Shown piece after piece: positions 1 through 64,000 of a stretch of DNA of 64,000 nucleotides. The first letter of the stretch is position 1. Every line of letters starts with the position of its first letter. The position numbers and the translations under genes were made by a program. Below the pieces are notes generated by a model. It saw nothing but the letters and a program-made list of their open reading frames with translations, ran no database searches and had not been told where the DNA came from. The DNA comes from Deltaproteobacteria bacterium (GTDB lineage Bacteria > Myxococcota_A > UBA796 > GCA-2862545), in contig SBGP01000092.1 of NCBI GenBank assembly GCA_006226595.1, positions 124,001-188,000 on the forward strand, read 5' to 3'.

Positions 1-1074
1 ATGCACCACAAGTTCGCCCTCGTCGACGGGCCCCGCAACGACTTCGAGCGCACGGGCACCCTGATCAGCGGCTCCGGCAACTGGTCCCACGGCGCCGCGA
101 CGCGCTTCGACGAGAACACCGCCATCGTCACCGGCGACCACAAGCTCTCCCTCGCCTACCAGCAGGAGTTCGAGCGCCTCTGGGCCCACAGCCGTCCGGT
201 CGTGTGGAACGAAGACATCGTGCCCGTCGTCGGCACCGAGGTTCCGGACGAGGTCGTCGCCGCGGCCCCCGGTACCGAGGCCTACTTCACGTCGGACAAC
301 ATGCGGACCTACTTCTCGTCGCGCTACGGCGAGACCTGGTCCAAGGACGAGGGCCGCGTCGTCGCCGACAAGCTCGTCGAGCTCATCGATGGCGCCGAGC
401 ACAGTGTCCGTCTCGCCCACGGCCACATGCGCTTCCGCCCGGTCGTCGCCGCCCTGCTCGCCGCGAAGGACCGTGGCGTCGATGTCCGCGTGTACCTCGA
501 CGGCCAGGAGTACACCTCGCACTGGACCTGGGACGACCAGCTCGCCGACTACAACGACTGCCTCGCCGCCGCGGTGGACGCGGACGACGTCCAGGACTGC
601 AACGACGAGGGCATGCACTTCGGCACCCTGCTCGCCGAGAGCGGCGTGAACCTGCGCTACAAGTACTACGCCTACCGGTGGGACTACTCCTACGCCGACC
701 AGATGCATCACAAGTACGTGATCGTCGACGAGGACACGGTCGCGACGGGCTCGTACAACCTGTCGCCGAATGCCGAGTGGGACACGATGGAGAACATCGC
801 CGTGTTCCGCGCCGAGACCTACCCCGAGCTCGTGCAGTCCTACGTCGACAACTTCGACGCGATCTTCGACACCGAGCGTGCGAACGGCACCTACGCCGAG
901 TTCCTCGACGAGGTCCGCACCGGCACCGGCGACTTCCCCATCGTGTTCACGCCGATGGCCCTGTCCTGGGACGAGGTGTACACGCTGAAGAGTGCCATCC
1001 TCGACGCCTGCCCCGACGTGAACTCGGCCGAGTACCGCGAGAACGCCGGCTCCCACCGGTGGTGCAACCGCTAG
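1..1074 (+). CDS. Phospholipase D-like protein, 5' truncated by window edge
   Basis: Two HKD motifs mark the phospholipase D superfamily. The first, HHKFALVD, lies at the very start of the visible frame (His2, Lys4, Asp9) followed by GSGNWS. The second, HHKYVIVD, is at His236/Lys238/Asp243 followed by GSYNLS. The family forms one active site from two such motifs and cleaves phosphodiester bonds in phospholipids or nucleic acids. Because the first motif normally sits well inside the protein, the ATG at base 1 is not a credible start and the gene begins upstream of the window. About 357 residues are visible, ending in TAG. The substrate cannot be told from sequence. Confidence 0.88.
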   Translation: MHHKFALVDGPRNDFERTGTLISGSGNWSHGAATRFDENTAIVTGDHKLSLAYQQEFERLWAHSRPVVWNEDIVPVVGTEVPDEVVAAAPGTEAYFTSDNMRTYFSSRYGETWSKDEGRVVADKLVELIDGAEHSVRLAHGHMRFRPVVAALLAAKDRGVDVRVYLDGQEYTSHWTWDDQLADYNDCLAAAVDADDVQDCNDEGMHFGTLLAESGVNLRYKYYAYRWDYSYADQMHHKYVIVDEDTVATGSYNLSPNAEWDTMENIAVFRAETYPELVQSYVDNFDAIFDTERANGTYAEFLDEVRTGTGDFPIVFTPMALSWDEVYTLKSAILDACPDVNSAEYRENAGSHRWCNR

Positions 1075-1118
1075 GTTCGGGCTTGCGCGAGCGAGCCGAC
1101 GCGCGCGATAACCGCGAC

Positions 1119-2411
1119 GTGCTCGCTCCTGATGCCGACCCCCGACACGGCCGCTTCGGCCTGCGCACGGACTGCCCTCGCTGCGGCGAGCACCTGCCCG
1201 TGAACGGGCCGGCGCCGCACGTGGACTGCGCAGCCTGCGGCCACCGTACCGACGTGCCCCCGAGCCTGCTCCGGGACCTGATGCGGGACTTCGAGCGCGG
1301 CTGGCCCAGCCCACAGCCCGGCGGCACGGTCATCCAGGGAGACCTCACGTGGCGGTGGACCGCGGTGCCCGTGGACGGCCCGACCTGTGCCTGCGGCGGG
1401 TACTACGACGAGCCGCACACCATGCGCGACACGGTCCGCTGCGCGACCTGTGGCGGCACGGCACCGGTGATCCCGCCTCCTGACGCGCTTCGGCGCCAGG
1501 TCGGCTCGCTGAAGGCCATCATCGGCGGCGGAGAGGACCAGTCGCGCCCGCAGGGCCCCCCCGAGCCCGTGGCCCTGCAGTGCCCGAGCTGCAGCGGTGG
1601 CCTGTCCATCGATGCCAGCCGCGAGCGCATCACCCGCTGCGAGTTCTGCGGCTCCCAGGTGCACCTGCCCGACGCTGTGTGGCGGCTTCTCCATCCGCCG
1701 CGAGAGGTCCGCGAGTGGTTCGGTCGCTTCGAGGGCGAGTCCGAAGCGGCCAAGCGCATGCGCAAAGAGGCCGAGAAGGCCCAGCGACGCGAGGAGCAAG
1801 AGGCGAAGAAGGCCGAGAAGCAGCGCGCCAAGGACGAACAACGCGCCGCCCGCCAGGCCGAGAAGGACAAGGCGGCCGCGGAGAAGCGTGCCGTTCGCCA
1901 GGCCGAGGAGGCCCAGCGCCAGCGCTACGGCTTCGTCGCCACCGCGCTGGTGTGGGTGCTCTGCCTCGGCGCCAGCGCCACCATGTCGCTGACCATCGCC
2001 CTGTGGGCCGCTCCCGTGGCCGGGCTCGGCGACATGCCGGGCCTCACCGAGGGCCTGGTCGCCGCCGGCGCGGCAAGCTTCGCCGTGGCCTGGCTGGTGG
2101 GGCACGTCGTCGCCGCCTGGCGCTCCCGCCTCGCCATCGGGTCGTCGCTCTTCTTCTCGGCCCTGATGGCGATCATGCTCGTCCTCCCGCCCGTCAGCAT
2201 GTTCAGCGGCTTCCTGATCGGCGGCTTCTACGTCTACGGCCGCTTCCCCACCCCGGGCGGCGAGCAGTACAAGAACTTCCGCCACAGGCACCGCGTCGGC
2301 TGGGCCCTGGCCCTAATGTTCGTGGTCACCGGCTTCTTCGCGACAGCCGCGGTGGGCAGCCTCTTCGACCTCACCGTCGGTGAGATGCTCGAAGCCCTTC
2401 CCGAGGACTGA
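1119..2411 (+). CDS. Zinc-ribbon / coiled-coil / multi-pass membrane protein, unknown function
   Basis: Begins at a GTG 44 bases after the upstream stop; no clear Shine-Dalgarno, so the start is tentative. Product about 430 residues. In order: three CxxC pairs typical of zinc ribbons (CPRC...CAAC near residues 18-45, CACG...CATC near 91-112, CPSC...CEFC near 154-178), a Lys/Glu/Arg/Ala-rich coiled-coil stretch (about 206-268), then four hydrophobic segments (about 270-295, 311-335, 343-375 and 393-417). The zinc-binding part is probably cytoplasmic and tethered to the membrane. I do not recognise a named family. Only four bases separate its stop from the next gene, so the two are probably cotranscribed. 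Confidence 0.75.
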   Translation: MLAPDADPRHGRFGLRTDCPRCGEHLPVNGPAPHVDCAACGHRTDVPPSLLRDLMRDFERGWPSPQPGGTVIQGDLTWRWTAVPVDGPTCACGGYYDEPHTMRDTVRCATCGGTAPVIPPPDALRRQVGSLKAIIGGGEDQSRPQGPPEPVALQCPSCSGGLSIDASRERITRCEFCGSQVHLPDAVWRLLHPPREVREWFGRFEGESEAAKRMRKEAEKAQRREEQEAKKAEKQRAKDEQRAARQAEKDKAAAEKRAVRQAEEAQRQRYGFVATALVWVLCLGASATMSLTIALWAAPVAGLGDMPGLTEGLVAAGAASFAVAWLVGHVVAAWRSRLAIGSSLFFSALMAIMLVLPPVSMFSGFLIGGFYVYGRFPTPGGEQYKNFRHRHRVGWALALMFVVTGFFATAAVGSLFDLTVGEMLEALPED

Positions 2412-2414
2412 CCC

Positions 2415-3170
2415 GTGTGGTGGCTCGCACTGCTCATCGCCTGTGAACCTGGTCCTCCGCCGATCGGCCCGGCCAGAGGCACTGCCGCGGCGTCCTGCCG
2501 CGACACCTACGACGCCTACGCCCCCGCGGACCCGACCGATCCCATCGCCAAGGCGCAGCACTACATGCGCTACGACTTCGAGCGCTGTCAGAAGGGCTGC
2601 GACGTCACGAAGGATCCGTGGTCCTGCTTCGCCACCGCCGAGGTCTACGCCACGGGCAAGGGCCTGACCTACGACGGGCCCGTCGACTTCGCCGCCGCCG
2701 CCACCTACGCCGAGAAGGGCTGCGCGCTGCGCGAAGCCACCGAGTGCCCACGCGCGGTGGAGTACACCTGCCAGCACGACGTGGAGGCGTGCGCTTCGCG
2801 CTGCAAGGCCGGAGAGATCGGCGTGTGCGTGGCCATGGCCGAGCCCTTCGACGACTACGGCGGAAGCCGCTTCGACAAGGATCGCAGCCTGCCGTGGCTC
2901 GAGCTTGCCTGCGCCGGCGGCGTGACAGAGGCGTGCACCCGGCGCCGGCTGATCACGTGCGCCACCGACCCGCTGACCTGTCAGGAACAGTGCGACGAGG
3001 GCGAAGCCGCCTGGTGCTGGGAGATGGGGCGGCAGATGCAGGCCGGCATCGGCGAGATGCCGAAGAACCCCGAGAAAGCCGCGCTGTACGCGAAGAAGGC
3101 GTGCGAGATCGAGCCCACCGTCGACGAGGGCTGCAAGAAGGTCCTGCTCGACGCGCTGCTCGAGCCCTGA
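2415..3170 (+). CDS. Cys-rich Sel1-repeat-like lipoprotein
   Basis: GTG start three bases after the previous stop. The first residues, MWWLALLIAC, give a very short signal peptide with lipobox LIAC and lipidated Cys10. The mature 240 residues are rich in Cys and contain units resembling Sel1/TPR-like repeats (alternating 'A..YA.KGC' and 'G...C...A' patterns, with a clearer unit near the end around 'PEKAALYAKKAC'). Cys-rich Sel1 proteins are usually exported protein-interaction scaffolds. No catalytic motif is visible. The n-region of the signal lacks a basic residue, which is unusual. It converges on the minus-strand Nudix-like regulator with five bases between the stops. Confidence 0.7.
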   Translation: MWWLALLIACEPGPPPIGPARGTAAASCRDTYDAYAPADPTDPIAKAQHYMRYDFERCQKGCDVTKDPWSCFATAEVYATGKGLTYDGPVDFAAAATYAEKGCALREATECPRAVEYTCQHDVEACASRCKAGEIGVCVAMAEPFDDYGGSRFDKDRSLPWLELACAGGVTEACTRRRLITCATDPLTCQEQCDEGEAAWCWEMGRQMQAGIGEMPKNPEKAALYAKKACEIEPTVDEGCKKVLLDALLEP

Positions 3171-3175
3171 CCCTG

Positions 3176-3892
3176 CTAGATCGCGCTCCGCCGGGCGAAG
3201 CGGTAGAGCTCGGCCGGTCGATGGCCGACGGCCTGCTCGCGCTCACCGGTGGCCTCGAGCTGCCCGCTCGCGAGCATCTTCCGGCGGAAGCTGTCCTTGT
3301 TCACGCTGCGCGCGAGCACGGTCTCGTGCACGGTCTGCAGGTCGCGCAGGGTGAAGCGCTCGGGCAGCAGCTGAAAGCCGATCGGCGTGTAGTCGAGCTT
3401 GCCGCGGATGCGCTTGACCGCCATGCCGAGGATGTCCTCGTGGTCGAAGGCCAGCGGCAGCGGCTTGTCTCCATCGTCGAGCAGGTCCACGGGCCCGCCG
3501 GTCTCGCCCTCCCACGGGATGTCGAGCGGGAACCACCGCGCCGTGTCCGGCACGCGCTCGGCATTGACCAGCGCGTAGTAGGCCACCGTGACGATGCGCA
3601 TGCGGGGGTCGCGACCCGGATCGCCAAAGGTGTAGAGCTGCTCGATGAACACGTCCGAGAGCCCGGACTTGGACGCGAGCAGGCGGCGCGCCGCGTCGTG
3701 CAGCGACTCGTCGATGCGCACGAAGCCGCCGGGCAGCATCCACCGGTCCTTGTGGGGGTGCTCGGTGCGCTGCAGCGCCAGGGCCTCGAGGCGGCCATCG
3801 CGCACGGTGAGCACGACGACGTCGACCGCGAGCGACGGGCGGTCGAAGGCGGAGGGATCGTACGAATCGAGGAACTCTTGTTCGCTGCTCAT
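3176..3892 (-). CDS. NrtR-like transcriptional regulator (degenerate Nudix domain plus winged helix)
   Basis: 238 residues. The N-terminal two thirds is a Nudix fold: G56-x5-E62-x7-R70 is kept, but the box continues RLLASKSGL, so the metal-binding glutamates of REUxEExGU are replaced by Leu71, Ser74 and Lys75. Hydrolysis is therefore unlikely. The C-terminal part (about 150-238) matches the winged helix of NrtR, the family that senses ADP-ribose-type NAD metabolites and represses NAD genes. It lies 32 bases behind an NAD-kinase-like gene, which supports a role in NAD(P) control. The ATG is preceded by a possible -10 (TATCCT) only 7 bases upstream, so it may also be made from its own leaderless transcript. 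Confidence 0.82.
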   Translation of the reverse strand: MSSEQEFLDSYDPSAFDRPSLAVDVVVLTVRDGRLEALALQRTEHPHKDRWMLPGGFVRIDESLHDAARRLLASKSGLSDVFIEQLYTFGDPGRDPRMRIVTVAYYALVNAERVPDTARWFPLDIPWEGETGGPVDLLDDGDKPLPLAFDHEDILGMAVKRIRGKLDYTPIGFQLLPERFTLRDLQTVHETVLARSVNKDSFRRKMLASGQLEATGEREQAVGHRPAELYRFARRSAI

Positions 3893-3899
3893 GCCGCGG

Positions 3900-3905
3900 A
3901 GGATA
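3900..3905 (-). promoter_or_regulatory. Possible -10 element of a leaderless transcript (NrtR-like gene)
   Basis: On the minus strand TATCCT lies 7 bases before the ATG, inside GCTATCCTCCGCGGC-ATG. Nearly the same arrangement, GCTAGGCTCCGCGGC-GTG, precedes the FHA gene at 63672. There is no Shine-Dalgarno in the gap, which fits a leaderless message. Confidence 0.35.
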
Positions 3906-3924
3906 GCGGCGCTGAGCAGCAAAG

Positions 3925-4824
3925 TCACCCGAGGACGAGCCGCAAGCGCTGATCGGCGACGCCGATCGACACGGTGCGGCCGTGATCGAAGGGCAGGTGA
4001 TCCGCCTCGATGCCGTCCGCGAACACCACGCCCCCCGACTCGAGCTCGGAGGTCAGCCGCAGCGACTCGCCAGGCTCGAGCGTGCCGTCGGTGTGCGCGC
4101 AGCCGGTGAACGGAGAGGGCCAGGCCTCGCGCACGAGCCACGCGAGCCAGTCCTCGCAGGCATCGGGAAGCTGCGGGGCTCCGAGTCGCTGACGGGCGAG
4201 GCTCTTCGCCCAGCCGGTGCTCCCCGTACCGGTGGCGACGAGCACGCCCGAGGAGCTGTGATGCTCGGAGCCTCCCTTCGCGTGGAGCACGTAGCGTGCG
4301 GACTGGTGGGAGCGGTGCCCCACGAAGACCTCGTTGAGCCCGCGCAGGACCTGGCCGTCGTCGAGCCGAGCCTCCACGAGCGCACGGTCCTCGACCTCGC
4401 GCAGCGCGCGCTCGCCGGCGAGAACCATGAGGTGAGCGCCGACATCGGCCACGTGCCGCACCAGGACCCCCGGGAACCGTTCGGGTAGCGGGTTCACACC
4501 GACCACTGGCTGGCCCTCCAGGTACTTGGCGACGTTCGCCACCAGCCCGTCCTGGCCCACGACGACCACCACGTCCTCCGGCTCGAAGGGGAAGCGGTCC
4601 AGCTCGGCACGGTCCAGGGTCGCGCGACGCCACGCCAGCGGAATCGACGCGGACACCCGATGCACTGCGGCCTCGGTCTGGGCGTGGAGCGCGAGCAGCT
4701 CGTCGACGGACTGCCCGCGCTGGCCGAGGATCCAGCGTGCCTGCGCCTCGGTCCCGTGCTGCTCGAGCAGCAGACGCCAGGGCGTCTTGCGGGTGACGAG
4801 CACCACCCGGGGAGCGAGCGCCAT
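3925..4824 (-). CDS. NAD-kinase-like protein
   Basis: 299 residues. Features of the NAD kinase/diacylglycerol kinase fold are visible: VVVVVGQDG at residues 85-93 (the family GGDG loop, here GQDG), followed by a strand and VVGVNP. Later comes NEVFVG, then SSGVLVATGTGSTGW, corresponding to the family's 'DG...TPTGSTAY' segment. The family phosphorylates NAD to NADP, but the Gly-to-Gln change in the first loop means a different substrate or reduced activity is possible. It starts three bases after the SPFH gene stops and is followed by the NrtR-like regulator, so the three probably form one operon linked to NAD(P) metabolism. Confidence 0.72.
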   Translation of the reverse strand: MALAPRVVLVTRKTPWRLLLEQHGTEAQARWILGQRGQSVDELLALHAQTEAAVHRVSASIPLAWRRATLDRAELDRFPFEPEDVVVVVGQDGLVANVAKYLEGQPVVGVNPLPERFPGVLVRHVADVGAHLMVLAGERALREVEDRALVEARLDDGQVLRGLNEVFVGHRSHQSARYVLHAKGGSEHHSSSGVLVATGTGSTGWAKSLARQRLGAPQLPDACEDWLAWLVREAWPSPFTGCAHTDGTLEPGESLRLTSELESGGVVFADGIEADHLPFDHGRTVSIGVADQRLRLVLG

Positions 4825-4827
4825 GAC

Positions 4828-5847
4828 TCAGCCCTCCTCCAGGCGATGGGTACCGGCCTCGACCAACCGCGTGAGTAGCGGTCCGAGCATGTCGGGTCCG
4901 AGCGACAGGTGGTCGATGCGCTCGAGGTTCTGCGCCAGCTCGCGCGCGGCGAGACCAAGCAGCACCGGGCCCGCGAGATCCCGGTAGATCGCGATGCGGT
5001 TCTGCTCGGCGGTGACCTCCGCCCCCTGGACCGCCCCGATGCGCTCGGCTTCCGCGACAGCCTCGATGCGCGTGCGCTCTGCCCGCGCCGTTGCGGCAAT
5101 CGCCTCGGCCTCGGCGCGATCGCGCGCTGTACGCCGCGCGTTCTCACCCTGCTGCGCGATCAGCTTCTCTTCGCGGGTGGCGAGCTCGATGCGGTTCTGC
5201 AGCTCGTTTTCCTGGATGGCGCGCTCCTTCTCCACCGCGAGCGCGCGACGGGCGAAGGTCGCCTCGTCTGCCTGCTGCTGGATGCGCTCGCGCGCGGGCT
5301 GGCCCAGGGCCTTCTCGAGCTCGGAGGAGGGGACGACGCTGGTCACGCGGACTCCGGCGAGCTGGACGCCGAGGTCCTCGACGCCGCCATCCGCGGCAAG
5401 TCCCTCCGCCAGCGCCTGACGAACGGGCCCACACCCCGCCTCGAGCAGCTCACGGAGCGTGCGCCCTGCCAGCAGCGGCTCGACGAGCTGGTGGGCCAGC
5501 TGCGAGAGCTGCTCCCCCACTCGGGTCAGCGGCTCTTCCCGGTGGCGCCCGGTCGCGGTATCGAGGCTGAAGTCCACCCGACGTGCGAGCAGCTCGGGCT
5601 CGACCACGCGCCAGGTGAGCTCCCCGTGAACGCGGACTTCCTGGAAGTCGCGCGTGCGTCCGCGCAGGGCCAGATGGAGCTCCCGGTCGTCCACCGGCAC
5701 CTCGCTGATCGACGCGCCGAGCGGGAGGAACCAGAACGCGAGCCCGGGTCCCTGACGCATCAACCGACCCCCTTTGAACCACAGGATGTGGGAGGTCGGC
5801 TCGGCACGCAGGTGACGGAACCACAGCAGGCGACTGATCTCGGCCAT
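4828..5847 (-). CDS. SPFH / band-7 domain protein
   Basis: 339 residues. It begins MAEISRLLWF with a strong Shine-Dalgarno (AGGAGGG) ahead of the ATG. Residues about 15-200 read as an SPFH/prohibitin-like domain (ILWFKGGRLMRQGPG near the start, then the beta-rich core). A long Ala/Glu/Arg coiled coil follows (about 200-290), and a hydrophobic C-terminal helix. SPFH proteins assemble into membrane-associated rings and often scaffold partner proteins. There is no strong transmembrane helix, only a short apolar stretch. It is first in the operon with the NAD-kinase-like and NrtR-like genes; a functional link between an SPFH scaffold and NAD metabolism is inference from context. Confidence 0.8.
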   Translation of the reverse strand: MAEISRLLWFRHLRAEPTSHILWFKGGRLMRQGPGLAFWFLPLGASISEVPVDDRELHLALRGRTRDFQEVRVHGELTWRVVEPELLARRVDFSLDTATGRHREEPLTRVGEQLSQLAHQLVEPLLAGRTLRELLEAGCGPVRQALAEGLAADGGVEDLGVQLAGVRVTSVVPSSELEKALGQPARERIQQQADEATFARRALAVEKERAIQENELQNRIELATREEKLIAQQGENARRTARDRAEAEAIAATARAERTRIEAVAEAERIGAVQGAEVTAEQNRIAIYRDLAGPVLLGLAARELAQNLERIDHLSLGPDMLGPLLTRLVEAGTHRLEEG

Positions 5848-5860
5848 CGGCCCTCCTTCT

Positions 5861-5880
5861 ATGTAAGATGCGTAATACAT
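5861..5880. promoter_or_regulatory. Inverted repeat ATGTA-N10-TACAT at the SPFH operon promoter
   Basis: ATGTA (5861-5865) and TACAT (5876-5880) are perfect inverted halves. They lie between the proposed -10 and the ATG of the SPFH gene, in an AT-rich patch of otherwise GC-rich DNA. A repressor bound here would block transcription start. The NrtR-like product of the same operon is the obvious candidate, by inference only. Confidence 0.4.
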
Positions 5881-5906
5881 TTTAGTGACACAGGCTGCAA
5901 AAACAA
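5879..5906 (-). promoter_or_regulatory. Candidate sigma-70-type promoter of the SPFH operon
   Basis: Minus strand: TTGTTT (5906-5901), 16 bases, TAAAAT (5884-5879), then the AAGGAGGG ribosome site and ATG at 5847. TAAAAT matches the -10 consensus in five of six positions; the -35 is weak. Confidence 0.45.
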
Positions 5907-6120
5907 CGGCCTCCGCACGCGGGAGAGATTCGTTCGCGCCGGAGACCCACCGGCTCTCATCGACACGTGTCCATCTGGCAAGCAACCGTCGCAGCCCAGA
6001 ACTGCCGGGCTCAGGACCGCTGAGTTCGCCACGCTCTGCCGAACCGTCGTCGCTGCCCGGAAAAGGCACCCATGGTTCACGGTTGGGTCGGTACAATCGA
6101 AGAGACAGCCGGACACTGGA

Positions 6121-7899
6121 ATGCCCCCACCCCCATCCGTCATCCACCTCCACGCTCGTCCCGAGTTGTGGAGCCTCTATGCGGGCCACCTGCGTGCGCT
6201 CGGGGTTCAGTGCGTCGAAGACGATCCGCTGACCGCGGATGCCTACGCCGCGCTTCTTGTCGAGCGGGCAGACCCGGTTTCCGAGGTACGGAGCCTCCGC
6301 GACCGCGGCTTCACCGGACCCGTCGTGGTGATCGCGACGAGGGTCACGGAGTTCACGCAGCAACGGCTGACGCAAGCGGGAGCGACCTACTCCACGGCGT
6401 CGCCCACTGGAGCAGGCGAGCTCGGCCGGGTGTTGCGCCCGCTCGCCGCGGGGCTCCTCCTGCCGCCGGCGCGCTACCAGGGGCCCGAGCGTGCCCGAGC
6501 GGGTCAAGGCGGTTCCAACCACACCGCGTTCTTCCACATCTTCGAGACGCTGCCGCAAGCCTGCGCGATGGTCGCCGAGGACGGCCACGTGCTCGCCGCC
6601 AACCAGACTGCGCGTCACCTGGGACTGGTCGACGTCGCCAGCAGTCCCGAACAGCGACGTCAGCTGATGGCGGCCTTGGACGAGGAGGACGACCCGCGGA
6701 CCCTCACCCTCGGCTCCCCCCCGCGTCGCTACCGACTCGAGTGGCGCCCCCTCGCGCACGCCGAGTCCACCGAGCGCATCCTGTGCCTCGTGGACATCGC
6801 CGACGGGCCGAGCCCCGACGGGCGCCCCGAGGTGCTCTCCTCGCTGTCCCTCGAGCTCCACGCCGCCCTCGCGACCGTGCTGAACTACGCCGAAGCGGCC
6901 CGAGACGGAAAGAAGGTCCGCCCCATGGACCAGGCCGCCCGCGCGCATCTGCTCGACGTCATCGGCGAGCTGCTCGAGCTCGCTCAGCTCGAGCTCCTCG
7001 GCCCACCGATGAAGCCCGAGACCACATCGCTGGCCGAGATGGTCGACATCGCAACTCGCGAGTGTCGCGACCTCGCCGACCGCTCGCACATCCGCCTCAA
7101 CATGTACAACGAGCTGTACGGCGTGTGGGGCACCCTCTGCCCGACCACCACGACTCGCCTGTTCACCCGCGTCCTCGCCTATGCGCTCACCAACCACGCC
7201 GCGCCGCGCGAAGTCCAGGTGTACGCGAGCTGCCGCGAAGAGATGCTCACGCTCATCATCGATGACGGCGCCCCGCTGTTCTCCGAGAGCGAGGCCGAGT
7301 CGCTGCTCCGCCCGCTCTCGCACCAGACCGCACCGAACCTCGGACTCGCGATCACGGCTCGAACCGCCATCAGCATGGGCGGAAGCCTTCACATCGCGGG
7401 CGGATCTCAGGGCAACCGGTTCACCCTTCGCGTGCCCTTCCGGCGCTCGCGTGCTCCCACGGTGGACCTGCCCGTCCACCCGCGCGAGGCGTTGCGCGTC
7501 CTCGTCGTCGACGACGACCCCATGGTCCGCACGCTGCTCGGCTTCCTCATGGACGAAGCCGGCTGGGCCTACTCCTCAGTCGGCGACGGCAAAGAGGCGA
7601 TCGAAGCCATGAAGACGGGACCCCTGCCCGACCTCGTGCTCCTCGATCTCGAGATGCCGGTGATGGACGGCATCAAGACCGTCGAAGCGATCCACAGCAA
7701 CCCGATGTTCCGCCACGTCGCCGTCGTGGGCGTGACCGCGAACGAGGCCCGAGAGCGCGACCGCTTCCTGGCGGCGGGCTGCGATGCGGTCGTGCCAAAG
7801 CCTCTTGCGCTCCCCAGACTGCTCGAGCAGCTGTGCACCATCGCCCTCCAGGCCGAGGCAAGACCCGTCGACAACGTGATCGCCCTCGACCTGACCTGA
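6121..7899 (+). CDS. Hybrid sensor/response-regulator protein lacking the phospho-accepting His
   Basis: 592 residues. Domains in order: a receiver-like N-terminal fold without the acidic site (about 1-120), a PAS-like region (about 135-225), a helical dimerisation region, an ATPase-like region (DDGAP near 380, NLGLAI..GG near 410-430) and an intact receiver (about 457-577) with Asp509 in LLDLEMPVMDG and Lys in VPKPL. The H-box reads SLELHAAL where SHELRTPL is usual, so Leu244 stands where the phosphorylated His should be (a His occurs three residues later). The ATPase N-box is also poor. It may be a pseudokinase that signals through its receiver. TACAAT 23 bases before the ATG is a possible -10. 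Confidence 0.8.
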   Translation: MPPPPSVIHLHARPELWSLYAGHLRALGVQCVEDDPLTADAYAALLVERADPVSEVRSLRDRGFTGPVVVIATRVTEFTQQRLTQAGATYSTASPTGAGELGRVLRPLAAGLLLPPARYQGPERARAGQGGSNHTAFFHIFETLPQACAMVAEDGHVLAANQTARHLGLVDVASSPEQRRQLMAALDEEDDPRTLTLGSPPRRYRLEWRPLAHAESTERILCLVDIADGPSPDGRPEVLSSLSLELHAALATVLNYAEAARDGKKVRPMDQAARAHLLDVIGELLELAQLELLGPPMKPETTSLAEMVDIATRECRDLADRSHIRLNMYNELYGVWGTLCPTTTTRLFTRVLAYALTNHAAPREVQVYASCREEMLTLIIDDGAPLFSESEAESLLRPLSHQTAPNLGLAITARTAISMGGSLHIAGGSQGNRFTLRVPFRRSRAPTVDLPVHPREALRVLVVDDDPMVRTLLGFLMDEAGWAYSSVGDGKEAIEAMKTGPLPDLVLLDLEMPVMDGIKTVEAIHSNPMFRHVAVVGVTANEARERDRFLAAGCDAVVPKPLALPRLLEQLCTIALQAEARPVDNVIALDLT

Positions 7900-7951
7900 C
7901 TCCGTCGCGACACGCGCGCTACCCTCGACCCACGCCTTTCCGCGTCGAGGA

Positions 7952-8563
7952 GTGCCGCTGAACCCCACGCTGACCGAGCACGAGCAGGGCCTCGAGTGGG
8001 TCATCTCGACCCGCCCCCGCGCTGAGTTGGCCTGGGTACCGCTCGGCGCGTGGCTCGCGATCAGCTTCCTCGCAGTGCTCGCCGCCGTGGTCCTCGAGGG
8101 ACGGGTGGCCGAGGGCGTGCGCCTCGCCCCGGCCGCCGCCGCCGGCATCGGCATGCTCCCGACAGCACTCGCCGTGCGCGCGCTGCGCGCGGAGGTTCCG
8201 CTGGTGCTCCTCGCGAACCACGAAGGACTCCGGGTGAGCGTCACCGGCGCGATCGCGAGCCTGCGCGCGGCCGAGGAGTGGCCGGCCCCCGAGGGCTGCG
8301 CCTGGCAGCAGGGTCGGCTGACGGTTCCGTGGACGCACCCGAGCTTTGCGAAGCTCCGCGCCCCCCAGGCATCGCACTTCCTCGACGGACGCGTGCGGAT
8401 CGGCCTGGCGCTGCGCATCGACACCTGGGTGCCCGTCGAGCAGGGACTCGCCTTCCTCACGCGCTGCCGACGCCTGTGCCTGGAGCGTCTCGGCGGCGGT
8501 ACGGCGGTGAACCGCGAGCTGCACCGACTCGAGCGGGTCCGCAGCGAGGACACGCCGACGTGA
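7952..8563 (+). CDS. Small membrane protein of unknown function
   Basis: About 203 residues from a GTG start. GAGGA sits directly against this GTG, so the true start may be slightly further in. Two hydrophobic segments are visible (about 25-48 and 58-75), followed by a soluble C-terminal domain of about 120 residues. This resembles bacterial membrane proteins with a PH-like cytoplasmic domain, but I see no diagnostic motif. A TACCCT element lies 26 bases upstream. The stop TGA overlaps the GTG of the TonB receptor gene (GTGA), so the two are translationally coupled and this protein may assist the receptor. Confidence 0.6.
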   Translation: MPLNPTLTEHEQGLEWVISTRPRAELAWVPLGAWLAISFLAVLAAVVLEGRVAEGVRLAPAAAAGIGMLPTALAVRALRAEVPLVLLANHEGLRVSVTGAIASLRAAEEWPAPEGCAWQQGRLTVPWTHPSFAKLRAPQASHFLDGRVRIGLALRIDTWVPVEQGLAFLTRCRRLCLERLGGGTAVNRELHRLERVRSEDTPT

Positions 8564-10665
8564 TCGGGCTCCTGCTGGCTCTGGCCTGGGCCGAGGAGCC
8601 CGAGGACGAGGCCGTCGAGGAGGTCGTCGTCGAGGGCACGTCGACCTGGCGCGAGACCCCACGAGGCAGCCGTCAGCCCAGCGACAGCCCAGCCACGGAG
8701 TACAGCCTCACCCGTCGCGACCTCGAGTCCACGCCCGGCTCGATGGAGGACGTGGCCCGCGCCGTGCACGCGCTGCCAGGTGTGGTCAGCGACGGCGACG
8801 TCGCCGCGGGCTTCCACGTGCGCGGAGGCGATCAGGCCGAGGTCGTCTACCTGCTCGACCGGGTGCCCCTCGAGAACCCGTTCCACCTCGCCGGCTACAA
8901 CTCGCTGTTCAATCCGGACATGCTCCGGGAGGTGCGCTTCGTGCCCAGCGCCGCCGGGGCCGAGCACCCCGCCGCCACCAGTGCGGTGCTCGATGTGCAC
9001 ACGTGGGCCGGCTGTCCGGATGACGGCTGCGAGGGCGTGGACGGGGCCGTGGACCTGTCCGCCTCCAGCGCTCGCGTCATGGTGAGCGCGCCACTCGACC
9101 GCCACGAGCGCCTGTCCGTCGCGCTCGCGGCCCGCCGCACCTGGCTCGAGGCCTACTTCGCCGTGCTCAAGGGCACGAACCTCATCGATCGCGCCTTCGT
9201 CGCACCGGAGTTCTCGGAGCTCTCGGCCCGGGTCGCGTGGCGCCCCACCGACGACCAGCGCGTGCTGCTCTCCCTCGTGCGGGCCGGTGACCACCTGGCT
9301 CTCATCGACTCCGAGGACCCGTCGACCGTGCAGTTCGACGGCGCCTTCGAGCTCGCCAGCTCGCTGTCTCTCGCGAGCCTCGACCACCGGCTGCGCACGC
9401 GGCAGCTCGAGTGGCAGACCACCGCGGCGATCACGCTGGACGACACGTTCTCGCAGCGCGAGCTCGAGCGCGACACCCTCGGTCGGGACACGCGCCTCGG
9501 CCGCCTCTTCGCTCGCAGCGACGCGACCTGGCGCATCAGCCCGAACACCCGCGTGCGCGCCGGCATCGACACCTCGCGGTTCAGGGTGGACAGCGACGGC
9601 ATGCTCCAGGACCAGCGCAGCTTTCCGACCTGGGTCCAACCGGGCATCGGCGCCTATGGCTTCCAGGTGGTCGAGGTCGCGAGCACACGAACGTGGAGCG
9701 AGGCGAGCAGCTACGCACAGCTCGAGACTGGCGTAGCGCTCGGCGAGCCCGTGGGTCCGCTCACCCCGGGGATCAAGGGACGCGCGGGGGTGCGCATTCA
9801 CGGCTCCTCGCTCACCGGACAACTGCTCGCCTCGCCGCGCTTCGGACTGTCGGCCCCCCTGCCGACGGGCACCGTGCTCCGAGCGGCCCTCGGCTGGTAC
9901 CAGCGCCCCCCGCGAGATCCGTTTCAGCTCGCCCCCGGCTTCGGCAACCCTCGCCTCGGCGCGGAGCGCGCAAGACACCTCGTCATCGGCGTGGACCAGG
10001 GCTTTCCCCTGCCCGGTCTCCAGCGCGTGGGTCTCGCGCGGGTGGAGGTCTACGACCTCGCCCTCACCGAGCTCGTCGTCGGTCCGGACACCGAAGAGGC
10101 GCTCCGGGAGGCCCCGTCACTGACCAACGCGGGCTACGGGCACTCCCGCGGCGTCGACGTGATGGTCGCGGCGCGCGGGGGCTGGCTCAATGCGGAGCTC
10201 GCCTGGGGGCTGCTGTTCGCCGAGCGCACCAACCCGCGCAACGCGCAGTTCGCGCGGACCGTGGCCCCCGCCCAGGACCAGCGGCACACCTGGTCGCTGT
10301 CGGCGGACTTTCCCGTCGGTGAGCGGTGGCGGTTCACGGGACGCTACGCCGGCCACACCGGACGACCGACCTCCACGGTGCAGGTGCGCTCGGTGGAGTG
10401 GTCCGACATCGCGCTCACCTGCCTCAACTGCGAGCGTCTGGGCCCCACGCATCAGGTCGACGTGCGCGCCGAGTGGCGCAAGGCCATCACCCGCGGACTC
10501 GGCGGCGCCCCGTACCGGCTCACCGCGTACCTCGAGCTGCTCAACGTCGGCAATGTGCGCTCGGAGTGGCTCGACGTGCACGAGGTCGTCGGCACCGAGG
10601 TCGAGACCTCCGCGCTGTACCACCTGCCGATGCGACCGTTCTTCGGCCTGCGCGCAGAGTTCTAG
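8560..10665 (+). CDS. TonB-dependent outer-membrane receptor
   Basis: 701 residues from a GTG overlapping the upstream stop. The signal peptide is very short (MIGLLLALAWA). The mature N-terminus has EEVVVEG, resembling a TonB box. Residues about 45-165 form the plug: 'LESTPGSMEDVARAVHALPGV', 'FHVRGG', 'LLDRVPLENPFHLAGYNSLFNPDM' and the VRFVPSAAGAEHP segment. The rest is beta-barrel strands with aromatic girdle residues ending in Phe (LRAEF), typical of outer-membrane barrels. Its substrate is unknown. Its TAG stop and that of the convergent aminotransferase share the four bases CTAG. Confidence 0.9.
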   Translation: MIGLLLALAWAEEPEDEAVEEVVVEGTSTWRETPRGSRQPSDSPATEYSLTRRDLESTPGSMEDVARAVHALPGVVSDGDVAAGFHVRGGDQAEVVYLLDRVPLENPFHLAGYNSLFNPDMLREVRFVPSAAGAEHPAATSAVLDVHTWAGCPDDGCEGVDGAVDLSASSARVMVSAPLDRHERLSVALAARRTWLEAYFAVLKGTNLIDRAFVAPEFSELSARVAWRPTDDQRVLLSLVRAGDHLALIDSEDPSTVQFDGAFELASSLSLASLDHRLRTRQLEWQTTAAITLDDTFSQRELERDTLGRDTRLGRLFARSDATWRISPNTRVRAGIDTSRFRVDSDGMLQDQRSFPTWVQPGIGAYGFQVVEVASTRTWSEASSYAQLETGVALGEPVGPLTPGIKGRAGVRIHGSSLTGQLLASPRFGLSAPLPTGTVLRAALGWYQRPPRDPFQLAPGFGNPRLGAERARHLVIGVDQGFPLPGLQRVGLARVEVYDLALTELVVGPDTEEALREAPSLTNAGYGHSRGVDVMVAARGGWLNAELAWGLLFAERTNPRNAQFARTVAPAQDQRHTWSLSADFPVGERWRFTGRYAGHTGRPTSTVQVRSVEWSDIALTCLNCERLGPTHQVDVRAEWRKAITRGLGGAPYRLTAYLELLNVGNVRSEWLDVHEVVGTEVETSALYHLPMRPFFGLRAEF

Positions 10666-11858
10666 CGGAGTCGACCGGGATAGGCCTCGAGGCCGAGCCC
10701 GAGCAGCTCGACGGCCCGGCGCAGGTCGGCCTCGCGGAGCACCGCCGCGACGCGCACCTGGGTGCGCCCCTTGTCATTGCTCGCGTAGAAGCCCGGCCCG
10801 GGCGCGACGACTACGCTCTCGCCCTCGTGGCGGAAGCTCTCGACCATCCACCGGGCGAAGGCCTCGCTGTCGTCGACGGGCAGGTCGAGCATGGCGTAGA
10901 ACGCACCGGTCGGGCGGGGCGCCTTCACGCCGGGCAGCTCGGAGAGCGCGTTCATCAGCGCATCGACCCGCCGGCGGTAGATGCCGCGAACCTCCTCGTA
11001 GTAGCTCTCGGGCAGCGCGAGGGCGGACAGCGCCATCTGCTGCGCGAGCGGCTGGGCGCCGAGACGGGCCTGTCCGAGGCGCTCGATCTTCTCCATCAGC
11101 TGCTCGTTGCGGCTGATCAGGAAGCCGATGCGCGAGCCGCAGGCGCTGTAGGTCTTCGACAGCGAGTCGATGCAGATGACCTGGTCGCGGTACTGCTCGA
11201 ACTCGAGCGCGCTGGTCGGCGCCTCGTCGAACCAGATCCGCCGGTACACCTCGTCCGCGATGACGAAGATGCCGTGCCGCTCGGCCCACGCGAGCACGCG
11301 GGCGAGGGTCTCGGGGCCGTACACGGCGCCGGTGGGGTTGCCCGGGTTCGAGAACACGATGGCGCGGGTCTTGTCGGTGAGGTGCTGGTCGAGCACCTCG
11401 TCCGTGGGCAGGGCGAAGCCGTCCTCGAGACGGGTGGCGATGGGACGGACCCGAGCGCCGACCACGGACGCGAAGCCGTTGTAGTTCGTGTAGTAGGGCT
11501 CGGGGACGAGCACCTCGTCGCCGGGGTCGCACAGCGCGGTGAACGCGAAGAGCAGCGCCTCGGAGCCGCCTTGGGTCACGGCCACGTGGCGGGCCTCGAG
11601 GCCCGGGCTCCACCGGCTGTGGTAGCGGGCTGCTGCCTCGCGCACGGCGGGGAGACCGCTCGCGGGCCCATAGGCGACGACGTTCACGTCCCAGTTGTGG
11701 ACCGCGTCGAGCAGTGGACGCGGCGTGGGCACGTCCGGCTGGCCGATGTTCACCCGGTACCACCGCACGTTCGGGTGCAGGGCCACGGTGAGATCGAGCT
11801 TGCGGATCGCGGACTCCTGCAGGGAGAGCGCGCGCTGAGAAAGGGTAGGAGCAGGCAT
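10662..11858 (-). CDS. PLP-dependent class I/II aminotransferase
   Basis: 398 residues, ATG preceded by GGAGG. Fold-type I motifs are visible: 'VNIGQPD' near the start, YGPASG, 'FSNPGNPTG', ADEVY, and the pyridoxal-lysine motif DSLSKTYSACGSRIGF (Schiff-base Lys in SLSK). These place it with aspartate/aromatic aminotransferase-like enzymes that move an amino group between an amino acid and a 2-oxo acid. Length is normal for the family. The amino-acid substrate cannot be assigned. It converges on the TonB receptor gene through a shared CTAG. Confidence 0.9.
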   Translation of the reverse strand: MPAPTLSQRALSLQESAIRKLDLTVALHPNVRWYRVNIGQPDVPTPRPLLDAVHNWDVNVVAYGPASGLPAVREAAARYHSRWSPGLEARHVAVTQGGSEALLFAFTALCDPGDEVLVPEPYYTNYNGFASVVGARVRPIATRLEDGFALPTDEVLDQHLTDKTRAIVFSNPGNPTGAVYGPETLARVLAWAERHGIFVIADEVYRRIWFDEAPTSALEFEQYRDQVICIDSLSKTYSACGSRIGFLISRNEQLMEKIERLGQARLGAQPLAQQMALSALALPESYYEEVRGIYRRRVDALMNALSELPGVKAPRPTGAFYAMLDLPVDDSEAFARWMVESFRHEGESVVVAPGPGFYASNDKGRTQVRVAAVLREADLRRAVELLGLGLEAYPGRLR

Positions 11859-11962
11859 CTGGCCTCCGGGGCGGCCACCTAACCCGCATCGCCGAGAACT
11901 CCCGCGCCAAAACACGGACGCGTCAGGCTGTTCGTGGTCCCCGAGGTGACTAGCTTCGCCCC

Positions 11963-11989
11963 ATGACGTCTTGGAGCCGCTACTCGTGA
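11963..11989 (+). CDS. Possible 8-codon upstream ORF (MTSWSRYS)
   Basis: ATG lies 6 bases after a TAGCTT -10-like element (11951-11956). The ORF ends in TGA overlapping the GTG of the next gene (GTGA). This could be a leaderless leader peptide coupling translation into the membrane-protein gene, or chance. Confidence 0.22.
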   Translation: MTSWSRYS

Positions 11990-12930
11990 GCGACGGAATC
12001 ATTGCCATCCTGGGGGTCGTCGCCACCCTGGGCCTGTCGGTCGGCGGCATCGCCACCCTCGTGCTCGCCGAGGCGCAGCGCCGCCGCATCCGCAGCCGGT
12101 GGGGCCACGAGCTCGCCGCGCACCTCGCGAGTACCTGGGTCACCGATCACGTCGAGGGGCAGCGGGACGAGCGCTGGTTCTGGGTCTTCCCCACCGAGCA
12201 TCACGTGGACGTCGTGGTGCAGCTACTCGAGCGCAGCGACGCCGAGGTCCGGCGCGGGGTGTTCGCGGCCCGCCTCGATCCCGCCCTCACGCGGCGCTTC
12301 TCGACCTTTCCCGAGGCGCACTGCACTGGCGACGCCGACGCCGAGCGCGCACTGTTCGGCCACGCTCCGTTCGTCGAAGCCATCGAGGCGGCCACCGACT
12401 TCGAGCTCGCCGGAGACATGCTCCGCGTGCGCTTCCGCACCGACGCCTCCCAGTCCGAGCGCGCCCTGGACTTCGCGATGTACGCCGCCGAGTGCGCCGA
12501 AGATGCGCTGGCGATTCGCTGGCAGCAGATCGGCGCCCAGCTGGGGCTGAGCCACGGGCGAAACCAGCTGCTCGGCGAGCTCGACGACATCGCCGTCCAC
12601 GTGCACGTCGAGGACGCGCGCACCGTGGTCACCGCGAAGATCTCCCCGCCGCTCCGCTCGGGCGGTATCGCCAGCGGCTCCGGCGGCATGGTGCTGCGCG
12701 ACCCGGTGCTCGACGGGCGCGTAGCGGTGGACGGTGAGGTCGCCTCGCGCCTCGGCACCATCGACGACGAGACCCGCGAGGCGCTGATGGAGTGCTTCCA
12801 CCAGTTCCCCGAGTCCCGTGCCGCCGACGATCAGGTCGCGCTCGTCATTCCCGGCCGCCCGGTCGAGGGACTGGGCGACCACATCCACAGCGCCGTGCGC
12901 GTGGCGCGGGCACTCAGCCGAGTCGGATGA
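11986..12930 (+). CDS. Single-pass membrane-anchored protein, unknown function
   Basis: 314 residues. GTG at 11986 is preferred because GGAG lies nine bases before it; a TTG at 11971 is the alternative. One transmembrane helix (about residues 5-27) is followed by basic residues (RRRIRSR), so the 280-residue rest is probably cytoplasmic. No known motif seen. The gene sits between two aminotransferases on the other strand and overlaps the end of the second by 17 bases. Confidence 0.65.
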   Translation: MSDGIIAILGVVATLGLSVGGIATLVLAEAQRRRIRSRWGHELAAHLASTWVTDHVEGQRDERWFWVFPTEHHVDVVVQLLERSDAEVRRGVFAARLDPALTRRFSTFPEAHCTGDADAERALFGHAPFVEAIEAATDFELAGDMLRVRFRTDASQSERALDFAMYAAECAEDALAIRWQQIGAQLGLSHGRNQLLGELDDIAVHVHVEDARTVVTAKISPPLRSGGIASGSGGMVLRDPVLDGRVAVDGEVASRLGTIDDETREALMECFHQFPESRAADDQVALVIPGRPVEGLGDHIHSAVRVARALSRVG

Positions 12931-14224
12931 GCAGCGCGCGCAGGCGCTCGATGGCACCCTTCGCATCGTCGACGCTGACCGCACCGACGCTGAACCGCAC
13001 CCAGCCGCTGCCGGCGGGGTAGCCGAAGGCGGTGAACGGCACGATGGCCACGTCGGCCTCGGTGAGCAGCAGCTGGCGCACGTCCTCGTCCGTCTCGAGC
13101 AGCTTGCCGTTCGGGGCGGTCTTGCCGATGAGATCGAAGCGCGCGGACAGGTAGATCGCGCCCTGGGCATCGAGCGCGTCGACCGGCAGGCCCTCGTCGC
13201 GCATGGCCCACAGACCGTCGCGGAGGATGGTCAGGCGGTCCTGGACGTCCTGCTTGAACTGGTCCATCCACGGCGCGACGACCTCGGGCTCGTCGAGCAG
13301 GCGCGCCGTCGCCTGCTGCTCGGGACGGGCCGCCCAGGCACCCATGTGGCCGACGAGCGGACCCACGCGGCCGCGCATCCACGGCGGCATCACGCCCCAC
13401 CCCACGCGGAGGCCGGTACCGGCCCAGCACTTGCTGATCGCGTCGATGAACACGGTGTACTTGGCCATCTCGGGGTTGAGCTCGACCGGCGTGAAGTGCT
13501 CGTGCTCGCCAAAGGTGAGCTGCCAGTAGACCTGGTCGTAGAGCAGAATCAGGGGACGGTGGCCCACGGCGGCCCGGCGCTTGTTCTCGTCGACGATGGC
13601 ATCGCAGATGTCGGCGAGCAGCTCCTTCTTGATGGTCGTGCCGCACGGGTTGAGCGGGCTGTTGAGGCACAGCACGCGGGCCTCGCGCAGGAACGGCGCC
13701 AGCGCCTCGGCGGTCGGCATGAAGCCGTCCTCGGGCTTGGCGACGATGACCTCGACGCGCGCCTGGTTGAGGTAGGCGTAGTAGTTGTTGTTCCAGCTCG
13801 GAACGCTGTAGACCATGAGGTCGCCGGGCTCGATGAGCACGCGGAACGCGCTGTAGATCGGCGGACGGGCACCCGAGCCGATCTGCACGCAGCCCTCGGG
13901 GTAGACGAGGCCGAGCTCGCGCTCGTAGAGGCGACGCACGGCGCTGCGCAGCTCCGGGGTGCCGACGGCCGGCGGGTAGTTCGTGTGCCCCGCGGCGAGC
14001 TCCTCCGAGATGTACTCGGTGAGCTTCTCGGGAATCGCGAACACACCGGGCTTGAAGTCACCGACCGTGAAGTTGGCCACGTTCACGCCCGAGGCGATGC
14101 GGGCGTTGACCTGCCCCGCGATGGCGAGGATGGCGGAACCCTCCATGCCGGCGGCGAGCGGGCTCGGGGTGCGGGCGGCGAGGTCGTCGCAGTTCTCGAA
14201 CAGGGCTCCACAATCGATGGCCAC
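12914..14224 (-). CDS. PLP-dependent aminotransferase (second, divergent subtype)
   Basis: 436 residues. GTG at 14224 is chosen because CAGGAG lies five bases ahead; an ATG at 14266 is a less supported alternative. Fold-type I features: NYPPAVG, 'SGARPPIYSAF', 'NSPLNPCG', YDQVYW, and the cofactor-lysine motif DAISKCWAGTGLRVGW. It is a different subtype from the aminotransferase at 10662 and resembles aminotransferases that act on larger or non-standard substrates. The C-terminus overlaps the convergent membrane-protein gene by 17 bases. The precise substrate is unknown. Confidence 0.88.
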   Translation of the reverse strand: MAIDCGALFENCDDLAARTPSPLAAGMEGSAILAIAGQVNARIASGVNVANFTVGDFKPGVFAIPEKLTEYISEELAAGHTNYPPAVGTPELRSAVRRLYERELGLVYPEGCVQIGSGARPPIYSAFRVLIEPGDLMVYSVPSWNNNYYAYLNQARVEVIVAKPEDGFMPTAEALAPFLREARVLCLNSPLNPCGTTIKKELLADICDAIVDENKRRAAVGHRPLILLYDQVYWQLTFGEHEHFTPVELNPEMAKYTVFIDAISKCWAGTGLRVGWGVMPPWMRGRVGPLVGHMGAWAARPEQQATARLLDEPEVVAPWMDQFKQDVQDRLTILRDGLWAMRDEGLPVDALDAQGAIYLSARFDLIGKTAPNGKLLETDEDVRQLLLTEADVAIVPFTAFGYPAGSGWVRFSVGAVSVDDAKGAIERLRALLIRLG

Positions 14225-14307
14225 GTCGTCTCCTGGGGCGATGGGAAGCGCCGCATATCTCGGCATCCCCTCGCCTGCGAGAGCCACCGCCGCGTTACCT
14301 GCTTCGG

Positions 14308-16698
14308 GTGACACTCCGCTTCGATGACGCTGCGAAAACCCTGTCCCTCTCGGTCCGCGACCTGGTAGAGGCGGGCCCCGCGCGCGGGCACCTGTCACCG
14401 CGCATGGTCGGCGGCACCGCGCGGATGCAGCTCGGACGCCAGGTCCACGAGAGCTTCCAGAGCGCGCGCGCCGCGGACGACGACACGTACAAGGCCGAGG
14501 TCCGCCTCGTGCACCAGGTCGTGATCGGCGAGTGGACCGTCAAGCTGCACGGGCGGGTCGACGGCCTCTCCGAAGAGGACGGCGTGCTCGTCGTCGAGGA
14601 GCTGAAGTCCACGGCGATGCCGGCGAGCACCCTGCTCGCCACCGAGCTCGACGACTGGGCCGACTACGCGCTGCAGCTCGAGCTGTACCTGTACATCCTC
14701 CACGCTGGCGGAAAGCCCGGCGCCCGCGGGCGGCTGGTGATGATCTCGGTGGTCGACGGGTCGCGGCACGTGCTGGGCCTGTCCCTCGACCTCGCGGCCC
14801 TCGAGAAGCTCGTCCACGACCGGCTCTCCGAGCTGGTGCGCCTCCGCGAGCGGCGCCTGGCCTGGCTCGCGAGACGGCGCGCCGCCATCGTGCCTCGCCC
14901 GTTCGACGCGTGGCGCCCGGGGCAGGAGGGCGTGGTCGCGCGGCTGATCGAGGCCTTGCCCGCGAAGGAACCCGTGCTCGTCGAGGCGCCCACCGGCATG
15001 GGCAAGACCGCGGCGGTGCTCTACGCCGTGCTTCGCTACGCCTTCGCCAACGACCTGCAGGTCTACTGGGCCACCTCGCGCACCACCCAGCAGGGCGTGG
15101 TGGCCGCCACCCTCCAGCGCTTCGCCGACCGCGGCCTCGACCTGTCGGCGGTCGCGTTCACCTCGCGCGAGTCCGCGTGCCTGCAGGAGCTCGTCGACTG
15201 CCGGCCCGAGGTGTGCCGCTTCGCCGAGAACTACTACGACAAGCGCCGTGCGACCGAGGCCGTCGAGAAGGCCATCGGTGCGGCGCCAGCACGCAGCGAG
15301 GCCCTCGCCGAGCTCGCCAGGGGCTGCGAGCTGTGCCCCTACGAGCTCGCGCGCGACACCGCCGAGCACGTCGACGTCGTCGTCGGCGACTACAACTACG
15401 TCTTCGACCCGGACGTGCGCTCCGCCCGGTTGTTCGCCGAGGGCCCCGAGAAGTGGCTGGTCGTCGTCGACGAGGCGCACCAGCTGGTCGACCGCGCCCG
15501 CGGCTACCGCTCCCCTCGCCTCTCCGCGAGCCTGGCGCGCAAGGCCGCCGAGCAGATGCACGCCCGCGTCGAGTTCACCGCGTTCGCGAGCCTGGCCCTC
15601 GAGGTCGAAGACGCCATCCTCGACGCCGCCGAGGCCGCGACCGGGCGCAACCGTGACGACATGGCGATGACCGAGCTGTCCCGACGCCACTGGCTCGACC
15701 TCGCCAGTCGCTTCGACGAGCTCGGCCTCGACTACGCCCTGCTCCGCGCCGCCGAGCGCCGACCCGACGAGCCCGAGGACCCGTTCCTCGACCTCGCCCG
15801 CTCCGTGGGCCGCTTCGTGCGCGTGCTCGCCGAGAGCGGCGACGAGACCGTGCAGCTGGTCAGCCAGCGCCGCGGCCGCGAGGAGGTCGCCTTGCTGTGC
15901 CTCGATCCGTCGCCGTTCATCGGCCCACGCATCGAGGCGCTGGGCGGCTTCGTCGGCGCGAGTGCGACCTTGTCGCCGGTCGAGTTCTACCGCGATCTGC
16001 TCGGCCTCGACCCGGACACCCTGCACCACCACAAGGTGCTCGGCGTGTTCCCGTCCGAGCGGCGCAAGGTGCTCGTCGCGACGCGCGTGTCCACCGCGTA
16101 CAAGGACCGCCGCCGGGACGCCCAGCCCACCGCCGACCTCCTCCAGGCATGCATTCGCGCCGTTCCGGGAAACGTCGCCGTGTTCTTCCCGAGCTTCGCG
16201 ATGCTCGAAGACCTGTCGACTCGCTGGACCATGGCGGACCGCGAGGTGCTGCGTCAGGAGCCGTCGATGCCGCCGTCCGTTCGCGAGGAATGGCTCGCTC
16301 GCCTCGGACGCGGCGGACGTCCGGTAGTGCTAGCCGCCGTGTTGGGCGGTATCTTCGGGGAAGGGATCGACCTGCCACCCGGAGCGCTCGACGCAGTGTT
16401 CATCGCGGGTCCCGCCCTGCCACCCGTTGGACTGGAGCGCGACCTGCTGCGCGAGTACTACGAGAGCCGCTACGACCAGGGCTTCCTCTACGCCTCGTTG
16501 ATTCCCGGCATGACCCGTGTCGTGCAGGCGGCGGGACGTCTGATCCGCCGTCCCGAGGACCGGGGCGTGATCCTGCTCGTCGGTCGGCGCTTCCGCTGGC
16601 GCGACATCGACGCCCTGCTGCCTGCGGACTGGAACCCGGAAGAGGCCGAGCACCCCCACAGCGCGGTCGCCGCCTTCTTTGCCGAGGTGGGTGCATGA
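14308..16698 (+). CDS. XPD/DinG-type Fe-S helicase with N-terminal PD-(D/E)XK nuclease-like domain
   Basis: 796 residues from GTG. Residues about 30-170 carry a Cas4/RecB-like nuclease signature: GRVDGL followed by VVEELKST (D..., E-x-K). Residues 215-780 are a superfamily 2 helicase: Walker A APTGMGKT near 230, DEAH near 388, and QAAGRLIRR near 745. Cysteines at CLQELVDC...VC and CELC (about 290-345) match the 4Fe-4S domain of Rad3/XPD/DinG. Such enzymes unwind DNA 5'-to-3' in repair. Stop and start of the next gene overlap as ATGA. Confidence 0.87.
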   Translation: MTLRFDDAAKTLSLSVRDLVEAGPARGHLSPRMVGGTARMQLGRQVHESFQSARAADDDTYKAEVRLVHQVVIGEWTVKLHGRVDGLSEEDGVLVVEELKSTAMPASTLLATELDDWADYALQLELYLYILHAGGKPGARGRLVMISVVDGSRHVLGLSLDLAALEKLVHDRLSELVRLRERRLAWLARRRAAIVPRPFDAWRPGQEGVVARLIEALPAKEPVLVEAPTGMGKTAAVLYAVLRYAFANDLQVYWATSRTTQQGVVAATLQRFADRGLDLSAVAFTSRESACLQELVDCRPEVCRFAENYYDKRRATEAVEKAIGAAPARSEALAELARGCELCPYELARDTAEHVDVVVGDYNYVFDPDVRSARLFAEGPEKWLVVVDEAHQLVDRARGYRSPRLSASLARKAAEQMHARVEFTAFASLALEVEDAILDAAEAATGRNRDDMAMTELSRRHWLDLASRFDELGLDYALLRAAERRPDEPEDPFLDLARSVGRFVRVLAESGDETVQLVSQRRGREEVALLCLDPSPFIGPRIEALGGFVGASATLSPVEFYRDLLGLDPDTLHHHKVLGVFPSERRKVLVATRVSTAYKDRRRDAQPTADLLQACIRAVPGNVAVFFPSFAMLEDLSTRWTMADREVLRQEPSMPPSVREEWLARLGRGGRPVVLAAVLGGIFGEGIDLPPGALDAVFIAGPALPPVGLERDLLREYYESRYDQGFLYASLIPGMTRVVQAAGRLIRRPEDRGVILLVGRRFRWRDIDALLPADWNPEEAEHPHSAVAAFFAEVGA

Positions 16699-18104
16699 GT
16701 CACTACGACACCGCGCGCTGGGCCGAGCGACGCCGGCCACTCGACGCGCTCGAGCGCAAGATCGTGCGCATGCACGTGCGCAAGCCCGACGAGGACGCCA
16801 CCCGCATCCTCGAGGCGCTCCGCTATGTGATCAGCTTCGCGCGCCTCACCGAGGTGCGGAACAAAGACGGCCAGGACATCGACGTCGGAGGGCTCAACCA
16901 CCTCCACGCCATGGCCATCCGCGACACGCTCGAGCCCCGGGTGAATGCCGCGACCTCGCTGTGGGAGGTCGCCCGCGTGCTCCCCGACGTGGTCGAGCGC
17001 ACCCGCGCCGCCCGTGACGCCGTGCTCGGCAACCTCCCGCTGGACCGCGACAGCCTCGAGGCCGAGGTCACGACCCGCCTGCTGCTCGTCGCCAGCGGCG
17101 GCGGCGGCGGCGCCGGCTACGTGTACCCCGGCGCCTACGAGGCCCTCGAGCGCAACGGCCTCGTCCCCGACCTCATGGTCGGTACCTCCATCGGCGCGCT
17201 CATGAGCATGTTCCGCGCACGCCGCCGCGTGTTCGATGCGGCACCGATGATCTCGGCGGCTCGCAGCCTGTCGTGGACCGGCGTGTTCCGCATGCTCGAG
17301 ACCGACAACCGCTACGGCATCCCCGCGACCCTGCGACTGTACCTGCGCGCGGCTCTCGGCCACCTGTTCCTCGACGGCGAGCGCCCGGTGAACCTCTCCG
17401 ACATGGAGATCCCGCTGTTCATCGTGTCGGCGGGCATCACCGTCGACGCCCTCAAGCACGACCTCGACTACTACGAGAGCCTGCTCGCCGGCGACATGCG
17501 CAAGGGCGTGCGCGCGAACATCCGCACGATCATGAAGACCGCGCAGATGCTCCGCGAGTTCCTCGCCCGCCGCGACGACCTGGTCGAGGTGGTCATCGGC
17601 CGCACCGAGGGCACCGAGGACTTCGACGTGCTCGACGCCGCCGGCTTCTCCGCCGCGATTCCCGGCGTCATCCACTACGACGTGCTCCGCGACGACCCGC
17701 GCATGCACCGGGTCCTCGACACGCTGTACGCGGCTCACGGCATCACCCGCCTCGGCGAGGGCGGGCTCGTGAGCAACGTGCCCGCGCGCATCGCGTGGGA
17801 GACCGCCATCGCGGGCCAGCTGGCCAACGGCCGTCGCAACAACTTCGTGCTCGCGCTCGACTGCTTCGCGCCCAACGCCCGCCGCGCCGGGTGGTATGCC
17901 ATCCAGCAGATCGTGCGCACCGACAACGTGAACGCCGACCGCGCCTTCGCCGACCTCTACCACCCGTTCGCGCGCACCCTGTCGCCCGTGAACCTGGTGC
18001 CCGCGGTGCGCGACACCTTCGCCGCCATGTCCTGGGGACGAGAGGAGCTCGAGCCGAGCATGCCCTTCGTGCGGGCGATGATGCGGCCGATCGAAGTGCT
18101 CTAG
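16695..18104 (+). CDS. Patatin-like phospholipase family protein
   Basis: 469 residues, ATG overlapping the helicase stop (ATGA). The patatin core is visible in order: the oxyanion glycine loop SGGGGGAGYVYPGAYEAL (about 135-152), the nucleophile elbow GTSIGAL (Ser in GxSxG, about 167-173), and GEGGLVSN near 355, where the catalytic DG(A/G) is usual. Asp is replaced by Glu in this alignment, so activity is uncertain. About 130 helical residues precede the core. Patatins hydrolyse acyl esters of membrane lipids. Coupling to a helicase is unusual. No signal peptide, so cytoplasmic. Confidence 0.84.
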   Translation: MSHYDTARWAERRRPLDALERKIVRMHVRKPDEDATRILEALRYVISFARLTEVRNKDGQDIDVGGLNHLHAMAIRDTLEPRVNAATSLWEVARVLPDVVERTRAARDAVLGNLPLDRDSLEAEVTTRLLLVASGGGGGAGYVYPGAYEALERNGLVPDLMVGTSIGALMSMFRARRRVFDAAPMISAARSLSWTGVFRMLETDNRYGIPATLRLYLRAALGHLFLDGERPVNLSDMEIPLFIVSAGITVDALKHDLDYYESLLAGDMRKGVRANIRTIMKTAQMLREFLARRDDLVEVVIGRTEGTEDFDVLDAAGFSAAIPGVIHYDVLRDDPRMHRVLDTLYAAHGITRLGEGGLVSNVPARIAWETAIAGQLANGRRNNFVLALDCFAPNARRAGWYAIQQIVRTDNVNADRAFADLYHPFARTLSPVNLVPAVRDTFAAMSWGREELEPSMPFVRAMMRPIEVL

Positions 18105-18147
18105 CCGCCGGCCCGCCAGCCGCCTCCCAATCGACACACTCGTCGGA

Positions 18148-18161
18148 TGAATCGCGATTCA
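18148..18161. promoter_or_regulatory. 14-bp perfect palindrome before the Ser/Thr kinase gene
   Basis: TGAATCGCGATTCA is its own reverse complement. It ends nine bases before TAGACT (18170-18175), a plausible -10, so a protein bound here would cover the -35 region of the kinase gene starting at 18206. Confidence 0.45.
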
Positions 18162-18205
18162 GTCTGGCGTAGACTGTGCGTGGAGGCCTGCAACGCGGGA
18201 GGGCC

Positions 18206-19840
18206 ATGGAGGCGGTCGGAGACCAGAGCGAAGTGTCGGGACGCATGGTCCTGTCGCTGCTCGCGTTTCTGCGTGAGCGCGGGCTTCGCCGTCGCGACCT
18301 CCTGTGCGAGCTCGATCTCGAGCACCTGCTCGACCTGCAGGAGTCCGAGTGGGTGTCGTACGACGACTACCTGCGGATCATGGCCTGCGCCGAGAAGCAC
18401 GTGTGCGTCGAGGAGTGGGAGGACGCGGGCAAGCGCATCTTCGAGGCGCTGTGGCTGCGTCGCCTGCGCTCGGTCATCGGCTGGACCATCCCCTCGGTCG
18501 AGGGCGCCTACGACTGGATGTTCTCGTTCACGTACGGGCCGAGCTCCTCGGGCTTTCGTCCCCTCACCTTCGCGATGGTGCGCCAGTGGCCGGGTGCCCT
18601 GCGCATCGTGCTCCGGGCCCCCCGCGGCAAGCTGCTGCCCGCCGGGCTCGTGCACATCACCGCCGGCGCCCTCGAGACCGTGCCCTCGGTACTCGGCTCG
18701 CGCAGCGCACGGGTCGTGCTCACCCACGAGGGCGACCGGGCGCAGTTCGACGTGTTCTTCCAGGAGCGGCTCGCGTGGACGACGCTGCGGCGCTGGACCC
18801 TGGCCCTGTGGCCCTCCGCGGCGCAAGCGGCGCGTGAGCGCGAGGCCTTCGACCAGGCGATGGAGCGCGCCGAGGAGGAGCGCCGCAAGCAGGCCATCGA
18901 GCGCCGCAAGGATGGGCCGCACGCGCATCCGCGTCGCGAGGACCTGCCCGAGGAGCTGAGCGAGCGCTACGAGGTGGTGGGGCGACTCGGCCAGGGTGCC
19001 CTCGGCGAGGTCCTGCTCGCCATCCACGGCAAGCACCGCCAGCGCGTGGCCATCAAGCTGCTCGACCCTCGCCGCGACACGTCACGCACCGGCGACGAGC
19101 TGATCCGCGCGTTCCATCGCGAGGCCGAAGCCCTGCGGGCAGTGGACAGCCGCTACGTGGTCCAGCTGATCGAGGCCGAGATCTACGGCCCCACGCCATA
19201 CCTCGTGCTCGAGTACGTCGAGGGGGCCGTGCTCCAGAACCTCCTGCTGTCCGAGATCACGCCGGACCGGGCCGAGCTGCTGTTCCGCCAGGTGTGCCGC
19301 GGGCTCGCCGACCTGCACGGCGTCGGCATCACCCACCGCGACCTGTCGCCGAGCAACATCCTCGTCGAGCGCGACACCGGCCAGGTGAAGCTCATCGACT
19401 TCGGCTTCGCGAAGTTCCTCGGCGAGATGGACGACGCCTCGCTGTCCGGCCGGGTGCTCGGCACGCCGTACTTCCTGGCTCCCGAGGCCCTCACCGGCTC
19501 CGCGGACCATCGCGCGGACCTGTACGCCGCGGGCATGCTGTTCTACCGGATGCTCGCGGGACGCTACCCCTACGATGCGCGCCAGTCCGCGGACATCCTC
19601 GCCGCGCAGCTCGAAGAGACGCCCCGTGCGCCCTCGTGGCTCGCACCGCACCGCCAGGTCCCTCCCCACCTCGAGCGCGTGGTCATGCGCTGCCTGGAGA
19701 AGGACCCGAACCGCCGCTACGCCTCGGCCCAGGAGGTGCTCGCCGATCTCGACCGCGTGGACCGGGTGCCGGGCTCGCTGTGGCTGCCGATCCTCGCGCT
19801 GGCGATGGCCGCGGCCATCCTCCTGCTTGGTCTGCGCTGA
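18206..19840 (+). CDS. Membrane-anchored Ser/Thr protein kinase with N-terminal sensory-like region
   Basis: 544 residues, ATG with GGGAGG just upstream. Residues about 1-215 form an unrecognised region ('LLAFLRERGLRRRDLLCEL'), perhaps a ligand or interaction domain. A charged linker follows. The kinase domain spans about 252-520: GQGALGEV (P-loop), VAIKLL (Lys), HRDLSPSNIL (catalytic loop), DFGFAK, GTPYFLAPE and the R-D-L-Y motif. A single C-terminal helix (about 527-543) anchors it, so the kinase faces the cytoplasm with almost nothing outside. Hanks-type kinases of this kind are abundant in myxobacteria. The target is unknown. Confidence 0.9.
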   Translation: MEAVGDQSEVSGRMVLSLLAFLRERGLRRRDLLCELDLEHLLDLQESEWVSYDDYLRIMACAEKHVCVEEWEDAGKRIFEALWLRRLRSVIGWTIPSVEGAYDWMFSFTYGPSSSGFRPLTFAMVRQWPGALRIVLRAPRGKLLPAGLVHITAGALETVPSVLGSRSARVVLTHEGDRAQFDVFFQERLAWTTLRRWTLALWPSAAQAAREREAFDQAMERAEEERRKQAIERRKDGPHAHPRREDLPEELSERYEVVGRLGQGALGEVLLAIHGKHRQRVAIKLLDPRRDTSRTGDELIRAFHREAEALRAVDSRYVVQLIEAEIYGPTPYLVLEYVEGAVLQNLLLSEITPDRAELLFRQVCRGLADLHGVGITHRDLSPSNILVERDTGQVKLIDFGFAKFLGEMDDASLSGRVLGTPYFLAPEALTGSADHRADLYAAGMLFYRMLAGRYPYDARQSADILAAQLEETPRAPSWLAPHRQVPPHLERVVMRCLEKDPNRRYASAQEVLADLDRVDRVPGSLWLPILALAMAAAILLLGLR

Positions 19841-19880
19841 GCAGTCGCGACCCGTCACCGAGCCGCGACCTCCCGTCGCA

Positions 19881-21719
19881 TCAGTCCTTGAGACCCTTGA
19901 AGTCGAAGGACACCGACAGGTCCTCGTCGAGCGCGAGCAGCTTCTCGAAGAAGATGGGCTGACCTTCCAGGGGCAGGCTGACCTGGACGGGCGCCGCGCC
20001 CTGACCGAGCGCGCCCCCCGCCGTCTGCTGGGCCGCGGACGCCTGCATGTTCGGGGTCGCGGTCTCGATGTAGGTGACCTCGGCCGCGTTGACGACGTTC
20101 GACAGGTAGTCCACGTGGCGCAGGCTGCCGTCGTAGGACTTCTTCGGGATCTTCGCGTCGAAGGGCGCATACACGGTCCATCCGACGTAGGTCGTCGGCA
20201 CGTCCGCCTTGGGCAGCACCGCCTCGAAGCTGCCGGTGCCCGTGGAGCTGGGACCCGCGCCATCCTCGACGTACACGACCTCGACCTGGTAGGCGGCCAG
20301 CGCGCCGCCGGTGCTCACCGAGCGGATCAGCGGGATGAGCACGCGCCCATCTCCGGCCTTCGCCGGCTGCACGGCCTTGCCGCCGACCGAGGCACTCCAC
20401 AGCTCGGCCCCCTCGGGCATCTCGAAGCGCAGGAACTGCTTGCGGTTGTTGCGGACCTGGTAGCGAACGCTGGTGATGCGACGGCCGTCGCGGGTCCACA
20501 TGGTGCGGGCCTGAGCCTGATCGAGCAGCGTGACGAGCACGTCCACGTCGTCGTGCTCGGTCACCGCCAGCGGAATCGTCGGGTCCTCGGCGAGGTACTT
20601 GTAGCCGAGGAGCACGGGCTGGCCGGTGACCCCGAGGATGGCGCCCGGGAGCGCGCGCACATCGATGGGCGTGGCCTTCTGCACGTCGCCGGAGCTGATC
20701 TCGAGGTTGCCGCGGGCCTCGACCCCGAGCCAGCCCTTGGAGCGCTCGACCCCGACGGGCTTCGCGATGGGCGCGGTCGCGGTGACCGAGCCCTGGCCGA
20801 CCACCTGCTCCATCTTCAGCGTGAGCGGGTAGGCGCCCTCGGCGGCGTAGTTCAGCTCGACGGTGAGCAGGCCGGCCTCGTCGACGGACCAGTCGCGGAT
20901 ACCCGTACCCTGCACATCGAGCAGGGTCATGCCGTCCGGGATCTGGGCCTGGAGCTGCTCCACGCCCTCGAAGAGGATGGTGTGGTGGATGGTGCTCGTC
21001 GCCTCGAGCAGGCCGTCCCCGAGCCCGACGAGGGTGAACACCTCGGCATACACGCGGGAGTCCTGGGTCTCGACGACCTCCTCGGGGATCTCGCGCTGCC
21101 AGCTCACCGCCAGGCTTCCCGTCGCCGGCAGGGTCGCGGTGACCACCTTCTGGCCGCGGCGCTCGGTGGTCTCCTGGACGCGAGCGTTTGCCACCGTGAA
21201 GTCCAGCTCCTCCTCGGACGGCACGGCGAGCTCGACGGTCGTGCCGGCGGACGGCGCGAGCTGGAAGGACAGGCTGCTCTGACCCTGGCTGCTCATCACA
21301 CTGGCCGCGAAGCGGATGTCCACGTCGAAGCTGCCCTTCTGATCGGTGACCAGCGTGTACCACCCGTTCTGCAGGACCACCGGCGCCTCCTTGCCGGCAA
21401 TCGTCGCCTTCTCGACCGCCACGGTCGCGGGCAGCAGCGGGACCTGGACCCAGCCCTTGTCGCGGAGCACGTCGACGCGGAACTTGCTGTCGAACACGGC
21501 GCTGCGGGGCTCGTCGTTCTCGAAGATGACCGAGCCGCTGTAGCGGGCCGAGGGCACCGCGAAGTGCCGCGGCGCCTGCTCGGGCTTCTCGGGGCGGTCC
21601 TTGGTCTGCTCGTACAGGCGCAGGAAGTCGTTGAGCTGCATGACCACCCGCTCGGGGTGCTCCTGTGCGGAAGCAGGGACCGCGAGGGCCAGGGCGAGCG
21701 CGAACGGGATGATGCGCAT
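19881..21719 (-). CDS. Large secreted beta-rich protein sharing a domain with its upstream neighbour
   Basis: 612 residues, ATG with AAGGAG. Signal peptide MRIIPFALALALAVPASAQ. No catalytic motif recognised. Residues about 415-490 contain VRNNRKQFLRFEMPEGAEL...IPLIRS...VEVVYVE. This closely parallels VRNERAQWLDVRPPAGMRI...IPLLRS...VEVAFIG in the gene at 21730, so the two proteins share a domain and may form a complex in the periplasm or outer envelope. Only ten bases separate the two genes, giving a two-gene operon. Confidence 0.7.
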   Translation of the reverse strand: MRIIPFALALALAVPASAQEHPERVVMQLNDFLRLYEQTKDRPEKPEQAPRHFAVPSARYSGSVIFENDEPRSAVFDSKFRVDVLRDKGWVQVPLLPATVAVEKATIAGKEAPVVLQNGWYTLVTDQKGSFDVDIRFAASVMSSQGQSSLSFQLAPSAGTTVELAVPSEEELDFTVANARVQETTERRGQKVVTATLPATGSLAVSWQREIPEEVVETQDSRVYAEVFTLVGLGDGLLEATSTIHHTILFEGVEQLQAQIPDGMTLLDVQGTGIRDWSVDEAGLLTVELNYAAEGAYPLTLKMEQVVGQGSVTATAPIAKPVGVERSKGWLGVEARGNLEISSGDVQKATPIDVRALPGAILGVTGQPVLLGYKYLAEDPTIPLAVTEHDDVDVLVTLLDQAQARTMWTRDGRRITSVRYQVRNNRKQFLRFEMPEGAELWSASVGGKAVQPAKAGDGRVLIPLIRSVSTGGALAAYQVEVVYVEDGAGPSSTGTGSFEAVLPKADVPTTYVGWTVYAPFDAKIPKKSYDGSLRHVDYLSNVVNAAEVTYIETATPNMQASAAQQTAGGALGQGAAPVQVSLPLEGQPIFFEKLLALDEDLSVSFDFKGLKD

Positions 21720-21729
21720 GGGGGACTCC

Positions 21730-24700
21730 TTACTTGGACTTCTTGGAGGTCTTGGCGCGGACGAGCACACTCGGCGCATCGCCAGGGGTGAGCAACAGCT
21801 TCTGGTACAGGACCGTCTCGCCCCCGAGGTTGGGGACGACGATGGACAGGGAGGTCGCGGTGACCTCGGGAACGTCGGGTTCTTCGGCGAAGAGCTCGAT
21901 GGTGTCGGGCTCGTAGGCGGGACCCGCGTCCGCCTTCTTCTTCATGCCGATCGAGGGCAGCGAGGGGCCGCGGCGACCGCGGAAGGCGACGGCGCTCTCT
22001 TCCTTGGCCTCGCGCTTGCTGGGCGCGCGACGGTCGTAGTCGTCGGATTCGGCGACATCGAGGCCCTCCCAGTACTCCTCTTCCTCTTCGTAGATCTCGG
22101 GCTCCTCCGGAGGGCGCGGAGCGCGGGTCTGCGTTGGGGGCGGCGGCGGGGGTGCCGGCGCAGCGGAGGGTGCCATGGGCTTGGGCCGGGACGAGGTCTT
22201 CGCCTTGCCCTTGCCGCCGAGGCTCACGCCTCCGCCCCCGAATCCACCACCACCCCGACCACGCCCGGACGCGGTCGCCACGCCGGCTGCCCGCTCGTAC
22301 TCGGGCTCCGGCATGGGCTCGTCGACGAGAAGCTCGGGCATGGGCTCGAGGACCTCGGCCGCGCCGCGACCGTACGCCGAGCCGCCGGAGACCCCGCCCA
22401 TGACCCCGCCGATGACGCCACCCTCGACGCCGCCGACGATGCCGTCATCGCCGTACAGAGCCTCTCCGAACAGGTCGCGGTTGGCGTACTCACCGCCGGA
22501 CTCCCCGAGCGGGTCGACGTTGGCGTCGAACACCGACGCGATGGCATCGTCGTCGGGCTGACCGAGCACGATGGGGTCGGCCGTCTGCACGGTGACCTCG
22601 TAGTTCCGGCCGGTGCTCGGGATGTCGAAGGCGTCGCCGTCGAGGCTGAGACCGGTCTGATCCGCGATGTACGCCCCGTCCGGGGACGTGAGCTCGCCGC
22701 TGATCGACATGTCCTCGAAGTCGTAGACGGTGATCGTGTCCTTCGAGCGCCCCCCCTTCTTCTTCGACACGCTCGCGGTCGACGCCGTGCGCCAGTTGTC
22801 CTCGTACACGGCGTTCTCGGCGAGGCTCTTGCGGGCCTTCTCCTCGGCGGCCTTGTACTCGACCGACTCCTCCTGCTCGAGCCGCTGGAGCTTCTCGGTG
22901 AGCTCGATGTACTCGGAGTAGTAGGAGCTCGACCCGCCATAGTCGCCGGCGACCTGGGCCTGCTCGGCCATGCGCTTGAGGTCGGCGGCCTTGCGCTCCT
23001 CCTCGAGACTGCGCGCGCGGGCCTGCTCGCGAATGCGTCGGGTCGACGCCGCATCGGCATCGCCGCGGTAGTTGCCGCTCACGAGGTCGAGGTTCGACTG
23101 GAGCCGGCGCACGTTCTCGTTGTCACCGCCCATCGCGCGCAGGTCGTCGAGCGCGCCCTGGGCCTTGTCGAAGTCGTTGTCCATCCACCCCGACACGGCT
23201 TCCTGGAACAAGGCGTCGGCCTGGGCAGCGCCGGTCTCGCCCACCGCGAAGCCGTAGGACAGGCTCTCGCCTTCCGAGAAGGTCGGCACGTGGTCGCCCT
23301 CGGTGTCGTCGAGCTGCGAGGTGTAGCCGGGCGGCAGGTACAGGGTGACCCGCGACAGGGCGACCTCGGCGTTGAGCACCGGCAGGTCGAGCTCCCGCTC
23401 CTCCTTCTTGTCCCAGCTGCCGATCTCGCCGATGAACGCGACCTCGACCGGGAAGGTGAGCAGGCCCTCGACGGTCTCGACGCTGCGCAGGAGCGGAATG
23501 CGCCAGGTGCCGGCCTCGCCCTCGATCGGGAACGCGGTGTCGGCGCCGACACGGGCTCCGAGGATGCGCATGCCCGCGGGTGGGCGCACGTCCAGCCACT
23601 GGGCCCGCTCGTTGCGCACCTCGTAGTGGCCGCGCATGAGCACGCGGCCCTCCGCACTGGTCGCGATCGTGTACTGGGCGACGTCGACGACGACCGGCGG
23701 CCCGCTCACCGGCTCGAAGCGCAGCAAGGACAGCTGGCCCGAGCCCGAGCCCGTGAACGCGGCGGTGGGCGTGCCCTCGATCAGGCCCTGCCCCCACAGC
23801 GGCAGCTCGCTCGCGGCCGTGGGCTGCGCGCCGCTCAAGCGGGGCACCACCTCGCGATCGCCGCCCCGTGCGAGCTGCAGGCTCTGCTCGACGCGGAAGG
23901 CCTCGGGGCGGAGCGTGGCCGCGGCGACTCGGGTCTCGGCGCCCTCGGGCAGGACCTGGGTCCACCGCACGTCCACGTCGATCCGACCCCGGCTCGGCTC
24001 GTTGAGCTCGACCACGATGCGCGCGCCCTCGCGGCGGAAGTTGCGCACGTTGGGCCCGCTGACCTCGAGGTCGGCGCCGGTGCCGGCCCCGGAGAAGGCC
24101 ACCTCGGCGACCTCGCCGCGCAGAACTTCCCACGACAGGCGAGCCTTGCCGGAGAGCTCGTTGTCGAGCACGGTCAGGCCCACCCCGGAACGGGCGGTGA
24201 GCAGCGCGGCCTGCGGTCGCTTGACGACGACGGACGGCCGCTCGAACTGAAGCTGCAGCCTCGGCGCACCGGTCCACCACACGTCCCCGACCTCGGCCGC
24301 CGCCTCGGCGGTGAGACCGAGCTCGAAGGTCTCGGAGTCGAGCACGACCACACCCTTCGGCGCGCGCAGGAGGCTCAGGTCCACCGGTGTGCCCGGCGTC
24401 CACCGATCGAGCACCGCGGTCATCTCGACCTCGGTGGGGCCGTCGATCCACCCGTACAGGTGCCGGCCACCGCCATCCGCGTGGGCCGCGAGCCCATCGC
24501 CGAGCTCGAGCGACTCGACGTGGAACTGCGCGCCGATCAGCGTCCCGGCGAACCACCCCGGTCGGTCCGAGTCGAGCGTCCACCGGACCTGGACCCGCAG
24601 GCCGTCGTCGAGCGGCTCGACCACCACATCGCGGCCGGTGACCCGCGGCCCGGGGGCGCGCTCGGGCTTCGGCTCGTCCGGAGGCAGCAGCGCGTGGTGG

Positions 24701-24792
24701 CGATCTCCGGAGAGATGCACACTGGAGGCCGCCGCCGGCGTGGTGAGCGCGAGCAGGGTGACGAGTGCCGTGATGGGGGCTTGCCGTGACAT
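21730..24792 (-). CDS. Very large secreted protein with coiled coil and Gly/Pro-rich tail, unknown function
   Basis: 1020 residues. The ATG at 24792 begins a signal peptide ending TTPAAAS; no strong Shine-Dalgarno, so the start is fairly secure only from the signal. Residues about 30-470 are beta-rich and include the domain shared with the gene at 19881 (about 385-465). About 560-680 is helical, TPR/coiled-coil-like. Near 785-805 is a repeat of GGV units (GGVEGGVIGGVMGGVSGG), then a Gly-, Pro- and acid-rich region, then a final beta domain. Gly-Val repeats of this kind occur in TonB-like envelope proteins, but no TonB motif is seen. It is first gene of a two-gene operon. Confidence 0.7.
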   Translation of the reverse strand: MSRQAPITALVTLLALTTPAAASSVHLSGDRHHALLPPDEPKPERAPGPRVTGRDVVVEPLDDGLRVQVRWTLDSDRPGWFAGTLIGAQFHVESLELGDGLAAHADGGGRHLYGWIDGPTEVEMTAVLDRWTPGTPVDLSLLRAPKGVVVLDSETFELGLTAEAAAEVGDVWWTGAPRLQLQFERPSVVVKRPQAALLTARSGVGLTVLDNELSGKARLSWEVLRGEVAEVAFSGAGTGADLEVSGPNVRNFRREGARIVVELNEPSRGRIDVDVRWTQVLPEGAETRVAAATLRPEAFRVEQSLQLARGGDREVVPRLSGAQPTAASELPLWGQGLIEGTPTAAFTGSGSGQLSLLRFEPVSGPPVVVDVAQYTIATSAEGRVLMRGHYEVRNERAQWLDVRPPAGMRILGARVGADTAFPIEGEAGTWRIPLLRSVETVEGLLTFPVEVAFIGEIGSWDKKEERELDLPVLNAEVALSRVTLYLPPGYTSQLDDTEGDHVPTFSEGESLSYGFAVGETGAAQADALFQEAVSGWMDNDFDKAQGALDDLRAMGGDNENVRRLQSNLDLVSGNYRGDADAASTRRIREQARARSLEEERKAADLKRMAEQAQVAGDYGGSSSYYSEYIELTEKLQRLEQEESVEYKAAEEKARKSLAENAVYEDNWRTASTASVSKKKGGRSKDTITVYDFEDMSISGELTSPDGAYIADQTGLSLDGDAFDIPSTGRNYEVTVQTADPIVLGQPDDDAIASVFDANVDPLGESGGEYANRDLFGEALYGDDGIVGGVEGGVIGGVMGGVSGGSAYGRGAAEVLEPMPELLVDEPMPEPEYERAAGVATASGRGRGGGGFGGGGVSLGGKGKAKTSSRPKPMAPSAAPAPPPPPPTQTRAPRPPEEPEIYEEEEEYWEGLDVAESDDYDRRAPSKREAKEESAVAFRGRRGPSLPSIGMKKKADAGPAYEPDTIELFAEEPDVPEVTATSLSIVVPNLGGETVLYQKLLLTPGDAPSVLVRAKTSKKSK

Positions 24793-24946
24793 GCGTGCCG
24801 TGAACGTGGGGGGATGCTGGACCTTACACACGGAGATCGGTTCCCTGATGCACGGCTCTGTAAATGCCCTCCCTGCGGGTTCTTCGGCGAGGCCCCCGCC
24901 GCGCGCGCTCGGCGACGAACCGATCGCGGCGGCGCAAAGCGGGTGA

Positions 24947-26299
24947 TCAGCGCGGCACGACCCGCATGCGCAGGCCGTGCTTCGGGCGCAGGGTCACGCT
25001 CGGATCGAGCACCGGTGCCTCGCCGGGAATCGCCTCGACCCGGTACTTCTGGAGAAGCACCGCGAGCACCGACATCGCCTCCATGATCGCGAAGCGGTCG
25101 CCGATGCACTTGCGGCTGCCCGCCGAGAACGGGAAGTACGCCTGCTTCGGGCGCCCCTCGCTGCGCTCGGGCAGGAACCGGTCGGGGTCGAAGCCCTCGG
25201 GGTTCTCCCAGTACTGCGGGCTGCGGTGGGTCGCGTAGGGCGACAGGAACACGAGCGTGCCCTTGGGCACGGCGTAGCCGCCGAGGGTGGTCTCTTCCTC
25301 GACCATGCGGCCGAGCATCCACACCGGCGGGTACAGGCGCATGGACTCGTCGAGCACGCGTCGCAGCACCTGCAGGCGGCCCATGTCCGCCATGGTCATC
25401 GGACGGCCGCCGAGCACCGCGTCGAGCTCCTCCTCGACCCGCCGCGCCCACACCGGGTGCAGCGAGAGGCAGTACAGCGTCCACGTGAGCGCGTTCGCGG
25501 TGGTCTCGTGGCCCGCCGAGAGCATGGTGACGAGCTCGTCGCGCAGCTCGCGATCGGTCATCGGGTTCTCTTCGGCATCGGCGGCCTCGAGCAGCATCTC
25601 GAGCAGGTCGTGGTGCTCGGCGTCGGAGGCCCGGCGCTCGCGCACGATGTCGCCGACCACGCGGTCCAGCGTGCGAATGCCAGCCCAGAACCGCGCATTG
25701 CCCGGCGTCGGCCAGTACTCGACGAACGGCAGCGGAGTCGACACCAGGTGGTTGAACTGCGACAGCGCCCCCTCCATCGCCTTGCCAATCGCCTCGGTCT
25801 CCGACTCGACCTCGGTGGAGAAGAAGGTGCGGCACGCGATGTCGAGGGTGAGCGCCATCATGTCGTGGGCCACGTCCCGCTCGCCCTCCCAACCCTCGGC
25901 GAGCTGGACGGTGGATGCGTTCATCGTGCCGAGAAAGCCCTCGATGCGCTGCTTGCGGAACGCCGGGTTGGCGATGCGACGACGGCGCTTCCAGGTCTCG
26001 CCCTCGCTGGTGACGAGGCCCTCGCCGAGGATCAGCCGCAGCTTGTCGTAGCCGCGGGTGGCCTTGGAGTAGCTGTGGGCATCGGCCCGCAGCACCCGGT
26101 CGACATCCTCGGGGTCGAAGGCGAACCACGCCTCCATGGGCCCGAGGCGCCCCCGCGCCACGGGACCGCACTGCCGATGAGCCGAGAGCAGCATCGCGAT
26201 GGGATCCGCTCCGAAGGCTCCGGTCACGCCGAGAGGATGCCCGGCGTCGAAGGTGGGCGGACGCGTGGTGTGGCCGAGGGTCGGAGCGAGGGCGGTCAT
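24947..26299 (-). CDS. Cytochrome P450 monooxygenase
   Basis: 450 residues, ATG after GGAGG. Hallmarks: I-helix AGHETT (about 261), ESMR (the ExxR motif), 'FDPDRFLPER', and the heme loop FSAGSRKCIG with the thiolate Cys near 395. Such enzymes insert one oxygen atom into an organic substrate using electrons from a separate reductase, none of which is seen nearby. No membrane anchor, so soluble as in most bacteria. It is transcribed away from a TetR-family gene across three regularly spaced operator-like repeats, so it is probably repressed until a ligand appears. Confidence 0.93.
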   Translation of the reverse strand: MTALAPTLGHTTRPPTFDAGHPLGVTGAFGADPIAMLLSAHRQCGPVARGRLGPMEAWFAFDPEDVDRVLRADAHSYSKATRGYDKLRLILGEGLVTSEGETWKRRRRIANPAFRKQRIEGFLGTMNASTVQLAEGWEGERDVAHDMMALTLDIACRTFFSTEVESETEAIGKAMEGALSQFNHLVSTPLPFVEYWPTPGNARFWAGIRTLDRVVGDIVRERRASDAEHHDLLEMLLEAADAEENPMTDRELRDELVTMLSAGHETTANALTWTLYCLSLHPVWARRVEEELDAVLGGRPMTMADMGRLQVLRRVLDESMRLYPPVWMLGRMVEEETTLGGYAVPKGTLVFLSPYATHRSPQYWENPEGFDPDRFLPERSEGRPKQAYFPFSAGSRKCIGDRFAIMEAMSVLAVLLQKYRVEAIPGEAPVLDPSVTLRPKHGLRMRVVPR

Positions 26300-26315
26300 G
26301 GTGCCTCCGAGGACG

Positions 26316-26377
26316 TGAGCGATGACTCGCGTTAGAATGTGAGCAACTACTCAAGTAATAGTGTGAGCACTAGCTCA
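26316..26377. promoter_or_regulatory. Three tandem operators TGAG-N6-CTCA with 24-bp spacing
   Basis: TGAG-N6-CTCg at 26316-26329, TGAG-N6-CTCA at 26340-26353 and TGAG-N6-CTCA at 26364-26377 start exactly 24 bases apart. They lie between the divergent P450 and TetR-family genes. A wider inverted repeat, GAATGTGAGC (26335-26344) and GCTCACATTC (26373-26382), frames the last two. The neighbouring TetR-type protein is the likely binder. Confidence 0.65.
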
Positions 26378-26406
26378 CATTCCACTCGCATTCGCAGGAG
26401 GACCCC

Positions 26407-27000
26407 TTGGAGGCCCGCAAACAGCCAAAGCAGGCGCGATCCAGAGCCACGGTGGAGGCGATTCTCGAGGCCACTGCTCGCGTTCTCGTCGAGGACGGCT
26501 ACGACGCCCTGTCCACGAACCGGGTCGCCAAGGTCGCCGGCGTGTCGATCGGCTCGCTGTACCAGTACTTCCCGAACAAGGAGTCCCTGGTCCTCGCCAT
26601 CGTCGAGCAACACACCGAAGAGATGATGGACATGCTCCGCAACGCGGTCACCGACCTCGCCCACGCGCCGCTGGACGTGGCGGTGCGCACCTACGTGCGA
26701 GCGATCATCGAGGCCCACACGGTGGACCCCGAGCTACACCGGGCCCTGATGATGCAGGTCATGCACATCGGCGTGGAGCTGATCGGCGGCATCAACAGCA
26801 CGGCCCGCCAGATCGTCGAGGGTTACCTGACCCTGCACCTCGACGAGCTCGCGATCACCGACGTGAAGACCGCTGCCTACGTGCTGGTGCACGCCGTGGA
26901 GGCGGTGAACCACGCCCACATCCTCGAGCCGGACCCGCCCGAGACGGAGCCGCTCATCGAGGAGGTGAGCCAGTTGGTGCTGCGCTACCTGAAGGGCTAG
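26407..27000 (+). CDS. TetR-family transcriptional regulator
   Basis: 197 residues from TTG, supported by AGGAGG five bases ahead. The N-terminal helix-turn-helix is typical: 'AILEATARVLVEDGYDALSTNRVAKVAGVSIGSLYQYFPNKESL' positions the recognition helix at about 33-50. The C-terminal 140 residues are the ligand-binding and dimerisation helices. TetR proteins act as dimers that leave DNA when ligand binds. The divergent P450 and the three operators between them are its likely targets, including its own promoter. Its TAG stop shares CTAG with the convergent sigma-factor gene. Confidence 0.9.
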   Translation: MEARKQPKQARSRATVEAILEATARVLVEDGYDALSTNRVAKVAGVSIGSLYQYFPNKESLVLAIVEQHTEEMMDMLRNAVTDLAHAPLDVAVRTYVRAIIEAHTVDPELHRALMMQVMHIGVELIGGINSTARQIVEGYLTLHLDELAITDVKTAAYVLVHAVEAVNHAHILEPDPPETEPLIEEVSQLVLRYLKG

Positions 27001-27608
27001 ACGCCCAATGTCTCGCGGGCCGCGCGTCTGAGCCAGGCCTCGACGGCGAGCTGGTCCTGGCGCGGCAGCTTGGCGATGCGTCGCTGGATGCGCTGAACCC
27101 GCTGGGTCACGGCGGCTCGCGACGTGCCTCGCTCACGGGCGAGCTCGACCTTGGAGCCGGCGGTGAGCAACGCGCGCAGGTAGGCCTCGTCCTCGGCGTC
27201 GAGCGGGCAGTCCTCGACCATGCTCACCCGCGCGGACGGTCCCTCGATCTCGGCGAACCAGGACTCGAGTTGGTCGGCCTCCTCGCGCACGGTGTCGCGC
27301 TCGCGGATGCGGCGGCGGGCGTGCCGGAACACGGTGCGGTCGCTGACCGTGCGGACGAAGGCCATCAGCTCGCCGATGGACTCGCCGCGGAAAGTGGCCA
27401 GGCTGCCGCTGATCAGCTGCATGAGCACCTCACCGACGAGCTCTTCACGCTCCGAATCGGAGAAGATGCCGCTGGCCTGGCGGCGCACGAGGTGGGAGAC
27501 CCGGCGGTCGATGTACTGCAACAGGGTCAGGTAGAGCGCGCGGGCCTCCGCCGTGTGGCGGTTTGCCAGCAAGTCGCGCAGCTGCCTCTGGAATTCGGCG
27601 GCTTCCAT
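26997..27608 (-). CDS. Sigma-70-family (ECF-like) RNA polymerase sigma factor
   Basis: 203 residues. The N-terminal half resembles sigma region 2 (a helical stretch ending 'LMAFVRTVSDRTVFRHARRRIRE'). The C-terminal half has a region-4-like helix-turn-helix ('VELARERGTSRAAVTQRVQRIQRRI', about 160-185). The separation of about 60 residues is normal for ECF sigmas. It is last of three coupled minus-strand genes: a TPR protein and a 69-residue exported peptide precede it by overlap or two bases, so these may regulate it. No conventional anti-sigma gene is adjacent. Confidence 0.72.
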   Translation of the reverse strand: MEAAEFQRQLRDLLANRHTAEARALYLTLLQYIDRRVSHLVRRQASGIFSDSEREELVGEVLMQLISGSLATFRGESIGELMAFVRTVSDRTVFRHARRRIRERDTVREEADQLESWFAEIEGPSARVSMVEDCPLDAEDEAYLRALLTAGSKVELARERGTSRAAVTQRVQRIQRRIAKLPRQDQLAVEAWLRRAARETLGV

Positions 27609-27610
27609 GA

Positions 27611-27820
27611 TCAGAACCCGTTGCTGATGGAGAAGCCCCAGGTCGTCTCGCGGACGCTGCGACGGGAATCGTCGGAAGACTGGCTCTCGTCTTCGCTCTT
27701 GTCGTAGGAGCGCTGGATCTCGCAGATCTCGACGTCGCGGTCGAAGCTGTTGCACTCGACGGGGGCATGGCCTCCGAAGGTGGCGGCGAACCAGACGGCG
27801 ATGGCGGAGAGAGCGTTCAT
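27611..27820 (-). CDS. Small (69 aa) signal-bearing protein in the sigma operon
   Basis: The ATG overlaps the upstream TPR gene's stop (TGATG), which is strong support for translation. A hydrophobic N-terminus (MNALSAIAVWFAATFGG) could be a signal peptide or membrane helix. Two Cys (positions 23 and 33) could pair, and the rest is Ser/Asp/Glu-rich. No homologue recognised. It stops two bases before the sigma-factor ATG, so it is a candidate small regulator or cargo of the sigma factor. Confidence 0.6.
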   Translation of the reverse strand: MNALSAIAVWFAATFGGHAPVECNSFDRDVEICEIQRSYDKSEDESQSSDDSRRSVRETTWGFSISNGF

Positions 27821-28434
27821 CAGTGGCCTCCAGAGCGAAGCACCGCGAGGTCGGGGTCGCGGTCGATCATGGCGTCGAGATCGGTGACGATGTCCGCGGG
27901 CAGCGAGCCGCGGATCTGGTCGAGGAGCGCGGTGGCGTGGTCCACCTCGCCGAGCCGGCACAGCGCGCACAGCACGTTGCCGAAGTTCTCGGCGGTGCGC
28001 TGGCGCTCGAGCGCGCGGGTGAAGTAGTCCAGCGCCGTCTCGTAGTGAGAGCGCAGGTACGCGAGCACGCCGCGATGGCGGTCCACGCTCGCGAGGTTGG
28101 CCTCGAGGTCCGGCCCACCCTGCTCGAGGGCGGCGAACTCCTGCTCGCCGACGAGGCGGGCGGCCTCGGCCCAGTCCTGGACCTTCGGCGAGGCGGCGAC
28201 GACGTGCAGGGCCGAGAGCATGAGCACCCGGTCGATGCGCTCGTCCTTGTACATCCGGCGCACGATGGCGCGAACCTCGGCGGGGTCGAAGCCGGGGTCC
28301 TGAAGCAGCGACTCGACCTCGGCCATCGCCGCGCGCTGGTCCTCGGGCAGGTGCGAGGAAGGCGTGAGGTACGCCTGTTCGTCGACCTGCTGAAGGATGC
28401 GTGCGAGGAGGGCCTGGTAGTCCATGAGTCTCAT
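27820..28434 (-). CDS. TPR-containing cytoplasmic protein heading the sigma operon
   Basis: 204 residues from ATG 28434; an internal ATG at 28425 is an alternative, and neither has a clear Shine-Dalgarno. Helical, with one recognisable TPR-like pair near residues 135-185 ('GVLAYLRSHYETALDYFTRALE', 'NFGNVLCALCRLGEVDHATALL'). No signal peptide. TPR proteins bind partner proteins. Overlapping the 69-residue gene by one base and followed by the sigma factor, it may control that factor's activity, by inference. Confidence 0.65.
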   Translation of the reverse strand: MRLMDYQALLARILQQVDEQAYLTPSSHLPEDQRAAMAEVESLLQDPGFDPAEVRAIVRRMYKDERIDRVLMLSALHVVAASPKVQDWAEAARLVGEQEFAALEQGGPDLEANLASVDRHRGVLAYLRSHYETALDYFTRALERQRTAENFGNVLCALCRLGEVDHATALLDQIRGSLPADIVTDLDAMIDRDPDLAVLRSGGH

Positions 28435-28777
28435 CCGGCTTCGGCGGAACGTCACTCGGCAACATGCCCGAACAGCGACGCAATCGCTCGGTGAATGCGG
28501 CAAATCGGTTGTTAACGGCCTGGGGCGAAAAAGGACGAATTCCCTCGGACCGTGACAGGAGGCCGATCGTCACGGATGCCTGCCAACACCGGGCCGAGCC
28601 GCGATCGTTCCGCGGGACGGTTTGCGGAGGATGTCGCGGGGGACAGCGCCAGGATCCCACTCCGGGGCACGTCCGATCACCATCGGCGCACGTGGTTCCC
28701 TCGAACCGAACCCGCGAATGGCGGGCACGCGAACTCGCGCTCGCAGCGGGGGCTACACTGGGGGCTCGGAGGTCCGA
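28435..28777. other. 343-base intergenic region between divergent genes
   Basis: No convincing gene. It contains relatively AT-rich patches (around 28487-28545), an inverted repeat at 28550-28575, and a TACACT -10-like element at 28754-28759 for the plus-strand gene. It should hold the promoter of the TPR/sigma operon on the minus strand, which I could not pin down. Confidence 0.5.
28550..28575. repeat. Inverted repeat CCGTGAC-N12-GTCACGG
   Basis: Two perfect 7-bp halves separated by 12 bases. The loop contains AGGAGG, so in plus-strand RNA a ribosome-binding sequence would be displayed in a hairpin loop. It may instead be an operator for the divergent operon. Confidence 0.45.
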
Positions 28778-29002
28778 ATGGACGTAGGCATCGGTGGACC
28801 GTGGGTCTGGCGCTATCCCGGCACCCAGGAGCAGCTGATCGCCGACTTCCTCGCCGGGCGCTTTCCCGGCGGGCCGAACGCACCAGAGGACCTCGAGGTC
28901 GTGAACACACGCCAGCTCGGGGTGTACGACCAGGTCATCCTCGACGACGAGACCGAGTTCACGCTGTACATCGGCGACGACTCGTGGACGGTCGAGATCT
29001 AG
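28778..29002 (+). CDS. Small protein of unknown function (74 aa)
   Basis: ATG preceded by GGAGG five bases away and by TACACT, so expression is credible. The product is acidic, with aromatic residues early (GPWVWRYPG) and a beta-rich end (EFTLYIGDDSWTVEI). No signal peptide or known motif. Its TAG stop shares CTAG with the convergent propeller gene. Confidence 0.6.
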   Translation: MDVGIGGPWVWRYPGTQEQLIADFLAGRFPGGPNAPEDLEVVNTRQLGVYDQVILDDETEFTLYIGDDSWTVEI

Positions 29003-29991
29003 GCCTGCAGTGCCCCCATGAGGCACGCGACGACGCAGCCGCCCAGGCCCATGAGCGCGAGCGCGAGCACCGCCATGATCGCGTAGGCCGCCGCGTCGCT
29101 GATCTCGTCGTCGTCCTCTTCCTCGCCGGGAGTGGTCGTCGTGGGCATGCCCTCGGGCGCGGGCGGGTTGGCGAGCGCCTCGGCGATCTCGTCCCCCTCG
29201 ACGCCGACTGCGAGCGTCCACCGGTGACGAGGCCTGCCGTCGTGTGGGTCGGTCCGGCGAATGCCGCCCCCGACGAGGTCCACGAAGTTCGCATCGCCGT
29301 GGCCGATGCCGATGGCGAGCACCCGCCCGCCCTCGCCCAGCGCGATCTCCCCGACGGGCTCCTCCTGGTACTGGACCGCGCCCATGGGCTGGCGATCCGC
29401 CCAGGTCGACAAGCCGACCCACTCCTTGTCCATGCGAAACGCGACCAACGGCCCGCGCACGACCGGGAAGGCGAGCACGGAGTCGTTCTCGCCCGCCACC
29501 GCGCGCCCCGATGCGAGGAGCGGATCCAGCGCGAACACCCGGTCCCCGCCAGTCGCGAACCACAAGCCGTCTTCGTTGGCGCACAGGCCGGTCACCGGCC
29601 GCTCGAGGTCGGTGCCATCCACGAGCGAGGCGTCCTCGAACAAGCGCACGTGACCGTCCTTGGAGCCGACGGCGACGCGCTTGCCGAAGCACGCCACGCA
29701 GGTCGGCTTGGGCACTTCGATCACCGCGCCCAGGGTGCTCCCCTCGCCGAGCTGCACGCCCTTCGCAATCACGGCGGCCCAGCCCTGCTCGCCGTAGGTG
29801 GCCAGGTCCTTGGGTGACTTCCCGAGCGAGGCCGTCCACACCGCCTTGCCGCCCTTTCGCTCGTAGGCCCTGAGCGTGCCCTTGCTGCCAGCCACGAGCA
29901 GGTGCTTGGCGCCGAATCGCACGAACAGCACGTTCTCGCCGAGGTCCGCGCGCCACACCCCCGCGTCGCTGCGGGCGTCGTAGACGAGCAC
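28999..29991 (-). CDS. WD40-like propeller protein with C-terminal membrane anchor
   Basis: At least 330 residues from GTG 29991 (GAGG lies eight bases before it). The reading frame stays open upstream to 30078, and those codons look like a first propeller blade (LSWSADGALLATAEG). An ATC at 30060, five bases after GGGAGG, may therefore be a non-standard start. Repeated 'VAGSKGTLRAYERKGGKAVW', 'VAVGSKDGHVRLFED' type blades fill residues 1-270. An acidic linker (GEEEDDDE) and one transmembrane helix (about 300-325) follow. Such propellers bind proteins; the partner is unknown. Confidence 0.68.
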   Translation of the reverse strand: MLVYDARSDAGVWRADLGENVLFVRFGAKHLLVAGSKGTLRAYERKGGKAVWTASLGKSPKDLATYGEQGWAAVIAKGVQLGEGSTLGAVIEVPKPTCVACFGKRVAVGSKDGHVRLFEDASLVDGTDLERPVTGLCANEDGLWFATGGDRVFALDPLLASGRAVAGENDSVLAFPVVRGPLVAFRMDKEWVGLSTWADRQPMGAVQYQEEPVGEIALGEGGRVLAIGIGHGDANFVDLVGGGIRRTDPHDGRPRHRWTLAVGVEGDEIAEALANPPAPEGMPTTTTPGEEEDDDEISDAAAYAIMAVLALALMGLGGCVVACLMGALQA

Positions 29992-30127
29992 TTCCTTTCC
30001 CTCGGCGGTGGCGAGCAGCGCGCCATCGGCGCTCCACGACAGCGTCGTTCCCTTCGCGATGACAGCCTCCCAAGTTCATGGACCTGGCGAACCCTACCGC
30101 GACGCCGTCCGCACGTGGCGCCAGCCC

Positions 30128-30155
30128 TTGACCTCGTGCGATCGGCGTCTAGATT
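30128..30155 (+). promoter_or_regulatory. Candidate promoter TTGACC-16-TAGATT
   Basis: The best sigma-70-like promoter in the window: -35 TTGACC (five of six), a 16-base spacer, -10 TAGATT (four of six). It lies 31 bases before the ATG at 30187, which has GGAGGG as ribosome site. Confidence 0.5.
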
Positions 30156-30186
30156 TCGTGTACCAATTTGGCAAATGGAGGGTTGC

Positions 30187-30645
30187 ATGCCGCACACGAC
30201 AGCCGCACTCTGGGACGCTCACTACGCGCTCGTCGACGCCGAGTCCGCGCTGAGAGCCGCCACCTCCTGGCCCCATCGCTGGTTGCCCGGCGCCATGACC
30301 CAGGCTCAGGTGCTCGCGGCGCGGGAGCAGCTCGACATGGCGCTCGGCCGCCTCGCGGACGTGCCGGGCGTGGCTCCCCACCAGCCCATCGACATCCCCA
30401 CCCCGCGCTGGTGGATGGGCCCGCTCCGCCGGATGCGCCTGGATCGCGCGCTCAGCGAGGTGGAAGCCCTCGGCCAGCGCGTGGTCGACGCCCTGGCCCG
30501 ACGGGATGCCGTTCAAGGCGACATGGACCCGCGGTGGTTCGCGGAAGACGACGGCACCATGGGTCTTCGCGGCACGGGCGGCGTGCGGAACCGCCGCAAC
30601 CCGGGCCAGCGCCAGAATGGCGCCGGCGTCGCGATGGTCGGCTAG
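30187..30645 (+). CDS. Hypothetical protein, 152 aa
   Basis: ATG after GGAGGG and a good promoter match, so it is expressed in all likelihood. The product is helical and Trp- and Arg-rich (SWPHRWLPGAM, TPRWWMGPLRRMRLDRAL), with a Gly/Asn-rich tail (GGVRNRRNPGQRQNG). No signal peptide and no recognised domain. The amphipathic Trp/Arg segments could touch a membrane surface, which is speculation. Confidence 0.55.
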   Translation: MPHTTAALWDAHYALVDAESALRAATSWPHRWLPGAMTQAQVLAAREQLDMALGRLADVPGVAPHQPIDIPTPRWWMGPLRRMRLDRALSEVEALGQRVVDALARRDAVQGDMDPRWFAEDDGTMGLRGTGGVRNRRNPGQRQNGAGVAMVG

Positions 30646-30763
30646 CACCTCGGCGACCAGCACCGGGGGTGTACGATTCGCCTGGCCCGCGAACGTCCAG
30701 TTCATGCGGGCTCGAGCGGCGTGCACCCCCACGCTGGTACGCTGCGCGGATGGAGGAAGGGAC

Positions 30764-31672
30764 ATGTGGATCGTGATCGCCACCGCGCTCGCCGCGCCCG
30801 GACTGTCGGAGGTCGAGGGCTGGCACGACACCACCCTGGTGTTCTCGGGCACCGAGATGATGAGCTACCTGCCGCGCGGCATCCAGGTCGAGGATGCCTC
30901 GGACTACGAGCAGGAGACGTGGCAGGTGAAGTGCATCTCACCGAGCCGCGCACCGATGCGCTGCTGGGACCTCGCGGCCGAGGGGTCTCACCAGGCCGAA
31001 GCCCGCGTGCCCCTCGGTACCCTCGACGAGTACAAGGCGTGGTCGAGCAAGCACCCGGTGACGCCCGCGAAGTCCGAGGCAGCGATGGGCGGCAAGTCGA
31101 TCGCGTTCCACGTCGCGATGAAGGGCGAAGAGCCCGAGACCTTTCCCGGCAAGGCCAGTCTCAGCCTCGGCTACGACGGCAGCGGCACGTACCACGTCGA
31201 GGTCGCCCGCGGTGGCCAGACCTGGAAGTGGACGGACGTCACCAAGCTGAGCGGGGGCGGCGCGTACAACCGCGGCCTGAACCTCGCCCCCTACTGGCGG
31301 GCGGACGGTCGCTACGTCGCCATCGTCGAGGCCGATCCCGGCGGCTTCCATATGCGCGGCCCGATCCCGGCGAGCGTGGAGGTGCGCCACGCGAACGCCG
31401 CCCTGGTCACGCTGATGGCGCACGAGAGCTTGTCCGAGTCCGCCACCGACACCGTGTCCTGGCGCCTCGCGGACGACCTCGACCTGCACTTTCAGCGGGT
31501 AGAGCCGGCGAAGAAGGCGCGCACCGACACGGTCGTGTACTACGCCAAGGGCTTCGAGCACGAGGCCCGCGAGATCACCGAGGTCATCCCCGGAGGCGGC
31601 GGCACCGAGCCGCTGAGCTGGGCGAGCCAGGCCGATCTCGTCGTCGCCATCGGCAGCAGCGCCGAGCGCTGA
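30764..31672 (+). CDS. Secreted protein of unknown function, 302 aa
   Basis: ATG with GGAGGAAGG upstream and TACGCT 20 bases before it. The short signal peptide MWIVIATALAAPG is followed by a beta-rich mature part with two early Cys (KCISPS...RCWD). No catalytic motif seen. It ends two bases before the convergent zinc-ribbon gene's stop. Probably periplasmic or surface-exposed. Confidence 0.6.
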   Translation: MWIVIATALAAPGLSEVEGWHDTTLVFSGTEMMSYLPRGIQVEDASDYEQETWQVKCISPSRAPMRCWDLAAEGSHQAEARVPLGTLDEYKAWSSKHPVTPAKSEAAMGGKSIAFHVAMKGEEPETFPGKASLSLGYDGSGTYHVEVARGGQTWKWTDVTKLSGGGAYNRGLNLAPYWRADGRYVAIVEADPGGFHMRGPIPASVEVRHANAALVTLMAHESLSESATDTVSWRLADDLDLHFQRVEPAKKARTDTVVYYAKGFEHEAREITEVIPGGGGTEPLSWASQADLVVAIGSSAER

Positions 31673-31673
31673 G

Positions 31674-32132
31674 CTAGTACATGCCCCCGTTGCTCTTCGG
31701 GGTGAGCACCCGGCGACTCATGCTCGCCATGCGGCGCTTCACGATCTCGTCGAGGGCCGAGCGGTGCTCCTGGATGCGGCCGTTGGCCTGGGCGTACAGG
31801 GCGGCCATGAGCTCGGCCTCGAACGGGTCGAGCCACACGAGCCAGCAGCGGCCGCAGCGGTCGATGAACACGTCCGAGCGCCCGGCGTAGCCCGTGGTGT
31901 CCATCCGCCGGTTGCACTCGGGGCACTCGATGGGCTCCTGGTCGCGGGGCGGCAGGTCCCCGTCGAGCAGGCGCTGCACCGCGGCTTCGCCGTCCGCCGA
32001 TAGCGCTTCCATGAGCGGAATCACGCTTCGCTGGCGAAGGAGCAGCCCGCCGCACGCACAGGTCCACATCTCTTCACCACCGCGCTCGCCAAACGCGAGA
32101 AGCTGCGCACATCGCGGACAATGCTTCGCCAC
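31674..32132 (-). CDS. TFIIB-type zinc-ribbon protein, 152 aa
   Basis: GTG at 32132 with GGAGG five bases ahead. Two zinc-ribbon units are visible: HCPRC...CACGG at the start, and CPECNRRM...DRCGRCWLVWLD in the middle. The latter fits the small bacterial zf-TFIIB family pattern (CPxC, then CxxCxxxWLD). The C-terminal 50 residues are helical. Function unknown; the family is often near DNA or protein-handling genes. It is divergent from priA across 75 bases. Confidence 0.75.
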   Translation of the reverse strand: MAKHCPRCAQLLAFGERGGEEMWTCACGGLLLRQRSVIPLMEALSADGEAAVQRLLDGDLPPRDQEPIECPECNRRMDTTGYAGRSDVFIDRCGRCWLVWLDPFEAELMAALYAQANGRIQEHRSALDEIVKRRMASMSRRVLTPKSNGGMY

Positions 32133-32207
32133 GCCCACCTCCAACCCGAGGAGGATACCCAACACGAGCAGTGGCCGCGCGGAGCCACACCACGTAGGTG
32201 GGGCGTG

Positions 32208-34640
32208 ATGTTCGCCGAGGTCGCCATCGCCAGGCCCGTGCCGGGGCCCTTCACCTACGCGGTGCCCGCGTGGCTCTCCGTCGAGGTCGGGCACGTGGTC
32301 CTCGTGCCCTTCGGGCGCACGAGCGAGACCGGCTACGTGGTCGGGTTGCGCAACGACCCGGGAGACGTGCCTGCCGACAAGGTGAAGGCGGTGCAGCGGC
32401 TCGTCGACGACACCATCGCCTTCGATGCCCGTCAGCTCGACTTCTTCCGCTGGGTGAGCCGCTACTACCTGACGCCGCTGGGCGTGGTCATCCAGACCGC
32501 GCTTCCCAAGGAGATCCGCGCCAAGACGCTGCTCGTGCTGCACCCCACCGACGACGGCGTCGAGGCCCTCACCCGCCGTCAGGTCGAGGGCTCGCAAGCC
32601 CAGGTCCTGCGCGAGGTCATCGGACGCCGCGGGGGCCTCACCCGGCGGGGACTGATCCGGCGCCTCCAGGACGAGCTCGACAAGTCCGCGGTCGAGAGCG
32701 CCATCGACGCACTCGTGCGCGCGGGCCTCGCGATGTTCGAGGAGAAGGAGGTGAAGGAGATGCGCGGCATGGTCCGCGTCGCCAGCCTCACCGACGTCGA
32801 TCCGCTCGTGGCCGCTCCTCGCGCAGGAAAGCGCATGAGGGCGGTCATCGAGGCCCTGCAGCGCGCCGGCGGCGAGATGGACGTGCCGGAGCTCACCGCC
32901 GAGCAGGGCTCCACCGTGAGCGCCGCGCTCACCCGCCTCGAAGAGCTCGGTGTGGTCGAGCTGACCGAGCGCGAGCGTCGCGATCCCCTCGACGAGGAGG
33001 CCCCGCTCGGGCCGGCCGAGCCCCCTCCCCTGAACCACGACCAGCTCCAGGCCCTGCTCGCGCTCACCCAGCCCGACGCCGACGGAACCTACGTGCTCTT
33101 CGGTGTCACCGGCTCGGGCAAGACCGAGGTGTTCCTCGGGGCCGCGCGCCACGTGCTCGGCGAAGGTCGCCAGGTCCTGGTGCTCGTGCCGGAGATCGGA
33201 CTCACGCCGCAGCTCGTCGGCCGGTTCAAGGGACGCTTCGGCGAGGGCGTCGCGGTGCTGCACTCGGGGCTCACCGGAGCCGAGCGCCTCGCCGAGTGGC
33301 GCCGCATCCGCGCCGGCGAGGCACGCATCGCCGTCGGCGCGCGCTCCGCCCTGTTCGCGCCCTTCGAAGACCTCGGCCTCATCGTGGTCGACGAGGAGCA
33401 CGACGACTCGTACAAGCAGGACGACGGGCTGCGCTACAACGCCCGCGACCTCGCTGTCGTCCTCGGCACCCGCCACAAGTGTCCCGTGGTCCTCGCCTCG
33501 GCGACCCCGAGCATGGAGAGCTGGTTCAACGCCAAGCAGGGCCGGTACACGATGCTGCGCCTGCCGCGGCGGGCGACCCCGCGCCCGGTGCCGGACATCG
33601 AGCTCGTCGACATGACCGAGGTCGAGCCGGGCCCGGACGGCAAGCGCGAGGTGTTCGCCAAGGTCGTCATCGAGGCGCTGCGCGAGACCTTCGTGCGCGG
33701 CGGGCAGGCCGTCGTGCTCTACAACCGCCGCGGCTACGCGACCATGGTCCAGTGCACGAGCTGCGGCGGCACCTGGGAGTGCCCGAACTGCGGCATCACG
33801 ATGACGCTGCACCAGCGCTCGCGCACCCTCGCCTGCCACTACTGCGGGCTCAAGCGGCCGTACACCGAGGAGTGCCCGAGCTGCGGCAAGCCCGGACTCG
33901 AAGAGCTCGGCAAGGGCACCGAGAAGGTCGAGGAGGTGCTCGCGCGGCACTTCCCGCACGTCGCCATCGGCCGCATGGACGCCGACACCACGGCCGTGCG
34001 GGGCGCCCATCACCGCATCCTCAAGGAGTTCCGCGAGGGGCGCACCCGGTTGCTCGTCGGCACCCAGATCATCGCGAAGGGCCACGACTTTCCCGGCGTG
34101 CAGACCGCGGTCGTCGTCAGTGCCGACCACGGCTTCCGCATGCCCGACTTCCGCGCCGCCGAGCGCACCGCGGCCCTGCTCGTGCAGCTCGCCGGACGCG
34201 CCGGACGCGGCGACATGCCCGGACGCGTCTTCCTCCAGACCTGGAAGCCCGACCACTACGCGCTCCAGGACCTCGGCGACATCGAGCGCTTCTACGAACG
34301 TGAGCTCCGCATCCGCGACACGCTTCGCTACCCGCCCCACACGCGGCTCGTGCTCCTGCGCATCGACGGCGTGGACCGGCGCGCGGTGCAGGAAGCCTCC
34401 CGTCAGCTGTCCCAGGCCCTGTCGCGCAGCGCCTCTCGCGCACCCGGCGTCGAGATCCTCGGACCGGCCCCGGCCGCGATGGCGCGACTCGTCGGGCGCT
34501 GGCGCTTCCAGATCGTGCTCCGCGGACGCGACCTCGGCGTATTCCGCCGCTGGCTCGGCGACGCGGCGCGGCTGTTCAAGCCCACCCTCGGCAAGGGCGT
34601 CCGGCTGCACGTCGACGTGGACCCGCGCCACCTGATGTGA
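32208..34640 (+). CDS. priA: Primosomal protein N' / replication-restart helicase PriA
   Basis: 810 residues. The N-terminal DNA-binding domain (VAIARPVPGPFTYAVP, about 4-20) precedes a superfamily 2 helicase: Walker A GVTGSGKTEVF (about 299-309), DEEH (about 395-398), then ASATPSMES. The PriA zinc-binding segment has eight Cys at about 515-561 (CTSC, CPNC, CHYC, CPSC). Helicase motifs V-VI follow: GTQIIAKGHDFPG and QLAGRAGRGD. PriA recognises stalled forks and reloads the replicative helicase. An extra region of about 110 residues (175-285) before the helicase is winged-helix-like. All catalytic motifs look intact. Confidence 0.96.
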   Translation: MFAEVAIARPVPGPFTYAVPAWLSVEVGHVVLVPFGRTSETGYVVGLRNDPGDVPADKVKAVQRLVDDTIAFDARQLDFFRWVSRYYLTPLGVVIQTALPKEIRAKTLLVLHPTDDGVEALTRRQVEGSQAQVLREVIGRRGGLTRRGLIRRLQDELDKSAVESAIDALVRAGLAMFEEKEVKEMRGMVRVASLTDVDPLVAAPRAGKRMRAVIEALQRAGGEMDVPELTAEQGSTVSAALTRLEELGVVELTERERRDPLDEEAPLGPAEPPPLNHDQLQALLALTQPDADGTYVLFGVTGSGKTEVFLGAARHVLGEGRQVLVLVPEIGLTPQLVGRFKGRFGEGVAVLHSGLTGAERLAEWRRIRAGEARIAVGARSALFAPFEDLGLIVVDEEHDDSYKQDDGLRYNARDLAVVLGTRHKCPVVLASATPSMESWFNAKQGRYTMLRLPRRATPRPVPDIELVDMTEVEPGPDGKREVFAKVVIEALRETFVRGGQAVVLYNRRGYATMVQCTSCGGTWECPNCGITMTLHQRSRTLACHYCGLKRPYTEECPSCGKPGLEELGKGTEKVEEVLARHFPHVAIGRMDADTTAVRGAHHRILKEFREGRTRLLVGTQIIAKGHDFPGVQTAVVVSADHGFRMPDFRAAERTAALLVQLAGRAGRGDMPGRVFLQTWKPDHYALQDLGDIERFYERELRIRDTLRYPPHTRLVLLRIDGVDRRAVQEASRQLSQALSRSASRAPGVEILGPAPAAMARLVGRWRFQIVLRGRDLGVFRRWLGDAARLFKPTLGKGVRLHVDVDPRHLM

Positions 34641-34679
34641 GCCCGCCCGTTCCTTGATGCAAGGCTTACATCCACGCGC

Positions 34680-34707
34680 CTGACAGCATCCGCCTCAGCC
34701 TGTAGGG
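34680..34707 (+). promoter_or_regulatory. Candidate promoter CTGACA-16-TAGGGT
   Basis: -35 CTGACA (five of six) and -10 TAGGGT, spacer 16, placed 39 bases before the lipoprotein ATG at 34747. A short hairpin CCTTG-ATG-CAAGG (34652-34664) just upstream may end priA transcription or act as an operator. Confidence 0.45.
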
Positions 34708-34746
34708 TGCCCCGTCTTTTCGACGCGCATTCGTCTCGAGGTCTTC

Positions 34747-35031
34747 ATGCGAACCCTACTTCTCGCCTTCGGGCTGCTCGCCGCGTGCAACGGCGGCAGT
34801 ACCAGCGCCGTGGCCCTGCAGGGCCCGTGCGGCGACATGTGCCAGGACCTGGTCCAGGACTGTGCCTACGCCGCGTTTCCGACGATCGAGTCCTGCTACG
34901 AGGGCTGCCTCTACGCCGAAGAGGAGGGAGCCGACGTGACCGCGCAGGCCACCTGCATCGCCGGCGCCGTGACCGATACCTGTGACACCTTCGCCATCGT
35001 GGAGTGCGAGCATGCGCACGGCATCTTCTAG
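34747..35031 (+). CDS. Small Cys-rich lipoprotein, 94 aa
   Basis: Signal MRTLLLAFGLLAAC with lipidated Cys14. The mature part has eight further Cys in a C-x3-C spacing pattern (CGDMC, CYEGC) suggesting a disulphide-stabilised helical hairpin outside the cytoplasm. GAGG precedes the ATG. The last 20 bases overlap the next lipoprotein gene. Function unknown; possibly a partner of that protein. Confidence 0.7.
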   Translation: MRTLLLAFGLLAACNGGSTSAVALQGPCGDMCQDLVQDCAYAAFPTIESCYEGCLYAEEEGADVTAQATCIAGAVTDTCDTFAIVECEHAHGIF

Positions 35032-36202
35032 CCTGACTGGCCTGTTCGTCCTGCTCGCACTCGCGGGCTGCAAGAACGACTACGAGCTCTCCGGCGAGCG
35101 TCCGAACGTCGACCCGGGCGAGGTCACCGAGTGCGGCTTCACCGGCGTCACCGGCACCCGCATCTCGCGCTACGACTGCAACCCGGTGTTCACCACCACC
35201 GGCGAGTCGTGGGCTTCCGAGATCGGCTCGGTCGCGTTCCACACCACCGAGGTGCTCGGGCACCCCTTCTACCAGATCTGGTACGTGGGCTGGCCGACGG
35301 GCGGCAACTACGGCTCGTACAGCATGGGCTACGCCGTCTCGGGTGATGGCACGAACTGGGACGCGCACCCGCAGAACCCGATGGTCGCCTCCCAGGGCAA
35401 CGAGACCTGGGACACGGACCTGATGGACGGCCTGCAGGTCGTGTGGGACGACGCGGGCAGCCGCTACGTCGCCGCGTACCAGGGCGCGAACATCGGCACC
35501 GACCCGTTGACGGACCCGTCCTCGTTCGGCCTGGGCGTGCTCACTTCGCCCGACGGCGTGACCTGGACGCGGCACCCGAACAACCCGGTCATGGACTTCT
35601 CCGACATCCTCGCTTCGGGTCCCCGCGCGTGCTGGCCGCTCAGCCTCACCGCGAGTGGCGGCGCATTCACGAGCTACCTCGGCGCGTCCGAGGGTGACTA
35701 CGACCCGCTGTTCGACCCCGACTGCGACGACCCGTTCGGCCTGGGCCTCGGCGACCCGTGCGTGCCCGCGTGCGAGCTGTACATCGGCACTTCGTCGGAT
35801 CTCGCCAACTGGACCGTGCAGCCGAACCCGGTGATGCGCACGGACCAGTGGTACGAGCTCAAGGGCATCGCGTCGGCGGCCGTCGCCGAGCTCGATGGCG
35901 TGAAGTACCTGTTCTACATCTCGTTCGAGCGCTGGGTGACCAGCGGCGGCGACATCGTCACCGCGGACGGCATCCACTTCAACATGGCCACCTCCAGCGA
36001 TGGCGGTCAGACGTGGATCAAGGATCCGATGAACCCGCTCGATCAGCTCGCGATGACCACTCCGGTGGCTGCGCGCTCGGTCGGCGCCCAGACCGTCGGA
36101 CGTCGCATCCACTTCTGGATCGGTGACGACTACCCCGAGGCGGGTGGTGACGGCGTCGGGTACTTCATCTTCGAGCCCGACCTCGAGATGGCCTTCCAGT
36201 AG
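35012..36202 (+). CDS. Beta-propeller lipoprotein with four W-x3-P-x-N-P repeats
   Basis: 396 residues. Signal ends LALAGC with lipidated Cys20. Four related segments, WDAHPQNPM (116), WTRHPNNPV (185), WTVQPNPVM (267) and WIKDPMNPL (335), recur about every 70-80 residues. Each follows a 'S-x-D' type turn, such as SPDGVTW and SSDGGQTW. This matches the blade pattern of five-bladed GH43-like or Asp-box propellers that bind or cut glycans. Acidic catalytic residues cannot be assigned by eye. It overlaps the small Cys-rich lipoprotein gene by 20 bases. Confidence 0.72.
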   Translation: MRTASSSLTGLFVLLALAGCKNDYELSGERPNVDPGEVTECGFTGVTGTRISRYDCNPVFTTTGESWASEIGSVAFHTTEVLGHPFYQIWYVGWPTGGNYGSYSMGYAVSGDGTNWDAHPQNPMVASQGNETWDTDLMDGLQVVWDDAGSRYVAAYQGANIGTDPLTDPSSFGLGVLTSPDGVTWTRHPNNPVMDFSDILASGPRACWPLSLTASGGAFTSYLGASEGDYDPLFDPDCDDPFGLGLGDPCVPACELYIGTSSDLANWTVQPNPVMRTDQWYELKGIASAAVAELDGVKYLFYISFERWVTSGGDIVTADGIHFNMATSSDGGQTWIKDPMNPLDQLAMTTPVAARSVGAQTVGRRIHFWIGDDYPEAGGDGVGYFIFEPDLEMAFQ

Positions 36203-36252
36203 GGCTTTGCGCCAGCCTCCGCCCGGCGGCTATGCGCTGGGCAGGAGGCGGC

Positions 36253-37305
36253 ATGTCGAAGCGCGAGGTCTACGCGAAGCTCGGGGAGGCGCGGAAGCGC
36301 AAGCAGGAGGGCGACGTGCCCGCTGCCACCGCGGCACTGCGCGAGGCGATCGACCTCGCCGATGCCGCCGGCGAGAGCAAGCTGCTCGGCACCGCGAGCT
36401 GGCGACTCGCCGACATGCTCCGCGACGCCGACCAGCCCGAGGCGATGCTCGAGAGCCTCGATGCCCTGGTCGCGAGCGGCGCCCCGTTCGCGAACCTGCA
36501 GGGCGCCAAGGCCTGGGAAGCCGCCAACGCGACCGCCCGCAAGTTCTGGGACTTCGTCGGCTACGACACCGAGCGACTGATCCCGCTGTTCGACGCGCTC
36601 CGCGAGCACTACGCGAGCAACGACCCGTACATGGCGGCGCAGGCGGACGAGCTCTCGGCGTGGCAGTTCGCGTGTCGCGGCGACCGCGACGGCATGCAGG
36701 CCCTGCTCGACCGCTACCGCGACATGACCCCGTCGCAGTTCGGCACCGGTCGCCACCGCCACACCCGCGCCGACTCCACCGGGTCCAGCGTGTACTGGGT
36801 CACCATGGAGATCGCGCGCTCGGCCCTGCGCATGGGCGCGTGGATGCACGACGAGGCCATCGCCCGCGACGCGTGGGACGTGCACCGGGTCGCCGCCCGC
36901 AAGGCGGGTCAGCGCGCCACCGAGTTCCCGCACTTCCTCGAGGCGTCGATGATCGCGGCCCTGCAGTTCGGCTGGGACGAGGTGATCGAGGCGAGCACCG
37001 AGGACTACGACACCGCCATCCGCGGCTGGGACGGCGGGCGCACGGACTACCACCAGGCGGTGCACAAGGCCGTGCACCTCGTGCTCGCTGGACAGCACGG
37101 CGAGGCCAGCGACGCGTGGCGAGACGTCGCGACCATCGCCGACGAGATGCACTACGGCCCCGAGTGGGTCGGCGACTTCCTGCTTCGCGCGGCGGATTCC
37201 GCGGACACCGCCGGACGCGCGGACGACGCGAAGCGCTGGCGGATCCAGGCCGCCGAGGTCATCGACGAGTACGGCTTCGAGGCCATGCGCGGTCGGCTCG
37301 CGTGA
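36253..37305 (+). CDS. Helical-repeat (TPR-like) protein, 350 aa
   Basis: ATG with AGGAGG four bases ahead. No signal peptide. Alternating helices with Ala/Leu/Tyr at TPR-like positions: 'YAKLGEARKRKQEGDVPAATAALREAIDLADAAG' near the start and 'GDFLLRAADSADTAGRADDAKRWRIQAAEVIDEYG' at the end. Cytoplasmic, probably a protein-interaction scaffold. It sits upstream of the large kinase with TPRs but has a 94-base gap and no coupling. Confidence 0.65.
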   Translation: MSKREVYAKLGEARKRKQEGDVPAATAALREAIDLADAAGESKLLGTASWRLADMLRDADQPEAMLESLDALVASGAPFANLQGAKAWEAANATARKFWDFVGYDTERLIPLFDALREHYASNDPYMAAQADELSAWQFACRGDRDGMQALLDRYRDMTPSQFGTGRHRHTRADSTGSSVYWVTMEIARSALRMGAWMHDEAIARDAWDVHRVAARKAGQRATEFPHFLEASMIAALQFGWDEVIEASTEDYDTAIRGWDGGRTDYHQAVHKAVHLVLAGQHGEASDAWRDVATIADEMHYGPEWVGDFLLRAADSADTAGRADDAKRWRIQAAEVIDEYGFEAMRGRLA

Positions 37306-37337
37306 TCGATTGACTGCGACGTGACCGAGAGCCCTTG

Positions 37338-37349
37338 ATCCGCGCGGAT
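37338..37349. promoter_or_regulatory. 12-bp palindrome ATCCGCGCGGAT before the large kinase gene
   Basis: Perfect self-complementary 12-mer, 39 bases before the TACCCT element of the kinase gene, followed by TTTT. It may be an operator; as a terminator for the preceding gene it lacks a loop. Confidence 0.3.
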
Positions 37350-37387
37350 TTTGCGCGTTCGATGCGTCTCTCGATCACGAACGCAGG

Positions 37388-37393
37388 TACCCT
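37388..37393 (+). promoter_or_regulatory. Possible -10 of a leaderless kinase transcript
   Basis: TACCCT lies 6 bases before the ATG at 37400, in GGTACCCTCGACCT-ATG. Almost the same string, GCTACCCTCGACC, precedes the gene at 7952. No Shine-Dalgarno is present. Confidence 0.35.
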
Positions 37394-37399
37394 CGACCT

Positions 37400-40882
<3,483 letters not shown>

Positions 40883-42152
40883 CCACGGTGTACATCGACC
40901 GCGGGCACCACACCGACCTCGACTACCACCGTCGCATGCTCGACGACCTCGAGCGGGTCGCCGTCTACGACGAGGCCATCCGCCGGCTCGTGCGCCCCGG
41001 CGACGTCGTGCTCGACCTCGGGGCGGGCACCGGCATCCTGTCGATGCTCGCCGCCCGCCGCGGTGCGCGGGTACACGCCGTCGAGTCCGCCGGAGTCGCC
41101 CACCTCGCCGCCCGGCTGATCGCCGCCAACGGCCTGTCCGACCGCATCACGCTGCACCACGCCGACGCCGTGACCCTCGACCCCATCGAGCCCGTCGACT
41201 GGGTGATCGGCGAGTTCATGGGCCGCTTCGTGATCGACGACGAGATGCTCGACGCAGTCGCCGCCGCCGGTCGCTGGCTCAAGCCCGCGGGCCGCTTCGC
41301 GCCGCACCGCATCACCATGCGGCTGGCCCCGGGCGGCCAGTTCCGCATGCGTATGGTCGACCGCTGGCACCAGCAGCTGCTCGGCCTCGATCTGTCCGCG
41401 GCCCTGCCGCTGTCGCTGAACACCTGCTACGCCACGGCGCTCCCGCCGAGCGCGCTGTTCGCCGAGCCCCAGACCTACGCGGTCATCGAGCCGCCCGCCC
41501 GGCCGGCGCGCTTCGACACCCGCCTCGCGTGGAAGCTCACCCGTCCCGGAAGCCTGCGAGCGATGGTCGGCTTCTGGACCGCGGACCTGTGCGAGGGCGT
41601 GCAGCTGAGCACCGCTCCCGGCTCGGTCACCCACTGGGGCCAGTACCTGTTCCCCACCCCACCCATGGACCTTGCGGTCGGCGATCGCCTGTCCTTTCGC
41701 CTGTGGCTCGACGAGTCGCGACTCGTGTGGTGCTGGGAGGGCGAAGCCACCGGCCACCCGCCCTGGCGCGGCGAGTCCCTGCTGTCGCCGGCGGACCTCC
41801 CCGTGCCGCAGGCCATGCCGTGGCAGCCCAGCGACGAGGGCGCTCGCTCCGCACTCGACGAAGGCTCGCAGGCGTGGGACCGCGGAGACGCCATCGGCGC
41901 GATTCGCGCGTGGCAGCGGGCCGCGGTGCTCGTTGGGCCCGAGTCGGATGCCCTGGCCACGCAGATCTACGAACAGCTCGGCCTGGCCAACCTGCACGTG
42001 GGTCGGCCGAACGTCGCCGCCGAGAACCTGCGCCGCGCCCTGTCCGAGCACGCCGCGCCCAGAGAGGTCCTCGCCCTGCTCGTGCAGGCGCTGAACGCCG
42101 CGTACCGCCCCGGCGAGGCCCAGGTAGCCCAGGCGGCGCTCGACGCGCTCGA

Positions 42153-43781
42153 CTAGCGCATCGCTACCGCGCCGAGGCCGAGGAGCCCCGCGAGCCCCCA
42201 CAGCACTCCGGTCGCCAGCGGGATCGGCGTCATCGCGCCCGCCACGAGGCACGCTCCGGCAAAGCCGCCGAGCAGCCAGCGGGTCTGCGCCCGCCGCAGG
42301 CGCACCGCCTCGTCCGGGTGGACGCGACCGACCATGCCGACCGAGAGTCGCTGTGCGTCGAGGTCGTCGAGAAGCTGGCCGAGGGACACGGGAACCCGGT
42401 CGAGCAGCGACGACAGCGTGAGCAGCGCGTACAGCCCTTCCTGCTGCAGCTTCTCGGGGGACAGGCGGTTCGCGGCGACCATCGCGAAGTAGGGCTGGGC
42501 CGCAGCGATGGGGTCGGTCTCGTGGAGCAGCGTCTTTGCCAGGCCCTCGGCGGTGACGATGGCCTTGAGGACCATCATGTAGCTGGTCGGGACCTTGGCC
42601 CCGAGCTGGCTGGAACGCTGCACGAGCTCGACGCAGAACGCGCTCATCTCGAGGTCCTGCAGCCTCAGTCCCGGCGGGAAGTGCACGCCGATGACCTCGA
42701 TGGTCGCCGCCTCGAGCTCGCGAAAGTCGATGCGGCCGTCCTTGATCGCGATGTCGTAGAGCACGCGCGCGATGGTCCGCGGATCCTGCTTCTGCAGGGC
42801 GAACATCATCGTCACCAGCTGGCTGCGCATCTTGTCGGTCATCGTGCCGACCATGCCGAAGTCGATGAGCCCGAGGGCCCCGTCCGGCATCACGAAGACG
42901 TTGCCCGGGTGAAGGTCGCCGTGGAAGAAGCCGTGGATGAGGATCTGCTCGTAGACCACCGAGAGGTAGCGGCGGCCGACGTCTTCCATGTCGAAGCCCG
43001 CCTCGCGCGCCTTGCGGATCGGCGTGCCCTCGAGCTTGGACATGCAGATCACCCGCCCGGTGATGCACTGGTCGAAGAGCTCGGGGATCACGACATCGTC
43101 GCGGCCAGCGAAGTTGTTCCGGAAGCGGCGCATGTGCTCCGCCTCGCGGTGGAAGTCGAGCTCGCCGCGCATGGTGCGGTCGAACTCGAGCAGCAGTCCC
43201 TCGGGGTCGGCAGCCTCGAGCTCGGGCCACTCGCGGACCGCGCGTCGCAGCAGAAAGCGGAGGATCTGCAGGTCCGCATCGACCTGCGCGGCGATACCGG
43301 GCCGCTGGACCTTGAGCACGACCTCGGTTCCGTCGGTCAGTCGCGCGGTGTGGGCCTGAGCAATGGACGCGGTGGCGAGCGGCTCCTGGTCGAAGCGCGC
43401 AAAGCGCTCGCGCCAGTCGAGCCCGAGCTCGTCGACGAGCACCTCCTCCACCGACGCCCACGGCACGGAGGTGACGTTGTCCTGCAGCTTCTCGAAGGCG
43501 GTGACGTAGTCGGGTGGCAGCACGTCCGGGCGCGTGGACAGCACCTGGCCGAGCTTCACATAGGTCGGGCCGAGCTCGACGAGGGCGGCTGCCACCCGCT
43601 CGGGCTGCGTCGGCGGCGAGGACTCGGCGGACTCCCCCGCCTCGATACCGGGCACGTCGTCGACGAGCCGGCCAAAGCCGTTGCGCACGAGGATGGCGGC
43701 CACCTCGCGCATGCGGGCGAGGTTGCGGACGGTGGAGCCGAGGTCGCCCACGGCATCGACGAGGGGTCGGACGATACGCAT
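42153..43781 (-). CDS. ABC1/UbiB/AarF-family atypical kinase
   Basis: 542 residues. Family motifs: VKLGQ (KxGQ) in 'LGPTYVKLGQVLSTRPDVLP' near 70-90, the Ala-rich loop ATASIAQAH (about 138), Lys in VVLKVQRPG, HGDLHPGN (about 290) and DFGMVG (about 312). Two hydrophobic helices end the protein ('WLLGGFAGACLVAG' and 'GVLWGLAGLLGLGAVA'), placing it at the membrane. UbiB-type proteins support quinone biosynthesis or lipid handling by ATP use. All key residues look intact. It follows a secreted-protein gene on the same strand by 33 bases. Confidence 0.92.
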   Translation of the reverse strand: MRIVRPLVDAVGDLGSTVRNLARMREVAAILVRNGFGRLVDDVPGIEAGESAESSPPTQPERVAAALVELGPTYVKLGQVLSTRPDVLPPDYVTAFEKLQDNVTSVPWASVEEVLVDELGLDWRERFARFDQEPLATASIAQAHTARLTDGTEVVLKVQRPGIAAQVDADLQILRFLLRRAVREWPELEAADPEGLLLEFDRTMRGELDFHREAEHMRRFRNNFAGRDDVVIPELFDQCITGRVICMSKLEGTPIRKAREAGFDMEDVGRRYLSVVYEQILIHGFFHGDLHPGNVFVMPDGALGLIDFGMVGTMTDKMRSQLVTMMFALQKQDPRTIARVLYDIAIKDGRIDFRELEAATIEVIGVHFPPGLRLQDLEMSAFCVELVQRSSQLGAKVPTSYMMVLKAIVTAEGLAKTLLHETDPIAAAQPYFAMVAANRLSPEKLQQEGLYALLTLSSLLDRVPVSLGQLLDDLDAQRLSVGMVGRVHPDEAVRLRRAQTRWLLGGFAGACLVAGAMTPIPLATGVLWGLAGLLGLGAVAMR

Positions 43782-43814
43782 GCCCCCGCATATCCCGGGA
43801 TCGACCGCCGTCGC

Positions 43815-44471
43815 TTACCGCTGCTCGCAGGGCTCCTCGAGCTGCGCGCACAGGGCCTCGGCTTGCCCGGCGTCCTTGCCGTGGTCCCGCGCGTAGGTCG
43901 CCCACTCCCGGGAAAATCGCCGCGCCGCGGCGAGATGCTCGTCCCCGGGCTCCGCCGCCGCCACGCCCGCGGCCGCCTTGGCTCGGGTCGCGTACAGTCG
44001 GTACACCCGATGCAGGCGGGTCTCACCGGTCCACGCCTCCTGGCGTGCCAGCGCGACCTCGCACCAGCGAAGCGACGCCGCGTGCTCGGCCCGCTTGAGC
44101 TCGAACAAGGCGAGCTTGTAGGCGAGATCGGCCTCTTCGGGATGGGCCTCCGCGAAGGACGAGGCGAAGCCGTGCCAGCGCTCCTTCTCACCCGAAGCCC
44201 AGGCGTCGACGATACGAAGCTCCTCGATCCTGCGCCGATCGGCGTCGGAGAGCGTGACCTCGGCGAGCCGCCCGTCGAGGCAGGCATCGAGCGGCGGTGT
44301 CAGCCGGCCCATCATCGCCCGCGGCTCGAGCGCTGCCAGGTCATCGCAGGGCTCGGGCACCTCGACCGGAGGAATGCCGTAGATCGCCTCGGCTTGACCG
44401 AACGCGGCCGGGCTCGCCGTGAGCCCGAGCAGCAGGGCCGCGCGGGCGGCCCCCTCTGTGAACTCGGACAC
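43815..44471 (-). CDS. Secreted helical-repeat protein of unknown function
   Basis: 218 residues. GTG at 44471 is chosen because GGAGG lies four bases upstream; an ATG at 44492 is in frame without such support. Hydrophobic segment 'AARAALLLGLTASPAAFGQ' near the start is a signal peptide or anchor. The mature part is helical, TPR-like, with four Cys. Unknown function; cotranscription with the UbiB gene is likely. Confidence 0.6.
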   Translation of the reverse strand: MSEFTEGAARAALLLGLTASPAAFGQAEAIYGIPPVEVPEPCDDLAALEPRAMMGRLTPPLDACLDGRLAEVTLSDADRRRIEELRIVDAWASGEKERWHGFASSFAEAHPEEADLAYKLALFELKRAEHAASLRWCEVALARQEAWTGETRLHRVYRLYATRAKAAAGVAAAEPGDEHLAAARRFSREWATYARDHGKDAGQAEALCAQLEEPCEQR

Positions 44472-44914
44472 GTTCCCTCCCTCGAGGAGCATCGCACGAA
44501 CCCGTCGCGCCCGCTTGCAAGCGCGCTTTCGGTCCCTCACCCGCGAACAGACGCCCCGCCGAGGCGCCCCCCACGGTGGTCTCCGTGATCGGCCTCCACG
44601 AGCGCGGCACCACCGTCATCGCCTGTGCCTTCGACAGTGCCGGAGGTGTGGCACCGTGCCCGCGCGCGTCCTGCGACACCTCCGCGCCGACTACGGCCAG
44701 ATCCCGGTGAGTCGGTGGAGCGCCGACACCGTCGACGCCGGCGAATACTCCGTCGCCCTGCTCGGTCGCGCGCAGGGCCTCGCCCAGGAAGCCCTGTGGG
44801 AACGCCCATAGCGCCAGTGGCGCTGAGTGCCCGCGCCCGGCAAGTTCGACGACCATGCGCCAATCCGGTGCACAGCGTTGTTCACCCGCCATCGACGGCG
44901 TTATCAGCGCCCGC
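44472..44914. other. 443-base region with a possible frameshifted gene remnant
   Basis: No intact gene of normal length. Coding-like sequence runs in one plus frame from about 44577 (VVSVIGLHERGTTVIACAFD) and then appears to continue in another frame to TAG 44811 (GEYSVALLGRAQGLAQEALWE). Together they would give about 75 residues. The remaining bases should contain divergent promoters. Confidence 0.4.
44656..44811 (+). pseudogene. Possible 3' part of a small frameshifted gene
   Basis: GTG at 44656 with GGAGG nine bases ahead opens a 51-residue frame ending TAG 44811, with coding-like codon use. The preceding bases look coding in another frame, so this may be the tail of a broken or mis-sequenced gene, or a genuine small protein. 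Confidence 0.3.
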
Positions 44915-45837
44915 ATGGGGACCGAAAACCTGGACGGGCCTGCACCCCAGGCCCCGTACGTGCTGCTCCGGCTGCCGGATGCGAGCCTGGCCCAACTGCG
45001 GCCTGGCGACCTTATTGGTCGGCAGTGGACCAGTGCGGTTGCCCTCCAGGACGACCGCATCTCCGAGGCCCACGCGATGGTGTCCCTGCGAGGCGGCGAT
45101 CTGCGCCTGCTGTGTCTTCGCGGCGCGGTGGCCGTCGGCGGAAGCCTCGTGGACGACCCCGTACTCGAGCCCGGACTTCGCTTCGAGCTCGCCCCTGGCG
45201 TGGGCTTCGAGGTCGTCGAGGTACGCCTTCCGACCGAAGTGATCGCCATCCGCGGCCCCGGAATCGGCACACGAGCGCTCACCGGCGTGTGCAGCCTGCG
45301 ACTCGGTGACCGCCCGCGGCTGGTCGCCGGTCATCGGAGCCAGGCCGACGCCTGGTTCTTCGACGATGGCCACGCGTGGTTCATGCGCTGCGGCGGCGAG
45401 GTCACCGGGCCCCTGACCCCCGGCGACGCCATCACCCTCGGCGGGTGGACCGGCGAGGTCGTGCTCAAGGCGCTCACCGGCGGCCCCGAGACGGTCCGCC
45501 AGCAGGCCTACGTGCCGCTGCGCATCGAGTCCTTCTACGACACGGTGCGCTTCTTCCGGGACGGCGTCCTGCTCGTGCAGCTCCACGGGCTCGGCGCCAA
45601 GCTCGTCTCGGAGCTCATGGAGTTCGACCAGCCCGTCGCGTGGGAGGTCGTCGCCGAGCAGCTGTGGAAGGACTCGCGCGAGCGCTGGGTCCTGCGTCGT
45701 CGCTGGGACACCCTGCTCCGGCGCCTGCGGCTCGCGCTCGACGAGGGCGGCGTGCGCTCCGACCTCGTGTGTGCCGACGGGACCGGCTGCATCGCGCTCG
45801 TGCCCTACCCGGGTGACGAGCTGGTGGTCGAGGGCGC

Positions 45838-45841
<4 letters not shown>
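44915..45841 (+). CDS. FHA-domain protein with C-terminal winged helix
   Basis: 308 residues from ATG. Residues about 15-110 resemble an FHA phosphothreonine-binding domain (IGRQW..., 'DRISEAHAMVSL', ending FEVVEVR), followed by a second beta-rich segment. The C-terminal 95 residues match the OmpR/SARP-type winged helix ('VAWEVVAEQLWKDSRERW', 'RRRWDTLLRRLRLAL', GCIALVP). It could read phosphorylation by the kinase and bind DNA. Its stop overlaps the kinase start as ATGA, so both are made together. A similar protein is at 62770. Confidence 0.75.
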
Positions 45842-48477
<2,636 letters not shown>

Positions 48478-48600
48478 TTCCCGCGACTGGCCCATGCGTT
48501 CTTGCCGTCCAGTACGGTGTCTCCGCGATCCGGACTCCGCGATTTTCGCGCCGAGTGCTGGCGCGCGGCACCCGACCTCGCTACCCCTGAGCCATCGCCG

Positions 48601-48796
48601 TTCCCCTCACAGGAGGTTGGCGCCATGTGGAAGTACCGCTTCGTGTAGTCCGGCCGAAGGCCTGACCCGACCCTGCTCGCGCGACGAACGCGCAGCGCAA
48701 CGCCGCCTCCGCGGCTGACCCGAAGCCTGCACTCGCCTGCGGCTAGTGCTTCCCGTGTCCCGAGCGTCCCCGAAGTGGGCCCGCCGTCCGACGCCC
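48601..48796 (+). promoter_or_regulatory. Putative ribosome-stalling attenuator leader of hflX / ABC-F operon
   Basis: AGGAGG (48611-48616) precedes the 7-codon ORF at 48625-48648. Downstream hairpins are possible at 48652-48662 (GGCC-GAA-GGCC), 48679-48693 (GCGCG/CGCGC), 48702-48715 (GCCGC/GCGGC) and 48722-48752 (GAA..GCACT/AGTGC-TTC). CGAAGC (48721-48726) can pair either with leader codons 5-7 (GCTTCG, 48638-48643) or with GCTTC (48748-48752), giving mutually exclusive folds. The hflX start itself has no obvious Shine-Dalgarno at 48797. No T-tract terminator is seen, so translational rather than transcriptional attenuation is more likely. Confidence 0.5.
48625..48648 (+). CDS. 7-codon leader peptide MWKYRFV
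   Basis: ATG-TGG-AAG-TAC-CGC-TTC-GTG-TAG. It has the consensus ribosome site AGGAGG with an eight-base gap, better than most full genes here. Lys-Tyr-Arg is a +X+ triplet of the kind at which macrolide-bound ribosomes are known to stall in erm and ABC-F leader peptides. It lies 149 bases before the hflX ATG. Regulatory function is inferred. Confidence 0.5.
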   Translation: MWKYRFV

Positions 48797-50164
48797 ATGG
48801 AAGCAATGGTGGATTCCATGCAGTTCCATTCCCTCCCCGTGCCCGAGCACGACGAAGTTCCCCTGGCCGACGACGGCCAGCTCGAGTCGCTGCTCGACAA
48901 GCGCGAAGTCCCCGATCACGCCGATTCCCTCGCGTACGTCGTCTCCGTCGGCCCGCCGGCCACGGAGATCCAGCGCGAGGCGCGTCTGGCGGAGATCCTC
49001 GGCCTCGCCGAGGCCAACGGGCACGCGGTCGTCGGCCACGAGATGCTCGTGCTCGCGCGTCCCCACGCCCGTACGCACCTCGGACCGGGTATCGCCGCCG
49101 AGGTCGCCGAGCGCGCCCGCGCCGTCGGTGCCACGCTGCTCGTGCTCGACGCGCCCCTGTCGCCCTCCCAGACTCGCAACCTGGAGGACCTCACCGGACT
49201 CGCGGTCAGCGACCGGGAAGTCGTCATCCTCGGGGTGTTCCTGCGCCACGCGAGCTCCCGGGCCGCGCGCATCCAGGTGCAGATCGCCCAGCTCGAGTAC
49301 CTGCGTCCACGCATTCGCGGCCTCGGCCTCGACATGGACCAGCAGGCGGGCGGCGGCAACTACGGACGCGGCGCGGGCGAGACGGCCTCCGAGCTGCTCG
49401 CGCGGCAGATCGACGACCGCCTCGTACGCCTGAAGCGGGCGTTCGCGAAGGTCGAGCGCTCCGAGGCCCAGCGCCGCAAGCATCGGCACGGCACCAGCCG
49501 CATCGCGCTCGTCGGCTACACCAACGCCGGCAAGACCTCGCTGATGAACGCGCTGTCAGGCTCCGAGCTCTCGGCGCGCTCGCGTCCCTTCGAGACGCTG
49601 GACACGACGACCCGAGCCCTCACCCGCCACGGCGGCGAGGTGCTCATCGCGGACACCGTCGGGTTCATCCGCGACCTGCCACCGCGGCTGCTCGCGAGCT
49701 TCTCGACCACGCTGGCCGAGGCGCGGGAAGCCGATCTGCTCGCGCTCGTCGTCGACCTCTCCGACCCGGAGTGGCCGATGCACCTCGAGACGACCACCGC
49801 TCAGCTCGACGCCATCGGTGCGGGCGAGCTGCCGCGCTTCGTGGTGTTCAACAAGGCGGACCGGGTCGAGACGCGGCCCGAGCTCGAGGTGGAGGGCCCA
49901 CACGCGGTGGTGAGCGCCCACGACGCGACCTCCGTCGACGCCCTCCGCGAGCGGCTCGTCGCCGCCGCCCGTGAGGAGAAGCTCGTCACCGAGACCCTGT
50001 GGGTGCCATGGGCCGCACAGCGCGTGTCCCAGGCCCTGTACGCCAGCTGCCGTGTGCTCGACACCCAGGCGGACGACGACGGACTGACCCTGACCTTCCA
50101 GGGTCCTCCGGCCGCCGTGGCCCGGGTGCTCCAGCTCGGCGAGGAGGCCGGATGCAGGCGCTGA
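48797..50164 (+). CDS. hflX: GTPase HflX
   Basis: 455 residues from ATG 48797; ATGs at 48806 and 48818 (GGTGGA ahead of the latter) are alternatives. The N-terminal HflX domain ends with IQVQIAQLEYLRPRIRGL and the Gly-rich 'GGGNYGRGAGET' loop. The GTPase has G1 GYTNAGKTS, G2 TTTR, G3 DTVGFIRDLPP and G4 NKAD, then a short C-terminal domain. HflX splits stalled ribosomes and in some bacteria gives macrolide and lincosamide tolerance. The next gene overlaps by 13 bases and encodes an ABC-F protein, so this is an operon for ribosome rescue or resistance. The leader ORF lies upstream. Confidence 0.9.
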   Translation: MEAMVDSMQFHSLPVPEHDEVPLADDGQLESLLDKREVPDHADSLAYVVSVGPPATEIQREARLAEILGLAEANGHAVVGHEMLVLARPHARTHLGPGIAAEVAERARAVGATLLVLDAPLSPSQTRNLEDLTGLAVSDREVVILGVFLRHASSRAARIQVQIAQLEYLRPRIRGLGLDMDQQAGGGNYGRGAGETASELLARQIDDRLVRLKRAFAKVERSEAQRRKHRHGTSRIALVGYTNAGKTSLMNALSGSELSARSRPFETLDTTTRALTRHGGEVLIADTVGFIRDLPPRLLASFSTTLAEAREADLLALVVDLSDPEWPMHLETTTAQLDAIGAGELPRFVVFNKADRVETRPELEVEGPHAVVSAHDATSVDALRERLVAAAREEKLVTETLWVPWAAQRVSQALYASCRVLDTQADDDGLTLTFQGPPAAVARVLQLGEEAGCRR

Positions 50165-51540
50165 TCGACGCGCGAGGCCTCGATCTCGACACCCCGGATG
50201 GCCGCCCGCTGGTGCGGCAGCTCTCGGTCCAGCTCGGCCGGGAGCGGGTCGCACTCGTCGGCCGCAATGGCGTGGGCAAGTCCACGCTGCTGCGCGTGCT
50301 CGCCGGGGACGACCGTCCGACCCGAGGCAGTGTGCACCGCCACGGGCGCCTCGTCCGCGTTCCCCAGGACCTGACCGAGCCCGCGGACAAGAGCCCGGGA
50401 GAGCGCCGCCGCCTCGCGCTGGAGGCCGCGTTTCGCTCTGGCGCGGACGTGCTCCTGCTCGACGAGCCCACCGAGGACCTCGACGCCGAAGGCCGCGACG
50501 CGCTGTTCGCCGCGGTCGACGGATGGCGCGGTGGGCTGGTCGTCGTCTCGCACGACCGCGAGCTGCTCGACCGGATCGGCGCGTACTTCGTGATGGAGGA
50601 GTCCGGCTGTCACGTGGTGAGCGGAACCGTCGACGAGCTGCTCGCCACGCGCCGCGAGGCCGCCTCACACCGCGAAGAGGCCTACCTGCGCACCCTCAAG
50701 AACCTCGCGTGGGAAGAGGACAAGCACGCCCGCGTCGTGCGTCGCCGCCAGCGGAAGAAGGCGGTGGGCCGCATCCACGAGCTCGACCGCAGCCAGTCGC
50801 GCATGCGCCTGAACATGCGTCGCTCGGCGGCTCAGGTGAGCCAGGCCAAGGTCCGGCTCGGCGCCGAGGCCCGGCGCGAAGCGCGCCACGAGCTCGCCCG
50901 CGCCATGCGTCGCGCGCTCCAGGTCCGCCTGCCGCTGTCCGAGGTCGTGCCCGAGCCCGCCGAGGCGCGCCTCTCGGCCCGTGACCTCGCCGTTTCCGCG
51001 GGTGAGCGAACGCTCGTCGAGGGTCTGGATCTGCGGATCGAGCGAGAGCGCATCGCGCTCGTCGGCCCGAACGGCGCCGGCAAGACCAGCCTACTCGAGA
51101 CCCTGGTGGGCGAGCGCCCCCCCGCGGCGGGACGCGTCCGCGTGGACCCGCTGACCATCGGGTGGATCGCCCAGGGCGGCGCGAACTGGTGCCTGGACGA
51201 GAGCCTCGTCGAGCACCTGGCCCGCTACGTCGACGCGGACGGCATCGCCGCACGCCTCGCCGCGCACCGCTTTCCCCTCGCCCTCGCCGAGCGCCCGCTC
51301 GCCAGCCTGTCCCCCGGGGAACGCACCCGCGCCGCGCTCATCGCGCTGTTCGAGCGCCCCGGGCTCGCCATCCTCGCCCTCGACGAGCCCACGCGCTGCC
51401 TGGATCTGGTCGGCGTCGAGGCCCTGGGAGAAGCGGTGGCCGGGTGGAGGGGCGGGCTCGTGGTCGCGAGCCACGATCGGCGCTTCCTCGCCGACATCGG
51501 CGTGGACCGCGAGGTGGTGCTCAGCGCAGCTGCAGGGTGA
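50152..51540 (+). CDS. ABC-F family ATPase (ribosome-acting)
   Basis: 462 residues, ATG with GAGGAGG, overlapping hflX by 13 bases. Two ABC domains: Walker A GRNGVGKST and GPNGAGKTS; signatures SPGERRR and SPGERTR; Walker B LLLDEPTEDLD and LALDEPTRCLD; SHDR switch loops. A linker of about 85 residues (185-270) is Arg-rich and helical, as in ABC-F proteins that reach into the ribosome. No membrane segments. ABC-F members restore translation or expel antibiotics from ribosomes. The unusual SPGE signature (LSGGE is typical) in both halves is noteworthy. The 3' end overlaps the convergent lipoprotein gene by 20 bases. Confidence 0.88.
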   Translation: MQALIDARGLDLDTPDGRPLVRQLSVQLGRERVALVGRNGVGKSTLLRVLAGDDRPTRGSVHRHGRLVRVPQDLTEPADKSPGERRRLALEAAFRSGADVLLLDEPTEDLDAEGRDALFAAVDGWRGGLVVVSHDRELLDRIGAYFVMEESGCHVVSGTVDELLATRREAASHREEAYLRTLKNLAWEEDKHARVVRRRQRKKAVGRIHELDRSQSRMRLNMRRSAAQVSQAKVRLGAEARREARHELARAMRRALQVRLPLSEVVPEPAEARLSARDLAVSAGERTLVEGLDLRIERERIALVGPNGAGKTSLLETLVGERPPAAGRVRVDPLTIGWIAQGGANWCLDESLVEHLARYVDADGIAARLAAHRFPLALAERPLASLSPGERTRAALIALFERPGLAILALDEPTRCLDLVGVEALGEAVAGWRGGLVVASHDRRFLADIGVDREVVLSAAAG

Positions 51541-52249
51541 GCTCGCGGTGGTACACGAGCTCGCCGAGCTCGTTGATGCCCACGAGGTCCTCCGCGCCGA
51601 TCACCACCTCGGTCGACGCGGTCTCGCCGTTGTCGCCGACGTAGTCGAGGCCGTAGGTGCCCGGGCCGTCGAGGTCGATCCACGTGCCGGTGCCGGGACA
51701 CGCGGTCGACCACTCGCCCCACACCGGCGAGTCGATGGTCAGCTCGCCAGGCTGTGGCGCGCCAGCGCTGTTCACGGCCCCGAGGGTGAGGTTGGACGTG
51801 TAGATGTCGCCGCCCTCTCCGGTGTCCGGGAGCAGGGTGAGAGCCACGTCGGCCTCGAACAGCGGAATGTCGCCACAGTCCTCCCCCGCGGTGCCCACCT
51901 GGTTGTCGGCCCCGAAGGTGACCAGCGTGTTGGCGGGTGCGTAGCCGGACGCGGTCGCGTGCACGCCGAACGTGATCGGCGCGGGCACCTCGACGTCCAC
52001 GGTGCAGCTCCCGTCGCAGGCCACGGTCCACTCGCCGTCCTCGGGTACGACGATGCGCAGGTCCACCGCCACCGGAGCGCCCGACTCGTCGGCGGCGGTG
52101 ACGACGATGCGGCTGTTGTCGCAGTCGATGCCGCCGATCTGCGGTCCGGCGCCGTCGCCCGTGTCCTCGGGAACCACCGGGTCCTCCGGGGTCGGAGCGG
52201 TGCGCAGCCCGCAGGCGACGAGGAACATCAGGGGAAGTACGCGCATCAT
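51521..52249 (-). CDS. Lipoprotein of unknown function, beta-rich
   Basis: 242 residues. Signal MMRVLPLMFLVAC with lipidated Cys13; GGAG upstream. A Thr/Pro/Asp-rich spacer leads to beta-sandwich-like repeats: 'VDLRIVVPEDGEW' and 'GELTIDSPVWGEW' show two similar units, each followed by TVACDG or STACPG. Six Cys could form disulphides. No catalytic motif. It overlaps the ABC-F gene by 20 bases at the end. Confidence 0.7.
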   Translation of the reverse strand: MMRVLPLMFLVACGLRTAPTPEDPVVPEDTGDGAGPQIGGIDCDNSRIVVTAADESGAPVAVDLRIVVPEDGEWTVACDGSCTVDVEVPAPITFGVHATASGYAPANTLVTFGADNQVGTAGEDCGDIPLFEADVALTLLPDTGEGGDIYTSNLTLGAVNSAGAPQPGELTIDSPVWGEWSTACPGTGTWIDLDGPGTYGLDYVGDNGETASTEVVIGAEDLVGINELGELVYHRELTLQLR

Positions 52250-52359
52250 GGTGACTCCAGCGGGTCCGTGCAGGCTCAAGATGGCCGGCCCTCGCCGAGC
52301 ATGCCATGCATGATTCGAGAAACCATGGGTAGGTTCTGGCACGAGATGTGCGAATCATC

Positions 52360-52365
52360 CATAGT
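52360..52365 (+). promoter_or_regulatory. Possible -10 of leaderless DUF4423 gene transcript
   Basis: CATAGT (TATAGT-like) lies six bases before ATG 52372 with no Shine-Dalgarno between, matching the leaderless pattern at 3892, 37400, 63672 and 63829. Confidence 0.33.
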
Positions 52366-52371
52366 TACGTC

Positions 52372-53358
52372 ATGGACTTCGACGCCCTGACCACCGAGAT
52401 CTGCCGCACCCTGCGCGGCCCTCGCTCTCAAATACAGCTCGCGCGGCGTCTCGGCTACCGCTCGAACGTGCCGGCGACCTGGGAGTCGGGGCGCGCCGCC
52501 CCCCCGGCCACGACCTGGTTCGCGGCGTGTCTCCGCCTCGGCGTTCCCGTTCGCGAGCGCCTGGCCGCGTTCCTCGCCACCGCGCCGCCCTGGCTTCGGC
52601 AACTGGACGAGCCCGCCGGCATCGCCGCGCTCGTGTCGACCCTCAAGGGCCGTGCCTCCGCGGTGGAGCTCGCCGAGCGCACGGGGCTGTCGCGGCACGC
52701 CATCGGTCGCTTCGCCCGCGGGGAGGCGGTGCCGCGCCTGCCCGACCTGCTTCGGCTGGTGCACCACACCTCGGACCGCCTGCTCGACTTCACCGCGGTG
52801 TTCGTCGACCCGAGCGAGGTCCCGAGCCTCGCCGACGGGTGGGCGCGACTCGTCGAGGGTCGGCGGCTGTGCATCGACCAGCCGTGGGTGCAGCCGGTGC
52901 TCCTCGCCCTCGAGCTCGCCGCGTACAAGGCCCTGCCCCAGCACAGCCACGCGTGGCTCGCGAACCGGCTGGGCATGCCCGAGGAGCGGGTACGCGACGC
53001 GATCGCCGCGCTCGCCCGCACCGGCCAGGTGTTGTGGGACGGCCATCACTGGCGATGGCACCAGGTGCTCGCTGTGGACACGCGCCGCGGCAGTCCCGGC
53101 GTGGTGGCGATGCGCGCGTGGTTCGCCGAGCAGAGCCTGACGCGGCTGCGCGCCGACCAGGAAGACGCGCTGTTCTCGCAGACGCTGTGCACGATCTCCG
53201 AGGCCGATCTCGCCCGTCTGCGCGAGCTGCACGTGAGCCAGTTTCGCGAGCTTCAGGCGCTCATCGCCCAGTCCGAGCCGGGGGAGCGGGTGGTGCTGCT
53301 CCAGCGCAGCGTCGTTCCCCTCGATCTGGGCCCGCTCGACGTTATCGAGAGTTCATGA
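52372..53358 (+). CDS. DUF4423-type HTH regulator
   Basis: 328 residues. N-terminus has a helix-turn-helix ('QIQLARRLGYRSNVPATWESGRAAPP', about 20-45) and a second (ELAERTGLSRHAIGRFARGE). The C-terminal 160 residues match the DUF4423/TIGR02147 type seen in Bdellovibrio, Fibrobacter and Myxococcota: a winged helix 'WLANRLGMPEERVRDAIAALARTGQVLWDG' followed by a helical domain. Probable transcription regulator. Its stop overlaps the acetyltransferase start (ATGA), so it may regulate that gene or be its target. Confidence 0.78.
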   Translation: MDFDALTTEICRTLRGPRSQIQLARRLGYRSNVPATWESGRAAPPATTWFAACLRLGVPVRERLAAFLATAPPWLRQLDEPAGIAALVSTLKGRASAVELAERTGLSRHAIGRFARGEAVPRLPDLLRLVHHTSDRLLDFTAVFVDPSEVPSLADGWARLVEGRRLCIDQPWVQPVLLALELAAYKALPQHSHAWLANRLGMPEERVRDAIAALARTGQVLWDGHHWRWHQVLAVDTRRGSPGVVAMRAWFAEQSLTRLRADQEDALFSQTLCTISEADLARLRELHVSQFRELQALIAQSEPGERVVLLQRSVVPLDLGPLDVIESS

Positions 53359-54071
53359 ACGACTTCGGCGACGAGCTCACCGACGAGCAGGTCGCGCTGG
53401 CCGCGGACGCGTGGACTCGGCGCCTGCAGCTGTCGGACGTGCCGGTCCTCGACACCGAAGAGGTCTCGGGCATCGGGATTCGCCGGGCCCGCCCCGAGGA
53501 CGCCGAGGCGCTCGCACCACTGGTGTACGCCGCGGGTCGGGCACTGCACGACTACAGCCTGTCCCTCGGCGGTGGCTCGCCCCTGGACTACTTGACCTAC
53601 GCCCTGTCCCAGCCGGGAGGCGTGCTCGGACACCGCCACCTGCTCGTCGCCGAGTGGCGCGAGACACCGGTCGGCTGCATCGGCGCCCACGCGGGCTGGA
53701 AGACCCAGCGCCTGTTCGCCGAGACCACGTGGAAGGTCGCCCGCTTCTTCGGGCCACGCGATCTGCTGGAGTTCGGCCGGCGCTCCTTTGCACTCGCCTC
53801 GATGCAGCAGTGGACCGAGAGTGGTCGCTACCACATCGGCCACTGCGCGGTCGCCGAGGACTTCCGCGGGCGTGGCGTGTTCCGGCGGCTGTTCGACGCC
53901 GTCGAGGAACGCGCGCGCGGCGGGCACTACCAGGCCCTTCGCCTCGAGGTCTCGGAACACAACGAGGCCGCCGCCCAGGTCTACGAGGCCCTCGGCTTCT
54001 CGCGGATCGGGTTCGTACCCGGCGTGCTCGACCTTCCCGGCGTCGCCATCATGGAAAAGCCGCTCGCCTGA
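53355..54071 (+). CDS. GNAT-family N-acetyltransferase
   Basis: 238 residues. The core is clear in the C-terminal half: 'HIGHCAVAEDFRGRGVFRRLFDAVEERA' holds the acetyl-CoA pyrophosphate loop (RGRGVF), followed by 'LEVSEHNEAAAQVYEALGFSRIG'. It transfers acetyl from acetyl-CoA to an amine of unknown identity. The N-terminal 50 residues are acidic. Coupled by ATGA to a DUF4423 regulator; the acceptor could be that protein or a small molecule, by inference. Confidence 0.85.
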   Translation: MNDFGDELTDEQVALAADAWTRRLQLSDVPVLDTEEVSGIGIRRARPEDAEALAPLVYAAGRALHDYSLSLGGGSPLDYLTYALSQPGGVLGHRHLLVAEWRETPVGCIGAHAGWKTQRLFAETTWKVARFFGPRDLLEFGRRSFALASMQQWTESGRYHIGHCAVAEDFRGRGVFRRLFDAVEERARGGHYQALRLEVSEHNEAAAQVYEALGFSRIGFVPGVLDLPGVAIMEKPLA

Positions 54072-54137
54072 CGATTTCGCACGCGTTTGTCCGCAGAGGC
54101 GCCGCAAGACGTGTGATACCCAGCGCACGGGTGCCTG

Positions 54138-56345
54138 ATGCAACGACTCCTCCTCCTCCTTGTCGCCGGGGCCATCGCCCCCCTCGCCTGCAACCCCTGG
54201 GATCCCCAGGAACTCGACATCTACGGGTTCGCGGGGGGCTGCTATGCCGTGCGCACGGACAGCGGCGCGCTCGTCTCCGAGGGCGGCAATGCCTCGTTCG
54301 GAAGCGGCGAGGGCACCGCGTTTCGCCTGCAGGCCTCGGGGCTCGGCACCTATCTGCTCTACGACCCCGACCGAGGCTATGTCGTCGGCGAGGACGGGTC
54401 GCTGTCGCGGCAGACCACACTGCGCTCGGACGTGACCGAGGTCGACGACGACTACGTCTCCGGCGCCGAGTGGCAGCTCGAAACCTCGCAGCGGGACCGG
54501 TCCCGCTACCAGCTGCGCAGCCGGCGAAGCGGTGAGCTGCTCGCCGAGACCGGCCTCACCGAGGAGTGGCGCGACGCGGCTGTCGTGAGCCTCGAGCCCG
54601 CCGAGGGCTGCGTCGACTACCCGGAGATCGCCCTCGCCGCGGAGGGCGAGATCCAGCGAACGCACTTCGATGATGGCGACCTGTACGGCATCGTCGACAT
54701 GCACTCGCACCTGTTCACGAACTTCGGCTTCGGCGGCGGCGGCATCTTCCACGGCAGCGTGTTCCACCCGCTCGGCGTCGAGCACGCCCTCGGTGACTGC
54801 ACCGAGAACCACGGCGAGATGGGTCGCAAGGACTTCTTCGGCTACGCCTACGACGAGGCAGGCAACAACGCCGGCGGCATCGGGGACATCATCCCCGACC
54901 TCGCCGCGGGTGAGCTCTCCGTCGACAACCACGCGACCGATGGCTGGCCCACCTTCTCGCAGTGGCCGCACGCCGGCAAGCGCTCGACCCACCAGGTCCA
55001 GTACTACCGGTGGCTGGAGCGCGCGTACATGGCGGGTCTGCGACTCGTCGTGCAGCACGCGACGAGCAACGCGGTCATCTGCAAGATCACCGTCGGCGAG
55101 AACTTCGCGCCCGCCCGCTACGACTGCGAGGACATGACTGCCGTCGATCGCCAGCTCGAGGCGATCTACGAGCTCGAGCGCTACGTCGACGCCCAGCACG
55201 GCGGCCCCGGCGAGGGCTGGCTCCGCATCGTGCGCAGCCCAGCCGAGGCCCGCGAGGTCATTGGCGCTGGCAAGCTCGCGGTCGTGCTCGGCATCGAGAC
55301 CTCCGACCTGTTCCAGTGCACGCTCACGCCGCGTGAGGACGGGCCGGAGTGCGACGCCGCCTGGGTCCGCGACCAGCTCGACCGCTACCACACAGCCGGC
55401 GTGCGGGTGTTGTTCCCGGTGCACAAGTACGACAACCAGTTCACGCCGGGCGACGGGAGCGGCGACTTCATCGAGGTCGGCAACTTCCTCAACAGCGGTC
55501 ACTACACCAACATGACCCAGGACTGCCCCGACGACGTGTCCGGCCGCGACGACGGGCCGATCACCTTCGGTGGCCTGCATCAGCCGCGCGAGGACTTCCT
55601 CGCCGAGGCACCCGAGGACCTCTCCGAGCTGCAGGAGGACCCGCTCCGCGAGATGCTGCCCTACGTGGGACGGCTCGACGACGGGCAGATCGACGGCGAC
55701 TGGTGCCAGAACGCGACCATCACCCCGCTCGGCGAGATGCTCATGCGCGAGATGATGCGCAAGGGCATGATCGTCGAGCTCGACCACTTCCCGCAGTGGT
55801 CCTACAAGCGCGCGTTCGAGCTGCTCGAAGAGGCCGACTACCCGGCGGTGGGCACCCACGGCGACGACCACGGCGGACGCCTCTACGACCTCGGCGGCCT
55901 CTCCTTCCGCGGCTTCGGGCGCTGCCACGACCCGAACACGCCGGGCACCAGCCTGCGCAGCTATCAGGACCGCCTCGCGCTCATGGTCGACAAGGGCCTG
56001 CACCCCAGCCTCGGCTTCGCCTTCGACCTCAACGGCTTCGCCGGCGCACGCGGGCCCCGCTTCGGCCCCGAAGGCTGCGGTCCCGAGCAGGTGGACCCGG
56101 TGACCTACCCCTTCACGAGCTGGGATGGGGACGTGACGTTCACCGAGCCGGTGTCGGGCGAGCGCCTCTTCGACTTCAACGAGGAGGGCTTCGCGCACCT
56201 CGGCCTGCTGCCCGAGTACATCGAGGACGCCCGCCAGGACGCCGTCTCCGACGAGGACCTCGAGCCCCTGTTCCGCTCGGCCGAGGGCTACATCCGCATG
56301 TGGGAGCTCAGCGAGGCGCGAGCGGCGGCGCTGCGGGCGGAGTAG
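54138..56345 (+). CDS. Lipoprotein with amidohydrolase/M19-like metal-dependent hydrolase domain
   Basis: 735 residues. Signal ends LAPLAC with lipidated Cys18. Residues about 30-165 are a beta-rich domain. The catalytic-looking part begins DMHSH (about 187) and continues with VVLGIETSDLF, 'RVLFPVHKYDNQ', ELDHFP (about 545) and GTHGDDHGG. This resembles the Zn sites of membrane dipeptidases (family M19) or amidohydrolases, which cleave peptide or amide bonds. It is longer than the family (about 350-450). Outer-membrane or periplasmic. The 3' end overlaps the convergent gene by 38 bases. Confidence 0.7.
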   Translation: MQRLLLLLVAGAIAPLACNPWDPQELDIYGFAGGCYAVRTDSGALVSEGGNASFGSGEGTAFRLQASGLGTYLLYDPDRGYVVGEDGSLSRQTTLRSDVTEVDDDYVSGAEWQLETSQRDRSRYQLRSRRSGELLAETGLTEEWRDAAVVSLEPAEGCVDYPEIALAAEGEIQRTHFDDGDLYGIVDMHSHLFTNFGFGGGGIFHGSVFHPLGVEHALGDCTENHGEMGRKDFFGYAYDEAGNNAGGIGDIIPDLAAGELSVDNHATDGWPTFSQWPHAGKRSTHQVQYYRWLERAYMAGLRLVVQHATSNAVICKITVGENFAPARYDCEDMTAVDRQLEAIYELERYVDAQHGGPGEGWLRIVRSPAEAREVIGAGKLAVVLGIETSDLFQCTLTPREDGPECDAAWVRDQLDRYHTAGVRVLFPVHKYDNQFTPGDGSGDFIEVGNFLNSGHYTNMTQDCPDDVSGRDDGPITFGGLHQPREDFLAEAPEDLSELQEDPLREMLPYVGRLDDGQIDGDWCQNATITPLGEMLMREMMRKGMIVELDHFPQWSYKRAFELLEEADYPAVGTHGDDHGGRLYDLGGLSFRGFGRCHDPNTPGTSLRSYQDRLALMVDKGLHPSLGFAFDLNGFAGARGPRFGPEGCGPEQVDPVTYPFTSWDGDVTFTEPVSGERLFDFNEEGFAHLGLLPEYIEDARQDAVSDEDLEPLFRSAEGYIRMWELSEARAAALRAE

Positions 56346-56901
56346 CCGCTCCGAAGCGGAACGTCTCCATGTCCGGCCCGCTGCTGCAGTCATCGACACA
56401 CGCGAGGTCGCGGTAGGTGCAGGCGGCGAGCACACCGTCGTCGAAGAAGCTCACGTAGAACGCCGTGCGGTCTGCGGGCTGGGTGAGCGCCTCGTCCAGG
56501 CAGCGCGCGTACATCGCGTCCACGGTCGGTGCGACCGTGCGCTCGTGGGTGCCGAGGCTGGCGCCGCGCTCGACCCAGGACTCCGTCGTCGCCCGCGTCT
56601 GATCGTGCTGGCGGTAGGTCTGGGCGACGACCTTGCCGTCATCGACCTCGACCTTGAGTGTGTAGCCGAACCCCACCCAGGACGTGAAGCGCGTCACGTA
56701 GACGTAGTCGCCCCCGTTCGCGGCACTCGCCTCGCGAAACGCGGCGCGGCTGGCCTTCACGCGGGCGCGAAGCTCGGCCACCGGCGCGTCGACGTGCTCG
56801 GCGGCACGGGGGGCCTCTCCGAGCAGGGGCGCATCCTTCAGGGAGGGCAGCTCCTCGGCGCGAGCGGACGAGAGCAGGGTCAGGAACAGGGCAGCGAACA
56901 C
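56308..56901 (-). CDS. Secreted protein of unknown function, 197 aa
   Basis: GTG with AGGAG five bases ahead. Signal MFAALFLTLLSSARA. The mature protein is beta-rich with 'DYVYVTRFTSWVGFGY' and a Cys-containing tail (ACTYRDLACVDDC) likely holding disulphides. No catalytic motif. Overlaps the convergent hydrolase gene by 38 bases. Confidence 0.65.
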   Translation of the reverse strand: MFAALFLTLLSSARAEELPSLKDAPLLGEAPRAAEHVDAPVAELRARVKASRAAFREASAANGGDYVYVTRFTSWVGFGYTLKVEVDDGKVVAQTYRQHDQTRATTESWVERGASLGTHERTVAPTVDAMYARCLDEALTQPADRTAFYVSFFDDGVLAACTYRDLACVDDCSSGPDMETFRFGAATPPAAPPLAPR

Positions 56902-56947
56902 GGGGTCTCCTCGCGTGGGGCGACGGAACGCCGAGGCGGCCGTGGGC

Positions 56948-57919
56948 TTACAGCTTCTCGATCTCTGCGTCGTCGCAAGTCTGGGGCGCAGTCACCGGGT
57001 TGCAGCGGGGGGCCAGGTCGAGGAAGTAGTCGCCCCCCGGCGCAGGCATGTCCGTGGCGAGGTGGTGCACGCCGGCAGCCATCTCCTCCTCGTCGATCGC
57101 CTGGGCGGTGGCGGCGTCATCCACCGCACCGCTGCCATTGTCCGTGATCAGGAAGCCCGCCTCGGCCCACGCGGTGATCTCGGCCGGCGAGCCGTCCTTG
57201 ACCATGGCCGCGAACGGGTCGTCGGCATTCGAGGTGTCGACGAAGGCGACGCGACCCGCGAGCACGTCGGAGCCCGCCAGGTAGGTGTCGCGGTGCTCCC
57301 CGGTGTCGAGAATCGCGAACAGCACCTGTCCGCGCACCTCTCCGAGGAGCGGCCAGCCATCGGCGGCGAGTGCGGTGGGCAGATCCGCATGGTCCTTGCG
57401 CAGGTCGTCTGGCGTGAACAGGCGATCCTCGGGCCACACGGAGCGGATCGCGTCGTCGATCAAGGGCAGGTCGTCGCGGATCAGGTCGTAGCCCTCGGCC
57501 ATGCCGTCGATGTCGTCCTTGGGTTCGAGCCACACGACGAGCGGCAGGTGCCAGCCGTGGGCGTCGGACCAGGTCTTGAGCTCGCCGAGACAGTCGACGA
57601 AGCGCTGGCAGGTCGTCTCCGCATCGATGCCGGGGATGTGGAACACCTCCCAGTCGTCGTCCTCGGTGAGGTGCAGGTCGAGCTCGAACTGGCGCACGCC
57701 GTAGAGGTCGAGCTGCTCGGTCAGCGTGGGCTGGCTGTAGCGGTGGCTGTCGTCGAGCGGGTTGTCGGGCTCGAGGTGGTACGAGTTGTGGGTGCCCTTC
57801 ACCTGGACGTGGTTCATGCGCAGGACGTCGTCCTGCAGGTGAGGGTTTTCACCGCGTTCCCAGACGTTCTCTGGATCGGTGGGTTCTTCGCAGGCGAGCA
57901 GGGAGAGAAGGAGCAGCAT
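56948..57919 (-). CDS. PI-PLC-like (Ca-dependent phosphoinositide-type) lipoprotein
   Basis: 323 residues. Signal MLLLLSLLAC with lipidated Cys10. The mature part has 'VKGTHNSYH' (catalytic His of PI-PLC in GTHNSY), 'RQFELDLHL', 'FHIPG', then 'LVVWLEPKDD'. These fit the Ca-dependent PI-PLC X-domain-like family (phosphodiesterases acting on glycerophospho substrates). The second catalytic His is probably FHIPG. Envelope-anchored. Likely to release phosphorylated head groups or inositol phosphates, by family. Confidence 0.82.
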   Translation of the reverse strand: MLLLLSLLACEEPTDPENVWERGENPHLQDDVLRMNHVQVKGTHNSYHLEPDNPLDDSHRYSQPTLTEQLDLYGVRQFELDLHLTEDDDWEVFHIPGIDAETTCQRFVDCLGELKTWSDAHGWHLPLVVWLEPKDDIDGMAEGYDLIRDDLPLIDDAIRSVWPEDRLFTPDDLRKDHADLPTALAADGWPLLGEVRGQVLFAILDTGEHRDTYLAGSDVLAGRVAFVDTSNADDPFAAMVKDGSPAEITAWAEAGFLITDNGSGAVDDAATAQAIDEEEMAAGVHHLATDMPAPGGDYFLDLAPRCNPVTAPQTCDDAEIEKL

Positions 57920-58035
57920 GGGCGCATCCTGCCGCAGGTTGTGACGGTTCGCACCCCTGTGCTCCGCGAATCGTCGCTCGGCCCCCCGCGAGGCCCGAAG
58001 GTGGCGGGATGGGCGGAAAGGGGCCATGCTTCGGC

Positions 58036-58422
58036 ATGCGCCTCGCCTGCACCCTCGCCTCCGTGCTCTGTCTCGCCCTTGTCGCCTGCACCGACGGCGC
58101 CGAGCAAGACGAGGAGGAAGAAGTGGTGTGCACGCCCGATCCGGGGCCGTACGACACCCGTATCCACCCGCTGATCGTGCAGCGCTGTGGCGAGTGTCAC
58201 GGTAGCCCCCCCGAGGGCGACGCGCCGTTCTCGCTCGTCGAGGGCTACGTCGATCTCGTCGAGGGCGAGGAGGGATTCCGGAAGGTGGACAAGGCACTGC
58301 GGGCCATTCAGGAGAACCGCATGCCGGAGCCTCCGGCGCCCCCACTGACCGGCCCCGAGCGTGACCTGTTCGTCGCGTGGCTCACCTGCGCGCCGCCCCC
58401 CGAGCCCGACTCCGGCATGTAG
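58036..58422 (+). CDS. Cytochrome c-like lipoprotein with one CxxCH
   Basis: 128 residues from ATG 58036; an in-frame ATG at 58009 is an alternative start. Signal ends LALVAC (Cys18). The mature protein has IVQRCGECHGSPP, a single heme-binding CxxCH in the context 'IHPLIVQRCGECH' as in planctomycete-type cytochrome c domains, followed by MPEPPAP, which could supply the Met ligand. An acidic DEEEE stretch follows the lipobox. Anchored in the envelope, probably electron transfer. No partner oxidase nearby. Confidence 0.75.
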   Translation: MRLACTLASVLCLALVACTDGAEQDEEEEVVCTPDPGPYDTRIHPLIVQRCGECHGSPPEGDAPFSLVEGYVDLVEGEEGFRKVDKALRAIQENRMPEPPAPPLTGPERDLFVAWLTCAPPPEPDSGM

Positions 58423-58569
58423 GCCCTCGGGTGGCAGGGCCGCGCGTCGATCAGATCAGGGGCGCCGCTGGCGACCACGAGCGGTAATCGGCTGTGATTC
58501 CCTGTGATGTACGGATCCACGGCCACCGGGCAAGTTGAATCCAGACGGACGAACCGTCGGGAGGTCACC

Positions 58570-59100
58570 ATGTCGAAGCCCGCTGCCACCGCCCTCGTTG
58601 CTCTGTTCACCGCCATCCTCGCCACCGGCTGCGCCCCGGAGGTGCCCGACCTCGAGTGCGGCACGCCCGAGGAGTGCGGCATGGCGTTCACGCTGGACCC
58701 GGCCTTCCTCCCTCCGTCCGCGGACGCCGGTGTCGCCGTCACCGCCGCGCCGACCGTCGACGGAAGTCGCCTGACCTTCGAGGTGGCCCATGCCGCATGT
58801 GACCGGCCCGAGGCCGTGATCACGCTCCAGAGCATCGGTCACAGCCTGCCGGAGACCGCGCTGGCGAGCCTCGACCTGTTCGCGACGGGCTGCGACGCCA
58901 CCCCCGCGCTGGACGCACCGGAAGCGCTGACCGAGGTCACCGTCGACCTCGCCGAGCTGCTGCCCGAGCAGGTGTGCGTCGGACACGTGTTCGTCGCGCT
59001 CCCCGACCCGCTCGGCGGTGGGCACGAGCCGGCTCGCATCGACTTCGACCACCCGGTGTGCAGCGCGCGCCTCGCGCCGGAGATCGCTGCGCGCGACTAG
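58570..59100 (+). CDS. Lipoprotein of unknown function, 176 aa
   Basis: ATG with GGGAGG. Signal ends ILATGC with lipidated Cys21. The mature part has six Cys after the lipid Cys (CGTPEEC early; CDRPE, CDATP and others later) and looks like a small beta-sandwich ('TVDGSRLTFEVAHAACD'). No catalytic motif. A hairpin ends the transcription unit at 59120. Confidence 0.68.
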   Translation: MSKPAATALVALFTAILATGCAPEVPDLECGTPEECGMAFTLDPAFLPPSADAGVAVTAAPTVDGSRLTFEVAHAACDRPEAVITLQSIGHSLPETALASLDLFATGCDATPALDAPEALTEVTVDLAELLPEQVCVGHVFVALPDPLGGGHEPARIDFDHPVCSARLAPEIAARD

Positions 59101-59119
59101 CAGCGGCGGAGCGCTCGAA

Positions 59120-59151
59120 GCCCTCGGGAAGCCACCTCCCGGGGGCGCTTT
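59120..59151. terminator. Probable bidirectional rho-independent-like terminator
   Basis: G120-C129 side pairs with the 137-146 side (GCCCTCGGGA with TCCCGGGGGC, one G-T pair, 7-base loop) giving a 10-bp stem between convergent genes. TTT follows on the plus strand and a partial outer stem continues. Weak T-tract is usual for very GC-rich genomes. Confidence 0.5.
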
Positions 59152-59162
59152 CGCTCAGGGAG

Positions 59163-61895
59163 CTAGCTCCTGCGCACGTGCAGGCGCAGGGTCGCCGCGA
59201 CGAGCGCGATGGCGATGCACCCGACGAGGATGCTCGCCAGGGTCCCGATGTCCATGCCGACGCCATCTCCGGGCGGCCGCAGGCCGGAGAGCAGCACCTC
59301 GCCCTGTGTGGGGCGGTAGCGCCATGCATCGCCGCGGTCGCTCCAGTACGCGATCTTGCCGTTGCCGAGCAGCACGAGGTGGTAGGCGTAGCGGAGCGGG
59401 TTCACGACCGAGAGCCACGAGGCGAGCCCAGGCATGCGATCGATGGGAATGAGCACGCCGGAGAACGCGATCTGCGGCACGAGCAGGAGCACGATGGTGC
59501 CGACCGCGGCCTCGGACTGACGCCACAGGGCGGAGACGAACAAGCCGATGGACACGCCCACCCAGCCCGTCAGGGTCGCGGCCATCGCCAGCTCGGCCGC
59601 GGAGACCTGAGCCTCGCCGCCGGCGAGATACGCCGTGACCGTCGACAGGGCCAGGCACTGTACGGCGACGAGACCGGCGAGCACCACGGACTTGGACGCG
59701 ACCCACGCCGACGTGGACAGACCCAGCAAGCGCTCGTGCCGCCACACGATGCCGTCGCTGATCAGCTCGCGAACCGACGCGGACATGCCGAACCACAAGC
59801 AGGACAGCGTGAGCAGGAAGTAGAAGGTGCCCGTTGGCGCGGGAAACACCAGCGCCATGATCGCCGCGACCGCGAGGGGCTGCGCGGTGAGCACGGTGAG
59901 ACCGGTCTGATCGCGGAGCTTCACCTTGGCGTAGCGACGCGCGAGGGTGGTGAACTGCGACAGCCACGACGGTCCCTCGGACGGGCTCGGCGGCGGCGGC
60001 GGCTCGATGAGTACCGGCAGGTAGTTCTGGCGGACGGTGACCCACTTCGCACCGTGGGCGCTGGTCCGGAAGGTCTCCGCCCACTCCTCCGGGGTCTGCT
60101 CCGGCAGCCGGTCGAAGATGTCGGCGGGCTCGGACACCGCGAAGTGCCGCACGGCATCGGGCACCGGGCCGAAGAACGCCAGGCGACCGCCAGGCGCGAG
60201 CACGAGCAGCTGATCGACCTGCGAGAGCAGCGACGGGGTCAGGTCGTGGGTGACGACGAACAGCACGCGCCCCTGGTCCGCGATGCGCCGCGCAAGCCGC
60301 GCGATGTCCGCGGCCGAGCGCGGGTCGAGGCCACTGGTCGGCTCGTCGAGGAACAGGATGCGCGTGTCGTCCGAGAGCACTTCCTGCGCGATGTTCACCC
60401 GCTTGCGCTGACCCCCGGAGATGCCGCGCCGCTCGGGGTTTCCGATGCGTGACGTGCGGATGTGCGCGAGACCGAGCACGTCGAGCACGCGGGTGACCCG
60501 CGCCTCGTGCTGAGCGTGGGTCTCGCGGGGGAAGCGCAGGCGACAGGCCGCGAACAGGCTCTCCTCGACGGTGAGCTCCGGGAGCACGATGTCGTCCTGC
60601 GGCACCTCACCGGCGAGACTGGGCATGCGCGCGAGCAGCTCGCCGAGATCGGCCTCGTCGAGCGACACGCTGCCGCTGTCGCGGAGCCCCTTGAGCGCGT
60701 GGAGCAGGGTGGTCTTGCCCGCTCCCGAGGGCCCGACCACCGCGATGACCTCGCCGGCCAGCGCCGTGAAGCTCACGTGGTCGAGCAGCACCTTGTCGCC
60801 GACCTTGCGCACCAGGTCCCGCGCATGGAGCGCGAACGGCGCCGCTGGACTCTCGATGCGCAGCTCGTCCTTCTCGCGGATGAGCGTGTATCCGCCGACC
60901 CGCAGCGGCGTGTGCTCCTCGAAGGGAGCCGAGGTCAGGGACACGCCGTCCATGACGACCGAGCGCTCGCCGGCGCTGATCACGCGCCAGCCGCCGGGGG
61001 TGCGGACGAGCTCCGCGTGGATCGGTTCGATGCGCGGATCCGGAAGCACCAGCTCACAGCCCTTCCAGAAGCCGATGCGCACGCGATCGCCCTCGAGTCG
61101 CATCGACGCCACGGGCTTCTTCGGCGTCACGGCGGCAGCCGCGGTCACCGGGTCCACGCCGACGGCGACCAGGGCATCGGCCGTGCCTTGGGCCGTGGAC
61201 ACGGTCGTCGCGAGGCCCTTCATCAACGCGCCGAGTAGCGCGGCGAGGTCGGTCTCTTCCCACGGACGCTCGCGAATCGTCGCGCCCAGGGTGTGCATGC
61301 CGCCGCGGATGCCCTGCTCGATGGTGTCCGCAGAGCGCTGGGTCCGCCGGGCGAGCACCTCGAGGGCCACCGTCAACGCGCGAGGCGGCAGCGGTCGCAC
61401 CGCCGCCAGCAGCGCACCGCCGACATCGCGCTCCTCGGTCTCCTCGGGAGGCGGGTTGCCGTCCCTCGCCGGCCCGAGCCCGCCGACCATTGCCGAGTGG
61501 GTGACCTCGCGGTTGCGCCGAGTAAGCGTCACCGCGAGCGCACGCGAGAACATCGCGTCGAGGGCGGGGTCCCGCGCGAGCATGTCCGCGAGACGCGACA
61601 CGGACCACCGCAGACAGACGGACGGGTCGGCCGCGCGAATGTCCGCCGAGACCGGCTTGTCCTCGAGAAAGGACATCTCGCCGAAGACTTCGCCCGGCCC
61701 GATGCGCGCGAGCACCGTCTCGGGTGACGTGCGCCGGTCGACGACCTCGAACACGCCATCGAGCGCGAAGAACACGCTCGTGGGCGGCTCGCCGCGACGG
61801 AGCAGCGTCGCCCCATCGGGCACCTCGACCCGGTCCGCGCGCGCTTCGAGTCGCGCCCAGGCCGCGTCGCTGAATCGGTCCCGGAAGGTGGGCAC
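59163..61895 (-). CDS. cNMP-binding / FHA / ABC transporter fusion (ABCG-type)
   Basis: 910 residues from GTG. Order: a cyclic-nucleotide-binding-like domain (about 12-125, GEVFGEMSFLEDKP), a helical region, an FHA domain (about 262-345), an ABC ATPase (about 360-590) with Walker A GPSGAGKTT, Q-loop QDDIVLPELTV, signature ISGGQRKR and Walker B ILFLDEPTSG, then an ABC-2 membrane domain of about six helices (660-905). Half-transporter of the ABCG/White kind, probably a homodimer exporting an unknown substrate and gated by nucleotide and phosphothreonine input. Six bases after a lipoprotein gene. Confidence 0.9.
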   Translation of the reverse strand: MPTFRDRFSDAAWARLEARADRVEVPDGATLLRRGEPPTSVFFALDGVFEVVDRRTSPETVLARIGPGEVFGEMSFLEDKPVSADIRAADPSVCLRWSVSRLADMLARDPALDAMFSRALAVTLTRRNREVTHSAMVGGLGPARDGNPPPEETEERDVGGALLAAVRPLPPRALTVALEVLARRTQRSADTIEQGIRGGMHTLGATIRERPWEETDLAALLGALMKGLATTVSTAQGTADALVAVGVDPVTAAAAVTPKKPVASMRLEGDRVRIGFWKGCELVLPDPRIEPIHAELVRTPGGWRVISAGERSVVMDGVSLTSAPFEEHTPLRVGGYTLIREKDELRIESPAAPFALHARDLVRKVGDKVLLDHVSFTALAGEVIAVVGPSGAGKTTLLHALKGLRDSGSVSLDEADLGELLARMPSLAGEVPQDDIVLPELTVEESLFAACRLRFPRETHAQHEARVTRVLDVLGLAHIRTSRIGNPERRGISGGQRKRVNIAQEVLSDDTRILFLDEPTSGLDPRSAADIARLARRIADQGRVLFVVTHDLTPSLLSQVDQLLVLAPGGRLAFFGPVPDAVRHFAVSEPADIFDRLPEQTPEEWAETFRTSAHGAKWVTVRQNYLPVLIEPPPPPSPSEGPSWLSQFTTLARRYAKVKLRDQTGLTVLTAQPLAVAAIMALVFPAPTGTFYFLLTLSCLWFGMSASVRELISDGIVWRHERLLGLSTSAWVASKSVVLAGLVAVQCLALSTVTAYLAGGEAQVSAAELAMAATLTGWVGVSIGLFVSALWRQSEAAVGTIVLLLVPQIAFSGVLIPIDRMPGLASWLSVVNPLRYAYHLVLLGNGKIAYWSDRGDAWRYRPTQGEVLLSGLRPPGDGVGMDIGTLASILVGCIAIALVAATLRLHVRRS

Positions 61896-61901
61896 CGAGC
61901 C

Positions 61902-62714
61902 CTAGAACTTCTTGAGCAGGTCGCCCGTGATGGTGACCGTCTCGCGCGCGCCCTCGACGCCGATGGTGTCGCGGCTCGACACTTCCTTGAGCTTCTCGAG
62001 GGAGGCGGCGACGGTACCGGCCATCATGCCGGCCTTGTCCGCGCCCTCGCCTTCCTTGATGTACTTGAGGAAGAAGTCCGCGACCTCGGGACGCTTGAGC
62101 AGCTTGTCCGCGGCGTCGGCGTTCTCGGTCTCGACCACCGCCTTGGCGACGACATCGATGCCCGCGAGCCACGCGCCGGCCTGCAGCATGTAGCCGCTGG
62201 TGTCGCCGGGCCCGACACCATCCTCGGGAACGGCCATGCCGACCTGGGCGTCGAGCTCCTCGAGGAAGTCCTCGCGGGCGGCGGTGTCGTTCTCGACCTG
62301 GGTGATGGCCTCGTCGATGGTCGCGAGCTGGCCCTTGCCGGTACCGAGGATGCCCATGCCCTCGCGCAGCGCCTTGACCTGGACGAGGAAGGTCTCCTTG
62401 TCGGTCTCGCGGCCGCCGAGCACGGTGTAGGCGAGGAGCATGCCCGTCTGGAAGGCCACGCGGTCCTTGCTCTCGGGGTCGTCGAAGCTGGTCTTCGGCG
62501 CAGGGATCTTCAGCTTCTCGAGCAGGCCGGCTTCCTTGACCTCGCTCTCGAGGGTCAGCGGGGAGGGAGCCAGGACCTTGACGCCGACGTCCGCGGCGGG
62601 CGCGGGCGCCGCCTCGGCGGCGGGCTCCGGCTCGTGAGCAGGCTCGTTGGTCGTCTCGGAGCCACCACAGGCGATGACGAAGGCCAGGGGGGCGTAGATC
62701 CACAGGTTCCGCAT
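61902..62714 (-). CDS. Lipoprotein upstream of the FHA-ABC transporter
   Basis: 270 residues. Signal MRNLWIYAPLAFVIAC with lipidated Cys16, ribosome site GAGAGGT. An Ala/Pro/Glu-rich spacer then an acidic helical domain. A possible -10 TATGGT is at 62744-62739, 24 bases upstream. It ends six bases before the transporter, so it may serve as a substrate or assembly partner on the outer side, by inference. No known domain. Confidence 0.72.
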   Translation of the reverse strand: MRNLWIYAPLAFVIACGGSETTNEPAHEPEPAAEAAPAPAADVGVKVLAPSPLTLESEVKEAGLLEKLKIPAPKTSFDDPESKDRVAFQTGMLLAYTVLGGRETDKETFLVQVKALREGMGILGTGKGQLATIDEAITQVENDTAAREDFLEELDAQVGMAVPEDGVGPGDTSGYMLQAGAWLAGIDVVAKAVVETENADAADKLLKRPEVADFFLKYIKEGEGADKAGMMAGTVAASLEKLKEVSSRDTIGVEGARETVTITGDLLKKF

Positions 62715-62769
62715 CGGGCACACCTCTCGAAGGGCGGCACCATAGCATGCGCCCCCCGATGGGACCGCC

Positions 62770-63672
62770 CTACGCCAGAGTCTTGACCTCGACGTCATCC
62801 ACCGCGAGCCGCAGGGTACTCGACAGCGGCCGTCGCTCGATCACGTCGGCCGCACCGAGCACTCCGAGCCCCTCGATCTCGCGTCGGATCCGAAGCACCT
62901 GCATGTTCAGCAGCCCCAGCGAGACGCCGACCATCTTGCACAGATCGTCGACGTGCACCCAGCCGCGCTGCTCGGCCCCGGACTCGGTGTCGTCGAGGTA
63001 CACGCGGGCCAGGGTGAGCAGCAGGTAGTGATGCGCACGCGGCTTGAGCGCCTGCCAGGTAACGCCCACCCGGGTCTCGACCTGCACGTGTTCCTCGTCG
63101 AGGCTGACCGAGAAGCGAAGTGCGAGGTCCGAGGCGCTGGCACCGCGTCCGGCATCCATCGTCGCCACATGGGCCCTCGGAAGATCGAGCTGGTAGAGCA
63201 CGTCCCCGACCCGGATCTCGGTTCCCGACAACGCTCGGGTCTCGCCGTCCTCGTCGACCTGCCACTGCCCCATCGGGTTGCGATACAGGATGACCTTCGG
63301 GTCCTCGGCGTCGGGCAGACAGAGGAAGCCGTCGCTCTCCTCGATGGCGTCACCCTTGCGGGACTTCGCGCGGGCCACCGGCGCCCGCACGTCGCCGACC
63401 TGCCAGCCATCCTTCTTGCCGAAGCCGACGATGCTCCCCGGATCGAGGGCACGCGTCTGTCCGGACTCGAGGCGGACGCCATCGACGAAGGTGCCGTTGC
63501 GACTCGCGAGGTCGCGAATGACCCAGTCCGATCCGTCCCACCAGATGGTGGCGTGCTCGCCCGAGACGAGCGGATCGGAGATGCGCACGGCGGCGGAGTT
63601 CCCGCGACCGACGAGGGCTCGGCTCGGCAGGGTCACGCGCCGCTTCAGGGTCTGGTTGATGAGCGTTCCCAC
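62770..63672 (-). CDS. FHA-domain protein with C-terminal winged helix (second copy type)
   Basis: 300 residues from GTG. FHA motifs: LVGRGNSA, SGEHATIWW (S-x-x-H), 'DLASRNGTFVDG' (NG), a canonical phosphothreonine reader (about 15-85). The rest is a linker and a C-terminal winged-helix-like region ('HVDDLCKMVGVSLGLLNMQVLRIRREI'), similar in layout to the gene at 44915. A TAGGCT element lies 7 bases before the GTG, suggesting a leaderless transcript. Same strand as the lipoprotein and FHA-ABC genes, separated by 55 bases. Confidence 0.82.
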   Translation of the reverse strand: MGTLINQTLKRRVTLPSRALVGRGNSAAVRISDPLVSGEHATIWWDGSDWVIRDLASRNGTFVDGVRLESGQTRALDPGSIVGFGKKDGWQVGDVRAPVARAKSRKGDAIEESDGFLCLPDAEDPKVILYRNPMGQWQVDEDGETRALSGTEIRVGDVLYQLDLPRAHVATMDAGRGASASDLALRFSVSLDEEHVQVETRVGVTWQALKPRAHHYLLLTLARVYLDDTESGAEQRGWVHVDDLCKMVGVSLGLLNMQVLRIRREIEGLGVLGAADVIERRPLSSTLRLAVDDVEVKTLA

Positions 63673-63679
63673 GCCGCGG

Positions 63680-63685
63680 AGCCTA
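63680..63685 (-). promoter_or_regulatory. Possible -10 of leaderless FHA gene transcript
   Basis: Minus strand TAGGCT in GCTAGGCTCCGCGGC-GTG, 7 bases before the start, nearly identical to the arrangement before the gene starting at 3892. Confidence 0.35.
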
Positions 63686-63780
63686 GCACGAGAAACGCGC
63701 CGCCTCACGCCGCGCCACGAGCCGTTTTCCGCCCATGGACGACCGCTGCACAAGGCCCTGACAACGCACCTCCTCGCCCA

Positions 63781-63792
63781 TACGGCACCGTA
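63781..63792. promoter_or_regulatory. Inverted repeat TACGG-CA-CCGTA upstream of carboxylase gene
   Basis: Five-base inverted halves with a two-base centre, about 25 bases before the -10-like TACGCT of the carboxylase gene. A plausible operator in the divergent promoter region. Confidence 0.3.
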
Positions 63793-63816
63793 CGGTTAGG
63801 GCTTCTCCTCCCGAGG

Positions 63817-63822
63817 TACGCT
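63817..63822 (+). promoter_or_regulatory. Possible -10 of leaderless carboxylase transcript
   Basis: TACGCT in GGTACGCTGCCGCC-ATG, six bases before the start. Same layout as before 37400. Confidence 0.35.
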
Positions 63823-63828
63823 GCCGCC

Positions 63829-64000
63829 ATGACACCGCTCGCATCCCGCATCGATCCTCGCTCCGAGGGCTTCCTCAAGAACCGCGAGGCGAACCTCGCC
63901 TCGATCGAGACCCTGCGTGAGCACCTCGCCAAGGCGCGCGCGGGGGGTGGCGAGAAGTACGTCGCCCGCCACGTGGCCCGCGGAAAGCTGCTCCCGCGCC
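63829..64000 (+). CDS. Acyl-CoA carboxylase beta subunit (methylcrotonyl-CoA type), 3' truncated
   Basis: First 57 residues only; the window ends inside the gene. The start ('LKNREANLASIETLREHL' then GGGEKYVARHVARGKLLPR) matches the beginning of methylcrotonyl- and related acyl-CoA carboxylase carboxyltransferase subunits, which usually continue ERId.LLD. The enzyme carboxylates the acyl-CoA, with biotin supplied by the alpha subunit, in leucine degradation or a similar pathway. No Shine-Dalgarno; see the -10 entry. Which acyl-CoA it uses cannot be told from this much. Confidence 0.8.
   Translation, partial: MTPLASRIDPRSEGFLKNREANLASIETLREHLAKARAGGGEKYVARHVARGKLLPR

Follow-up and report, generated by a model that had tools for sequence, protein, structure and literature searches.

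A cytochrome P450 gene and a divergently transcribed TetR-family regulator gene share a short control region carrying three palindromic sites, which almost certainly serve the adjacent TetR as operators, as indicated by the conservation of the palindrome, far beyond chance, upstream of related tetR genes. Very likely, the TetR would bind these palindromes to control both genes, a ligand would release it, and the third operator would have arisen by duplication of a 24-bp unit. The features lie as follows in the window, by which we mean the whole stretch of 64,000 nucleotides that was analysed.

24947..26299, minus strand: cytochrome P450 gene, divergent from tetR (Pfam PF00067, 297.5 bits against a cut-off of 22.8, E 2.2e-88).
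26304..26308, minus strand: GGAGG, probable ribosome-binding site of the P450 gene, judged from its sequence.
26316..26329, no strand assigned: site 1, predicted operator TGAGCGATGACTCG, weight-matrix score 17.1.
26333..26338, plus strand: TAGAAT, -10-like hexamer adjoining site 2, in a position conserved in relatives.
26340..26353, no strand assigned: site 2, predicted operator TGAGCAACTACTCA, probably an extra copy, weight-matrix score 15.8.
26357..26362, plus strand: AATAGT, -10-like hexamer adjoining site 3, in a position conserved in relatives.
26364..26377, no strand assigned: site 3, predicted operator TGAGCACTAGCTCA, the best copy, weight-matrix score 21.5.
26384..26392, plus strand: ACTCGCATT, a lone same-sense half-site, separated by 11 bp from the right arm of the third site.
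26396..26401, plus strand: AGGAGG, probable ribosome-binding site of tetR, likewise judged from its sequence.
26407..27000, plus strand: TetR-family regulator gene with a TTG start (Pfam PF00440 and PF17918).

As for the flanking genes, the regulator carries a TetR_N helix-turn-helix domain (PF00440) scoring 61.6 bits against a Pfam cut-off of 24, which places it in the TetR family, and a TetR_C_15 ligand-binding domain (PF17918) scoring 60.7 bits against a cut-off of 26.8. When compared with the model for ScbR-type gamma-butyrolactone receptors (NF041196), it scores 57.2 bits, below the NCBIfam cut-off of 150. The translated P450 contains the sequences FSAGSRKCIG and AGHETT, which we take to be the heme-loop and I-helix motifs, respectively. 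Its best NCBIfam match, albaflavenone monooxygenase (NF051859), reaches 311.1 bits, which is below the cut-off of 700. The start codons of the two genes are 107 bp apart. According to PMC3511530, when a TetR gene and its divergent neighbor are less than 200 bp apart, the TetR is usually the repressor of that neighbor, and enzymes are the commonest targets of such divergent TetRs. The 107-bp gap fits this rule, which favors repression of the divergent P450 gene.

The TGAG-N6-CTC(A/G) pattern begins at 26316, 26340, and 26364, in exact 24-bp steps between the P450 and TetR genes, just as an earlier reading of the sequence alone (hereafter the sequence-only reading) had reported. With 18 occurrences in the 64-kb window where 7.0 would be expected, isolated matches of this pattern carry little weight. 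The clustering of the sites, in turn, is beyond chance: in 20,000 rounds of dinucleotide shuffling, the intergenic DNA never contained even two of them. Site 3 extends into the longer palindrome TGTGAGC-ACTA-GCTCACA, while the core of site 1 is the same as that of the first operator in two related loci (L007 and L130). A 10-base inverted repeat, previously thought to frame the whole array, does exist, its arms being GAATGTGAGC (26335-26344) and GCTCACATTC (26373-26382), but it encloses only sites 2 and 3. It consists of the outer half-sites of these two sites and was rejected as a separate element. A terminator-like stem on the minus strand (26379-26362) was rejected as well, as it is the site-3 palindrome itself.

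The evidence for a role of the sites as TetR operators comes from relatives of the adjacent TetR, which were sought in 141 genomes around the window's own and in a bacterial and archaeal species-genome collection, where the best 80 of 554 stretches encoding a relative were used. Of the 110 loci in this first set (L005-L114), 104 were kept, including the window; L016 and L086 were left out for having less than 150 bp of upstream DNA, and L041, L045, L048, and L057 for duplicate upstream DNA. The window's own locus (L005) is excluded from all counts out of 103 or 93 given below. Later searches covered 21 family, 63 order, and 377 phylum genomes, and a held-out set was formed from 19 later loci (L128-L146), reduced to 14 by removal of the duplicates L131, L133, L135, L143, and L146. 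Outside the genome of the window itself, the closest TetR is only ~56% identical, both among the best 80 of the 554 stretches and in the phylum search, and none above 56% was found in the 21 family, 63 order, and 377 phylum genomes. Loci are counted as having a P450 when a tblastn match falls anywhere in the fetched locus; in two of them (L051 and L089) the P450 is in the stretch but is not the divergent upstream neighbor.

Within 150 bp upstream of tetR, 37 of 103 relatives carry the exact 14-bp palindrome, while shuffled sequences yielded a mean of 0.27 and a maximum of 2. With up to one mismatch allowed, it is found in 63/103 relatives (shuffles: mean 5.9, maximum 13); for stretches that also encode a P450, the count is 26/30 (mean 1.8, maximum 5). 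A weight matrix, which was trained on the same loci on which it was counted, detected at least one site with a score of at least 8 in 94/103 relatives and at least two in 32/103, compared to 1.95 and 0 in shuffles. Inside genes, the same matrix found at least one match in 28/103 loci and two in 1/103. In view of this control and of the self-training, single lax matches are not all meaningful. When the threshold was raised to at least 10 in the held-out loci, 10 of 14 had at least one site, three had two, and four had none. The consensus that emerges is TGTGAGY-N4-RCTCACA, with a center favoring A/T. The sequence-only reading had made conservation in close relatives a condition of its proposal. 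The operator is indeed kept, but the third copy is not, as the same-genus locus L007 has two.

The palindrome is also found upstream of tetR genes whose divergent neighbor encodes a methyltransferase, a DinB, NmrA-like, or cupin protein, or something else, and the recognition helix of the TetR relatives is nearly invariant. The palindrome travels with the TetR and not with the P450, and the TetR clade appears to be one regulator type with interchangeable targets. In a TetR tree, which was built by a quick method and contains many weakly supported forks, the clade spans Myxococcota, Pseudomonadota, Acidobacteriota, and Cyanobacteriota, with P450 neighbors grouped mostly in Myxococcota. Twelve loci illustrate the variety of divergent partners (L015, L024, L042, L043, L046, L047, L052, L070, L077, L087, L111, and L112), which are enzymes or binding proteins (methyltransferases, DinB, NmrA-like, Coq4, cupin, and PEMT). 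A few taxonomic labels in this tree are questionable. The TetRs of L083 and L088, titled Bacillus subtilis SK6B4, fall within the Brucella/Ochrobactrum branch with 100% support, which probably reflects assembly contamination, while that of L099, titled Candidatus Gracilibacteria SU_1_2, lies among those of cyanobacterial Richelia, also with 100% support, and the contig is probably misbinned.

The position of the palindromes relative to the tetR promoter is conserved as well. A hexamer of the form NANNNT stands just before the tetR-nearest operator in 70/93 relatives and 7/10 held-out loci, while control positions gave 5.2 and 0.2, respectively. The commonest hexamer there is TATAAT in both sets. 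The conserved palindromes thus overlap the tetR promoter, as recognized from its -10-like box only, and the transcription start point would lie inside the operator. In the intergenic region of the window, we found no full sigma-70 match, and -35 boxes are not recognizable.

A model can be proposed on this basis. Each TGTGAGY-N4-RCTCACA palindrome would be bound by one TetR dimer. Because sites 2 and 3 directly follow the -10-like hexamers, dimers on these sites would cover the tetR start point. Site 1 starts 17 bp from the start codon of the P450 gene, whose beginning a dimer bound there would block. Release of the repressor would depend on a small molecule, probably the substrate or product of the P450. 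The basic layout is a pair of operators, ~24 bp apart, that flank a -10 box, and tandem duplication of a 24-bp unit would have generated three. Binding, repression, ligand release, and duplication are what we infer here, whereas the sites and their conservation with the TetR clade, the divergent P450 gene, and the -10-like box are directly observed.

The regular pitch raises the question of whether the three sites form a selected cooperative array, in which the fixed 24-bp spacing would itself be functional and produce a steep switch. The pitch is exactly 24+24, and spacings of 23-25 bp are the commonest in relatives with a P450. These relatives usually have one or two operators. Of the 39 P450-containing loci (window excluded), 17 have exactly two operators with a score of at least 10, separated by 23 (two loci), 24 (seven), 25 (four), 27 (one), 28 (two), or 33 bp (one). 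The spacing is thus 23-25 bp in 13/17, around a -10-like box. However, this box accounts for the spacing without any protein contacts, and 24+24 was seen in no other locus examined. The geometry is also unfavorable. The sequence-only reading had placed bound dimers on nearly the same DNA face, but 24 bp corresponds to 2.29 turns at 10.5 bp/turn, so that successive sites would be rotated by ~103 degrees. Together with the twelve operator pairs, mostly cyanobacterial, that are 21 bp apart in the group lacking a P450, the relatives' spacings (21, 23, 24, 25, 27, 28, and 33 bp) correspond to rotations from 0 to 240 degrees. The shared-face idea fails on both counts and was abandoned, and we regard a selected cooperative array as unlikely.

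A duplication would explain the third copy. No second 24+24 array was found among the loci fetched in the family, order, and phylum searches, which included 17 of the phylum-search matches as new loci. One other locus (L035) also has three sites, but these are spaced 38 and 27 bp apart. In the same-genus L007, two operators lie 24 bp apart. The first is identical to site 1 of the window (14/14 bases), and the second is followed by CATTCCACTCGC, exactly as site 3 is in the window. The window hence resembles a two-operator promoter plus one 24-bp unit, and the third operator was probably gained in this lineage by tandem duplication of such a unit, composed of an operator and a -10-like box. If two operators are 24 bp apart, slippage or unequal exchange between them would produce just the observed pitch. 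Slippage of this sort offers a simple way in which a promoter could gain a third operator with the pitch unaltered. Since the three 24-bp units are only 14-16/24 identical to one another, the duplication must be old, if it happened; separate gain of a third site is possible instead.

If a duplication did occur, sites 1 and 3 might do all the work, with site 2 persisting as a leftover of little effect. Site 2 does have the lowest score of the three, and two-operator relatives match the window at site 1 and around site 3. Nevertheless, the TGAG-N6-CTCA core of site 2 is perfect and is shared in full (14/14 bases) with L021, in its second operator. The site thus shows no visible decay, and we consider it doubtful that it is idle.

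We then turn to the scope of regulation. The scan for TGAG-N6-CTCA that was meant to define a regulon gave 33 matches in the 7.23-Mb genome, compared to 35 for a reversed control, and hence no regulon is indicated. Genome-wide, a longer degenerate form showed no excess (37 against 94 in the control), nor was there a meaningful one for TGTGAG-N6-CTCACA with up to two mismatches (69 against 58). Among the matches listed, best first, site 3 is the only one in the genome with zero or one mismatch to the latter pattern. As no pattern rises meaningfully above control, a local regulator is the simplest reading, and it is sound, at the level of sequence, to view this system as a fairly ordinary local autorepressor. 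That a regulator other than the adjacent TetR binds the sites is highly improbable: the genome holds many further regulators, but the motif stays upstream of the tetR clade across phyla, with unrelated neighbor genes, and is not enriched elsewhere in the genome.

Systems of this general kind are already known, as illustrated by PA3973, TetR, BkaR, and camR/camDCAB. CamR is a TetR-family repressor that is released by camphor. The system described here is like CamR in gene placement, with a repressor gene beside a P450, and unlike it in having no cam-type operon; PMC6352141 places the repressor gene beside the P450cam operon camDCAB. For PA3973 from Pseudomonas aeruginosa, PMC9736018 describes two 14-bp palindromes, 11 bp apart, around its own predicted -10, and >300 sites genome-wide by ChIP-seq. 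As in the window, the palindromes of PA3973 (25-bp pitch) flank the -10 of the regulator itself at a distance slightly exceeding two turns, but the motif is different and no regulon is indicated here. In the tetA-tetR region, the same paper (PMC9736018) cites two 15-bp operators with 11 bp between them. As in TetR/tetO, palindromic operators in a short divergent region would control both genes, although here the operator sequence is different, the target is a P450 instead of an efflux pump, and there are three operators. Mycobacterial BkaR, as presented in PMC3920632, is an autoregulated divergent TetR whose palindrome, GTTA-N-T-N4-A-N-TAAC, occurs twice in its promoter and which has a regulon of several genes. 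It is similar in being a divergent TetR with a repeated palindrome, but differs in its motif and in its regulon, none being indicated here. An autoregulated cyanobacterial TetR, PfsR of Synechocystis, is also described in the available section of PMC4092027, which gives no operator motif for it. In the available parts of PMC4070704 and PMC11784139, the motif letters are found in primers only, and both were rejected as motif precedents. A literature search in which subscription journals were thinly covered found no paper on this TetR clade and no TetR operator of the form TGTGAG-N6-CTCACA. As far as this search shows, the new details are the motif of the clade and its triple copy. This supplies a binding motif for a multi-phylum TetR clade in which a near-invariant recognition helix and operator are combined with changing divergent enzymes, among them P450s in many Myxococcota, and a defined motif makes tests of binding, inducer screens, and biosensor tests direct.

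On the tetR side, the palindrome is accompanied by a second conserved element. An ACTCGC(A/G)TT half-site follows the tetR-nearest operator in 76/93 relatives and 8/10 held-out loci, at an offset of 13 bp in 55 of the 76 and six of the eight. Its mirror image on the far side is absent from all 93 relatives and all 10 held-out loci. When 58 loci were aligned on the 13-bp offset, CTC was invariant, the alignment being anchored on it, while the bases around it (A, G, C, T, and T) were constant at 86-98%. The half-site varies no more than the palindrome does. It is perhaps an autorepression or leader element. More tentatively, the element of the clade might be asymmetric, with an operator at the tetR start point and a half-site that tunes autorepression apart from repression of the divergent gene, a possibility that we find plausible and yet would not favor. 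If true, this asymmetric element would be combined in the window with a duplicated operator/-10 unit and, across a clade spread over several phyla, would serve a divergent enzyme gene that is interchangeable. Two loci of the same family (L011 and L012) keep the half-site without the standard palindrome, and L012 has the variant palindrome TGAGACTTTCGTCTCA.
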